Below are positions 1-49,613 of a stretch of DNA of 49,613 bases, one piece after another (the first letter of the stretch is position 1; every line of letters begins with the position of its first letter). The notes under the pieces are model-generated. The model worked only from the letters and a program-made list of their open reading frames with translations. It searched no databases and was not told the DNA's origin. The translations under genes and the position numbers were made by a program. Origin of the DNA: Calothrix sp. CSU_2_0 (GTDB taxonomy: Bacteria > Cyanobacteriota > Cyanobacteriia > Cyanobacteriales > Nostocaceae); contig JAAUPE010000043.1 of assembly GCA_012034595.1 (NCBI GenBank), forward strand, positions 1-49,613, in the 5' to 3' direction.

Positions 1-230
1 TGTCTAATATCGCACTAACTTTAGAGGGCAAAACCCAAAAACAAAAAAATCCTTATCCTCCTAATTCTTTGCCTTGGGCAACTTGGATTATCGCTCGACT
101 TGGTGGTTGGTCTGGTTACAGTTCCCAAAAACCTCCTGGAATTACTACTTTGGTTCGCGGACTTTACCAGTTTGAATCCACCTTTTTCGGCTGGAAACTT
201 GCTCTGGGTCTACTTGTGTGTACACCTTAG
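1..230 (+). CDS. IS4-type transposase, C-terminal end (partial)
   Basis: An open frame runs in from the left edge (codons in phase with base 3) and ends at TAG 228-230, giving about 75 residues. The end reads PWATWIIARLGGWSGY, then a PPG motif, then VRGLYQFESTFFGWKLA. This Trp/Gly-rich tail is what I know from the C-termini of IS4-family DDE transposases of cyanobacteria. The catalytic residues lie outside the window, so I cannot tell whether the element is intact. The family call rests on recalled similarity of the tail only. No clear terminal inverted repeat could be fixed between the stop codon and the hairpin near position 309. Confidence 0.6.
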   Translation, partial: SNIALTLEGKTQKQKNPYPPNSLPWATWIIARLGGWSGYSSQKPPGITTLVRGLYQFESTFFGWKLALGLLVCTP

Positions 231-303
231 CCTTGCAGGGGAGGGACGATTTTTGCACAGCAAAAATCAGGGAGAGGTCATTTGATTTGTGCGATCGCAT
301 ACT

Positions 304-327
304 AAAAACCTCCCCAATTTGGGGAGG
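304..327 (-). terminator. Rho-independent terminator downstream of rpmB
   Basis: CCTCCCCAA, one base, then TTGGGGAGG (309-327) form a perfect 9-bp stem. On the minus strand it is followed by TTTTT (308-304). It lies 45 bp past the rpmB stop codon. It could also serve as an end structure for the transposase fragment on the other side. Confidence 0.65.
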
Positions 328-372
328 CTAGGAAGTAAAGCAATTTTGCTAAATTCTTGAATAGCTGCGTCT

Positions 373-609
373 TTAGTATTTATTCAAATTAATTCCAGCT
401 TCTTTTGCCATTACTGCCAAACCTCTTTTTTCTATGGTTTTGAGAGCTTTGGTAGATATCTTTAGTTTGACAAAGCGATTACCTTCAGCCCACCAAATGC
501 GCTTATCTTGCAAGTTAGCATGTTGCAAGCGTTTGGTACGACGGTGGGAGTGGGAGATTGAAAAGCCGTTGTTCGCTTTTTTCCCAGTCAATTCACAGCG
601 ACGAGACAT
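373..609 (-). CDS. rpmB: 50S ribosomal protein L28
   Basis: A 78-residue basic protein of the bacterial L28 family, a component of the large ribosomal subunit. It starts [20 protein letters not shown], the typical L28 opening (xCxxTGKK, then an N-x-S-H-S block), and has the conserved RxWW-like segment [17 protein letters not shown]. The length is normal for cyanobacterial L28. It is transcribed alone, with a hairpin terminator downstream and an STRR repeat upstream. Confidence 0.95.
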
Positions 610-666
610 GTTTTTACTCTCCGATTTTTGGGTGACAATCTCCTATTGTATAGGGATTTGGGAATG

Positions 667-700
667 GGGCAATGGGCAATGGGCAATGGGCAATGGGAAT
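667..700. repeat. STRR heptamer array (GGGCAAT)x4
   Basis: Four contiguous copies of GGGCAAT followed by GGGAAT. This is the short tandemly repeated repetitive sequence type common in heterocystous cyanobacteria. The same family recurs at about 17513, 19029, 43364 and 49497. Confidence 0.85.
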
Positions 701-886
701 TAGGGAACACCCCTGTAATAAATTGTCCCCAGCTGCCGTAGGGGTGGGGTTTCCCCACCCTTACTTATGAGTGATAGATAAATCTAGAATTGGGATATTT
801 TATTTTCTGGAAGTCCCTGACAGTGTGCGATCGCAATTTCCCCGTGGGGGAGAAACCAGGTTTCTAAGGATGTGGTGCGATCATAA

Positions 887-924
887 TGCCCAATTCCCAA
901 TGCCCAATTCCCAATGCCCAATTC
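887..924. repeat. 14-bp tandem repeat abutting the htpG stop
   Basis: TGCCCAATTCCCAA occurs as two full copies (887-900, 901-914) and a partial third, ending one base or so before the htpG stop codon. It is a double-heptamer STRR variant. Confidence 0.8.
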
Positions 925-925
925 C

Positions 926-2881
926 TTATTTTGCTACCTGTTCGGTAAGTTTGGTCAGTACGTCATTAGAACGTTCCACGAAGGATTTCATCCCTTCTGC
1001 ATCAAACCCTTTTTGCGACATCAATGCTAAATCGTAGACATGCTGACAAATCATGTTTGCTAGCTGCCCTGTGGGGGAATCTCCGCCATCCTGAATAATA
1101 CTACCTTGGCTGAGTGCTGCCAAGTTCTGAATTAAGGGATGTGCGGTGTTGACGACCAAAACATGGTCTTCGGGGAATTCTACGTTTTGTTGCTGCATCA
1201 TCGCGTTCATTTCCCGGAGACGACGCAATATTTCTGGTAATAATACCATCGCTGGGGGTGTACCTTGAGGATTGTCTGATTTCAAGGATTCGATGCGAAT
1301 ATTTACTTTGGGTTTGTTGATGGCTTTCTCGAATAGTTCCTTAATCACCTCACTGCGGGTTTTGTTAGTGCTTGGGTCAACTATTTCTGCGGGTTTTTCT
1401 TTATCCAGCAGGGTATTATCTAAATCTGAGTCTACCCGTGTAAATTTAACTTCGTTGTATTCCCGCTCCAAGAAGTTAATAAAGTGGGTATCAATGAAGG
1501 AGTCCATATATAGGACTTCTAAACCTTGACTTTTGTGTAATTCTACGTAACTAGCTTGTGATGCTGCATCGGTACAATAGAAGACGCGGTTTTCGTGACG
1601 CTCTTTGTTACGTTCTAAGTATTCTTTGAGGGTAGTATAGGGTAGTTTTACACCGGGGTTCACATCCTGCCAAGCGTCGCTATCTTCGGTTTGAATTTGT
1701 ACGGTTGGGGTGGTTTCGCTAGATTGGTAGGTGGTGCGGAAAACGGTGATATCTTCAACTTGTTTTTGGAATTTTTCGTCGTTGAGTACGCCAAATTTGA
1801 CGAATGTACCTAAGTCTTTCCAAGCGCTGATGTATTGTTCGCGGTTATCACGGTACAGTTCTTTGAGTCTGTCACCGACTTTTTTGGCAATATAATCGCC
1901 GATTTTTTTAACTGTTCTGTCCCCTTGTAAAGCGCTACGGGAAACGTTGAGGGGAATATCGGTACTGTCGATTACTCCCCGCATGGGCAGCAGGAATTGG
2001 GGAATGATTTCTTCGACGTTCTCGCTGACAAATACTTGGTTGCAGAAGAGTTTGATTTGCCCTTTGGTAACATCCACATCGGGACGGAGTTTCGGAAAAT
2101 ACAGGATGCCGTTGATGATGAAGGGGTAATCGGTGTTGAGATGTACCCACAGTAAGGGTTCTTCTTGAAATGGGTACAAGTAACGGTAAAATTCTAAGTA
2201 ATCTTCTTTACTTAGATTGTTTGCAGGTTCGCGCCAAGGTGCTTTTTGACGGTTGAGAACTTCACCATCGAGTGTGATGGGAACTGGCATGAAGTCGCAG
2301 TAGGTTTTGACGAGGTTTTGGACTCGTGCGGATTCCAGGTATTCGAGTTCTTCCTCCATGAGGTGGAGGGTAATGGTTGTGCCTTTGGTGGTACGGGGAG
2401 AATCTGCGATCGCATAGTTAGGGGAACCGTCGCAACTCCAGTGAATCGCTTGTGCCCCTTCTCGGTATGAAAGTGTATCGATTTCGACTTGGGAGGCAAC
2501 CATGAAGGAGGAGTAGAAGCCTAAACCAAAGTGTCCGATAATAGGCTGATTGGCATCACCTTTGTATTTTTGGATAAATTCTTCGGCACTGGAAAAAGCG
2601 ACTTGGTTGATATATTTTTTTACCTCATCAGCTGTCATCCCGATGCCGTTGTCGGTAATGGAAAGGGTTTTTTTATCTTTGTCAATCGTAAGTTGGATTT
2701 CCGGTTCACCAATCTCACCGGAGTATTCTCCAGCACGGGATACCATACTTAGCTTTTGGATTGCGTCTACAGCGTTGGATACGAGTTCCCGCAAGAAAAT
2801 TTGATGGTCGGAGTAGAGAGATTTCTTAATAATCGGGAATATATTCTCAGTATGGATACTGATAGTACCTTGTTCCAGCAT
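926..2881 (-). CDS. htpG: Molecular chaperone HtpG (Hsp90)
   Basis: Cytosolic ATP-dependent Hsp90 chaperone. I place the start at the ATG of MLEQGTISIHTENIFPIIKK (2881), giving 651 residues. The longer open frame adds 28 non-homologous residues. The GHKL ATPase motifs are visible in the N-terminal domain: ELVSNAVDAIQKL (Asn of the N-box), TDNGIGMT and GHFGLGFYS. The middle domain has the conserved LNVSRSALQGD segment, whose Arg contacts ATP phosphate, and a complete dimerisation domain follows. Monocistronic in this window. The ribosome-binding site in front of 2881 is weak. No CIRCE element is seen upstream. Confidence 0.95.
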   Translation of the reverse strand: MLEQGTISIHTENIFPIIKKSLYSDHQIFLRELVSNAVDAIQKLSMVSRAGEYSGEIGEPEIQLTIDKDKKTLSITDNGIGMTADEVKKYINQVAFSSAEEFIQKYKGDANQPIIGHFGLGFYSSFMVASQVEIDTLSYREGAQAIHWSCDGSPNYAIADSPRTTKGTTITLHLMEEELEYLESARVQNLVKTYCDFMPVPITLDGEVLNRQKAPWREPANNLSKEDYLEFYRYLYPFQEEPLLWVHLNTDYPFIINGILYFPKLRPDVDVTKGQIKLFCNQVFVSENVEEIIPQFLLPMRGVIDSTDIPLNVSRSALQGDRTVKKIGDYIAKKVGDRLKELYRDNREQYISAWKDLGTFVKFGVLNDEKFQKQVEDITVFRTTYQSSETTPTVQIQTEDSDAWQDVNPGVKLPYTTLKEYLERNKERHENRVFYCTDAASQASYVELHKSQGLEVLYMDSFIDTHFINFLEREYNEVKFTRVDSDLDNTLLDKEKPAEIVDPSTNKTRSEVIKELFEKAINKPKVNIRIESLKSDNPQGTPPAMVLLPEILRRLREMNAMMQQQNVEFPEDHVLVVNTAHPLIQNLAALSQGSIIQDGGDSPTGQLANMICQHVYDLALMSQKGFDAEGMKSFVERSNDVLTKLTEQVAK

Positions 2882-3098
2882 AATTTCTACTCGGAAAAAT
2901 AAATATTCTAATGGTGTGTTGGGAAGTTCTTTTGAGGAAGTTTTAAGAAAATAACTACCCCACACTGGATTTTAAACGCAAGTTGTGTGCGATCGCTCTT
3001 TTTTTATATGTCTGTTTGTACCCCAGTATATATTCGGATTTCCCTACTCGCATATATTTAATTTGGTGAATACGGGTGATATTTAGTTTTGCGTTGTT

Positions 3099-4079
3099 TT
3101 ATCTAAAGTTTTTGCGAAAATATAATTTTGCGTGGTAGAAGGGACTAAATAGGGAAGCGATTAAAAGTTCTAGTTCGCAGCGAGTCACAAGGTCATTTTT
3201 GAGAGAATCTCGATATTTGATTATATGTTTAAAGGTTTTACGCAAATCGTTGAGAAAGTGAGCGATCGCTGCGGGTGGTTTTTGCCAATTCTGAAGAGTG
3301 ATTGTTCGAGTCTGAAAACGACTTAATCCCACTGAACGACACAACTGAGTTAGATATTCTGGTTGGAAGCGATCGCTAGATATATGGTGCAATAGTTTCA
3401 TTTGGGGATTGTGCCATATTTCCCATCCACCTGCTTGCATGTATAGTAGAGCTTCAATTTCTTCACCTTTAGAAGCGATGGAGTTTGCTGTTCTACCAAG
3501 TATTTTTGGTGTTCTGGGAACGCAATCAACCCATGCTTGTTTGCCGGATTGCGATTCCTGCTCCTGCCTGGCAATTACACGCTGGGTAATAAAGGCTTTT
3601 TCTCCACGGTTAATAATTGCCATTAAGCTGGCAATGCGTTCAAAATTAGGTGGAGGTGCAATTTCATATACACCCTGGATACTGCTACCGCAGGCAGCAG
3701 CTTGTGGATGTTGTTGAAAAAATTGGTATGCTGCTGCAATCCAATTATCTTCAGGTATATTATCATCATCAAGAAAGCCAATTATTTCACCTTTGGCTTC
3801 TTGAATTGCACGACGACGAGCATATGCGACTCCCTGTTGAGATTCAAATATATATTTGAATTGATTTGTAGGGAATTTTTGTTGGTAAGTTTTTATCACT
3901 TTGGCTGTATTATCGGTACTGTTGTTATCTACAATAATGATTTCTAAATTTAGATTCTGTTGGTTGGCAAGCTGAATTGAGTGTTGCGATAGATAAAGTA
4001 ATTTATTAATTAAAGCAGGCAATCTTTGGGCACCGTTAAATGTACAAATGGCTATGGTAAAATTTGTTTTTGATTGCAT
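3099..4079 (-). CDS. Family 2 glycosyltransferase, HpsE-like
   Basis: GT-A fold glycosyltransferase of about 326 residues, starting at the ATG of MQSKTNFTIAICTFNG (4079). The N-terminal part has the GT2 hallmarks: FTIAICTFNGAQRLPALI for nucleotide-sugar binding, IIVDNNSTDNTAKVI, and the metal-binding FLDDDNIPEDNWI (DxD). The C-terminal part is less conserved and basic. The opening and length resemble the glycosyltransferase called HpsE in hormogonium polysaccharide synthesis of Nostoc. That assignment is from memory, and no other hps genes are nearby, so the acceptor and donor remain unknown. Confidence 0.8.
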   Translation of the reverse strand: MQSKTNFTIAICTFNGAQRLPALINKLLYLSQHSIQLANQQNLNLEIIIVDNNSTDNTAKVIKTYQQKFPTNQFKYIFESQQGVAYARRRAIQEAKGEIIGFLDDDNIPEDNWIAAAYQFFQQHPQAAACGSSIQGVYEIAPPPNFERIASLMAIINRGEKAFITQRVIARQEQESQSGKQAWVDCVPRTPKILGRTANSIASKGEEIEALLYMQAGGWEIWHNPQMKLLHHISSDRFQPEYLTQLCRSVGLSRFQTRTITLQNWQKPPAAIAHFLNDLRKTFKHIIKYRDSLKNDLVTRCELELLIASLFSPFYHAKLYFRKNFR

Positions 4080-4559
4080 GACAGTTATTTTAATGTTCTT
4101 TGCTACTCTTATTATTCCCAGACAGAATAATAAATTACTTATCAATTAATGGTCTATTGTAAAGATCCAATAAATTTTCGGGTGCGTTTTAGTCAGGATT
4201 CTATTAATACTCGATCGCATAGATTTTAAGGGGTTAAGACGAGGGTTGATATCCTCGTCTCTTGAAAAGTTGAGGATATCCCAGAACATCAAAATTAATG
4301 GCAATGTTAATGATGATAAACTGTTTCACATTTAAATTGTAAATGCCCTGAAGTTGGGTGGAAGAATTAGTTAATTGTAGATTATGTGGATTAACTTAAT
4401 TAAGTAGGTGGGTGGGTGAAAAAAAATATAACTATGTCATTGCGAGTGAAACGAAGCAATCGCAAGCACTTTGAGACTTTTACATTTCGTTACATAGTTT
4501 GGTTTATTTTAGGTCTACCTACTTAAATGTGTTTTAGCTTGTTTACAAATCTTGCTTTT
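4080..4559. other. 480-bp gene-free stretch with hairpin and dispersed repeat
   Basis: No coding sequence is supported. It contains an 8-bp hairpin AGACGAGG/CCTCGTCT (4237-4260) without a T-tract and the dispersed repeat copy at 4402-4524. Confidence 0.5.
4402..4524 (-). repeat. Dispersed repeat, copy A (partner at 46135)
   Basis: The minus strand reads AAGTAGGT, then AAATAAACCAAACTAT, AACGAAATGTAAAA, and later CGCAATGACA and a short AT-rich end. The same blocks in the same order occur on the plus strand at about 46135-46262. Copy A is bounded by AAGTAGGT/ACCTACTT inverted repeats. No ORF inside. It looks like a non-autonomous (MITE-like) element. Confidence 0.65.
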
Positions 4560-5175
4560 CTAAAACAAAAAATGGTGGTATGGATGAGTTTGGTCGCGAA
4601 ATTCCTGCTTAACTTTCAATCCAGCTTGTTCGATAGAATTGATAATTCTCTTCTTCGGATATCCTTTTAAACCCATTTCCCAAAAATGTTGATCGCAAAT
4701 AGGTTTTTCTGACCAAAATCTTGGTAGGTGAAAAAGTAAATATCTTGACCTTTGCACATAAGAGAATTTAAATTGCATCCCTAAAAATTGGCAGTTGTAA
4801 GGAATGGAAATAACTATATATTTTTTGGTAGCTACTGCTAGTTTTTCAGAGCTTCTTCTGCTTTTTCATAAGGCAAATGTTCTAAAACTTGAAATAGAAC
4901 GATTGCATCAAATTTATTTCAGGTAAAGAGAAGTCCGTTGTTAAATCTAAGATAAAATTGGGGTGTAAGTTTGAGTCTATATCTGCTGTCTGAACTTGAT
5001 ATCCTGCCTGTTTTATAATTTCCGTAAATATGGAGTTATAAATTCCAATTTCTAAGATGTTTTGAACTTTTGCACCCAGGGATAATATTAAGCGTAGTTG
5101 ATGGTGATAGCTGATAAATCTATCTCTAGATAAATATTCAATTTGTGCCAGATTTAATGAGGATATGAGTTGCAT
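4560..5175 (-). pseudogene. Class I SAM-dependent methyltransferase, two frameshifts
   Basis: Read as one gene of about 205 residues it starts MQLISSLNLAQIEYLSRDRF. It has a SAM-binding motif I (NILEIGIYNSIFTEIIKQAG), an acidic end of beta2 (VQTADIDSN), the motif IV region FDAIVLFQVLEHLPYEKAEEAL, and a C-terminal part beginning IVISIPYNCQFLGMQF. The frame breaks twice. ATAAATTTGATG at about 4918-4928 needs one more A to read IKFDAIV. CTGAAAAACTAG at about 4824-4835 needs one more A to read LKKLAVATKKY. Both are missing bases in A-runs of the coding strand. It may be a real pseudogene or an intact gene with assembly errors. The substrate is unknown. Confidence 0.7.
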
Positions 5176-5457
5176 AATGAGTTATTGATGTTTATTTTTA
5201 TGATTCCCATAAAACGAATCTAAATCACACTTTGCTTTAAAAAATTAGATAAAATCTTATAGCAATTCTCATACTCGTGAGGTACTGTAACAAGGCATCA
5301 ACCGCAGATAGAAGAGGATGTACGCAAATGGACGCAAATACATTTGTACCTCAGTAGGTTTGGAAATGCTATAAATTGAATTTATATCAAATAAAATTAC
5401 CCTCCTAAAATTATAGAAAGGGCATTTCTTAAGTGGTTAAAAGCTTATTCTCCAATA
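5176..5457. other. Intergenic, no feature recognised
   Basis: AT-rich spacer between clpB and the broken methyltransferase. I see no gene, no strong terminator and no known repeat here. Confidence 0.4.
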
Positions 5458-8154
5458 TCACACTTCCGATGCTGACTCCAGCAAAGTAACGGTAGTTGGT
5501 ACCATACTCTCAGGGGAAGTGCTGATTGCGATCGCAGGTTTGGATGCTGCTTTCTTGTTGAAGGATAATCCCTGTTCGCTGCTATCTATAACGATGGTGT
5601 CTCCCGATACAAAACTGTTTTCGAGAATTTTGGTTGCGATCGCATTCTCTACTTCTCTTTGAATTGCCCGTTTGATTGGTCTAGCTCCATATACTGGATC
5701 GTATCCAACTTCTACGAGGTAATCGCAAGCTGAAGAGGATATGTCTAAGCTGATTTTTTGGTCTGCAAGTAAGTTTTCGACTCGTTTGAGTTGAATCCGA
5801 ATTATTTGCCCCATTTCGTTACGACTGAGTGCATGGAAGATAATTAAATCGTCGATGCGGTTAAGAAATTCCGGACGGAAATGATTTCTCAAAGCTTCGA
5901 GAACTCGATTTTTCATTTTTTCGTACTGGTTATCATCGCTGGAAACGTCGAGGATATGTTCGCTACCAATGTTGCTTGTCATCACAATCACTGTATTGCG
6001 AAAGTCTACGGTACGTCCTTGGGAATCAGTAATTCTACCATCATCTAAAACTTGGAGAAGAATATTAAATACATCTGGATGCGCCTTCTCTACTTCATCC
6101 AAAAGCACCACAGAATAGGGACGACGGCGAACAGCTTCCGCAAGTTGACCACCTTCCTCGTAGCCTACATAACCAGGAGGCGCACCCACGAGGCGAGATA
6201 CGGAATGTTTTTCCATATACTCGGACATGTCAAGCCGCACTAATGCATCTTCCGAGTCGAACATAAACTGCGCTAAGGCTCTTGCTAACTCGGTTTTACC
6301 TACACCCGTTGGTCCCATGAAGAGGAACGAACCAATCGGTCGGTTAGGGTCTTTCATCCCCGCACGGGCACGACGAATTGCCGCAGAAACCGCTTCCACC
6401 GCTTCCGATTGTCCGATGACACGTTGATGTAGGTGACTTTCGAGTTGTAGTAGTTTTTGCCGTTCCGATTCCAGCAAACGGTTGACAGGAATTCCCGTCC
6501 ATTTAGCAACAATTTCGGCAATGTCAGCTTCGGTGACTTGTTCCCGTAACAAAGTCGAACCAGCGCTTTGCAAGTCGATTAACTGGGTTTCCTTAGCTTC
6601 GCGATCGCGTTGCACTCCTTCCAATTTACCATATTTCAACTGTGCAGCTTTATTCAAATCATAAGCGCGTTCGGCTTGTTCGATTTGTACCCGTAATTTT
6701 TCTTCTTCTTGCTTCAAAGCGCTAATTGCTTCCAATAGCTGCTTTTCCCCCTGCCACTGTCCATTTAATTCCTGTTGTTTTGTGGTTAATTTGCCGATTT
6801 CTTGCTCGATCCGTCCCAACCGCTCTTTTGTTTGCAATGCGGCTTTATTTTCCCCTGCGAGGGAAAGTTTTTCCATCTCCAACTGCATCAACCGACGTTC
6901 GGTGGTTTCTAACTCCGCAGGTTTGGAAGTAATTTCCATTTTCAATTGTGCGGCAGCTTCATCGACTAAATCGATCGCTTTGTCGGGTAAAAAGCGATCG
7001 CTAATATATCTTGCTGAAAGTGTCGCTGCTGCCACTAAAGCCGAGTCAGAAATTTTGACGTTGTGGTGAACTTCATAACGTTCCTTCAAACCGCGCAAAA
7101 TCGAAATCGTATTTTCAACACTGGGTTGATCCACATATACCTGTTGAAAACGTCTTTCCAATGCGGCATCTTTTTCAATATATTTGCGGTACTCATCCAG
7201 GGTAGAAGCACCAATACACCGAAGTTCTCCCCGTGCCAACATTGGCTTGAGTAAATTTCCCGCGTCCATCGAACCTTGCTGCCCGGAACCCGCACCAACA
7301 ACCGTATGTAGCTCATCAATAAATAAAACTATTTGCCCATTCGATTCCGTAACTTCCCGGAGAACCGCTTTGAGACGGTCTTCAAACTCACCTCGGTATT
7401 TAGCACCAGCAATGAGACTACCAATATCTAAAGAAATTAATTGGCGATTTTTTAAAGATTCCGGAACATCACCATTAACGATTCGTTGAGCTAAAGCTTC
7501 CGCGATCGCAGTTTTTCCCACACCAGGTTCACCGATGAGTACGGGGTTATTTTTACTACGTCGCGACAAAACTTGAATTACTCGACGAATTTCATCATCA
7601 CGACCGATTACCGGGTCAAGTTTACCAGCTTTCGCCGATTCGGTTAAATCTGTACCAAATTTTTGCAGAGCTTCGTACTTAGATTCAGGATTTTGGTCGG
7701 TAACTTTTTGACTACCACGTACAGTTTTGATAGCTACCTCAAGCTTTGCCGTATCTACATCCATCCCCTTGAGCAGTCGTCGTCCAACCCGTTCATCTTC
7801 AGCAAAACCCAGGAGAATATGCTCGATGGAGATGAACGAATCAGCTCTGCGATCGCGAGCTTCATCAGCGCGATCGAGTAAAGTATCCAAACCCCTACCT
7901 AAGTAAAGTTGTTCGCTTTTAGGGACTTTGGGTTGACGACGGGCAAATTCTTCGAGTTGTTGTTGTACACGGGTTGCGTCTGCTCCAGCACGGTTGAGAA
8001 TGCGAGCAGCGAGTCCATTATCTTGATTTAAAGCAGCGAGTATTAAATGTTCGACTTCTAACTGTTGTTGCTGGTAAGCACGAACCACATCCTGGGATTT
8101 TGCGATCGCTTCCCAAGCTTTATCAGTAAATTTATCTGGGTCTGTAGGTTGCAT
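5458..8154 (-). CDS. clpB: ATP-dependent chaperone ClpB (Hsp100 disaggregase)
   Basis: An 898-residue Hsp100 disaggregase that rescues aggregated proteins with DnaK. It starts [20 protein letters not shown], followed by the Clp N-domain repeats. AAA module 1 has Walker A GEPGVGKT near residue 210 and Walker B LFIDELHT. The ClpB-specific M-domain coiled coil lies at roughly 405-530. AAA module 2 has Walker A GPTGVGKT and Walker [12 protein letters not shown]. The arginine-rich D2 small domain ([17 protein letters not shown]) is present. There is no ClpP-binding IGF loop, as expected for ClpB rather than ClpA/C. Cyanobacteria often have two clpB genes, and I cannot tell which paralogue this is. 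No CIRCE element was seen upstream. Confidence 0.95.
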
Positions 8155-8902
8155 CTGTGGGATTCTTAGATTTAGGATTTTAGATTTAGGATTTTAGATT
8201 TAGGATTTTAATTTTGATTTGTCTATAGTATTTATACTCGCATCTTTTACTATTCCCGGTACGGTTGATTGCGGCAGGAATAAACATCTAGATGCAAGTT
8301 AAGCGACAGGAATGGCAGAACTATTGTAACTAGCAAGAGCATTTTCTGACAGGCAAGTTATACATGTCGGATTTTGCTATTTGGATTTTGCTATTTGGAT
8401 TATGCTATTTGGATTATGCTATTTGGATTATGCCATTGTTGATTATCAGATGATACTGTAGCAGCACACAAGCTTGTTTCATCCTACAGGAAGGAATTAG
8501 TCTTTCAGCCAGCAGTGCTTTAATTAGCCAGTACAGCTTGGCGCAAATAAACTACCCATTATAAATATCTACAAAACTTTGCGCTGCTTCTGAACTTCTG
8601 CCTTCATGTACTAGCGATTAAAGCACCTAAATATTTGATAATTTTCAAAACTTCACAAAGATTGCTACGATATTGCGATCGCCAGGTTTTTAGTCATAAT
8701 TAAAAACACTACTTTGCGATTATTTACATTTTGCCAAGAAATTGATTTTTATCCAAATGACAGTTGTTAGTCGTCATAACTAACGGTAAGTCGTCATATT
8801 CCTCATCGTATTTTTTTACCACACAATTCGCTGGTATTTCACCAGGTTGCGTCTAAACTAAAAACATCAGCCTACAATCCCTCAATATTCGGAGGTTCTG
8901 TA
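8155..8902. other. 748-bp gene-free stretch with two 14-bp tandem repeats
   Basis: The upstream region of clpB and of the Uma2-type gene. It carries about three copies of TTTAGGATTTTAGA (8171-8211) and the array of 8375-8430. No open frame with homology was recognised. The stretch from 8431 to 8902 is AT-rich and featureless to me. Confidence 0.5.
8375..8430. repeat. 14-bp tandem repeat TGCTATTTGGATTA x4
   Basis: Four head-to-tail copies: TGCTATTTGGATTT once (8375), then TGCTATTTGGATTA three times (8389, 8403, 8417), with a degenerate TGCCATTG after. The near-perfect identity suggests recent expansion by slippage. Confidence 0.85.
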
Positions 8903-9604
8903 ATGGTACAACAAGTTAAACCCGAAACTGCCACCGAAGTCATCTACCCAGAAAGCGACGGAAAACCAATGGCAGATAACACCAAGCAATTTCGTTGGAT
9001 AGTTATTATTAAAGAAAATCTCGAAATATTATTTGCGTTACGGGATGATGTATTTATCGCTGGAGATTTATTTTGGTATCCGGTTAAGGGAAATACAAAT
9101 ATAAAACAAGCTCCCGATACGATGGTAGTTTTTGGTAGACAAAAGTGCGATCGCGGTTCATATAAGCAGTGGGAAGAAGCAGATATTCCCCCACAGGTAG
9201 TATTTGAAATTTTATCCCCTGGTAATCGTACTAAGGAGATGACGAATAAACTGCTGTTTTATCAACGCTATGGAGTTGAGGAGTATTATATTTATGACCC
9301 AGATAAAAATGAATTAACTGGGTTAGTTGGTTCTGGAAATGAGTTAGAAGTAATTGAAGAAATTAACGGTTGGGTCAGTCCACGTTTGGGAGTACGTTTT
9401 CAACTCACACCTGATACCTTGGAAATTTTTTCTCCTTCAGGACAAAAATTTCTCACTCCTGTAGAAATGAATCAACTGCGAGAACAAGAAACTCAACGTG
9501 CCGATCGCGAATTTCAAAAGCGTGAACAATTAGCTGAAAAATTACGGGAACTTTCTCCCGAACAGCTTGCGACATTGGGTATTAATCCCGAATTGTTGGA
9601 GTAA
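8903..9604 (+). CDS. Uma2-family (DUF820) endonuclease-like protein
   Basis: A 233-residue protein of the Uma2 family, a PD-(D/E)XK-fold family hugely expanded in cyanobacteria. The core shows the family pattern: DVFIAGDLFWYPVKG, then APDTMVVFGR (conserved PD), PPQVVFEILSPGNRTKEM (conserved E-I-L-S), YGVEEYYIYDPD and the LGVRF segment. The C-terminal tail is rich in R/E/Q and likely a coiled coil. The start has a good ribosome-binding site (GGAGGT at 8891-8896). Members are called restriction-like endonucleases, but function is mostly undemonstrated. Confidence 0.85.
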   Translation: MVQQVKPETATEVIYPESDGKPMADNTKQFRWIVIIKENLEILFALRDDVFIAGDLFWYPVKGNTNIKQAPDTMVVFGRQKCDRGSYKQWEEADIPPQVVFEILSPGNRTKEMTNKLLFYQRYGVEEYYIYDPDKNELTGLVGSGNELEVIEEINGWVSPRLGVRFQLTPDTLEIFSPSGQKFLTPVEMNQLREQETQRADREFQKREQLAEKLRELSPEQLATLGINPELLE

Positions 9605-9687
9605 ATTGTGAATCTAAAACGAAAATACCGTTCTTAGAGTACTTTGCCAAATTGTCCCGTTATCCTTGTCATTATCGGGATTATTAA

Positions 9688-11499
9688 CTATTGAAAAATT
9701 GGTGTAACGCTGATATTATCGCTGAGTTGCAAATTATAAAACGCTTCAAAATTGGTTTGCGTCGCATTCCCGACATCACCAGTTACAAACGGTTGTGCGA
9801 TCGCAATTCCTGCTAATGTCCCAGGGATAACAATATTGCGTAAACCCACACCTACCGACCAACTTAAAGGATGAGCTATAAAATCACGGTTGAGGGTAGT
9901 ATTAAATCCTTCATAACTACCAATTCCCAACCTCCCAAATACTCCCGCATTCCGGTTTAAAGAGTATTCTGCATTAATTCCCAAAGCATTAATATCAATA
10001 TTATTAACTAATGCATTAGTGTATTGTAAACGTAATTTTAGCTGACTACTGGGATTATATTCAGCTTCCAAACTAGCTTGATGACTATCACCAAATAACC
10101 CTCGATCGGGGTTTGTGCTGGGTTGATTAGCATTAGCAGCAATGTAGAGTCCACGTAAAATAAACTGACTATTTTGCGGATTCCAAGTGACTGCTGCCCC
10201 TGCTCCCCCCGTGCGATCGATTTGATTTTGAACGATGAGGGGATTATTGAGGAAAGCACCCGAACTAAAATCTAGAGATTCATTATTTGCATAGGAATTT
10301 TTATCGATAAAATCGCGGGGTGACATTTTCGCACCAACTGCGATCGCTAAATCGTCTGTAGGACGAAATTGATAATATAAACGTCGTAATTTTAACTTTG
10401 ATTCAACATCAGTATAAGCAAGCCCACCAGCATTTGCAAAAACACCATTTGACCCCAATAAATTAATATTTTCTCGTTGTTCTTGACCAACAGCATCACC
10501 ACCATCATTCCCAGATTCTAATTGCGTCACCAGTAAATCTTTTTTATCGAAACTAGTTAAAAGATTAAGACGAGTTCGAGACACAACCGTATTACTCGCA
10601 CTGCTACCACCAGTAAAGCCAACAACTTGTTGTCCTTGCAGCTTAGTTGTCACCGAAAATTGATTTGCTTCGACTTCCGCAGCTTTATATTCAGTAAAAT
10701 CAATTCGTTCCCGTAGTTCCTTCAATACCGACGCATACTCATTCTGCAACCGTTTAACTGTAATTGCATCTTGACGTACATATTCATCACCGATCGCATT
10801 TGCCAGCAAATCTTCAACCTTATTGATAGTCGCAGCCAAAGCCGCAGCAAACTCATAGCGCGTCATTGCTTGATTGCCGCGAAACTTGCGATTGCTATAT
10901 CCCGAAACAATCCCGTAACGCTCCACCAAAGACTTCAAAGCTTGATATGCCCAATCACTTGGTTGCACATCCGAAAGTTCAGCAACCGAAGGTAGTACAA
11001 TTAACCCATCAGAACTGCGATCGCGATTTGGATCGAGATTATCGACCGTATCAACCGCGATCGTGTATTTATCCCCTCCCCCTGCTAAGGGATGGGTTAG
11101 GGTAGCTTTCTTTGAGGAACTGTGATGCAATTCAAGTACTGGTTTGTCCACCTCATAGGGGAGTTTTGACACTGGTTGAAACCAGGAAGATGTTCCCCCA
11201 GAAAATTCCACATTTGCGGAATTTATATTACTTTCAGGTGGAGATACTTGAGGAATAATTTCCCCAGATATAGCTGGAATTGATACTTGAGACGTTGCGT
11301 TAGGGATTAATATTTCAGAATTAGATATTTCCGAAGTTGGTATTTCTAATTTTTGCGAAGATGCTTGTGCAACTGACTGTAAACACAATTGACTCAACAT
11401 TCCGCTACTAACCAAACTTCCAGCGAATAGTATTCGCCATACTCCCATCGGCAGTAACTGCCGCAACTGCAAATACTGCTTAAAACTCAACTCCATCAC
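9688..11499 (-). CDS. SLH-domain OprB-like outer-membrane porin (iron-uptake porin family)
   Basis: A 603-residue outer-membrane protein. The N-terminus has a basic start and a hydrophobic stretch ending in AQA, which fits a signal peptide of about 45 residues. A Ser/Pro-rich linker follows, then one SLH domain (LSDVQPSDWAYQALKSLVERYG, then TRYEFAAALAATINKV). A short coiled coil comes next, then a beta-rich barrel to the C-terminus. This is the architecture of cyanobacterial Som/OprB porins: SLH binds peptidoglycan-linked polymers and the barrel forms the channel. NCBI often labels the family iron-uptake porin. Substrate preference cannot be read from sequence. Confidence 0.88.
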   Translation of the reverse strand: MMELSFKQYLQLRQLLPMGVWRILFAGSLVSSGMLSQLCLQSVAQASSQKLEIPTSEISNSEILIPNATSQVSIPAISGEIIPQVSPPESNINSANVEFSGGTSSWFQPVSKLPYEVDKPVLELHHSSSKKATLTHPLAGGGDKYTIAVDTVDNLDPNRDRSSDGLIVLPSVAELSDVQPSDWAYQALKSLVERYGIVSGYSNRKFRGNQAMTRYEFAAALAATINKVEDLLANAIGDEYVRQDAITVKRLQNEYASVLKELRERIDFTEYKAAEVEANQFSVTTKLQGQQVVGFTGGSSASNTVVSRTRLNLLTSFDKKDLLVTQLESGNDGGDAVGQEQRENINLLGSNGVFANAGGLAYTDVESKLKLRRLYYQFRPTDDLAIAVGAKMSPRDFIDKNSYANNESLDFSSGAFLNNPLIVQNQIDRTGGAGAAVTWNPQNSQFILRGLYIAANANQPSTNPDRGLFGDSHQASLEAEYNPSSQLKLRLQYTNALVNNIDINALGINAEYSLNRNAGVFGRLGIGSYEGFNTTLNRDFIAHPLSWSVGVGLRNIVIPGTLAGIAIAQPFVTGDVGNATQTNFEAFYNLQLSDNISVTPIFQ

Positions 11500-11533
11500 A
11501 CCTTTACTCTGGGTAATATTACGTATTAACTAA

Positions 11534-11953
11534 CTATTCATTAGTTTTATTTTTGGTGGATGAACCCTGAGTACCCAACTGAATTAGTTCTATTTTATAG
11601 CGATCGGGGTCTTCAACAAAAGCAATCACCGTAGAACCATGTTTCATTGGTCCCGGTTCCCGTGTGACTTTCCCACCCTGCGTTTTGATTGTTTCGCAAG
11701 TTGCATAAATATCATCAACCCCGATCGCAATATGCCCGTAAGCATCACCTAAATCGTATTTTTCTTTGCCCCAGTTATATGTAAGTTCTAACACTGTATT
11801 GTCAGACTCGTCACCATAGCCAACAAATGCAAGTGTAAATTCTCCACCTGGATAATCTTTTCGTCGTAGTAGTTTCATTCCCAGGATTTCGCAGTAAAAC
11901 TTCAAAGACTCTTCAAGATTCCCCACCCGTAGCATTGTATGTAGTAAACGCAT
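11534..11953 (-). CDS. gloA: Lactoylglutathione lyase (glyoxalase I)
   Basis: A 139-residue glyoxalase I converting the methylglyoxal-glutathione hemithioacetal to S-lactoylglutathione in the cytosol. It starts [20 protein letters not shown]. The four expected metal ligands are visible: His5, Glu56 (TVLELTYN), His74 (AYGHIAIGV) and Glu122 (YKIELIQLG). The short bacterial form lacks the extra loops of Zn enzymes and is usually Ni/Co dependent. The last dozen residues (STKNKTNE) are a non-conserved tail. It lies 34 bp from the start of the porin gene on the same strand and could be cotranscribed. Confidence 0.93.
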
Positions 11954-12054
11954 AATTCACTCCGATAAGCTTCTTTACAATTGTAGATGGGGAACTGGAG
12001 TCAGATATTGTAGCGCTTCTCGTGGAGCTAAGGAACGTGGATTGGGAATTAATA

Positions 12055-12687
12055 TTATTCTCCACTATTCAAATCTAAACCACCTCGATAACCTGTAATG
12101 AGTCGGCTACCATCTTTAAAAATATGAACTTCAATTTGGTCGCTAGCCCAGTTAATTTGGTCGCTGAGGGCTGGATTAAAGATGCGAACTCGTTGATTGC
12201 TGGAAGAAACAGGAGAATCGGGAGTATTTATCGCTAGTGACTCGATATAAGCACCATCAATTAAAATATCAAGTTGTTCTAACAAATCTTTTGCGCCAGC
12301 TGGTGCATAATCGGATTGGAGTTGTTCTAAAGTAAAGCCACTAAAGGACATAATATTTAGTCCTGCGGCTTTGAGTTGACGAGCAAGTTTTCCCAGCGCA
12401 GGTGCTTGCCAAAAGGGTTCTCCTCCAGAGAAAGTCACTCCTTGGTTGCGGGGATCGGCGAGGATTTTTTCGACTAGTTTGTCAATGGAAATTAGTTGGT
12501 TAATCTCAAAATCCCAAGAATCTGGATTAAAACAACCTGGGCATTCGCGTATACAACCCTGTACCCAAATAACTGCACGGGAACCAGGACCATTTACTTC
12601 CGATGCATCAACGTAACCCATGATATTGAGATAACCAGGTGGAATTTCTACGAGTGAAAGATACGGGTTTGATTTTTGTTGAGTCAT
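12055..12687 (-). CDS. Radical SAM 4Fe-4S protein, NrdG-like activating enzyme
   Basis: A 210-residue single-domain radical SAM protein. The cluster-binding CxxxCxxC is at Cys45, Cys49 and Cys52 (QGCIRECPGCFNP), followed by the SAM-binding GGE motif in VTFSGGEPFWQ. The N-terminal LNIMGYVDASEVNGPGSRAVIWVQGC matches the NrdG/PflA-type activase fold. Such proteins generate a glycyl radical on anaerobic ribonucleotide reductase. No nrdD or other glycyl-radical enzyme is in the window, so the partner is unknown. Related stand-alone copies are common in cyanobacteria and may have another target. Confidence 0.8.
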   Translation of the reverse strand: MTQQKSNPYLSLVEIPPGYLNIMGYVDASEVNGPGSRAVIWVQGCIRECPGCFNPDSWDFEINQLISIDKLVEKILADPRNQGVTFSGGEPFWQAPALGKLARQLKAAGLNIMSFSGFTLEQLQSDYAPAGAKDLLEQLDILIDGAYIESLAINTPDSPVSSSNQRVRIFNPALSDQINWASDQIEVHIFKDGSRLITGYRGGLDLNSGE

Positions 12688-12993
12688 TTTTATCTCTCTT
12701 CACTATTGTTTCTTTGCCGTTTGATGGGGTGCTAGCTTAACTATTTGCAGATTAAATGTAAAGTTTGAGAGTTTTGTGAAGGACGGAGCCAGGAAGCAGA
12801 GTCTGAGAATTTGTTAATTTTCTCATGGCTAATACACAATGCCTTAAGCCTGAAATATTCCTTAATCTCTGCTAATAGAGTCCCGCACTCGTCCTATGCT
12901 AGATTGTCAGGCTGCGTGGGAATGTTTACTGCAAGCGGCAAAACATTCATTGCGTTCAAATTAAAGAACATTCATACAAAGGACACAATACAG
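12688..12993. other. Divergent promoter region of the radical SAM gene and eno
   Basis: A 306-bp spacer between two divergently oriented genes, presumably holding both promoters. I see no clear operator palindrome. An open frame entering from 12811 is only the upstream extension of the eno N-terminal frame. Confidence 0.4.
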
Positions 12994-14279
<1,286 letters not shown>

Positions 14280-14328
14280 ATTTGGGATTTTAGATTTGGG
14301 ATTTTGAATTTGAATCTAAAATTTACTA

Positions 14329-14357
14329 AAAACCCGGTTGTAAATAAGCCGGGTTTC
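14329..14357 (+). terminator. Hairpin downstream of eno
   Basis: AAACCCGG (14330-14337) pairs with CCGGGTTT (14349-14356) across a 11-nt loop, 50 bp after the eno stop codon. The T-tract is short, so termination is only moderately supported. The motif resembles the GAAACC(C/A)GGTTTCT repeat found elsewhere in the window. Confidence 0.45.
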
Positions 14358-14435
14358 CTATGTGAAGCCAGAAACCCGATTTCTTCCAAGATATCTGGTG
14401 GTAAATGTTAATAAAAAAGAGAATATAACCGAGTT

Positions 14436-14538
14436 ATACCAATTCAAATAATGATTGCAACACAGCCAACGGTAGAGACGTAGCAGTGCTACGTCTCTAC
14501 AAATATTTATCTGTCGCGTTGTTTTTTCAAATTGGTAT
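14436..14538. repeat. 103-bp MITE-like repeat, copy 1
   Basis: Bounded by ATACCAATT and its inverse AATTGGTAT. Its centre is a perfect palindrome, GTAGAGACGTAGCA-G-TGCTACGTCTCTAC. A second copy of identical length lies at 27998-28100 with only scattered substitutions. No ORF inside; it fits a non-autonomous transposable element that folds into a hairpin. Confidence 0.8.
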
Positions 14539-15143
14539 TAGATTAATTTTTTTATTTAGGAATTACGAAATTTTATCAGAGCTTTATTGAACGAGGTTTC
14601 AAGCTATATGTTTAGACTCGTTTATGAATGCGATCGCTTAATTTTCTCTCAAATTTACCCTATTCATAATTTTCTCTAATTCAAAACCATTTTCTCTTGA
14701 GATTTATGCATACAAAAATCTTTACTTTTCGCTTCAATTCTCAAATAACCGTAATTTATATTCATAAAATCTAGATTAACTGCTCATTATTAATAATAAT
14801 TCCTAACTATTTACGACTTTATAGGGGTTTGAGTATGTAATATGCTATTATTCATAATCTCGGCGGCGTTTTTAATAAAATCAAACTAATACCTTTTCAG
14901 CCATTTTGATTAAATAATTTATACCAAAAACTACACTTTTTTATTGTATTTTTTGTAGTATGCATTTCTTACTGATATTTATGACTTTTTGTTAAAGGTG
15001 TATTGCCGAATCTCTTTACAAAACTCAACTTTTTGAAATAGAGGGTGTTGACAAAAATAGCAACATAACCATAGAAAGAGGGGATTGGGTTGATACGAAA
15101 AACCCAACCGAGTAATATTCCTGAATTTAGCTAGCTGTTGAAT

Positions 15144-15746
15144 TTAACTTTTTTGATGGTAGCTCCTTCTCCACTGTTCGAGTTTCTCTATAGATATTGA
15201 TTGAGTGACAACATTGACATTATTTCCTCGCCATTCAACTTCAGCATCGGTTGTAAAAACACCGCAGTTCAATTGTTCGAGGTTAATATCCCAATATTCG
15301 CTAAATCGACTTTTTAAAGTAATTACTTGTTCAAATACCTTGTTTCTGTGTTTATTTCTTCGCTTTCGTTCAGTTGCTCCTGTGGCTTCAGTATCGATAA
15401 ACTTAGTTTCGATCAGAAATAAATTACCAGTCATACTCAAGTAGACAAAATCACATTTACCCAAATCCGTATAATCTGCGATCGGTGACTTTTCAAATAG
15501 TAGTAACTCAGAACAAGAAGGAAATAAATCTTGGATATTTAAAAATAAATAAGACTGCAAAAGCAGTTCCTTGTCGTAAGGAAACCCCACAACCCCTTCA
15601 AAAAAGCGCTTTATGTCTTCTCTGGCTTGGGGTTGAATCCTTTTGCAGTAAGCTACAAATTTATTCAGTTCATCTGCGCTCATGCAGTTTTTGTTCATTC
15701 CCCTTTTCGCCACATGTAAGTTCATCATGGCATAAAAAGATACCAC
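15144..15746 (-). CDS. Hypothetical protein with a PD-(D/E)XK nuclease-like core
   Basis: About 200 residues with no family I can name. The middle part reads KCDFVYLSMTGNLFLIETKF: an acidic residue in a beta strand, a hydrophobic hairpin, then E-x-K at the end of the next strand. That is the spacing of a PD-(D/E)XK nuclease core, as in many restriction-endonuclease-like proteins. A basic segment (ERKRRNKHRNKVFEQV) follows. The exact start is uncertain; methionines at several early positions are possible. Flanking genes give no functional hint. Confidence 0.55.
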   Translation of the reverse strand: MVSFYAMMNLHVAKRGMNKNCMSADELNKFVAYCKRIQPQAREDIKRFFEGVVGFPYDKELLLQSYLFLNIQDLFPSCSELLLFEKSPIADYTDLGKCDFVYLSMTGNLFLIETKFIDTEATGATERKRRNKHRNKVFEQVITLKSRFSEYWDINLEQLNCGVFTTDAEVEWRGNNVNVVTQSISIEKLEQWRRSYHQKS

Positions 15747-15851
15747 GTATACTTGCGTTTTTCATCCGCATAAGTGACTAAATGAACTAATTTGCTGGGA
15801 AATATATACGTTTATTTACTGATGACGCTTTCGGGGGGTTCGGGTTACTCA

Positions 15852-15871
15852 AGACGACCCACGGGTCGTCT
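15852..15871. other. Tight 9-bp inverted repeat
   Basis: AGACGACCC and GGGTCGTCT are separated by two bases, between the dnaE-C stop codon and the nuclease-like gene. No T-tract follows on either strand. It may be an RNA hairpin at the dnaE mRNA end or a remnant repeat. Confidence 0.4.
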
Positions 15872-15893
15872 ATAACTAATTAGCAATGATGTA

Positions 15894-17246
15894 TTAATTG
15901 GTCAAAGGCTGGATACGTGCGGGGAAATTGGCGTTTTGGAGTGCGTTGATCGCGTTGATCGAATCATGAACCCAAAATTGTTTGCCGAAGCGGACTAATT
16001 GACGGGAACCTCCAGCTTGGATGACACCGATAACTGGAACTTTGCCCTTGTCTTTGTCCCCGGATTGACTGACTAGGATATTGCGTAAGCGATCGCGTTC
16101 TTCGAGGGTAGTTGCTTGTTCGGGGGTGAGTTCGACCATGACCATTTGCACTTGTTCGACAGGTTCGGCATCGTCAACGATGATTTGCTTTTGCTCGTCG
16201 CGGCTTTTGATTTTAGCCCAAATGATTAATCTGGCATCGACTTGAAGAGCGTTACAGATGCGTTCGTAGGTTTTGGGAAAAACCACTGCTTCGGATTGTG
16301 TGGTCAGGTCTTCGATTTGTAATATTGCCATTGCGTCGCCTTTTTGGGTGACTCGTTTCATGACATTATTCAGAATGACGACTACACAAATCACTGCGTC
16401 GTCTTTTTGTTCGCTGATTTGCGAGAGGTTAACGGGTGCGAGGATACGTGCTGATTGACGGATAGATTTGAGGGGATGGTCGGAGACGTAGAAACCAAGT
16501 AGTTCTTTTTCCTTGCTGAGTTTTTCTTGGGGAAGGAAGTCAGGGACGGGTTTGGCTTTGGGTATGGAGTCAAAGGTATTATTATTTGTGTTGCTATTAG
16601 TGTTGCTGCCAAAACTACCTCCCATCAAGTCGAATAGATTACCTTGTCCGGTAGAACGGTCTTTAGCGCGGGATTGTGCCCAACTGTAAACTAATTCCAG
16701 GTCATGGATGAGTTGTTGACGGTTGTTTTCGAGTGTGTCAAAGGCTCCACAGTAAATTAGGGATTCGACAGTTTTGTTGGTGACTGTGCGTAAATCGACG
16801 CGATCGCAAAAATCCCCCAATGATTTGAAGTTACCATCGGCTTCCCGTGTTTCTAATATGGCTGCGATCGCATTTTGTCCTAAACCTCGTACTGCCGATA
16901 ATCCAAATACGACTTTGCCATTTAGGGGTGTAAAATCGACTCCTGAAAGATTTACATCTGGTGGATCGATGGGAATTCCCATATTCTGACAGGTAGCAAT
17001 ATATTTCTGTACCTTGTCGGTGTCACCGCTATTTGCAGTTAGCAATGCCGCCATGTATTCTAGCGGGTAATTTGCTTTTAAGTATGCGGTTTGATAAGTT
17101 ACATATCCATAAGCTGTGGAGTGGGATTTATTAAAGCAGTTAGAAGCTACTAACCCTTGTCGAATCAAAAAATTATGGTCTTGTTCTACGCCGATATCGT
17201 AGACATTTTGCACGCCTAAAGATTTTTTTGCAACTATTTTTACCAT
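15894..17246 (-). CDS. dnaE: DNA polymerase III alpha subunit, C-terminal half with split-intein IntC
   Basis: A 450-residue protein joining an intein C-fragment to the C-terminal extein of DnaE. Residues 1-36 (from MVKIVAKKSLGVQNVYDIGV to LVASN) are a split DnaE intein C-part, with the block F motifs and the terminal Asn36. The next residues, CFNKSHSTAYGYVTYQTAYL, are the conserved +1 Cys extein junction. The extein continues with the helix-hairpin-helix region and the OB-fold ILQIEDLTTQSEAVVFPKTY of PolIII alpha. The N-terminal half (dnaE-N plus IntN) must be encoded elsewhere. The two precursors trans-splice into the replicative polymerase, as established for this family in Synechocystis and Nostoc. 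All splice residues look intact. Confidence 0.96.
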   Translation of the reverse strand: MVKIVAKKSLGVQNVYDIGVEQDHNFLIRQGLVASNCFNKSHSTAYGYVTYQTAYLKANYPLEYMAALLTANSGDTDKVQKYIATCQNMGIPIDPPDVNLSGVDFTPLNGKVVFGLSAVRGLGQNAIAAILETREADGNFKSLGDFCDRVDLRTVTNKTVESLIYCGAFDTLENNRQQLIHDLELVYSWAQSRAKDRSTGQGNLFDLMGGSFGSNTNSNTNNNTFDSIPKAKPVPDFLPQEKLSKEKELLGFYVSDHPLKSIRQSARILAPVNLSQISEQKDDAVICVVVILNNVMKRVTQKGDAMAILQIEDLTTQSEAVVFPKTYERICNALQVDARLIIWAKIKSRDEQKQIIVDDAEPVEQVQMVMVELTPEQATTLEERDRLRNILVSQSGDKDKGKVPVIGVIQAGGSRQLVRFGKQFWVHDSINAINALQNANFPARIQPLTN

Positions 17247-17562
17247 AACTCCAATCCCAAAAGCTTGTAAAAGCGAGTGTTATTAAAATTTAATTTGTAA
17301 TTTTACTATCAATTCAATATTAATCTAGAACATGTTATCCATACTGGTAGATTTGCGATGGTGCTTTGCACCCGCTACGCGAACGCAGAAAATTTAACGA
17401 AGCAGAAGCACCAAAGCTGTACTAAAATCAAATATTTGGGAATCAGTAATTGGTAGTGGTTAGAGAATTTAGAGAAAAATCAAAAATTTGATTTATTTTT
17501 TATTTATATTTCAATGCCCATTCCCAATGCCCATTGCCCATTGCCCCATTAAAGGAAATATT
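17247..17562. other. Divergent dnaE-C / gatA spacer
   Basis: A 316-bp spacer between divergent genes. It holds STRR heptamers (CCCATTG type, about 17513-17548) immediately before the gatA ribosome-binding site and an imperfect inverted repeat around GGTGCTTTGCACC (17360-17372). Confidence 0.5.
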
Positions 17563-19026
17563 ATGTCGTCTATCCGCAAGCTACACGAACAGTTAGTCAA
17601 AAAACAACGTTCTGCCGTAGAAATTACCCAAGAAGCATTAGACCGGATTACAGCAGTAGATGGGAAAGTCCAAAGCTTTTTGCATGTGACTGCAGAAAAG
17701 GCACTAGAACAGGCACGGGCAGTAGATGCAAAAATCGCTGCGGGTGATGCGATCGGTATCTTAGCCGGAATTCCCATCGGTATTAAAGACAATATGTGTA
17801 CCAAGGGAATCCCGACTACTTGCGCTTCGCGGATTTTAGAAAATTTTGTGCCCCCATACGAATCAACGGTGACACAAAAGCTGTTTGATGCAGGTGGTGT
17901 GATGGTGGGTAAAACCAATCTTGACGAGTTTGCAATGGGTGGTTCGACAGAAACCTCAGCTTACAAACAAACCGCGAATCCTTGGGATTTGTCACGGGTT
18001 CCCGGTGGTTCTTCGGGAGGTTCTGCGGCTGCGGTTGCTGCGGGTGAGTGCGTGGTGTCATTGGGTTCGGATACGGGGGGTTCGATTCGTCAACCTGCTT
18101 CTTTTTGCGGTGTGGTGGGAATTAAACCGACATATGGATTGGTTTCGCGATATGGATTAGTGGCTTTTGCTTCATCCCTCGACCAAATTGGACCTTTTTC
18201 GCGGAGTGTGGAAGATGCAGCGATTTTACTGAAGGGGATTGCTGGCTATGATGCGAAAGATTCGACTAGTTTAAAAGTGGAAATTCCCGACTATACGGCT
18301 AATTTGCGACCAGATTTCAAATCTAACGGCAAAAAAATTCGTATTGGGATAATTAAGGAAACTTTTGGGGAGGGTTTAGATTCGCAAGTTGAGCAAGCTG
18401 TAAATAATGCGATCGCGCAACTTAAAGATTTAGGTGCAGAGATTGTCGAAATTTCCTGTCCCCGTTTCCGCTATGGTTTACCAAGTTATTACATCATTGC
18501 TCCTTCGGAAGCTTCGGCGAATTTGGCGCGATATGATGGTGTAAAATACGGCTTGCGGGCTGAAGATGCGGATAATTTATTATCAATGTACAATCGCACC
18601 CGCGCAAGTGGTTTCGGTGCTGAAGTTAAACGCCGAATTATGATTGGTACTTATGCATTATCTGCGGGTTACTATGATGCTTATTATTTGAAAGCGCAAA
18701 AAGTTCGCACGTTGATTAAACAAGATTTTGAGAAAGCATTTGCAGAAGTTGATGTTTTAGTTTCTCCGGTTGCACCAACAACTGCATTTAAATCGGGTGA
18801 AAAAACAACTGACCCTTTGAGCATGTATTTAATCGATTTGATGACAATTCCTGTAAATTTGGCTGGTTTACCAGGTATTAGTGTACCTTGCGGTTTTGAT
18901 GATGCGGGAATGCCAATTGGATTGCAGTTGATTGGTAATGTTTTACAAGAGGAAAAGTTATTTCAAGTTGCATACGCATACGAACAATCAACTAATTGGC
19001 ATTTGCAAGAACCGAAAATTGATTAA
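17563..19026 (+). CDS. gatA: Glutamyl-tRNA(Gln) amidotransferase subunit A
   Basis: A 487-residue amidase subunit of GatCAB. It hydrolyses glutamine and passes ammonia to transamidate Glu-tRNA(Gln), since cyanobacteria lack a complete direct glutaminylation route. I choose ATG 17563 ([15 protein letters not shown]), preceded by AAAGGA at 17551. The longer frame begins within repeats. The Ser-cisSer-Lys triad is visible: Lys in [10 protein letters not shown], the Gly/Ser-rich [14 protein letters not shown], and the nucleophile region [16 protein letters not shown]. Full length and no odd residues. gatB and gatC are not adjacent, which is usual in cyanobacteria. Confidence 0.96.
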
Positions 19027-19028
19027 TT

Positions 19029-19212
19029 CATGGGAATTGGGAATTGGGCGTTGGGCATTGGGCATTGGGAATTGGGCATTGCTGAATTACAAATTAAGTG
19101 ACCTATTAATTCCTAACTCCTAACTCCTAACTTCTAACTCCTAACTCCTAACTCCTAATTCCTAACTTCTAACTCCTAACTCCTAACTCCTAATTCCTAA
19201 TTCCTAACTCTT
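19029..19212. repeat. Two adjoining STRR arrays after gatA
   Basis: 19029-19081 is built of GGGAATT/GGGCATT heptamers. 19099-19212 is built of CTAACTC/CTAATTC heptamers. They fill almost the whole gap between gatA and the converging rodZ-like gene. Confidence 0.85.
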
Positions 19213-19214
19213 AA

Positions 19215-20128
19215 TTATTGAGGAGAAGGTGTTGCCGTTGGTGAAACTTCTACTTCAGGAGCATATTTAATAAACTTTAAACTACCTTCACCACCCATAA
19301 CGGTTGGAGGTTTTTTATTTGCAGAAACTAAAACTGCACCCGCATTACCCGAATAGACGCTGACTTCCTTTGTACCTGTCCAATTTTTCTTGTCTCCCTT
19401 ATTCAAAGTACCCTCAAACGCAGTTTTACCATCAACCTTAATTCGTAACCAAGATTCACCTTGCAGTTCAATTCCTACTTCAACACCAGAACCAGATTGG
19501 ATTGTAGGAGATATTGTGGGAGATACAGAAGGAGTTGGGGTAACGGTTGGAGTCACAGTTGGAGATAGGCTTGGTGATGCTTGCGGAGTCGATGTAATTG
19601 TTGGAGATGGTGTCGGTGAAGCTTTAGGAGTTGATGTTTCCGACACTACTACTGGTGTGGTGTTCTGAGTATTAGCTAAATTCGGGGTACTAGTAACTGT
19701 TGCTTTATTATTTTGAGCGATAGATTCAGCATTACGTTTAGGACTGAGAATATAAAATAATCCGAGCGAAGCCCCTATTAGTAGTAAAACATACGGAACC
19801 GCTAGTGGTATATATAAACTTGATTTTTTTCTATAGTTGTATTTTCACTGTCAACTGCCATTGGTAAGAATAAATCACCAAAATTTGCTGTTAGTATAGT
19901 TCCATCTATACCAATCGCATCGCAGTAGCGACGAATAAATCCTTGGACAAAGACGGCTTCAGGTAAGTCTCCTGCCCGTCCTTCTTCAATTGCTGTAATA
20001 AAAGCTGAACGAATTCGCGTATGTATTGATACTTCTTCTATCGAAATAGCTTTTTCTTCGCGTGCTTGTCGTAAGTAAAGTCCTATTTCTCTAAATTGCT
20101 CCTCTTGAGCCTCGTTTGACAGCTTCAC
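19215..20128 (-). CDS. RodZ-like HTH/transmembrane/DUF4115 protein, broken by a -1 frameshift
   Basis: Read as one gene of about 304 residues. Residues 1-80 are a RodZ-type helix-turn-helix (GLYLRQAREEKAISIEEVSI, then GFIRRYCDAIGID). After the break comes a transmembrane segment (LAVPYVLLLIGASLGLFYIL), a Pro/Ser/Thr-rich linker with many TPSP repeats, and a C-terminal DUF4115 beta domain (LQGESWLRIKVDGKTAFEGT). RodZ links MreB to the membrane in rod-shaped bacteria. The frame breaks in an A7 run (19824-19830, coding strand GAAAAAAATCA). One more A joins the HTH frame to the TM frame as E-K-K-S-S-L. It may be an assembly error, a pseudogene or a slippage site. Confidence 0.8.
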
Positions 20129-20321
20129 GTTTTTCTCCTATTCTCCACCTATGTCTACTATTCAATAGAGAAATCGCGGTTTTTTGTGTATATAATTAAA
20201 CTGATTCATCAAATTTATGAAAAATAAACATTCGATTATACATTCATCACTTTAGAGTACCAAATATTTGGTTCAAAAAGGAATATGTGTTTTTTTATTT
20301 GTATATAGAAATACTTGAAGA

Positions 20322-21236
20322 ATGGAAAGAAATCTCGAAAATTTAATACACTTCCTCCCCCAATTTATTTTAGGAGTTGTGTTTCTGATTATAAGTACTT
20401 ACTGTGCTGGATGTCTTTTATTGTACTATCAACAGAGTAAGTATCTTTTCTTTCCTTCTCCTGTAATTGAAAAAACACCATCAGCTTACAATGTGCCGTT
20501 TGAGGATGTTTGGTTGCCTGTTAAGGTTGGTAGAAAAAAAAATGAGCAAAAAGTTGAGCGGATTCATGGTTGGTGGATGAACAACCCCAACTCAGATGGT
20601 AAGGTTTTACTTTATCTGCATGGAAATACGTTGAATATTGCCGCTAATCTTTATGCTGCGACGGGATATTACAAAGCAGGGTTTTCGGTATTGTTGATTG
20701 ATTATCGTGGTTTTGGTAAAAGCGAAGGTTCCTTTCCCAATGAAGCGCGGGTATATGAAGATGCCGAAACTGCATGGAATTATTTAGTCAAACAGCGAAA
20801 AATTTCTTCTAATCAAATATATATCTACGGACATTCACTAGGAGGCGCGATCGCAATTGATTTAGCTGTAAAATGTCCGGATGCGGCTGGATTGATTGTG
20901 GAAAGTACTTTTACTTCGGTGAGCGAAGTTATCGCAGCACGGAAACTTTTTCCTTTTTTCCCCGTCGATTTGATTCTGACACAGCAATTTGACTCGCTCC
21001 AAAAGGTGCCAAAACTCAAAATACCGATTTTGATAATTCACGGTACTGAGGACGAAACAATTCCAGTGTGGATGAGTCAAACACTTTATGCATCTGCACC
21101 TCAACCAAAAGAACTAATTTTAGTTTCAGGTGCAAATCATAATAATGTGGGAGAAATTTCTCCGTTGCAATACACTAAAGCTGTTCAGTCTTTTTTGCAA
21201 GTTGTACGGAAAAGAACCCAAGCGACTACATATTAA
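20322..21236 (+). CDS. Membrane-anchored alpha/beta hydrolase
   Basis: A 304-residue alpha/beta hydrolase of the serine aminopeptidase/BEM46-like type. An N-terminal hydrophobic helix (about 12-35) suggests membrane anchoring. The fold landmarks are the oxyanion-hole HGN in LLYLHGNTLNIAAN (about 100), the IDYRGFGKSEG segment, and the nucleophile elbow YGHSLGG with Ser172. Asp in IHGTEDETIP and His in SGANHNNVGE complete a plausible Ser-Asp-His triad. The substrate is unknown. It sits between two RodZ-like genes, and no operon is evident. Confidence 0.85.
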   Translation: MERNLENLIHFLPQFILGVVFLIISTYCAGCLLLYYQQSKYLFFPSPVIEKTPSAYNVPFEDVWLPVKVGRKKNEQKVERIHGWWMNNPNSDGKVLLYLHGNTLNIAANLYAATGYYKAGFSVLLIDYRGFGKSEGSFPNEARVYEDAETAWNYLVKQRKISSNQIYIYGHSLGGAIAIDLAVKCPDAAGLIVESTFTSVSEVIAARKLFPFFPVDLILTQQFDSLQKVPKLKIPILIIHGTEDETIPVWMSQTLYASAPQPKELILVSGANHNNVGEISPLQYTKAVQSFLQVVRKRTQATTY

Positions 21237-21766
21237 TTTGACTTTATTGTCTGCTTCTTGTGAGAATTCCCAAAATTCTACCTATTTTTAGGCAATTTTT
21301 TGCTCATCAATTTGGTAGTTGAATAATAACTGATTAAATTGTCATACCTCAACATGAGGTATGGAATCTTTGTCTGCAAATTTTGGAAATTAAATCTTAG
21401 CTCCAAGTTAGCTAAGTGATATTACTGCGGTTTAAATTAAAACCGTAAAAATACTTAATCTCAAGATATAGATTTTTGTCTTACTTTGAAAGGTGTTATG
21501 AATACATTTAAGCTGTAATTAAATTGCAGTTACTTTTATTTATTTAAACTCTTGTTTTAAGTGAGTTTACAGTACTGCCGCAAAGTTAAAATTTTGTTGA
21601 TGTAACGTCAAAGCGCCATAGGCATTAATGGCTCTTGATTTTATCATCGAAAAATATTTAAAAAATGATACTTAATATAGTCCGGAAAGCTTCGTAATCA
21701 ATAGAAGAATTTACACAGGAAAGCCTTTCAGCATTGAATAAATAATATCGATTTACGATAAAAACT
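21237..21766. other. 530-bp gene-free stretch with hairpins
   Basis: Includes the perfect hairpin CATACCTCA-ACA-TGAGGTATG (21343-21363) and a smaller CGGTTT/AAACCG hairpin near 21427-21447. No coding sequence is supported. These may terminate the hydrolase transcript, although the first is 107 bp past its stop codon and lacks a T-run. Confidence 0.45.
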
Positions 21767-22855
21767 ATGACAGCAATATACTCATTAACTACCCCTGGAA
21801 ATGCGACTATTGAAATTAGCCAAGACGAATTACGGGCAATTTTAGGCGACATTGAGGCAGAATTACATCGTAGCAAAGTATATCGTCGTGCCTTGGCTAC
21901 AATTCAGAAAGTATTTGGAGAATCATCCGAACAGGGGAAGCAGTTAATTAAAGCCATTGGACGTGAAGCGATTGGTTTAGCATTCCATAAATTTACACAG
22001 CAACAACACCAAAAAGCTGAAGAAAAGCGAGAGATTGTAGAAGGAAATGCCAATCAAATCAGTGCTTCCGAAGAGAAAGCTGGTGATTTAGCCGAGTGTT
22101 TGACAAGCGTTAAATTTCACTCCAAAGTGGAAATCGAAGAAGCTGAAGCGGCTAATCGGAAATTAGTGACAAACGTTGAAAATATTAACCTAGTAAAATC
22201 AACCGCTACTGCTGAAGAGAATGCCTCCAAAACAGCTTTTCCACTAGCTTGGTTAAAAAACAAAAAAATTTCCAAAGTTGAACTTGCTCAACAAGCAGCT
22301 CAACAGCGTATAGAAACCTTGCGGGTAATCGGTAAACAATTGCGTGAAGCAAGGGAGTTACAAGGATTGTCCTTAACCCAATTAAATATCTATACCCACG
22401 TACCACCTCACCAGATGGAAGCGATTGAAAATGGTAATTGGGATAGCTTACCAGAAGAAGTATACGTGCGCGGGTTTATTCGCGTCATGGGTAACGCATT
22501 AGGACTCAACGGCACAAATATTGTAGCTGCTTTACCCGCACCAGAAACAGTCAAAGCGATCGCACCAGTTTGGTACAAAGATGAGAAAAGTTCTGGTAGT
22601 ATCGGGTTTGAAATCCGTCCGATGCACTTGTATGTCGGTTATACTGCTTTGGTTGCAGGTGCTGTTGGTGGATTGGCGTTAATGTCGCAGCAAACAGAGG
22701 CAAATCGAATGCTTCCCGATACTGATAAAGCAACTTCATCGTCTTTGAATCAGACTGTCAAAGAAAACGAACCCAATGCCAAACCTGGATTGCAATCGAA
22801 TAATGGGAAGGGTATTTCCGTTGGTTCCGATATCGCACCACCAGAAGCTCTGTAA
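21767..22855 (+). CDS. RodZ-like helix-turn-helix membrane protein
   Basis: A 362-residue protein. The N-terminal 75 residues are helical (IEISQDELRAILGDIEAELH, conserved in cyanobacterial homologues as I recall). A charged linker follows, then a RodZ-type HTH at about 185-260 (IGKQLREARELQGLSLTQLN, then VYVRGFIRVMGNALGLNG). A single hydrophobic segment (MHLYVGYTALVAGAVGGLAL) precedes a polar C-terminal tail. Unlike the upstream RodZ-like protein it has no DUF4115 domain. It is intact and may act as a cytoskeleton-linked or membrane-bound regulator. Function is inferred from the domain order only. Confidence 0.75.
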   Translation: MTAIYSLTTPGNATIEISQDELRAILGDIEAELHRSKVYRRALATIQKVFGESSEQGKQLIKAIGREAIGLAFHKFTQQQHQKAEEKREIVEGNANQISASEEKAGDLAECLTSVKFHSKVEIEEAEAANRKLVTNVENINLVKSTATAEENASKTAFPLAWLKNKKISKVELAQQAAQQRIETLRVIGKQLREARELQGLSLTQLNIYTHVPPHQMEAIENGNWDSLPEEVYVRGFIRVMGNALGLNGTNIVAALPAPETVKAIAPVWYKDEKSSGSIGFEIRPMHLYVGYTALVAGAVGGLALMSQQTEANRMLPDTDKATSSSLNQTVKENEPNAKPGLQSNNGKGISVGSDIAPPEAL

Positions 22856-22889
22856 GGTTTGAGAAATTGTATTTGGGATTTTGTCATTC

Positions 22890-22972
22890 GGGAGAAACCC
22901 GGTTTCTGAGATTTATTGTGCTGATTTCGGGATTATACATGGGGAGAAACCAGGTTTCTTGAATTTCTCCCC
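22890..22972. repeat. GAAACC(C/A)GGTTTCT palindromic motifs
   Basis: GGGAGAAACCCGGTTTCTGAG (about 22890) and GGGGAGAAACCAGGTTTCTTG followed by an inverted TTTCTCCCC (about 22940-22971). Related motifs occur near 853, 14362, 23999 and 37107, usually between genes. This is a short interspersed palindromic repeat family. Confidence 0.6.
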
Positions 22973-23052
22973 CATATCGAAACTAATGCGATCGCACTTA
23001 ATCACCCTAACTAGGGAGCTACTTCAGTTCCACTCCAGCTAATAATAATTTG

Positions 23053-23613
23053 TCATTCCTCTTCTGCCAAAATACCGTAAATCTCGCGTTTAGTGCGGTT
23101 AATCATTTCCTTAACTCGGCTCATTTTTTCACTATTTCCACTCCTCGCAACCTGCATGACAGCTGCACCTAAGTCTGCAACTGCATTCCCCAAATCCATC
23201 CATTCTTGGGGTTTGCTGCGTTGCTCCATCGAATCTAGGGGATTTCCACGTTCTGCTAGTAATTCCCTCCCACTATCAGTAATAGAATATACCTTCTTCC
23301 CATCCACATGTTCGCCAATTAAATATCCCCCTTCCTCCAGTAATTGCAGATTGGGATAAACCGAACCTGGACTCGGTTTCCAGCAACTTCCAAATCGTGA
23401 TTCTAATTCTTTGATTAGCTCGTAACCATGTCGCGATCGCTCGGCGATTACTGCTAGCAAAATATACTTAATATCACCTCTAGGGGTGCGTTGTTTGTCT
23501 TTCCACTGTTCCCATCTACCCGAACCAGCAAAACGATGATGTCTGTGTCCGTGGTGTTCCGAAGCAAACCAGTGATGGAATCCATGACGGTGTGGGTGAA
23601 ATCCGAGAAACAT
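23053..23613 (-). CDS. PadR-family transcriptional regulator with His-rich N-terminus
   Basis: A 186-residue PadR-type winged-helix regulator. The winged helix is at about 45-125: GDIKYILLAVIAERSRHGYELIKELE, then SPGSVYPNLQLLEEGGYL and the wing VYSITDSGRELLAER. A helical C-terminal dimerisation region follows. The first 37 residues carry about ten histidines (HPHRHGFHHW, EHHGHRHH), unusual for a DNA-binding arm and suggestive of metal sensing. The start ATG at 23613 follows a good ribosome-binding site (AAGGAAAA on the minus strand). Its promoter contains strong palindromes (23656-23691), so autoregulation is likely. No regulated transporter is adjacent. Confidence 0.88.
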   Translation of the reverse strand: MFLGFHPHRHGFHHWFASEHHGHRHHRFAGSGRWEQWKDKQRTPRGDIKYILLAVIAERSRHGYELIKELESRFGSCWKPSPGSVYPNLQLLEEGGYLIGEHVDGKKVYSITDSGRELLAERGNPLDSMEQRSKPQEWMDLGNAVADLGAAVMQVARSGNSEKMSRVKEMINRTKREIYGILAEEE

Positions 23614-23655
23614 ATCTTTGTTTTCCTTTCGATCGGTCTTATTTCAATTATAGAC

Positions 23656-23691
23656 ATATCGCGATATATCGTTAATAAAAGTTAACGATAT
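23656..23691. promoter_or_regulatory. Palindromic operator upstream of the PadR gene
   Basis: ATATCGCGATAT (23656-23667) is a perfect 12-bp palindrome. Overlapping it, ATATCGTTAA (23666-23675) and TTAACGATAT (23682-23691) form a perfect 10-bp inverted repeat with a 6-bp spacer. They lie 43-78 bp before the PadR start codon. PadR proteins typically bind such AT-rich dyads and repress their own gene. Confidence 0.7.
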
Positions 23692-23873
23692 GATTTGACT
23701 TGCTTGTTTCGCAACATTTGCCAAAGCCGATTTTCTGCGATCGTTGGTTTGGGTCGCATCTCTCTTGATAGCGGTTTAAGCTTTTCCCATAGTTGAGTTT
23801 GTGTTTTCCAAGTTCGTTCAACCCCAGTTTCTAACCCCGCTTGCGAGGAGAAGGAATTATGATTTTGAGTCAT
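23682..23873 (-). pseudogene. DUF559 endonuclease-like protein, 5' fragment
   Basis: A 63-residue frame whose second half, LWEKLKPLSREMRPKPTIAENRLWQMLRNKQVKSYR, matches the opening of DUF559/Vsr-like proteins (xxLRxxxTxAExxLWxxLRxxQ). These normally continue for another 80 or more residues with the nuclease core. Here the frame stops at once, inside the PadR operator, and I find no continuation in other frames. It is probably a truncated remnant left by rearrangement. Confidence 0.6.
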
Positions 23874-24033
23874 CTATGCTTCTTTTGTGTCTTGATTGCA
23901 ACTGCACCTATTTTTGCCCACAGCAGTGACTCGCTTTCTTCCCCAACCCGAAAATTCCAGTAAGCGATCGCTGTATTGAGTTTCTTCACTTTGCGACAAA
24001 CCAGGTTTCCTGGAAGATTATTTTTCTGGCAAT

Positions 24034-24555
24034 TTAATTCTTCTCCAAATACTTTTTCACCCCTTCGCTCATTTGCAGCAAACTCGGTGTAATTTTACTA
24101 GCCAAAAAATCCTCAACCACGCGAGCAATCTGACCTGTCAGAAAAGAAGGGGCACCATGAATCTTATTTGGATCGATCTTTAATTCACCGCGACTTTGGA
24201 TAATAGTATTATTACCATCTTCAATAAAAATATTTTTTCCAGCACAATAAACCGCTTCCGTAAAAGCACGTGTTTCCAACTTCCATTCCAGTAAAAATTC
24301 TTTCTCATCCCAAGTATTATATTCAAGCCAGGAAAGCATATTTTCACTGAGTAAAGCCCTTGCAGCAAATGGAATATCACCACCACCATGCCACTCATTG
24401 ACAGTGTAAATTATGTTATCTGCTTCTTTCCGAGACACAACTGTAATATCGCGAATATCGGGGATGTAGCGAACAAGTTCTATTAGTTTATCTCTATAAG
24501 TAGCGTATACAATCTGACGCGGGAAAGGAATGCGAGTGTCAGTCGAAATTTTCAT
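24034..24555 (-). CDS. Conserved hypothetical protein, SRPBCC-like
   Basis: A 173-residue soluble protein. It starts MKISTDTRIPFPRQIVYATY, resembling the first strand and helix of START/polyketide-cyclase (SRPBCC) folds. A run of predicted beta strands follows (ITVVSRKEADNIIYTVNEWH, FLLEWKLETRAFTEAVYCAG, TIIQSRGELKID), and it ends in a long amphipathic helix (QIARVVEDFLASKITPSLLQ). No catalytic motif is evident. The fold call is from this secondary-structure pattern, not from a search. It may bind a hydrophobic ligand. Confidence 0.6.
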   Translation of the reverse strand: MKISTDTRIPFPRQIVYATYRDKLIELVRYIPDIRDITVVSRKEADNIIYTVNEWHGGGDIPFAARALLSENMLSWLEYNTWDEKEFLLEWKLETRAFTEAVYCAGKNIFIEDGNNTIIQSRGELKIDPNKIHGAPSFLTGQIARVVEDFLASKITPSLLQMSEGVKKYLEKN

Positions 24556-25301
24556 CGGTTGATAGTTTATGAGTGAGAAAAGAAATTAAAGATAAAAAAT
24601 TGAGAATGCAAAAGAAAATTATTATACTTGATACCTTTCGACGAAAAAAATTTACAAACAAGTTTAGAAAAACAACACATATCACATATAGTTTCACTTC
24701 GATTAACAAGAAATATTAAGAATATCAGGGAACTTTAAGCAAAAACTCAACTAAATTGCAATTATTGCATCATATCAATTCTATGCTTACAACTACACGG
24801 CAAAAATTAGTAAAATTAACTATGACCAAATGCCATAATAAACGAACTCATGGGTTTATTTACTTACATAACATTGCAGAAAGGTAACTAATTGTGACTT
24901 TAGCTACTACCTTTCTGCTCTTTTATTTTTTGGGAGCGATCGCGCAAACAATTCAGCAGTCAACTCCCAACCCCAAACCCCCCAACTCCTAACTCCTAAT
25001 CCCCAAATCTTCCCATTTCCCCTATCAATACGACTTCCCACTCCCACAGTTGTAGTTTAGGCAACCATTAGCACCCCGAACATGATATTTGTATTACTGT
25101 GGCTTAATCTATGTCTGTTAGCTAAATAGCAATTATGTATTTTGCGATTGTTCTACAACGAACCCGATGGCAGTGACTTCGACGGTGCGACCGAAGTTAC
25201 ACCAAGAGCATTAGTTAATGGATAATAGCTACCAGCTTTATTGAGATTGAGTTTTAAGACTAACTTTGCTGTGTTGAGCGTCAAAATCTTTAAGGGGAAA
25301 G
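24556..25301. other. 746-bp gene-free stretch upstream of psbV
   Basis: AT-rich with a short STRR-like CTAACTC patch near 24983-25000. A small hairpin, ACTTC and GGT pairing with ACC and GAAGT (25176-25197), lies about 105 bp upstream of the psbV start, possibly in its leader. No ORF with homology was seen. Confidence 0.45.
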
Positions 25302-25793
25302 ATGTTAAGAAAATTCATTGGCATTTTTGTTGCTACTGTGTTGCTAACATTTCAGTTCATTGTTAGTAGTGCGAGTGCAGTAGAACTATCTGAAGCTACT
25401 CGTACCGTCACTTTTAACGATGTCGGAGACACCACAGTTCTTAGCCTTAAACAAGTCAAAGAAGGTAAACGTTTATTTCAATATGCTTGTGCCCAATGTC
25501 ACGCTGGTGGTGTAACTAAAACAAACCAAAACGTCGGACTTGAACCCGGTGCTTTGGCAGGTGCAACCCCAAACCGCAATAGCATTGCTGGCTTGGTAGA
25601 TTACATGAAAAACCCCACTACCTACGATGGAGAAGAAGAAATTTCCGAACTCCACCCTAGTACCAAGAGTGCTGATATTTTCACCGAAATGCGTAATTTA
25701 ACTGACAAAGATTTGGAAGCGATCGCAGGTTATATTCTGCTGCAACCTAAGATTGTCGGTTCACAATGGGGTGGTGGCAAAATCTACTACTAA
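25302..25793 (+). CDS. psbV: Cytochrome c550, photosystem II extrinsic protein PsbV
   Basis: A 163-residue precursor of the lumenal extrinsic PSII subunit that stabilises the Mn4CaO5 cluster. Residues 1-26 are a Sec signal peptide ending SSASA; the mature protein begins VELSEATRTV. The haem c site is Cys63-Ala-Gln-Cys66-His67. The second axial ligand is His118 (ELHPSTKSAD), which is His92 of the mature protein as in known PsbV structures. It ends GGGKIYY as expected. A ribosome-binding site (AAGGGGAAAG) precedes the ATG. No psbV2 paralogue or petJ is adjacent. Confidence 0.97.
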   Translation: MLRKFIGIFVATVLLTFQFIVSSASAVELSEATRTVTFNDVGDTTVLSLKQVKEGKRLFQYACAQCHAGGVTKTNQNVGLEPGALAGATPNRNSIAGLVDYMKNPTTYDGEEEISELHPSTKSADIFTEMRNLTDKDLEAIAGYILLQPKIVGSQWGGGKIYY

Positions 25794-25911
25794 ATAAACC
25801 CTTTATCTCATTTAGCAGGGTTGGGTGAAGATAGCTGGAATCGCAAGAATTTTGTTCTTTAACGTCCCTATTTTTCTCTCTCCCTGCTTATTTTTAAAAA
25901 CATGCATTATA

Positions 25912-26289
25912 TCAAGAGTTAGCCTGATTTAGATAAACATCGCTCATTAATTCTTCGGTTAATAATTCTTTGTGCGGAACAATAGGTTGTGAGTCTAAAT
26001 CGAGAATTTGCCAGCTTTTTGCCGAACTAATATTAAATTTCATTCCTCCCGATTGTAAAGCTTTGAGAACTTGACGAGTGGTTTCTCGGTTCAAGCTTGT
26101 CTTCTGGGCAATCTCATCAACAGTTGCAGCATCCATGCGATCGCAGCAATCTAGTATACCAAGTGCCAAGCGATAAGGTTGGTCTAAGTACGGTCGAATA
26201 ATTTGTTGAATTTTTTGCGGTAACACGAAGCGAAACCATAATAGAAACCTCGTGCTTGCCCTAATTTTGTTTAAACTGTTTTGATTCAC
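25912..26289 (-). CDS. Hypothetical protein with winged-helix-like domain
   Basis: A 125-residue protein. The middle part, ALGILDCCDRMDAATVDEIAQKTSLNRETTRQVLKALQSGG, reads like an IclR/MarR-type winged helix: helix, turn, recognition helix and start of a wing. The basic N-terminus and the C-terminus are not recognisable. It converges with psbV. It could be a small regulator, but the DNA-binding role is an inference from the pattern only. Confidence 0.6.
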   Translation of the reverse strand: MNQNSLNKIRASTRFLLWFRFVLPQKIQQIIRPYLDQPYRLALGILDCCDRMDAATVDEIAQKTSLNRETTRQVLKALQSGGMKFNISSAKSWQILDLDSQPIVPHKELLTEELMSDVYLNQANS

Positions 26290-26744
26290 TTAATTTATCC
26301 TCTCCTCAATCAATGCTGACAATCTGCGAAAAGAATATACCTCCAAGGGATAAATCCAGGTTACGTCAGAATTACATGATGAGACTTCTACCTAAAGTAC
26401 TATTCCACAGTAGTGAACTAAACGATACTCACTATTGAGTCGCTACGCGATAACTGTAGCTCTCTTGACAAGCTACGGGAATCCATCTCCAGTGCTTAAT
26501 GCGATTTACCTTAATGCGATCGGCATATCGCACTAATATCAAAATTAAGAAGGTGTTTTTAAATAAAATATTAAGTAGAATGCGTTACGGCTTAATAGAT
26601 ATTTCGGGTTTAGGAAAAACCAAATAGAAAATACCAAAAAATTAAATTGTCCCAAATTATAAGGGGAGACATACCCCAAACTAATGATAAATTCTTGATG
26701 ATAGGGATGTATTTCAATTTGAAAGTTTCTCACATCCCATTAAT
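26290..26744. other. 455-bp stretch without a supported gene
   Basis: Contains short inverted motifs and a weak minus-strand frame (26545-26733) of low-complexity aromatic composition that I do not accept as a gene. Confidence 0.4.
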
Positions 26745-27005
26745 TTACGTATGTGATTTTGAGCTAACAGTTGAGTTATCATCTACCGAAATATTTACCG
26801 AGGAACGAGCTTTAACTCTGTGACGGTAAAAATGCCATCCAAATTGTAAAACCATACCTCCAATCATCACTGGAGAAAGCCAATGCAACCATGCAAAATG
26901 AACACCTATCCGCGCTAGTCCTAGCAGTAATATATCATCAGCAAGACTTAATATAAATATAAATAGCTGTACTGGTAGGTGCTGGTTATTATCATCAAAA
27001 TCCAT
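26745..27005 (-). CDS. Small hypothetical membrane protein
   Basis: An 86-residue protein with one or two hydrophobic segments (VQLFIFILSLADDILLLGLA and SPVMIGGMVLQFGWHFY), a basic loop (RHRVKARS) and a Ser-rich tail. No family recognised. It may be genuine given the clear membrane pattern and normal start, but support is limited. Confidence 0.45.
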   Translation of the reverse strand: MDFDDNNQHLPVQLFIFILSLADDILLLGLARIGVHFAWLHWLSPVMIGGMVLQFGWHFYRHRVKARSSVNISVDDNSTVSSKSHT

Positions 27006-27322
27006 ACAGGTATATTGCGTCCCATTGGTGGTTTAAGCATCCTACTAGGTTAGGCAATATATTCGATAAAGTGTTAAATCGGCGACTTTTCTTAACATGG
27101 ATGATAATATTCACACTCCTGGGAGAATATTTTTGCCAAACTGACATTTTTCGCTAGCGTCAAATTTATAATCCTGGTATAATCGCTGCCCAAATAGCTC
27201 ATCCATATTCAGATGTCACAAGCTGGGAAATTTTAATGCATCAAGAGCAGCAAAGTTTTGCAAACTTTATCAGAGGCATATCAAATTTTATCGATAATGA
27301 AGGATTTTCCAAGCATTTTTCA

Positions 27323-27487
27323 TTACCACAACATACTTGGTAAACTAGCAAGTACAGTTGCTACAAATGTCCACATCGAAAAGCGCTCAATATCAGCTTC
27401 ATCTAGTGCATAACCCATTTGAAATAGAGAGGCAAGCATCGCTCCCAAAAGAAAGCTCAAAAGAAAAATGTATTTAAAATTAACCAT
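27323..27487 (-). CDS. Small hypothetical membrane protein (54 aa)
   Basis: The minus strand from ATG 27487 reads MVNFKYIFLLSFLLGAMLAS and ends VATVLASLPSMLW, stop at 27323. It has a hydrophobic N-terminal helix, a short acidic loop (ALDEADIERF) and a second hydrophobic segment. A GAGGAGAAA ribosome-binding site lies just upstream of the start (on + at 27490-27498). No homologue is recalled. Confidence 0.45.
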   Translation of the reverse strand: MVNFKYIFLLSFLLGAMLASLFQMGYALDEADIERFSMWTFVATVLASLPSMLW

Positions 27488-27567
27488 TATTTCTCCTCAC
27501 AGTTCTTTCAAAATAACAGTTGAAAAAATTACTATTCACGCATGTAGTGATACAATTCACCACAACT

Positions 27568-27786
27568 TTAATCAATCATCAGCAATTCAATCTCCGATTC
27601 AAGTATAAAAACTGTAGTCTCATAGCCAATTCTCGGAATATCGACATCAGGATTCATCACCATTTCAATTTTATAAATCCAAGTATCAGCTTCCGATTGA
27701 AAGCTTTTAATTACTCCTTCTCCACCAATAAAATGAACCATTTGATGATGACGGAATTTAGGAACAGCAACAAAAGTAGATGTCAT
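27568..27786 (-). CDS. Conserved hypothetical protein (72 aa)
   Basis: A 72-residue soluble protein starting MTSTFVAVPKFRHHQMVHFI. It has a beta-rich pattern with alternating hydrophobics (GVIKSFQSEADTWIYKIEMV, ETTVFILESEIELL), like a small SH3- or Tudor-type barrel. A ribosome-binding site, AAAAGGTGAA, precedes the ATG. Function is unknown. Confidence 0.5.
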   Translation of the reverse strand: MTSTFVAVPKFRHHQMVHFIGGEGVIKSFQSEADTWIYKIEMVMNPDVDIPRIGYETTVFILESEIELLMID

Positions 27787-27997
27787 CTCAATTCACCTTT
27801 TAGTGTTAGCACAATTTGTTGACTCACAAGTGTTAATAGCGAGCATAAAAGATTAAATTGTTACTCTTTTAACTAAAAATTCTGCTTTAAATATCTATCC
27901 ATAGTTAATGGTTTCGCTTATTTCTCTATCTCTATTGAAATATTTAATGTTGAGCGTTTATTTTGAAACAGCTATATTAACTACTAATTAAGAATTA

Positions 27998-28100
27998 ATA
28001 CCAATTCAAATAATGATTACAACACATCCAACGTTAGAGACGTAGCACTGCTACATCTCTACAAATATCTATCTGTCGCGTTGCTTTTTCAAATTCGTAT
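27998..28100. repeat. 103-bp MITE-like repeat, copy 2
   Basis: Same length and layout as 14436-14538: an ATACCAATTCAAATAATGAT start, a central GTAGCACTGCTAC hairpin core, and an AAATTCGTAT end (one mismatch in the terminal repeat). The hairpin has decayed slightly (ACATCTCT for ACGTCTCT), so this copy is older. Confidence 0.8.
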
Positions 28101-28155
28101 AAGTTTTATTGTCTTTTAATAAAATATAATAACAACCTGATTCCTGACTTTTCTA

Positions 28156-28242
28156 ATACCAATTTGAAAAATGATTACAACAGATTGATTAACAGAATCC
28201 TTATCGTATGAGGTTTCTTTAATCCAAAATCCAAAATGGTAT
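28156..28242. repeat. Diverged or internally deleted MITE-like relative
   Basis: Starts ATACCAATTTGAAAAATGATTACAAC like the 103-bp family and ends in TGGTAT, the inverse of ATACCA. It lacks the central GTAGAGAC hairpin. Confidence 0.5.
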
Positions 28243-28303
28243 AAGTTTATTCAGTAGCATCATTTCCACACAAAGATTTTCCGCGATCGCAGATAAAGCG
28301 AGC

Positions 28304-28341
28304 ATAAAAAAACAGCCACCTCCACGGATGAAGGTGACTGC
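28304..28341 (-). terminator. Rho-independent terminator of groESL
   Basis: On the minus strand CAGTCACCT pairs with AGGTGGCTG (one mismatch) around a TCATCCGTGG loop, followed by seven T (28312-28306). It lies 46 bp after the groEL stop codon. Confidence 0.8.
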
Positions 28342-28386
28342 AAATTATACAGAGTTGAGCATCTTGCCCAACCCAGAAACTAAATC

Positions 28387-30024
28387 TTAGTAATCGAAAT
28401 CACCACCCATACCACCAGCAGCACCAGCAGGAGCGCCATCTTTAGGCTCAGGCTTGTCAACAACGATACATTCGGTAGTTAACACCATACCCGCGATCGA
28501 AGCCGCATTTTGCAGCGCAGAACGGGTTACTTTTGCAGGATCGACAATACCAGCAGCGAACATGTCAACATATTCGTTAGTTGCAGCATTGAAACCAACG
28601 TTAAAATCTTTCTGTTTAACGTACTCAGCAATTACCGCACCATTTTGACCAGCATTTTCAGCAATTCTCTTCAAAGGAGAAGTTAACGCACGAGCAACAA
28701 TCATTGCCCCAATTAACTCTTCTTCCTTAAGATTGCCGCTTGCCCAAGTTTCTAACTCAGGTGCAAGATGTGCCAAGGTTGTACCACCACCAGGAACAAT
28801 ACCTTCTTCAACTGCTGCTTTGGTAGCGTTGATTGCGTCTTCCAAGCGAAGTTTTTTGTCTTTCATTTCGGTTTCGGTAGCAGCACCAACTTTCACAACT
28901 GCTACACCACCAGACAATTTTGCAAGACGCTCTTGAAGCTTCTCTTTATCGTAGGAAGATTCAGTTTCTTCCATTTGGCGACGAATTTGTTCGCAACGTG
29001 CTTTCACAGCAACATCATTACCTTCAGCAACAATGGTGGTGCTGTCTTTGGTAATGGTGATCCGACGTGCTTTACCCAGGCTATCGAGCTTGGCAGTATC
29101 TAGCCTCAAACCAGCATCTTCAGTGATGAGTTGACCACCAGTCAAGACAGCAATATCTTCGAGCATGGCTTTGCGGCGATCGCCAAACCCAGGTGCTTTG
29201 ACAGCAGCAACATTCAATACACCGCGCAAACGGTTGACAACTAAAGTAGCTAGTGCTTCCTTCTCGATATCTTCAGCGAGGATTACCAAAGGACGACCAG
29301 AACGGGCAACTTGTTCGAGGATAGGCACTAAATCTTGCACCAAACCGATTTTTTTGTCGGTTAAGAGCAAGTAAGGCTCATCAAACACAGTTTCCATCCG
29401 TTCCGCATCGGTTGCGAAGTAAGGGGAAATATAGCCCTTATCAAAGCGCATACCTTCAGTAATTTCCAATTCGGTGGTCATGGATTTCCCTTCTTCCAAG
29501 GAAATTACACCTTCTTTACCCACCTTATCCATTGCTTGAGCAATCATGTTGCCGACTTCTTCGTCGTTACCAGCAGAGATTGCTCCAACTTGGGCGATCG
29601 CTTTGGAATCTTCAACAGGACGAGCATGTTGCTTGATTTTATCCACCAAGAAAGCAGTCGCTTTATCAATACCGCGCTTCAGCACGATCGCATTCGCACC
29701 AGCAGCAACGTTACGCAAACCTTCTTTGACAATTGCATGAGCCAAAACAGTAGCAGTTGTTGTACCATCACCTGCTGCATCATTGGTTTTGGAAGCAGCT
29801 TGACGAATCAGAGCCACACCAGTATTCTCAACATGGTCTTCTAATTCAATTTCTTTAGCGATGGTTACACCATCATTAATAATTTGAGGTGCGCCAAATT
29901 TCTTTTCTAATACGACATTGCGACCTTTCGGACCAAGGGTGACTGCTACTGCTTCAGTCAAAATATCCATACCACGCTCAAGGGCACGACGAGCGTTTTC
30001 GTTGTAAATAATGCGCTTTGCCAT
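28387..30024 (-). CDS. groEL: 60-kDa chaperonin GroEL
   Basis: A 545-residue chaperonin subunit that folds cytosolic proteins in a double ring capped by GroES. Conserved features include the [15 protein letters not shown] and [17 protein letters not shown] nucleotide-contacting segments, [19 protein letters not shown] with the catalytic Asp region, the apical domain, and the GGM-type C-terminal tail (GGMGGDFDY). It is the second gene of a groES-groEL pair under a CIRCE element. Cyanobacteria usually carry a second, monocistronic groEL; the linkage to groES marks this as groEL1. Confidence 0.97.
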
Positions 30025-30153
30025 AATAATCTAACTTGCTTTGTAAGCTATTTTCTGTGTTTTGGTCGAATGTTAAATTGCTAATTGCGAGGGAATCGCT
30101 AATCAGTAATCGGGATTAAGCCCATTACCCATTAACTATTACCCACTAACCTC

Positions 30154-30465
30154 TTAGCTAACAATTGCTAAAATATCTTTTTCCGAAAGCAACACATACT
30201 CGTCAGTACCGAGTTTGATGTCAGTGCCAGCATATTTAGAGTAAAGAACTTTGTCCCCGACTTTGACATCCATTGACAACCGACCACCATCATCTTTGAA
30301 TTTTCCATCACCGATGGAAACTACTTCACCGACTTGGGGCTTTTCTTTGGCTGTGTCGGGTAAATATAGACCACCTGCGGTCTTTTCTTCAGATGCACTG
30401 ACTTTTACGAAGACGCGATCGCCTAAAGGTTTTACTGTTGATACGCTTAAAGATACTGCTGCCAT
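30154..30465 (-). CDS. groES: 10-kDa co-chaperonin GroES
   Basis: A 103-residue co-chaperonin that caps the GroEL ring. It starts [20 protein letters not shown]. The mobile loop [20 protein letters not shown] has the hydrophobic triplet contacting GroEL. The C-terminal part ([18 protein letters not shown], then [14 protein letters not shown]) is typical. It is 129 bp upstream of groEL on the same strand. A CIRCE dyad lies directly upstream. Confidence 0.97.
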
Positions 30466-30482
30466 AACAAATTAGTGCCTTC

Positions 30483-30509
30483 TTAGCACTCTCAACTCCT
30501 GAGTGCTAA
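30483..30509 (-). promoter_or_regulatory. CIRCE operator (HrcA site) of groESL
   Basis: A perfect TTAGCACTC-N9-GAGTGCTAA dyad, 18 bp upstream of the groES start codon. In other bacteria HrcA binds this sequence and represses groESL until heat shock. hrcA itself is not in the window. Confidence 0.95.
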
Positions 30510-30589
30510 TTTACCTAATTCAGGCTTGCAATTGCAATGAATTTTGGTGTACGGGTTCCCGAACTAAGTTGGTTAGTCGGGAGTGTAAG

Positions 30590-30720
30590 CAACCCCGGTC
30601 TAAAGACACGGGGCTTCAGCCCAGTTCAAAGTAATTAGTCGGGAACAGATTTAACTGTCCTTCGCCACTTGCTACAACGGGGGGAACCCCCGCAACGCAG
30701 TGGCTCACCAACTGACAACT
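30590..30720 (-). ncRNA. Putative omega (reRNA) guide RNA overlapping the tnpB 3' end
   Basis: In characterised TnpB systems the guide RNA is transcribed from the tnpB 3' end through the right end of the element. Here the stop codon of tnpB lies inside the GGGCTGAAGCCC hairpin, followed by CCCCG..CGGGG and then flanking DNA that would be the guide. The boundaries are inferred from that architecture, not observed. The 5' limit is arbitrary. Confidence 0.45.
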
Positions 30721-31875
30721 AATCCCCGGACTTTCGGGCTGACTTACGGACAACCCCAAAGCTGCAATATTCAACGCAGCATTAATATCAGCGTCATGTT
30801 CAAAACCACAATGCCCACACTTGAACGATTTGCCAGAACGAAAAGACTTGCCTTTGACGGGGTGTACGTGGTGACACCGCGAACAAGTTTGGCTGGTATA
30901 GGCTGGTGGAACCAAAACAACAGGAATACCAGCGATATTTGCCTTGTATTGGGCGAATATTCTCAACTGGTAAAAAGCCCAGTTATTAGTTCTACGACGT
31001 TCGGTTTTACTTCGTGGTTTTTGATTGAGCGATTCTCTGATATTGGTCAAATCTTCAAATGCAATTGCTGCATTCGTAGACTTGGCATCTTGAACAATTT
31101 GCTTGGAAATATTGTGATTCAACCACTTTTGAAAGCGTTGTTCTCTCCCAGAAAGCCTTCTCATCAGCCGCCTAGAACTGCGAGTGCGCTTGGATTGAAT
31201 ATTCGCTCTGACCTTGCTATATCGGTCACGAGTGTTTTGAATCTGTTTACCACTCCAGGATTTACCCGTGGAAGTGGTAGCAATATCGCGTCTACCCAAG
31301 TCAACCCCGATCACCTTGGGAGTTTTCCCTGTTGGGTCGGTCGGGATATCAACACAGATATTGATGTAGTAATCACCTTTACGAGACTTGCAAAACGTTG
31401 CCGATGTTGGTTTTTGTCCTCTCAACAATGCAATTTGGTATCCACCAATCGACATTTTGAATTTGACTCGACCACACATCAGAGTAATGCCAACAGTTTG
31501 CGACTCTTCAATATATTGAAAAGTTCGCACGTCCAAACTAATCGATCTTGGTCGAAACTTGTGAGACACTTGCCGTCTTGGCGCTTTGCGTCGATGGCAA
31601 AGTGTCGAACCCGAAGGGTGGACTTGTTTGACTGCCTTAGCGTTGCCAATCACTCGACGGATTGCCTGACAAACATGGTTTGCTTTCAGCCCGGTAGACT
31701 CACGAACTGGCTTATAAACCTTGTGATGCAACTTGGTTGTGTTCCAGCATTTTTCACGTTTTGCAACCTCCAATATCTGATTACACGCATCAGCAAAGCC
31801 CTGCAAAGTGCGGTCTATTTCAACTCGCAACTCTACAGGGACTATTACTTTGCATTTAACAGATATTGTCTGCAT
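30616..31875 (-). CDS. tnpB: TnpB RNA-guided endonuclease (IS605 OrfB)
   Basis: A 419-residue TnpB, the ancestor-type of Cas12. In known members it cuts DNA next to a TAM under guidance of an RNA from the element end. The RuvC residues appear intact: Asp192 in VIGVDLGRRD, Glu274 in IAFEDLTNIR, and Asp363 in HDADINAALNIA. The zinc ribbon has Cys331, Cys334, Cys353 and Cys356 (QTCSRCHH, FKCGHCGFEH). A basic helical segment (about 225-250) and an N-terminal wedge domain precede it. The length is normal and there are no frameshifts, so it may be active. It lies between groES and the Dnd island. The long plus-strand open frame here is its shadow. Confidence 0.93.
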   Translation of the reverse strand: MQTISVKCKVIVPVELRVEIDRTLQGFADACNQILEVAKREKCWNTTKLHHKVYKPVRESTGLKANHVCQAIRRVIGNAKAVKQVHPSGSTLCHRRKAPRRQVSHKFRPRSISLDVRTFQYIEESQTVGITLMCGRVKFKMSIGGYQIALLRGQKPTSATFCKSRKGDYYINICVDIPTDPTGKTPKVIGVDLGRRDIATTSTGKSWSGKQIQNTRDRYSKVRANIQSKRTRSSRRLMRRLSGREQRFQKWLNHNISKQIVQDAKSTNAAIAFEDLTNIRESLNQKPRSKTERRRTNNWAFYQLRIFAQYKANIAGIPVVLVPPAYTSQTCSRCHHVHPVKGKSFRSGKSFKCGHCGFEHDADINAALNIAALGLSVSQPESPGISCQLVSHCVAGVPPVVASGEGQLNLFPTNYFELG

Positions 31876-32459
31876 TTGGTTGAGTTAGTAACTCATCCAA
31901 TTGTAGCACGAAATACTGACGGGACGCTAAAGCATCCCGTGTCGTTTTTCCTCCCAGGGCTAAAGCCACTGGGTTTCCAAACTCCCGCGAGGCTTTTATG
32001 AGAAAGTGCTTACTGTTTGTTGTGTAAGTTATGCCCAAATCCCCATATTTTCTAAGTGAGTCGTTTTTCTGTAGTTGATGACACTTTAATTTCTTGAGAA
32101 CTGACTCATTTGATTCTCCATAGTAACCGTAATATTTCCATAGGGAATTTTAGTTGGTGATGAATGCAGAACAAATTAGGAATGAGCAAAATAGACCAAA
32201 TTCTCAGAATTTAGCTAAAGCCATAACTTACACAACGAGTTGAATTTTTGCCTGTAACTAATAGTAAATTAATAGATTCAAGGAGGAAATGTGCAAAGTC
32301 AATCGAGTTAGGTTGTTAATTGTATTCCCCATTTTTCCTGAGTTCGTACAGCATCTTTCATCTAATTGAATTATATTCCGCAATTGCACGGACAGAGATG
32401 CCCATCCGACAAGACTTTGAGATTTCAATTTTCTACCCCATCTACTTGCAAACTGCTGT
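31876..32459. other. 584-bp stretch between tnpB and the Dnd helicase
   Basis: Holds the left-end hairpins of the tnpB element and the 15-bp inverted-repeat pair (32019-32236). About 220 bp of AT-rich DNA precedes the helicase gene. No gene is supported. Confidence 0.5.
32019..32236. repeat. 218-bp segment bounded by a perfect 15-bp inverted repeat
   Basis: GTTGTGTAAGTTATG (32019-32033) and CATAACTTACACAAC (32222-32236) are exact inverses. The interior has no gene. It resembles a small non-autonomous element or an IS remnant, although no target duplication is evident. The left copy touches or overlaps the presumed tnpB left end. Confidence 0.65.
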
Positions 32460-34010
32460 ATGTATCAAACGCAAACTAGGGTAAAGCATCTACCAAACGA
32501 CGAACCACCAATATTTAGACTGACAACAAAATTATCAATATTTGGTGATAGTAATGGATTGGGTGTTGTTAGCGAACCAAAAGGTAACTATAAAACTAAT
32601 TCTCCATTATTACCAGGTTGTCCACAAATACCAACATCTCTGCAATTGCGTAGTTACCAACGTCAAGCCATTACAAACTGGTTTGCGAATAATGGTAGGG
32701 GTACTTTAAAAATGGCAACAGGTAGTGGTAAAACCATTACAGCCCTAGCAATAGCCTGCGAACTCTACAAACAAATTAATCTGCAAGTATTGTTAATTGT
32801 ATGTCCTTACCGTCACTTAGTTACCCAATGGCAGCGTGAATGCCAAAAATTCAACCTGCAACCAATCTTAGCTTTTGAAACAGCCCGTAATTGGCATAAT
32901 GAATTATCAACTCAACTCTACAATATTAATTCGGGTTCGCAACAATTCCTTACCCTAATTACAACCAATTCTAGCTTCATGGGTGAAAGCTTGCGATCGC
33001 AACTTAAATATTTACCCGAACGGACTTTAATTATAGGTGATGAAGCGCATAATTTAGGGGCAACAAAACTCGAAGAAAGTTTACCTCGTGCTGTGGGTTT
33101 GCGATTAGGATTATCAGCAACTCCCGAACGTTATTTTGATGAAGATGGCACGCGATCGCTATTAGACTACTTTGGTGAAGTATTACAACCTGAATTCACT
33201 CTCAAAGATGCAATTAATCAAGGTGCTTTAGTCCATTATTTATATTATCCAATTCTTGTAGAGTTAACAGAATCAGAAAGTATTACTTACTCAAGACTGA
33301 CTCACAAAATTGGTAAGGCTTTATTATATAAGGAAAGAGAAAATCTCGATTTGGATAGTTTGGAAAAAGCCGAAGACATCACATATTTATTAATGCAGAG
33401 AGCGAGATTAATTGGAGCGGCTGAAAATAAATTACATGCACTACGGGAACTGATGAGAAATCGTCACGAAACAACCCATACTTTATTTTATTGTGGTGAT
33501 GGTTCTATGGAATCATCAAGTGTTTATACTAGCCACAATCAATCTAATTTACATCAATTAAAAGAAGTTGCTCGAATTTTAGGAACTGAATTGAATTATC
33601 GAATTAGTACCTATACTGCACAAACATCATTAACAGAAAGAGAAAGTTTACGAAAACAATTTGAAAGCGGAGAATTACAAGGTTTAGTTGCTATTCGCTG
33701 TTTAGATGAAGGTATTGATATTCCGGCAATTCAAACTGCTGTCATTCTCGCTAGTTCTAGCAATCCCCGGCAATTTATTCAACGTCGCGGAAGGGTTTTA
33801 CGTCCCCATCCGGGAAAGGAGCGAGCCACAATATTTGATATGATTGTTTTGCCTCCAGATTTGGATCGAAAAACACTCGAAGTTGAGAGAAATTTATTAA
33901 AGAAAGAATTACGTCGGTTTGTCGAGTTTGCCGATTTAGCTGATAATTCAGGTGAGGCAAGAATGAAATTATTTGATTTACAAAAAAGATATAATTTAAT
34001 GGATATTTGA
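32460..34010 (+). CDS. SF2 helicase, DNA phosphorothioation-system restriction type
   Basis: A 516-residue DEAH-type superfamily 2 helicase. Motifs: Q-like RSYQRQAITNWF, Walker A GSGKT (88-92), Walker B DEAH (194-197, IIGDEAHNLGA), LSATP near 219, motif V ATRCLDEG-like VAIRCLDEGIDIP, and motif VI QRRGRVLRP. The family resembles the helicase annotated as a phosphorothioation-system restriction enzyme, found beside dnd genes in cyanobacteria. No nuclease domain is evident, so cutting would need a partner. It is the first gene of the Dnd island. Its assignment to restriction is family knowledge plus context, not shown by sequence. Confidence 0.85.
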   Translation: MYQTQTRVKHLPNDEPPIFRLTTKLSIFGDSNGLGVVSEPKGNYKTNSPLLPGCPQIPTSLQLRSYQRQAITNWFANNGRGTLKMATGSGKTITALAIACELYKQINLQVLLIVCPYRHLVTQWQRECQKFNLQPILAFETARNWHNELSTQLYNINSGSQQFLTLITTNSSFMGESLRSQLKYLPERTLIIGDEAHNLGATKLEESLPRAVGLRLGLSATPERYFDEDGTRSLLDYFGEVLQPEFTLKDAINQGALVHYLYYPILVELTESESITYSRLTHKIGKALLYKERENLDLDSLEKAEDITYLLMQRARLIGAAENKLHALRELMRNRHETTHTLFYCGDGSMESSSVYTSHNQSNLHQLKEVARILGTELNYRISTYTAQTSLTERESLRKQFESGELQGLVAIRCLDEGIDIPAIQTAVILASSSNPRQFIQRRGRVLRPHPGKERATIFDMIVLPPDLDRKTLEVERNLLKKELRRFVEFADLADNSGEARMKLFDLQKRYNLMDI

Positions 34011-34532
34011 ATTAATCACAATGAAAATAAATCAAAACATGAGTCATATCTTTCTCTATCATCCTTTTCTAGTAATTTGGGGTAAACACTTCAATCCATA
34101 TTCATTAATTTTCATTTAAACTCTGTTCCTTCTTTGTCTTTTTGTCGCTGATGCACTAAATAAAAAAGATATAAGCCATAAAATAGCAGTTTAAATTAAC
34201 ATAAAGAAGATTTGCAATTATTATGATGTACAGTCAAACGATTCAAAAGCCATATATAAAGCTTTTTTAACTCTGACTTCTGCTGTATGTGAACAGAAAT
34301 AAATAAAGTTTTCTTGAATTTATTGTTTAAAGGTTTAAGAGATTTTAATAATTAAGGATTATAAAATATAAATTTAGTCTAAAAGAAAACATCTAAGGTG
34401 ATAGATTTTATAAAAACAGCGAATTATAAGGCTTTTCAATATTAATATCTGCAACTTTAATGACAGCATCTTTACGGATATGATAATCCAGTAAAAAGTA
34501 CTACAATTATCTCAAGATAATATTTGATACAA
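34011..34532. other. 522-bp AT-rich stretch, no gene seen
   Basis: Between the helicase gene and the small dnd-linked ORFs. Strongly AT-rich, with no open frame, hairpin or repeat that I can support. Confidence 0.4.
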
Positions 34533-34667
34533 GTGAAAAAATACTATGAATCGAGCGGGATTTATTCGCGTTTATCTGTGTCGATTTCGGACTTTGACGG
34601 TCAAGTACTCTCTGCCGTTAGTGAACTCAACAATAAAAAGTTTCTTCAACAGTTAAATAAGTTCTAA
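34533..34667 (+). CDS. Possible small ORF or gene remnant (44 aa)
   Basis: From GTG 34533 the frame reads VKKYYESSGIYSRLSVSISD and continues FDGQVLSAVSELNNKKFLQQ to a stop at 34667. The composition is protein-like in this frame, whereas an alternative ATG at 34546 gives an unlikely peptide. There is no good ribosome-binding site. It could be the tail of a degraded gene or a tiny upstream member of the ATPase operon. Confidence 0.3.
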   Translation: MKKYYESSGIYSRLSVSISDFDGQVLSAVSELNNKKFLQQLNKF

Positions 34668-34698
34668 ACATATTAATTAAAAACAATAAAAAACTCTA

Positions 34699-34872
34699 AT
34701 GCTAAAAGAACATAATATCGATGATGTACATGAACCAATAAACCATGCTCCAGCAGAAGTAAAACAAATCATAGAAAGAGTATGGCAATTAGAAAAAAGC
34801 CGACTAGATAAGAAAAGTCTCAGCCATATTAATGACGATATCTTGATGATCATAAAAGAATCAGTACGATGA
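34699..34872 (+). CDS. Small Dnd-island protein, translationally coupled (57 aa)
   Basis: The frame from ATG 34699 (MLKEHNIDDVHEPINHAPAE) to TGA 34870-34872 encodes 57 residues: acidic at the start, then helical (EVKQIIERVWQLEKSRLDKK) and ending DDILMIIKESVR. The stop overlaps the ATG of the following ATPase as ATGA, strong evidence that it is translated and coupled to that gene. NCBI names a family of small proteins associated with DNA modification systems in such positions. I place this ORF there only tentatively. Confidence 0.7.
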   Translation: MLKEHNIDDVHEPINHAPAEVKQIIERVWQLEKSRLDKKSLSHINDDILMIIKESVR

Positions 34873-36941
34873 AGCTAATATCAATAAAGCTTTGTAACTT
34901 TCGCTCGTTTTATGGCAAAACACCAGAGATAATTTTAGCTGGTAACGAAATTACCAACACGACAGTTATTCATGGTAATAATGGTAGTGGAAAAACGAGT
35001 TTATTAAATGCATTTACCTGGGTACTTTACGAAAAATTTAGTGCAGCATTTGCATCCACCGAACAATTAGTAAATAAACGTGCGATCGCAGAAGCACAAA
35101 TCGGCAATTCAGTTGATTGTTGGGTAGAGGTAGCATGGGAACACGACAGCAAACGCTACCGTGTCAAACGTCAATGTCGCGCACATAAAACCCAAAGCGA
35201 ATTTGAAGCTGGAAAAACCGAGCTTTACATGCAAGTTGCAGGGGATGATGGACGTTGGTATTTACCACCTCAACAGCCCGAAGAAATTATCAATCAGATT
35301 TTACCAAGTAGCTTGCACCAGTACTTTTTCTTTGATGGAGAACGTATCGAACAAATAGTTCGCAGCGATAAAAAAACCGAAATAGCAGAAGCAACAAAAA
35401 TGCTTTTAGGTGTTGAGGTAATTAACCGTTCAATCAAACATTTAGGGGAAGCAAAGCGAACTTTAGAAGCGGAACTAAAAGCAATCGGGAATTCGGAAAT
35501 TAAACAATTACTCAAACAACAAACAAAAATCGAAATTAAAATAGTAGAGATTCAACAGCGACAGCAAGAAATTAGCCAAGAGATTGAATATCAGAACAGA
35601 TTTAAAAAAGAAACTAGTACTTGTTTGCGAGAGCTTAGTGCAGCTAAAGAATTACAAGAAAGACGACATCATTTAGAAACTCAAAAAACAGCTTTACAAG
35701 AACAATTACGAAAATCTCGCGAAAATATTAAGCGCTTTATCACTACACGCGGTTATACCGCTTTGCTTTCAGAAACCACATCACAATTTTGCAGAATTAT
35801 CGAAAAGCTGAAAGAGTCTGGAGAGCTAAAAGCGGGAATATCTAGGGAATTTATTCACGATTTACTTAGGAAAAATAAATGCATCTGTGGAGCAGATTTA
35901 CATGATGGTGGAAAATCATCCGAACACATCAAGCATTGGTTAGATAAAGCGGGTTCTTCTACAGTCGAAGAAATTGCAATTAGGGTAGGAGTACAAATAG
36001 ATGAAATTGATAAACAAGCTACTAGTTTTTGGGAAGAAATTGATAGAGAGCAATTAGAAATTAGTAGTTTTAGGCAGAAGATTTCCCAACTAGAACAAGA
36101 CTTAGATAATATTCAAGAAAGATTACGAAAAGACCCAAGTGAGGAAATTCGCAGTTTTCAAAAACGTCTTGATGCAATTGAAAGTAAAATTTCCGAATTA
36201 ATTTTTGAACAAGGTAGAAATCAGCAGCAAGTTGAGAGTTTTAAATCTGAATTAGATGACTTAAATAAAAAAATTAATAAGCAGAAGTTTCATGAAGAGA
36301 GGCAAGCATTAGCGCAACGACGAATTACAGCAGCACAAGATGCAATTGATAGATTGGCTGAAGTTAAAATTCGCCAAGAAAATCATTTTCGTCAACAATT
36401 AGAAAAACGTGTTCAAGAAATATTTTGTGCGATTTCTCCTGCTCCCTATATTCCTAAAATTAGCGAAAAATACGAATTGACGCTAGTAGAAAATACATTA
36501 GGTTTGGAAATGCCAGTCGCAGCTTCGACAGGAGAAAATCAGATTCTCAGCTTATCTTTTATTAGTAGTATTATTGATAAAGTCCGCGAATGGAGTTACA
36601 AGAAAAAAATGTTAATGCTACCTGAAAGTAGTACATTTCCAATTGTGATGGATTCACCATTTGGTAGTTTGGATGAAAATTCTCGGCGACATGTTGCCAA
36701 AATAGTTCCCGAATTAGCAAATCAGCTTGTTGTTTTGGTGACTAAAACTCAATGGAGAGGTGAAGTTGCGGAGGAAGTTGGTAATAGAATTGGTAGGGAA
36801 TATGTGTTGACTTATTATTCTTCTAAACCCGATTGCGAACAAAATTATATTGAATTGCGAGGGGAGAGATATCCTTTAGTTAGGCAAAGTCCAAATGAGT
36901 TTGAATATACGGAGATTGTTGAGGTAGATAGAAATAGTTAA
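34869..36941 (+). CDS. SMC/Rad50-like ATPase of the Dnd island (DndD paralogue)
   Basis: A 690-residue ABC-type ATPase. Walker A is GNNGSGKT (36-43) after KLCNFRSFYGKTPEIIL. Two long coiled-coil arms (about 190-300 and 390-500) flank a CxC motif, Cys338-Ile-Cys340-Gly in NKCICGADL, positioned like a Rad50 zinc hook. The signature-like STGENQILSLSFISSIID, Walker B FPIVMDSPFG and D-loop SLDEN follow near 545-605. It is distinct from the dndD at 41359: different hook, signature and length. It overlaps the 57-aa ORF by 4 bp. It probably belongs to the phosphorothioation-dependent defence arm, perhaps as a sensor ATPase; this is inference. Confidence 0.8.
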   Translation: MKLISIKLCNFRSFYGKTPEIILAGNEITNTTVIHGNNGSGKTSLLNAFTWVLYEKFSAAFASTEQLVNKRAIAEAQIGNSVDCWVEVAWEHDSKRYRVKRQCRAHKTQSEFEAGKTELYMQVAGDDGRWYLPPQQPEEIINQILPSSLHQYFFFDGERIEQIVRSDKKTEIAEATKMLLGVEVINRSIKHLGEAKRTLEAELKAIGNSEIKQLLKQQTKIEIKIVEIQQRQQEISQEIEYQNRFKKETSTCLRELSAAKELQERRHHLETQKTALQEQLRKSRENIKRFITTRGYTALLSETTSQFCRIIEKLKESGELKAGISREFIHDLLRKNKCICGADLHDGGKSSEHIKHWLDKAGSSTVEEIAIRVGVQIDEIDKQATSFWEEIDREQLEISSFRQKISQLEQDLDNIQERLRKDPSEEIRSFQKRLDAIESKISELIFEQGRNQQQVESFKSELDDLNKKINKQKFHEERQALAQRRITAAQDAIDRLAEVKIRQENHFRQQLEKRVQEIFCAISPAPYIPKISEKYELTLVENTLGLEMPVAASTGENQILSLSFISSIIDKVREWSYKKKMLMLPESSTFPIVMDSPFGSLDENSRRHVAKIVPELANQLVVLVTKTQWRGEVAEEVGNRIGREYVLTYYSSKPDCEQNYIELRGERYPLVRQSPNEFEYTEIVEVDRNS

Positions 36942-37195
36942 TGCATGTTAGGAGTTTTTAAAAAATAACTTGAAGATTTTTGATGGTTCACTTAAGCAAG
37001 CTAGCTAATTTCAAATTTAATTTGTATGAATTATTTTTGCATAAAGTTAAATTTGAGAGATTCAATTGTTAATCAAGCGTTAATAGATTATAGGATTTAC
37101 GCGAAGAAAACGGGTTTCTGGCTTCACGTGCGTAAGTCCTAAGATTAAGTTTAATTAGGTGTTATTTAAATCATTTCTAAGCATCTACTACAAAC

Positions 37196-37669
37196 ATGGC
37201 AGAAATAGGAAGAATTAGAGTCGCAAAAGATAAAGCAGAATTAGTCAAAGCTTTAACATCCGCAGATAATGGAACTGGTCCTTTTCAAACCTTTGCTGAT
37301 GTGGTTGTATTTGCGGCTGCGTTGGGTGCAAAACATAAAAAACGGGTTCCATTAGGTGAAATTTCTAAACGGGAACCAGCACCGATTAGAGTTGAGTATT
37401 TCAATTCAATGGGTCACGATCGCGTAATTAAGTTACTCGGATGTACGGAAACTCAAAATATTAAAATTCTCTCTCCCCTTGAAGAAGGATTTGATGTTCA
37501 GCGTAATGAAATTTTTGAGGAGTATGCAAATGGAGGATTGGAGATTTTACAAGTAGAATTACGGGGAGCGGTGGATTATACGGAGAGAATTTTATTGCTA
37601 TTAAGTTACGAGAGGAGTAATCGAGAAACACAAGAGGAAGAATTTAATTTGACTAAATTCCTCTCTTAG
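37196..37669 (+). CDS. Dnd system-associated protein 4
   Basis: A 157-residue protein. It starts MAEIGRIRVAKDKAELVKAL, then has PFQTFADVVVFAAALGAKHKKRVPL and a C-terminal part rich in E and L (GLEILQVELRGAVDYTERIL). I recall this pattern as the family called dnd system-associated protein 4, found next to dnd genes and of unknown biochemical role. It lies 254 bp after the ATPase gene on the same strand and converges with dndB. Confidence 0.8.
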   Translation: MAEIGRIRVAKDKAELVKALTSADNGTGPFQTFADVVVFAAALGAKHKKRVPLGEISKREPAPIRVEYFNSMGHDRVIKLLGCTETQNIKILSPLEEGFDVQRNEIFEEYANGGLEILQVELRGAVDYTERILLLLSYERSNRETQEEEFNLTKFLS

Positions 37670-37783
37670 TTTTGTTGATTTTTTTATTGGAGTATCCAAA
37701 TTTTTTATTTTTTTAACGCAAAGGTGCGCTAAGGTTAACGCGGAGATACGCAGAGGAATATAGAGCTTTTATTGTTTTAACTT

Positions 37784-39382
37784 TTAAAGAATATCTGGAA
37801 GTCCGACTTCTTTTGCTTGAACAAAATTCCCTTGAAAATCCATTGCTTTGTTTTCAAAACTTCTGGCTTTTGCTAAGTCTTTCCTTAATTCTGCACGCTC
37901 CATTGAATCTTGCATTCCACCGAGTATATAGATGATTAATCTCGTTGCTAAATCCTTTCCAGCAACTAATATACGCTTACGATTTGGGTCATATAATACA
38001 CCGTAGAAAAGTGAATTGGGAAACTCTATATTACTAAATCCACCCTGTTTATCGAACTTACGAAGCTTTTTAAAAATCTTGTCGAGAGATATTTGTTTTT
38101 TAAAAACTAAAATACCTAAAGCTTGCACTAAAGCGACTTGACCAACAGGACGAAAAAGCATATTTCCTTCACCACCATTTTTCTCAAAACTGAAACGTCG
38201 TAATGCTGGTGTACCTTCATCCTCGACAATCTTATAACTGGAAAGACTCGCTAAATAATCAAAAAGCTGATAAAATTCTGCAATTCCGGCTTCAATTTCG
38301 TCATTTTCTGGACGCAAGGAAATTAAACCTTTCTCTTGCTTCCAATTGAGAAATTTCTGACCTAAATAACGCTCTGACATCTCCTTCAAAGCTTGTAATG
38401 TGGTCAAAACTGTGGATTTATTCGCTACTGTTGCACTATTCCAATTAATCCGAGGTTTGCGATTTTCTTGTTGTTGAAAAAGAGGATGACCGATCGCAAT
38501 TTTTCTCGCAACAATAGAGAAACCATCATCTTCATCTAATTGGGTTAATTGACCTTTTGTTAAAGCAACAGCCATCAAATTAACATGAACAAAAATAGAC
38601 CTGATTCTTCGTCTTGCTTCTTCACGAGTTTCTCCAGCTACAACTGCTGAGATAAATTCGATACCTATTTTTTCTTGGGGTAAGTTTTGTAAATAAGCCG
38701 GTGACACTTGATATTGTTCGTACAAATCATCTACTGTCAGGGGAGTCGAGTAGGGAGTTTTATCTTTTTTGTAACGCTCCATTTTACCAGTCTTTAATAA
38801 TTCGATTAACCCCTGTACTCCCATTAAGCGATGTTGTCCATCTAATGCATAAATAGTAACATTTGCTGCTGAAATATCTAGCACCCCAATTTTTCCATCC
38901 TTATCGATTGGAGTAAAGTTGCTGGAAGATTTGATTGCTTTACCTTCCCCATCCCATTCTGGTGCATTAGGATTATCTACCCAAGGTTGGTTGATTACTA
39001 CTAGAACTGGTGGGAATTTATGGTTTTTCCGTGATGCTAAATATTGTACTAAAGCAATTTGACGTGACCAATCTAATGGACGTTGTTGAATTTCGTCGAT
39101 GCTATCTGCATCTATCTCTATATTGTCAGTTTGGGGGTTATATTTACCTTGAAGTAGTGGTAAGTTGGCAGCAAAATTTACGTAATTTGCAAACCATTCT
39201 ATTGTGACTGAGCTAACATAAGCTTCTGTGCCACCCATTTCCGTTTTCTGGGCAAAAAGATTGTGTTGCTCTCCTTCAATCAATTTATCTAGGAGTGATA
39301 CTAGGAGATTTTTATCAGTATTTATACTTGTGGAATTGGACTCATTTGTATCTGTAACTCGCGGGGAATTTTTCGGACTCAT
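37784..39382 (-). CDS. dndB: DNA sulfur modification protein DndB
   Basis: A 532-residue DGQHR-domain protein with the signature at residues 181-185 (TIYALDGQHRLMGVQGL). The N-terminal region has the ARKNHKFPPVLVVINQPW segment typical of the family. DndB is described as a repressor and modulator of phosphorothioation; it is not needed for the sulfur chemistry itself. It is transcribed away from dndC, so the 238-bp spacer 39383-39620 should hold the divergent promoters and possibly its own operator. I see no obvious palindrome there. The gene is intact. Confidence 0.9.
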   Translation of the reverse strand: MSPKNSPRVTDTNESNSTSINTDKNLLVSLLDKLIEGEQHNLFAQKTEMGGTEAYVSSVTIEWFANYVNFAANLPLLQGKYNPQTDNIEIDADSIDEIQQRPLDWSRQIALVQYLASRKNHKFPPVLVVINQPWVDNPNAPEWDGEGKAIKSSSNFTPIDKDGKIGVLDISAANVTIYALDGQHRLMGVQGLIELLKTGKMERYKKDKTPYSTPLTVDDLYEQYQVSPAYLQNLPQEKIGIEFISAVVAGETREEARRRIRSIFVHVNLMAVALTKGQLTQLDEDDGFSIVARKIAIGHPLFQQQENRKPRINWNSATVANKSTVLTTLQALKEMSERYLGQKFLNWKQEKGLISLRPENDEIEAGIAEFYQLFDYLASLSSYKIVEDEGTPALRRFSFEKNGGEGNMLFRPVGQVALVQALGILVFKKQISLDKIFKKLRKFDKQGGFSNIEFPNSLFYGVLYDPNRKRILVAGKDLATRLIIYILGGMQDSMERAELRKDLAKARSFENKAMDFQGNFVQAKEVGLPDIL

Positions 39383-39620
39383 ATAAACTTTTAGCCATAA
39401 GGGGTTGACAGGTAAGCCAACTTTATTAAAAGATTGTATACCTACTAATATGGTTTTTAAAAATTGTTGAAAGATTTATTTGATTTATTTAATCTTACGT
39501 AATAATCCTAATTATGTAAAATTTAGGTGTAATTAAGCATATTTTATAAAATAGTTTTAGGGACTTATTTTTGTTGAATTTGTTGTCTTCACTGGCTTTG
39601 ATGCGTGAGAAGAGGAAGAA
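39383..39620. promoter_or_regulatory. Divergent dndB/dndC promoter region
   Basis: A 238-bp AT-rich spacer between divergent dndB and dndC. No clear dyad was seen. At its right end AGAGGAAG (39611-39618) is a strong ribosome-binding site for the ATG at 39621, which decides the dndC start. Confidence 0.5.
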
Positions 39621-41356
39621 ATGGGTAAATCACAGTCTAAAGAAAAAAAAGTGAAAGTAAAAATTCAAAAAATCGCAATATTGAAGAGTTTGTTGAAGAA
39701 GTACAAGCTTTGACATTAGAAATTCAAAATTTATATTGCTTAGATTCTGTCGCTTGGTGTATTGGTTATAGCGGGGGAAAAGATAGCACAGCGACTTTAC
39801 AATTGATTTGGAATGCGATCGCACAACTTCCTATCGAAAAACGCACAAAGACAATTCACGTCATCACTACAGATACTCTGGTGGAAAATCCTTATGTTTC
39901 TGCTTGGGTACGGAATTCTTTGGAGCAAATTAGAATTGCTGCCGCATCTCAACAGTTGCCAATTGTACCTCATTTACTCCACCCAGAATTAAAAGAAACA
40001 TTTTGGGTTGGTTTGATTGGCAAAGGTTATCCAGCACCAAGAAGAAAGTTTCGTTGGTGTACGGAACGTTTAAAAATTAGTCCTTCTAACCGCTTTATTC
40101 GAGATATGATTCGAGTTAGCGGAGAGGCAATTGTTGTTTTGGGTATCCGCAAAGCAGAGAGTACATCCCGTGCGGCAAGAATGAAGGAATGGGAAGCTAA
40201 ACGAGTACGCGATCGCTTAAGTCCAAATATGAATTTGCCTAATTCCCTAGTTTATAGTCCGATTGAAGATTGGCGCAATGATGAGGTTTGGCTATATTTA
40301 ATGCAGTGGGAAAATCCTTGGGGATACAGCAACAAAGATTTATTTAGCATGTATCGAGGTGCAACTGCTGATAATGAATGTCCTTTAGTTGTAGATACTT
40401 CGACTCCGAGTTGTGGAAGTTCTCGTTTTGGCTGTTGGGTATGTACTTTGGTGAGCGAAGATAGTTCACTCTCGGCAATGATTCAAAATGATGAAGAGAA
40501 GGAATGGTTGCAACCACTTTTAGATTTTCGCAGAGAATTAGATATTGAAGATGAAGATAGAGATTGGAGAGATTTTCGACGCAGAACGGGGGAAGTTCAA
40601 CTCTACGAACGTCATATTGAAGATGAAATTTCGATTGAACCAATTCCTGGTCCATATATTAAGGAAGTTAGGGAATATTGGTTAAAAAAAATCCTTGCGG
40701 TGGAGCAACGTTTACGACTTACAGCACCGGAGGGAATGCGTGATATAACATTAATAACTAGTGAAGAGTTGAGCGAAATTCGCCACATTTGGTTAAATGA
40801 AAGGCATGAATTTGATGATAGTTTACCCAGGATTTATAAAGAAGTGACTGGAAAAGAATTTATCGATCCCCGTCCAGGAGCAGATGCCAGTTTATTGGGT
40901 AGCGATGAATGGTCAGTACTTGAAGAAATTTGCGAAGGTGATGCCATGCACCTAGAATTAATGGCAAAATTATTAGATACTGAATACCAATTTAGAAAGC
41001 GATCGCGTCGTATTGGTATCTATGATGCGTTGGAAAAATGCTTTGCTACAAGTTCCCGTTCCCAAGGAGAAGCTATCAAAAATGCCCACCTTAAAAGAGA
41101 TTTACGGGAAGCTGTAAGTGAAGGAAATGTGGCAAAGGTGAAGCAGTTAACTTTGGGTGATGCATTGTTAACGAATGAAGTGGATAATCCAGGACAAGAA
41201 GCATTTTTAGATTTAGGAAATACAGTAGATTCAGTTGATAATTTGCCAGTAGAAAGTCAGTTAGATAATTTAAATCAAGGGAAAAACTGGAAAAATATTA
41301 AATATCAATCCAAAGACTCAAAAGAATCTGGTAACAATGTAGAGACGCAGAGTTGA
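39621..41356 (+). CDS. dndC: DNA sulfur modification protein DndC, N-terminal frameshift
   Basis: PP-loop ATP pyrophosphatase/PAPS-reductase-like Fe-S enzyme that activates DNA for sulfur insertion. The ATG at 39621 has a strong ribosome-binding site (AGAGGAAG) and gives MGKSQSKEKK. The frame then breaks in an A8 run (39643-39650). One more A joins it to SESKNSKNRNIEEFVEEVQA and the main frame, giving about 578 residues. The main frame has no ATG start of its own near the N-terminus, only TTG 39710. Conserved features: the PP-loop IGYSGGKDSTATLQ, PRRKFRWCTERLKI, and a Cys cluster NECPLVVDTSTPSCGSSRFG followed by CWVC that fits a 4Fe-4S site. Confidence 0.9.
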
Positions 41357-41358
41357 AG

Positions 41359-43358
41359 ATGAAATTTATCGAAATAGTATTACAAAATTTTGGTCCCTAC
41401 TGCGGGAAACAAGTTATTAATCTCGATACTCAAGTTGATGATGAAAATTTTCGTCCAATTTTATTATTAGGTGGAATGAATGGTGGAGGAAAAACCACCC
41501 TCATGGATGCTATGCGTTTAGCTTTGTATGGACATCGCGCTCAATGTTCGACTCGTGGTAATTTGAGCTATGGTGATTTTTTGAGTCAATGCGTTAATAG
41601 TGATTCTAATTCACTTGATAAAACCCGGATTGAATTAACATTCGAGCATATTCAAGAAGGTAAAGCGACAAAATATAAAATAGTTCGTTACTGGGAAAAA
41701 ATCCCAAAGAAGGAAAGGATACTTTAGGTATTTTAGAATTAGGGTATGTTAGTAATGATGAGTGGTTACGAGAGGAATTAGTTAATACTTGGGATGATTT
41801 TATCGAAAATTTACTTCCTTTAGGTATTTCTAATCTCTTTTTATTTGATGGGGAACAAGTTAAAGAGTTAGCAGAACAGGAAATTCCTCCCCTTATTGTT
41901 ACCGATGCCATCAGGGCACTTTTGGGTTTAGAGTTAGCAGAACGTTTAGCAATTGATATTGATATTTTAGTTAACCGCAAACGCAAAGAAACATCTGATA
42001 GTAAAGATGTTGTTAATTTAGAAGAAATAGAAGAAAAACTAGATTTTTTACAAACTGAATATCAGGAATTAAAAAATGCGGAGATGTTGCAAATAACATC
42101 TGTAGAAAATGCAGAAAAAGAAGAAAAAGCCGCATTCAACCAATTTGTTTCCGAAGGTGGAAAAATTGCCTCTGAAAAAAGCCAATTAGAAAAACAACAT
42201 CATCAAAAAACTCTAGAAGTCGAAGAAGCACGTCAAGGAATGTGCGAAATGGCAGCAGGTGTTTTACCCCTAGCTTTGATTGATAATTTATTAATCCAAG
42301 CACAAACCCAAGGTGAGAAGGAATATCGGATTCAACAAGCACAAATTGCTGGTGATATTTTATTTGAACGAGATAAACGCTTACTAGATTTGATTACAAA
42401 ATTGAACATTTCTCCAACAGATTTTACACAAATTAAAGAATTTTTAGCTGAAGATATCACAACTTTAAATGCTAATTTAATTCAACCAGAGGAAATGTGG
42501 TTGTCTGCTGATGCTGAGAATTTAAGTCAGTTAGGAAATGTTTTATATTATTTACAAAATGCGAGAAATCTTGCCAAACAACAACTGAAAATTTTGATTA
42601 ATAAAGAAGATGAAATTATCGCATTAGAACGACAAATGCAAACCGCAGCATCTCCTGAAGCATACGATAATTTAGTCGAGAAACTGAAGAATGCCCAGAA
42701 AAATTTTACTAACACAAAGTTAAATTATGCCAGCATCAAACAACGTGTAGTTGAATTAGAAAATGAGATAGAAAAAACAAAAAAAGAACTCAAAGAATAT
42801 ACAACCCAAACAATTGATAAAAATAACACCGAACATATCATCACAGCATCTGCAAAAGTTCAAGAAACCCTCAAAATATTTAGAGAAAAACTAACTTTAC
42901 GCAAGTTGAATAAACTCGAAAAAGAAGTAACAGAGTGCTTTCGTTACTTATTACATAAATCTGACTTAGTGCATCGCGTCGCCATCGATACCCATACCTT
43001 TAGTCTATCCCTTTACGATCCCCAAGGGAAAACTGTCCCCAAACATCGTTTATCTGCTGGGGAAAAACAACTATTAGCAATAGCCTTCTTATGGGGTTTA
43101 GCACGTCTCTCCGGACGAAAACTTCCAGTAGCTATTGATACCCCATTAGGGAGATTAGATTCATCCCATCGTAGTAATTTAGTCGATAAATATTTTCCTG
43201 CCGCCAGCCATCAAGTTATACTTTTATCAACAGATACAGAAATAGGTGAAAAAGAAGTAAAAGTGTTAAGAGAATCAGGTGCGATCGCACGGGAATATTT
43301 GCTCAAGTATGATTCCGCTAAACGTCAAACAACGGTGGTTGATGGGTATTTTTGGTAA
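41359..43358 (+). CDS. dndD: DNA sulfur modification protein DndD, single-base frameshift
   Basis: SMC-like ATPase thought to energise or nick DNA during phosphorothioation; about 666 residues when repaired. ATG 41359 (MKFIEIVLQNFGPYCGKQVI) lies two bases after the dndC stop codon. Walker A GMNGGGKT is at 39-46. The frame breaks at GGGAAAAAATCCC (A6 at 41696-41701): seven A would read WEKNPKEGKDTLGILELGYV and match the downstream frame. After the break come LFLFDGEQVKELAEQEIPPL, coiled-coil arms, the signature LSAGEKQLLAIAF, and Walker B LPVAIDTPLGRLD. It is uncertain whether the break is real or an assembly error. Confidence 0.9.
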
Positions 43359-43363
43359 TTATT

Positions 43364-43605
43364 TGGAATTGGGCATTGGGGATTGGGGATTGGGGATTGG
43401 GGATTGGGCATTGAGAAGTAAATATATATTTAGTTTTCCTAATTTCTAACTCCTAATTCCTAATTCCTAATTCCTAATTCCTAATTCCTAACTCTTAACT
43501 CCTAATTCCTAATTCCTAATTCCTAACTCCTAATTCCTAATTCCTAATTCCTAACTCCTAACTCCTAACTTCAAACTCCTAATTCTTAACTCCTAACTCC
43601 TAACT
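43364..43605. repeat. STRR arrays filling the dndD-dndE gap
   Basis: GGGCATT/GGGGATT heptamers (43364-43413), then about two dozen CTAACTC/CTAATTC heptamers (43438-43605). The repeats end eight bases before the dndE start codon and replace any normal ribosome-binding site. dnd genes are usually tightly packed, so this is probably a late insertion or expansion. Confidence 0.85.
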
Positions 43606-43613
43606 TATTATTT

Positions 43614-44006
43614 ATGGAACCACCAATTGAACGTGTGAAAATATCGCAAACCGCGAAAGAGCAATTAAGCAAACTGAAACGTGTCACCAAGATAGACCAA
43701 TGGAATATATTATGTCGTTGGGCTTTATGTCGTTCATTAGCCGAACCGACATTACCTTCACCTATCACAATTAAATTAGATAGTAATGTGGAAATGACTT
43801 GGCGAGTATTCGGTGGTGAAATTTCTGATATGTTATTAATAGCACTCAAACAGCGCTGTTATCATGATGCATTGGGTACTGATAAAAACGTTTTAGCCGA
43901 GCAATTAATTTTACATTTACATCGCGGAATTGGTTATTTAGCTGGTGACGCAAATATCAAGAAAGTTGAAGATTTAATTGAATTGGCGACAAAAAATAGT
44001 AAATAA
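43614..44006 (+). CDS. dndE: DNA sulfur modification protein DndE
   Basis: A 130-residue DndE, starting MEPPIERVKISQTAKEQLSK. The conserved core LKRVTKIDQWNILCRWALCRSLAEP and the C-terminal HLHRGIGYLAGD are present. DndE forms a tetramer that binds nicked double-stranded DNA in described systems and is essential for the modification. The gene lies downstream of dndD beyond a 255-bp STRR-filled gap, so its translation may depend on its own initiation signal, which I cannot see. Confidence 0.92.
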   Translation: MEPPIERVKISQTAKEQLSKLKRVTKIDQWNILCRWALCRSLAEPTLPSPITIKLDSNVEMTWRVFGGEISDMLLIALKQRCYHDALGTDKNVLAEQLILHLHRGIGYLAGDANIKKVEDLIELATKNSK

Positions 44007-44059
44007 TTGGTAATGAATTAATTCTGAGTACTAAATAATTATTTATTACTGAGCCTCTT

Positions 44060-45547
44060 ATGGCAAAGAGCCAATTAGAAATTGAGCGTCATCGAGCAGC
44101 TATTCCCCGTCTTGACATTTCCCGTCCAGTCAAATTAGCAATGGAGTGCAATATTTTGACTGGAGAAACAACCTTTTTCGATTATGGTTGCGGACATGGG
44201 GGAGATGTCCAGCGTACACTTGGATTGGGAATTGCCAGCAAAGGATGGGATCCTTATTATTTTCCTGACTGCGATCGCATTTCTGCTGATATCGTCAACT
44301 TAGGTTACATCCTCAATGTGATTGAAGATATTCAAGAACGACGGGAAGCTTTATCCAACGCTTGGAAATTAACCCAAAAAGTACTAATTGTTTCAGCACA
44401 AGTCTTGCTCAATGAACTGAGTAACAGTGTCATACCTTACGGTGATGGTATAGTTACCCGCATCAATACTTTCCAAAAATATTACGAACAAGAAGAACTC
44501 AAACAATACATAGACGAAACTATCAATGTTGATGCTGTTCCCGTCGCTTTAGGAGTCTACTTTGTCTTTCGTGATGAAGAACAAAAAGAAAAGTTTAAAG
44601 CCGAAAGATTTGCTTCGCGAATTTATACCCCTAGAATCCGCACTTCAAATAAAAAATTTGCCGATTACCAAGAAATTTTACAGCCATTAATGGCATTTTA
44701 TACCCAACGTGGTAGATTACCAATTAAAGACGAACTCGAAAACCAAGAGCAGATATTAGCAGAATTTCGTAACTTCAACCGTGCCTTTTCTGTCATTTTA
44801 CAAGTAACCGACGAAACCGAATGGGATGCGATCGCATATCGTCGTTCTTTAGATATTCAAGTTTATCTCGCACTTTCACACTTTGATGGCAAACGTCCGA
44901 GATTGGATCAACTTCCTCCAGGGATGAGGCAAGATATTAAAGCGTTTTTTGGTACTTATGAAGATGCTTATGAAATTGCTGGAGACAAGATTTTTAGCCT
45001 GGGAAATCCAGACATAGTGAAAGCGACTTGTGATAAAAGTAAAATCGGCAAACGTACCCGTAGTGCGCTCTATGTCCATGTTTCCACACTCCAAGAACTC
45101 GATCCCCTACTGCGAATTTATGAAGGTTGTACAACTCGCTGCATTGGACGCATAGATGGAACAACTTTAATCAAATTTAGCACCGAAGAACCGCAAATAT
45201 CATATCTGTTTTACCCTACATTCGACAAAGAACCACATCCAGCATTAGCTGCAAGCATTATTATTGATTGGAAAACCCGGAAAGTCACCCATCACGATTA
45301 CAGCAAACGCAAAAACCCCCCAGTGTTGCACCGTAAAGAGACATTTGTAACCCCAGATTATCCTCAGTATGGAAAGTTTGCCCGTTTGACCCAACGTGAA
45401 GAAAAATTAGGATTACTTGACAGAAAGAATCATATAGGCACTCGTGATGCTTGGATGCAATGTTTGGAAGAACATGGAATCGAATTGAGAGGATATCAAA
45501 TTCGCTACATTAAACAAAAATTAGATGGGAATGAGGAAATAAATTAA
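44060..45547 (+). CDS. DNA phosphorothioation-associated putative methyltransferase
   Basis: A 495-residue protein with a class I methyltransferase N-terminal domain: motif I FFDYGCGHGGDVQRTL (about 39-54) and NLGYILNVIEDIQERREALS as the post-motif region. A long C-terminal part of unknown fold follows (IVKATCDKSKIGKRTRSALY, YGKFARLTQREEKLGLLD). I recall this as the methyltransferase family that accompanies dnd clusters in cyanobacteria and other phyla. Its substrate is unknown. It could be protein, tRNA or DNA. It is 53 bp after dndE on the same strand and likely the last gene of the dndCDE operon. Confidence 0.85.
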   Translation: MAKSQLEIERHRAAIPRLDISRPVKLAMECNILTGETTFFDYGCGHGGDVQRTLGLGIASKGWDPYYFPDCDRISADIVNLGYILNVIEDIQERREALSNAWKLTQKVLIVSAQVLLNELSNSVIPYGDGIVTRINTFQKYYEQEELKQYIDETINVDAVPVALGVYFVFRDEEQKEKFKAERFASRIYTPRIRTSNKKFADYQEILQPLMAFYTQRGRLPIKDELENQEQILAEFRNFNRAFSVILQVTDETEWDAIAYRRSLDIQVYLALSHFDGKRPRLDQLPPGMRQDIKAFFGTYEDAYEIAGDKIFSLGNPDIVKATCDKSKIGKRTRSALYVHVSTLQELDPLLRIYEGCTTRCIGRIDGTTLIKFSTEEPQISYLFYPTFDKEPHPALAASIIIDWKTRKVTHHDYSKRKNPPVLHRKETFVTPDYPQYGKFARLTQREEKLGLLDRKNHIGTRDAWMQCLEEHGIELRGYQIRYIKQKLDGNEEIN

Positions 45548-45663
45548 CAGTAATTATCCCCTAGCAACCCACAATAATACAACACAGTATTGCCAATAAT
45601 TTTAGTAAGCTGCAAAGTAACGCTTCTAGGTTATTTAGGGGAACTGGTTAGTAGTACGTTATG

Positions 45664-45849
45664 TTAGGAATGAGGTAATGGCGGTATTCTCTTTCTTAAT
45701 TCAGCTTCTAGCTGCTCATCTGTACTAACCACAACACCTGGTCTTGCTCTCACAATTGTGAGGTAGTGTTGAAAGGCATCCTCATCATCAGGATGATGTT
45801 TTACATAATTTCTCAATTCAGCTTCAGTTAATTGTTGATAGTTACTCAT
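45664..45849 (-). CDS. DUF6887-like small protein
   Basis: A 61-residue protein, MSNYQQLTEAELRNYVKHHP, then DDEDAFQHYLTIVRARPG and an ELRKRIPP end. The LTEAELRNYV..HPDDEDAF pattern matches a small cyanobacterial family I know as DUF6887. It overlaps the preceding gene by ATGA, indicating translational coupling. This gene pair is common in filamentous cyanobacteria; a toxin-antitoxin role has not been demonstrated as far as I know. Confidence 0.7.
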   Translation of the reverse strand: MSNYQQLTEAELRNYVKHHPDDEDAFQHYLTIVRARPGVVVSTDEQLEAELRKRIPPLPHS

Positions 45850-46022
45850 CGAATTAATTCCTCTCCATTATCTAGAATTTCTACTTGAATTGTTTCACCT
45901 ATCAGCACTATGATTCTTTGTGAACGTGTATCGTATCTAGTTAACTCAACGGTTTGTAGCAGGTTACTTACTCGTACACATAAACGATAGAAAGCTTTTA
46001 GTTGTTCTATAGTTGGTTGCAC
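45846..46022 (-). CDS. DUF6888-like small protein
   Basis: From GTG 46022 the minus strand reads VQPTIEQLKAFYRLCVRVSN, then VELTRYDTRSQRIIVLIGET and a short C-terminus ending EELIR, 58 residues. Its TGA overlaps the ATG of the DUF6887-like gene (ATGA). The sequence pattern, QPTxEQLKxxYRxC, fits the partner family DUF6888. The GTG start is chosen because the family begins MQPT. Confidence 0.65.
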   Translation of the reverse strand: MQPTIEQLKAFYRLCVRVSNLLQTVELTRYDTRSQRIIVLIGETIQVEILDNGEELIR

Positions 46023-46519
46023 TTGTTTGATTTATTGATAGTTTTGTTTGTAATTGCTTGCCAGTTGCGTCTAGTACATTTATATTTCTTGATTATCCTA
46101 TCATTCCGAACAAAACATCATCAAGTACCGCACCAAGTAGGTTGGCTCAAATAAACCGAACTATACAACGAAATGTAAAACTGGCATTCACTCTTAGCGT
46201 CGCGAGCTAGGAATGTAGCTTGCTTATCAGCTTCGTAGTACGCAATGACAAAAGTATATTATTTCCTGTTTACCAGCACATCATCATACGTACAACTTTG
46301 CAGCTAGAGAAAAACTAATAATTTTTATGAAATTGACCTGATAATTGCTTGGGTAAGTTGTGAAAACAAGCAACTACTTAGAGGTGAAGTAAAAACTTAA
46401 ACATTGTAAGCTATTTCCTATCTATACCTGACATTACACCGTAACTATGGCAAGATAGCTACAATTTTTTGATTAAACTCGATTCATAATTTGCCATCAT
46501 TAAGGAGACAACTGATACA
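46023..46519. other. 497-bp gene-free stretch with dispersed repeat
   Basis: Holds repeat copy B (46135-46262), then AT-rich DNA leading to the AmpG-like gene. No ORF is supported. Confidence 0.5.
46135..46262 (+). repeat. Dispersed repeat, copy B (partner at 4402)
   Basis: AAGTAGGTTGG, then AAATAAACCGAACTAT, AACGAAATGTAAAA and CGCAATGACA, matching copy A (minus strand 4524-4402) block by block. The middle differs between the copies. It lies 42 kb from copy A and is likely a MITE-type element. Confidence 0.65.
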
Positions 46520-48013
46520 GTGAAAGAAATTCAAGCCTTGCAACGAGCATTTAAAAGTCGGAAAATGGGGGCATTATTATTACTGGGATTTGCATCAGGA
46601 TTACCATTATTTTTGACAACTCGGACATTACAACCGTGGTTGCAAGATGCCAAAGTTGACATTGCCCAAATTACATTATTTAGTTTACTTGGTTTACCAT
46701 ATTCCCTCAAATTCCTCTGGTCACCGCTACTAGACCGTTTTACACCACCACTTTTGGGATTGCGAAGAGGTTGGCTAGCAATTACACAAATCGGTTTAGT
46801 AATTGCGATCGCATCACTAGCATTTCAACAACCATCGCAAAATAACCAAACTTTACAAATCCTGGCAATCAGTTGTTTAGCAATTACATTTTTGAGCGCA
46901 ACCCAAGATATCGTCGGGGATGCTTACCGCACCGATATCCTCGAACCAGAAGAAGCTCAACCTGGTGCATCGGTGTGGGTTTTAGGCTATCGTCTGGCTT
47001 TATTTGCCGCACTCCCCCTCGCCTTATTTCTAGCCGATAAAGGGGTGGGGTGGAACATAATTTATTTCCTGATGGCAGGATTAATGCTAGTAAGTGTATT
47101 CGTAACGATTTGGGCACCAAGGGAACCTCAACTACCTCAACCATTGTCCAAACCTGCACCACTATCAAGCAAAGATGTGATTTTCCTTGTGTCCATCACT
47201 GGATTAGTTACAGGTTCGCTGTGGAGTTTATTTGCCAAAAAAATCGAACTACCTGTTTTTAACTGGTTTTTAGCAGCATTACTTGTCGCTTGGATTGTCA
47301 CATCGTTGTTAATACCAGCAGAAGGGTTAGAAGAGCTTGAAAACCGACCTCCGCAAAACTTACAAGAAGCAATATTCTTACCTTTTAAAGAATTTTTCCT
47401 GCGTGTCGGACTACCATTAGGTTGCATTACCCTCGCCTTCATTTTCCTCTATCGACTGGGTGATTCACTTGTTGGGATTACTAGTACTCCATTTTTACTC
47501 CAAACTGGGTTTACAAAAACTGACCTTGCGGGAATGTTTTTGGTGGGATTAATACCTACTACCGTTGGTGTACTTACTGGTGGGATATTAATGACCAGAA
47601 TCGGAGTGAATCGCAGTCTTTGGATATTTGGACTACTGCAACTAATTAGCAATCTGGGATATTATGCCGTTGCGATCGCAGGAAAAGACATTTCCGTTCT
47701 CTTTATTGCCATCAACATCGAAAACTTTTGTGCTGGACTCGTGACGGTGGTAATGGTGGCATTTTTGATGAGCTTGTGTAATCATCGCTTTACGACAACT
47801 CAATTCGCTTTATTTTCGAGTTTAATGGCGATTAGTCGTGATGTACTCTCTGCACCTGCTGGTGAATGGGCAAAAGCAACAGGTTGGTCAACATTCTTTT
47901 TATTAACCATTGTCGCCGCTATCCCCGGACTATTACTACTACCATTTGTTGCCCCTTGGAATGCCCAAACACTAACAATACCTAGACCTGGGTTAGAAGA
48001 AAAGGAAATTTAG
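46520..48013 (+). CDS. AmpG-like MFS transporter
   Basis: A 497-residue inner-membrane protein with 12 or so hydrophobic segments. The N-terminus, KMGALLLLGFASGLPLFLTT, and the loop LWSPLLDRFTPP are typical of the AmpG muropeptide permease family. SATQDIVGDAYRTDILEP is another conserved stretch. It begins with GTG at 46520 after an AAGGAG ribosome-binding site. AmpG imports anhydro-muropeptides for cell-wall recycling in Proteobacteria; the cyanobacterial substrate is not established. It converges on nothing and is followed by a small membrane protein gene three bases downstream. Confidence 0.88.
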   Translation: MKEIQALQRAFKSRKMGALLLLGFASGLPLFLTTRTLQPWLQDAKVDIAQITLFSLLGLPYSLKFLWSPLLDRFTPPLLGLRRGWLAITQIGLVIAIASLAFQQPSQNNQTLQILAISCLAITFLSATQDIVGDAYRTDILEPEEAQPGASVWVLGYRLALFAALPLALFLADKGVGWNIIYFLMAGLMLVSVFVTIWAPREPQLPQPLSKPAPLSSKDVIFLVSITGLVTGSLWSLFAKKIELPVFNWFLAALLVAWIVTSLLIPAEGLEELENRPPQNLQEAIFLPFKEFFLRVGLPLGCITLAFIFLYRLGDSLVGITSTPFLLQTGFTKTDLAGMFLVGLIPTTVGVLTGGILMTRIGVNRSLWIFGLLQLISNLGYYAVAIAGKDISVLFIAINIENFCAGLVTVVMVAFLMSLCNHRFTTTQFALFSSLMAISRDVLSAPAGEWAKATGWSTFFLLTIVAAIPGLLLLPFVAPWNAQTLTIPRPGLEEKEI

Positions 48014-48016
48014 TAT

Positions 48017-48441
48017 ATGGGGCAAAAAGTTGTTATTGCAATTTCTACAATCATCCTTTATTTACAGGAATCTTATTAGGCTACGTTCTCTCCCAATTGG
48101 TTCTCGGAAATTTAGCGCTTAACCTCGTCACCTTTCTGGGAACATTTAGCTTAATCGTGATATTCGCCACTCTCTATTACGTATTATTCTGGGAATTTCG
48201 CAGACAGCAAAAACCATCAGGCAGAGGACGTATCCAGCCTCCTAGCGAATATAGCAGTACCAATAATGACGAACAAATTGCACCCAATACTCAGCTAAAA
48301 AACCGACTGATAAATTTATTATCAGGAGACAGCGAAGGAGCAAATCGTCTGATCGAACAAGCCAAGCGAACATACCCCAACATGCCCGACAATTGGTATT
48401 GGGAACGTGTTATTGCCGATATCGAACGCGATCGCAGATGA
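48017..48441 (+). CDS. Small membrane protein with N-terminal frameshift
   Basis: The main frame (48097 on) reads LVLGNLALNLVTFLGTFSLI, a hydrophobic pair, then a polar part ending TYPNMPDNWYWERVIADIER. Upstream, ATG 48017 gives MGQKVVIAISTII and breaks at ATCATCCTTTATTT (48050-48063). One more C would give IIPLFTGILLGYVLSQLVLG and join the frame, giving about 141 residues. The repaired N-terminus is a continuous membrane helix, which supports the join. It lies 3 bp after the AmpG-like gene and is likely cotranscribed. Confidence 0.65.
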
Positions 48442-48680
48442 TGAAATTTTAGATTCATAACAGTTCTCGTAGGGGCAAACGGTTGTTTGCCCTAATTTAT
48501 CAGGTTGTTTGTACATAGCCATGGTGTATAGCTAATAATCGCGATGGTGATAGCCACTCCCTGCGATCGCTTTCTTCTTCCCTTTCCCATTACAATAAAT
48601 TAAGAAAGAGTAATGTAAAGTCAAGTTTATGCTTTTTCTATAAGTCATTAATCTAAAATCTAAAATCCAAAATCCAAATC

Positions 48681-48893
48681 ATGGCTATTTTTCGTCAATA
48701 TATCGCACCCCTGCTCGTTGTCATCATCTTTCTCATAGCCTTAATCGCAACAAGTGCCCGCATCTTTTTACCTGCTGATATGGCAGCACCTGCACCTGTT
48801 GATGGTGGTGTTGGGTTTAACCTAGAAAGCAATAATAACAATAGTAGTTTGATTTCTTTATCAGTAAACGCACCTGCGATCGCTGCATATTAG
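48681..48893 (+). CDS. Small hypothetical protein with N-terminal membrane helix
   Basis: A 70-residue protein, MAIFRQYIAPLLVVIIFLIA and then LIATSARIFLPADMAAPAPV, with a polar Asn/Ser-rich segment and an AIAAY end. One clear membrane helix or uncleaved signal; no family recognised. The upstream sequence is the TCTAAAATCCAAA-type repeat. Confidence 0.5.
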   Translation: MAIFRQYIAPLLVVIIFLIALIATSARIFLPADMAAPAPVDGGVGFNLESNNNNSSLISLSVNAPAIAAY

Positions 48894-48945
48894 AGTTATG
48901 GAATTTTCGATAAATCTCCAAGAATTTAAATGACTTCAAAATCCT

Positions 48946-49506
48946 TTGGAAAATTCACCGAAGGATATTTTTTTGCAAAATTACTCGATTCAAAATTGTA
49001 ATTACTTTGTCACCAAAAATACTTTGAGTTCATTACTTCCCGATTATCTGATTCGTCGAGGTTCTACCCAAGACAAAGCTTTACTGATAACGTTCATGAG
49101 AAAGACTTATCAGGATATTTTTCCCAATCAAGATTTTTCCCACCTCTGGCAAACTGTTGAGCAATATTTATCCAATGACACACCCCTGTGGTGGGTCGAT
49201 TTTGTTGGAGAACAAGCTGAAGATGCTTCTCCCATAGCTTGCTTGTGGATGGGAAATGCGATCGACCAAATAACAGGTTTACGTCATGTCCATTTATTTT
49301 TACTCTACGTCATACCCGAACACCGCAGACGAGGAATCGGGAAAGCATTGATGGAATATGCCGAAACCTGGGCAAAAGCACGTGGAGATAAGCAAATCGG
49401 TTTACAAGTATTTGCAAACAATACACCTGCACTCAACCTATACAATCAACTCGGTTTCCAAACACAATCTCTATGGATGATAAAAAAATTAAATAATGGG
49501 GAGTAG
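48946..49506 (+). CDS. GNAT-family N-acetyltransferase
   Basis: About 186 residues with the GNAT acetyl-CoA pyrophosphate-binding motif EHRRRGIGKALMEYAETWAK (R-x-x-G-x-G/A) and the following QVFANNTPALNLYNQLGFQT. The N-terminal part (LIRRGSTQDKALLITFMRKT) begins the usual GNAT strand and helix. The start is uncertain: the open frame uses TTG 48946, and a later TTG near 49023 (MSSLLPDYLIRR) is possible. The acceptor substrate is unknown. STRR repeats follow immediately. Confidence 0.8.
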   Translation: MENSPKDIFLQNYSIQNCNYFVTKNTLSSLLPDYLIRRGSTQDKALLITFMRKTYQDIFPNQDFSHLWQTVEQYLSNDTPLWWVDFVGEQAEDASPIACLWMGNAIDQITGLRHVHLFLLYVIPEHRRRGIGKALMEYAETWAKARGDKQIGLQVFANNTPALNLYNQLGFQTQSLWMIKKLNNGE

Positions 49507-49613
49507 GGAGTAGGGAGTTAGGAGTTAGGAGTTGGGAGTTAGGAGTTGGGAGTTAGGAGTCAGAATTTAGATTTACAATTGCCCATGCCCCAATGCCCCA
49601 ATCCCCATGCCCA
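49497..49613. repeat. STRR array at the right edge
   Basis: GGGAGTA/GGAGTTA heptamers (49497-49560), and after a short spacer GCCCATGCCCCAATGCCCC units running to the window end. Same family as the arrays at 19099 and 43438, in the opposite orientation. Confidence 0.8.

What the first reader, a model, noticed from the sequence alone, without database searches (positions are those of the whole stretch)
32460..45547. An extended Dnd phosphorothioation island with an extra ATPase arm
dndB, dndC, dndD and dndE are joined by a methyltransferase of the dnd-associated family, a restriction-type SF2 helicase, dnd-associated protein 4, a second SMC/Rad50-like ATPase and a 57-aa coupled ORF. The layout is two arms around convergent dndB and the dndB/dndC divergent promoter. 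There is no dndA and no recognised DptFGH set. If the helicase, the small ORF, the second ATPase and protein 4 form one functional unit, this would be a phosphorothioation-dependent defence variant different from DptFGH.
Basis: partly seen in the sequence, partly recalled or inferred. Interest (0 to 1): 0.8.

Follow-up and report, generated by a model that had tools for sequence, protein, structure and literature searches.

The report
Cyanobacterial DNA-sulfur Dnd–Pbe defence locus
This is a cyanobacterial copy of a known phage-defence locus that marks the cell's own DNA with sulfur, and comparison with relatives suggests that the marking enzyme and a small partner protein change their DNA target together.

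Summary
"dndB" is a DGQHR-family protein, not the DndB equivalog. The helicase lacks the PLD/HKD nuclease part of PbeA (no HKD motif in 129 homologous frames). Across 141 genomes of the order, PbeC and PbeD agree in presence or absence in 140, PbeC and dndC in 131, although all four genes lie within 30 kb in only 26 of 95. This speaks against the published statement that cyanobacteria lack a PT restriction partner. Most novel: in 111 close locus pairs, the DndC segment with the published "specificity loop" and the small protein PbeD switch together (30 both same, 76 both different, 5 discordant), while PbeA, PbeC and the dndB between them do not. This suggests matched writer and reader specificity. 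It did not clearly replicate across the deeper order.

The parts
32460..34010 (+). pbeA-like SF2 helicase, 516 aa, without the N-terminal PLD/HKD nuclease domain
   Evidence: TIGR04095 672 bits; best PADLOC PbeA model matched only from position 244; no HxKx4D motif in 129 stop-to-stop frames of homologues (126 distinct, up to 609 aa)
34699..34872 (+). pbeB-position small protein, 57 aa, conserved
   Evidence: in 106 loci (93 distinct sequences), each within 19 bases of PbeC; 25-sequence alignment with 8 invariant columns; no library family for the window protein
34869..36941 (+). pbeC, CxC-type ABC/Rad50-like ATPase, 690 aa
   Evidence: PADLOC PbeC 1130 bits; CxC motif in 105 of 106 extracted sequences, the exception (L065) looking like a DndD picked by mistake
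37196..37669 (+). pbeD = dnd_assoc_4, 157 aa; proposed target-reading subunit
   Evidence: TIGR04062 189 bits; AlphaFold model (mean pLDDT 71) ranks DndE crystal structures first, weakly
37784..39382 (-). DGQHR-domain protein of the DndB superfamily, 532 aa
   Evidence: TIGR03187 180.6 bits, PF14072 54.3 bits, TIGR03233 below cut-off
39710..41356 (+). dndC, 548 aa, with loop GYPAPRRKFRW at residues 106-116
   Evidence: TIGR03183 691 bits; loop read
41353..43358 (+). dndD, reading frame broken near 41690-41725; pieces 41353-41727 and about 41748-43358
   Evidence: 35 of 35 complete relatives intact
43614..44006 (+). dndE, 130 aa
   Evidence: PF08870 144 bits
44060..45547 (+). dnd-associated putative methyltransferase, 495 aa
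   Evidence: TIGR04096 669 bits; family in 56 of 61 genomes of the order

Best explanation
The locus is a DndBCDE-PbeABCD phosphorothioation-based defence system of a cyanobacterium close to Calothrix. DndC, DndD and DndE, with a cysteine desulfurase encoded elsewhere, put sulfur into the DNA backbone at a short target. PbeC-PbeD (CxC ABC-ATPase with a DndE-like partner), the small PbeB and the PbeA helicase act on DNA that lacks the mark. In this lineage PbeA has no PLD/HKD nuclease, so the block is more likely translocation, looping or replication arrest than degradation. Target choice is proposed to sit in DndC (about residues 80-250, including its specificity loop) on the writing side and in PbeD on the reading side; the two must match, so they switch together while PbeA, PbeC and dndB stay fixed. 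Shown here: gene content and order, co-occurrence, absence of HKD, co-switching among close relatives. Taken from papers: PT-dependence and antiviral effect of PbeABCD in Haloterrigena; the DndC loop. Inferred: PbeD as target reader, and activity in this strain. In this assembly the only dndD found is frameshifted, so the writer may be off.
For: Families. Gene order. Concerted presence/absence in 141 genomes: PbeC/PbeD 111 both, 1, 0, 29 neither; PbeC/dndC 105, 7, 3, 26; PbeA/PbeC 106, 2, 6, 27. PbeA and PbeC distances correlate 0.91 with each other and 0.81/0.80 with gyrB in 34 genomes. PbeD-DndC partial Mantel given PbeC 0.41, p 0.0003, n = 47, against 0.013 for PbeD-DndB. In 111 close pairs the types agree in 106; 22 disjoint pairs 9/1/0/12, Fisher p 2e-5; of 21 DndC-type and 21 PbeD-type changes 16 fall on the same branch, 4.8 expected. 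DNA islands in L107/L108 and three other type-different pairs. DndB does not follow PbeD type (p 0.86). DndC loop: PMC12193691.
Against: The order-wide set of 42 genomes shows only weak whole-protein coupling (partial 0.154, p 0.043) and no local signal like that of the named set; loop class (p 0.27) and exact triplet (p 0.75) do not predict PbeD there. At larger PbeC distances in the named set agreement falls: above 0.26 none of 41 pairs with equal DndC type share PbeD type. The segment limits were chosen on the same 47 sequences in which concordance was then counted. DndB is weakly tied to DndC type (p 0.034; partial 0.23). The PbeD-DndE fold match is weak (best E 0.46) and profile comparison found none (probability 1.6 %). 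dndD is broken here. I know of no measured target or activity for these loci.
Confidence: 0.66

Rival explanations
1. The DndC and PbeD types travel as one transferred block between congeners, and the concordance is linkage, not matched specificity.
For: PbeD and dndC lie only a few kb apart in the 47 loci; DndC type is weakly tied to DndB (p 0.034); the coupling is weak in the order-wide set.
Against: dndB, which lies between them, does not follow PbeD type at DNA level (p 0.86) and the PbeD-DndB partial is 0.013; in 19 genomes where PbeD and dndC are not within 20 kb on one contig the whole-protein partial is still 0.33, p 0.006, though some of these are drafts.
Confidence: 0.28
2. In this strain the locus is decaying: the writer is dead through the dndD frameshift, and pbeA has been cut off from its usual place behind lexA by a rearrangement at a TnpB gene.
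For: Single broken dndD against 35 of 35 intact complete relatives; lexA precedes pbeA in 68 of 69 named loci with pbeA (the exception lies at a contig end), but no lexA or argF match lies in the window, where TnpB and groES-groEL stand instead.
Against: The rest of the dndD frame is open for 559 aa and the other genes of the locus are single open frames, so the change is recent or a sequencing error; the pbeA coding start lines up with NIES-4101.
Confidence: 0.4
3. The cyanobacterial genes serve a housekeeping role such as oxidative-stress protection or gene regulation, not defence.
For: Widespread, nearly always single-copy, largely vertical inheritance in the order; Jian et al. 2021 propose an antioxidant origin (PMC8569181, passages).
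Against: That proposal leaned on the absence of a restriction partner, but PbeABCD genes are present with nearly the same distribution; switching of DndC and PbeD types among close relatives looks like conflict, not housekeeping.
Confidence: 0.2
4. A new PT-dependent defence variant distinct from all described ones.
For: PbeA without HKD, DGQHR-type DndB and an added TIGR04096 gene.
Against: Gene order, PbeA and PbeC families and the Dnd partners match PbeABCD.
Confidence: 0.06

Closest known systems
DndCDEA-PbeABCD of Haloterrigena jeotgali A29 (PMC6459918)
   Same: Helicase, small protein (66 aa there), AAA_23/SMC-like ATPase and 152-aa protein in the order A-B-C-D next to dndC-D-E
   Different: There PbeA carries a PLD domain, dndA is in the cluster and dndB is absent. 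Here PbeA has no PLD/HKD, a DGQHR protein is present, dndA is not in the locus, and a TIGR04096 gene follows dndE
CxC ABC-ATPase systems (PMC10853773)
   Same: PbeC with a CxC motif (105 of 106), a possibly DndE-like small partner, SF2 helicase, small protein
   Different: That paper calls the small protein rapidly evolving and mostly disordered and places target specificity in DndE. Here PbeB is conserved, and DndE differed by 3.7 % in the only 4 type-different close pairs with DndE data, while DndC and PbeD changed
Cyanobacterial dnd systems (Jian et al. 2021, PMC8569181)
   Same: dnd genes enriched in Nostocales and vertically inherited in Cyanobacteriales
   Different: That paper states that PT restriction systems are absent in Cyanobacteria (the restriction genes in its search list are DndF, G and H; 'pbe' does not occur in its text); here PbeABCD genes are present in parallel with dndC
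DndFGH / DptFGH
   Same: Restriction partner of a PT writer
   Different: No DndF, DndG or DndH among the family matches listed for the locus proteins (lists cut at 25 for some proteins)

Membership tests
PbeABCD | Four genes in the order A-B-C-D beside dndC/D/E | tested here: met
   Window; order A-B-C-D seen in 50 of 80 named loci and contradicted in none
PbeABCD | PbeA = PLD/HKD nuclease domain fused to SF2 helicase | tested here: not met
   Model matched only from position 244; no HKD motif in 129 homologous stop-to-stop frames. The nuclease half fails and the helicase half is met, so it is filed as a variant
PbeABCD | PbeB small protein before PbeC | tested here: inconclusive
   Position and size fit and the gene is conserved, but no library model matched convincingly and it was not compared with the archaeal PbeB
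PbeABCD | PbeC AAA_23 / CxC ATPase | tested here: met
   1130 bits; CxC in 105 of 106
PbeABCD | PbeD of about 150 aa, cognate of DndE | tested here: inconclusive
   TIGR04062 met; DndE fold suggested by weak structure matches, not by profiles; the PADLOC DndE model matched 2 of 20 members weakly
PbeABCD | PT-dependent antiviral activity | not testable with these tools
   Needs strains and phage
Dnd PT writer | DndC sulfurtransferase | tested here: met
   TIGR03183 691 bits
Dnd PT writer | Intact DndD | tested here: not met
   Frame broken in this assembly; intact in 35 of 35 complete relatives
Dnd PT writer | DndE | tested here: met
   PF08870 144 bits
Dnd PT writer | DndA or a substituting cysteine desulfurase | tested here: inconclusive
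   No hit over the DndA cut-off; three desulfurase-like genes at 331-448 bits elsewhere
DndB equivalog | TIGR03233 over cut-off | tested here: not met
   19.9 bits against 328
DndFGH | DndF, DndG, DndH | not tested
   None among the listed matches of the locus proteins; not searched genome-wide

The most novel reading that the evidence does not exclude
In a largely vertically inherited cyanobacterial Dnd-Pbe locus, target specificity is modular and split between two proteins: a segment of the sulfur writer DndC (with the specificity loop, sometimes with part of DndD) and the small reader PbeD. Recombination replaces both in step, leaving PbeA, PbeC, DndB and probably DndE unchanged, like exchange of target-recognition domains in type I restriction but distributed over two genes. 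This makes PbeD the sequence-reading subunit of PbeABCD, and places the main target choice of the writer in DndC, not in DndE.
Probability: 0.5. Interest if true: 0.82.

Novelty: new variant of a known kind. Interest (0 to 1): 0.62.

Why it matters
How PbeABCD recognises DNA is open, and how Dnd systems choose their target rests on one recent model. Natural pairs of Nostoc-like strains that share nearly the whole locus except for PbeD and a DndC segment would make both directly testable. Separately, the finding that PbeABCD genes track dndC across a cyanobacterial order removes a premise of the proposal that cyanobacterial phosphorothioation began as a stand-alone antioxidant system.

Tried and rejected
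Looked for a lost HKD part of pbeA upstream of 32460 in three frames by eye: none recognised, and relatives lack it too, so it is not a truncation in this strain alone. My first HKD count used trimmed starts and could have hidden an N-terminal domain; it was redone on stop-to-stop frames (129 frames, 126 distinct, up to 609 aa, at least one cut short by a stop near the match start) with the same answer. Looked between pbeA and pbeB for a broken gene: only the 57-aa ORF recognised. Considered programmed frameshifting in dndD: set aside because 35 of 35 complete relatives read straight through. Tested PbeD against DndE by profile: negative; by model: DndE structures rank first but weakly. Tested whether the co-switching holds in the deeper order set: weak or absent at segment level. 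Conserved neighbours (30 largest clusters looked at, one member each of three tested by hmmscan; lexA and argF named from sequence by recall) gave lexA, argF, Uma2, HNH and a second DndB-like gene; no HKD nuclease was recognised. A three-sequence alignment of the methyltransferase family used guessed start sites and was not used further. The VIA structure library was not available.
Full report
What is there. The window belongs to a 7.44-Mb, 306-contig cyanobacterial genome; the closest named relative of its PbeC among the 80 kept is Calothrix sp. NIES-4101, 85 % identical (records of the genome itself may be left out there). dndD is split: 41353-41727 carries TIGR03185 positions 1-113, and the remainder continues in another frame as an open stretch of 559 aa matching 121-650. 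It is the only dndD the family search found in the genome. Of 44 relatives with a dndD N-terminal match, 35 reach the stop codon inside the locus and all 35 are intact (659-673 aa, all distinct); 9 run off the end. The gene called dndB is a DGQHR-family protein (TIGR03187) under the DndB equivalog cut-off.

What it is. The right-pointing left arm is PbeABCD. Xiong et al. 2019 (PMC6459918; passages and section 8 read) described helicase, 66-aa protein, AAA_23 ATPase and 152-aa protein in this order beside dndCDEA; deletion of pbeB, C or D abolished protection, deletion of pbeA left a little, and protection depended on PT. Section 8 gives PbeA a PLD domain. The 2024 re-analysis (PMC10853773; passages and section 15 read) calls PbeA an HKD nuclease fused to a helicase, PbeB a rapidly evolving small protein, PbeC a CxC ABC-ATPase and PbeD a DndE cognate. 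Here PbeC has the CxC motif in 105 of 106 extracted homologues, no HKD motif occurs in 129 PbeA frames (126 distinct, up to 609 aa; the listed frames run from 451 to 577 aa), and the small protein is well conserved and within 19 bases of PbeC in 106 of 106 loci. Some of these loci are the same contig fetched twice: L032/L163 and L035/L170 agree in contig length. A model of PbeD (mean pLDDT 71) has DndE crystal structures at ranks 1-6, with poor E-values (best 0.46) and TM-scores by target length of 0.54-0.59 for those six; profile comparison with DndE gave nothing. In 80 named loci the order pbeA-B-C-D, reversed dndB, dndC, dndD, dndE is contradicted in none: A-B-C in 69, A-B-C-D in 50, through dndC in 44, through dndE in 23.

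How widespread. The helicase passes its cut-off in 162 of 195 genomes of the order. I tested 141 of these 195: 61 (the window's and 60 chosen for a strong helicase hit on usable contigs), and 80 that include all 33 without a helicase over cut-off; 54 were not tested. E-value limits were stricter in the second set (1e-60 for dndC and PbeC, 1e-15 for PbeD) than in the first (1e-3, 1e-20, 1e-3). PbeC and PbeD: 111 both, 1 PbeC only, 0 PbeD only, 29 neither. PbeC and dndC: 105, 7, 3, 26. PbeA (over cut-off) and PbeC: 106, 2, 6, 27; three of the six PbeC genomes counted as lacking PbeA have a sub-threshold helicase match with E below 1e-65. Of 95 genomes where all four were placed, 26 have them within 30 kb, another 26 have all four on one contig but further apart, and the other 43 have them on more than one contig, which in drafts says nothing about distance. 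TIGR04096 is in 56 of 61. In 34 genomes, PbeA and PbeC distances correlate with gyrB at 0.81 and 0.80 and with each other at 0.91; DndC correlates with gyrB at 0.62. So the unit is largely vertically inherited, kept or lost in concert, and often scattered. Jian et al. 2021 (PMC8569181, passages) found dnd genes vertical in Cyanobacteriales and wrote that PT restriction systems are absent in Cyanobacteria; the restriction genes in their search list are DndFGH. My search for PbeABCD with cyanobacteria returned two reviews, seen only as a listing.

Co-switching. In 46 named loci plus the window, PbeD and DndC are the genes that depart from the rest. Before any segment was chosen, the whole-protein partial Mantel of PbeD with DndC given PbeC was 0.41 (p 0.0003), against 0.013 for PbeD with DndB and 0.23 for DndC with DndB. 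A window scan on the same data pointed to about DndC 110-250 and PbeD 58-112. Using these limits, among 111 pairs with PbeC under 8 % divergent (32 loci), both types were the same in 30, both different in 76, and discordant in 5 (4 of them involve L103); 10 of 15 threshold settings gave this same table, and the other five, with the looser PbeD limit of 0.3, gave 34/0/3/74. At larger PbeC distances the tables are 57/7/26/290, 26/29/1/186 and 0/41/0/307. In the 76 different pairs mean divergence is PbeC 4.8 %, PbeA 3.8 %, DndB 3.9 %, LexA 4.2 %, ArgF 6.1 %, DndE 3.7 % (4 pairs only), but PbeD 58-112 49.8 %, DndC 110-250 24.7 %, DndC 341-450 6.7 %; DndD reaches 22-24 % in its middle third over 15 pairs. 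With disjoint pairs the tables are 6/1/0/5, 8/1/0/8, 9/1/0/12 and 9/2/0/12 for four distance limits (Fisher p 0.015 to 2e-5). On one PbeC+DndB tree without support weighting, 21 DndC-type and 21 PbeD-type changes share 16 branches, 4.8 expected if all branches were equal. Types permuted within PbeC clades do not reach the observed agreement (p 0.0002 at three clade limits).

DNA islands. L107 (Nostoc sp. XA010) and L108 (Desmonostoc muscorum FACHB-395), in blocks of 120 bases: pbeA 90-100 %, pbeB 96-98, dndB 92-99, pbeC 90-98 except its last block (76), dndD 89-99 up to where L108 ends, while pbeD is 59-73 and dndC falls to 59-79 in nucleotides 241-600 (82 in one further block, otherwise 88-98). 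The type-equal pair L107/L123 shows 93-97 in pbeD and 91-99 in dndC except its last block (83). The type-different pairs L128/L130, L129/L133 and L121/L129 show islands in pbeD and dndC too; in the last two the first block of pbeD is spared, and in L128/L130 the island covers all of dndC and the start of dndD. L117/L146 is more diverged throughout and has no dndC comparison. These six pairs were picked by me. dndB, which lies between them, does not follow PbeD type (p 0.86) and follows DndC type weakly (p 0.034, 42 loci, 132 close pairs).

Link to target choice. A 2025 paper (PMC12193691; passages and section 10 read) proposes a DndC specificity loop, G-Y-P-A-P-x-x-x-F-R-W, whose three variable residues go with the PT motif; Arg-Xxx-Lys/Arg goes with GGCC, and changing the three residues abolished modification. 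The window reads GYPAPRRKFRW (residues 106-116), so a GGCC core is predicted by that paper's rough rule. The loop lies in the switching segment. In close pairs an exact triplet match goes with PbeD type in 106 of 111 (30/4/1/76); at larger PbeC distances the agreement falls (58/60/25/237; 25/40/2/175; 0/28/0/320). The same triplet can sit in different DndC and PbeD types (RGK with two), so the triplet is not the whole of it. The window's own dndC is of another type (RRK) than that of its closest relative NIES-4101 (RNQ), and is nearest in this segment to L093 and L101; its PbeD segment is a type of its own, nearest to L171 and, equally, L092, L098, L106, L115 and L128, most of which carry DndC type 1 like the window.

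Results against. In 42 genomes spread over the order, whole-protein coupling given PbeA is 0.154 (p 0.043), 0.33 (p 0.006) in the 19 with PbeD and dndC not within 20 kb on one contig, and no segment stands out as in the named set, although the DndC part around residues 125-190 is again the one least tied to PbeA and PbeD is least tied around 59-95 and at its C-terminal end. Type sharing was significant in one of four distance strata (p 0.016; the others 0.54, 0.28, 0.32), and loop class (p 0.27) or exact triplet (p 0.75) did not predict PbeD. PbeD may evolve too fast for this depth, but that is an excuse until tested. The segment limits are post hoc.

Verdict. As a locus this is a variant of a known system, with a possibly dead writer in this strain. 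The distribution result and the co-switching did not appear in my paper searches; listings and the passages named above are all I saw.

Noticed in passing
window 30616-31875 and 28387-30465: A TnpB gene and groES-groEL stand upstream of pbeA, while in 68 of 69 named loci with pbeA a lexA-like gene lies there; a rearrangement seems to have cut pbeA from lexA in this strain.
   Followed up: partly
L032-L171, upstream of pbeA: lexA-like gene directly before pbeA in 68 of 69 named loci and 17 of 60 order loci, with argF in 84 loci; a possible link to SOS control.
   Followed up: no
for example L042:2438-3361, near DndB/PbeD: A gene cluster whose tested member is an HNH endonuclease (PF13391) occurs near the locus in 29 of the loci examined.
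   Followed up: no
for example L072:908-2074: A second DndB-like gene, whose tested member matches PF14072 strongly (286.6 bits), lies near the locus in 20 loci, so the DGQHR protein of the window is a different branch.
   Followed up: no
L100:13185-13754 and similar: A gene cluster whose tested member is Uma2 lies mostly next to PbeC or PbeD in 31 loci.
   Followed up: no
TIGR04096 genes of G094, G153, G060, G121 and others: In many genomes the dnd-associated methyltransferase family lies in a frame of 618-1065 aa together with a second, partial match upstream in the same frame.
   Followed up: no
gyrB of G058, G174, G043, G075 and others: gyrB frames of 1085-1645 aa suggest inteins or other in-frame inserts.
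   Followed up: no
G142: A 3.8-Mb single-contig genome of the same family keeps the helicase next to lexA but has no match for PbeC, PbeD or dndC, a natural loss for comparison.
   Followed up: partly
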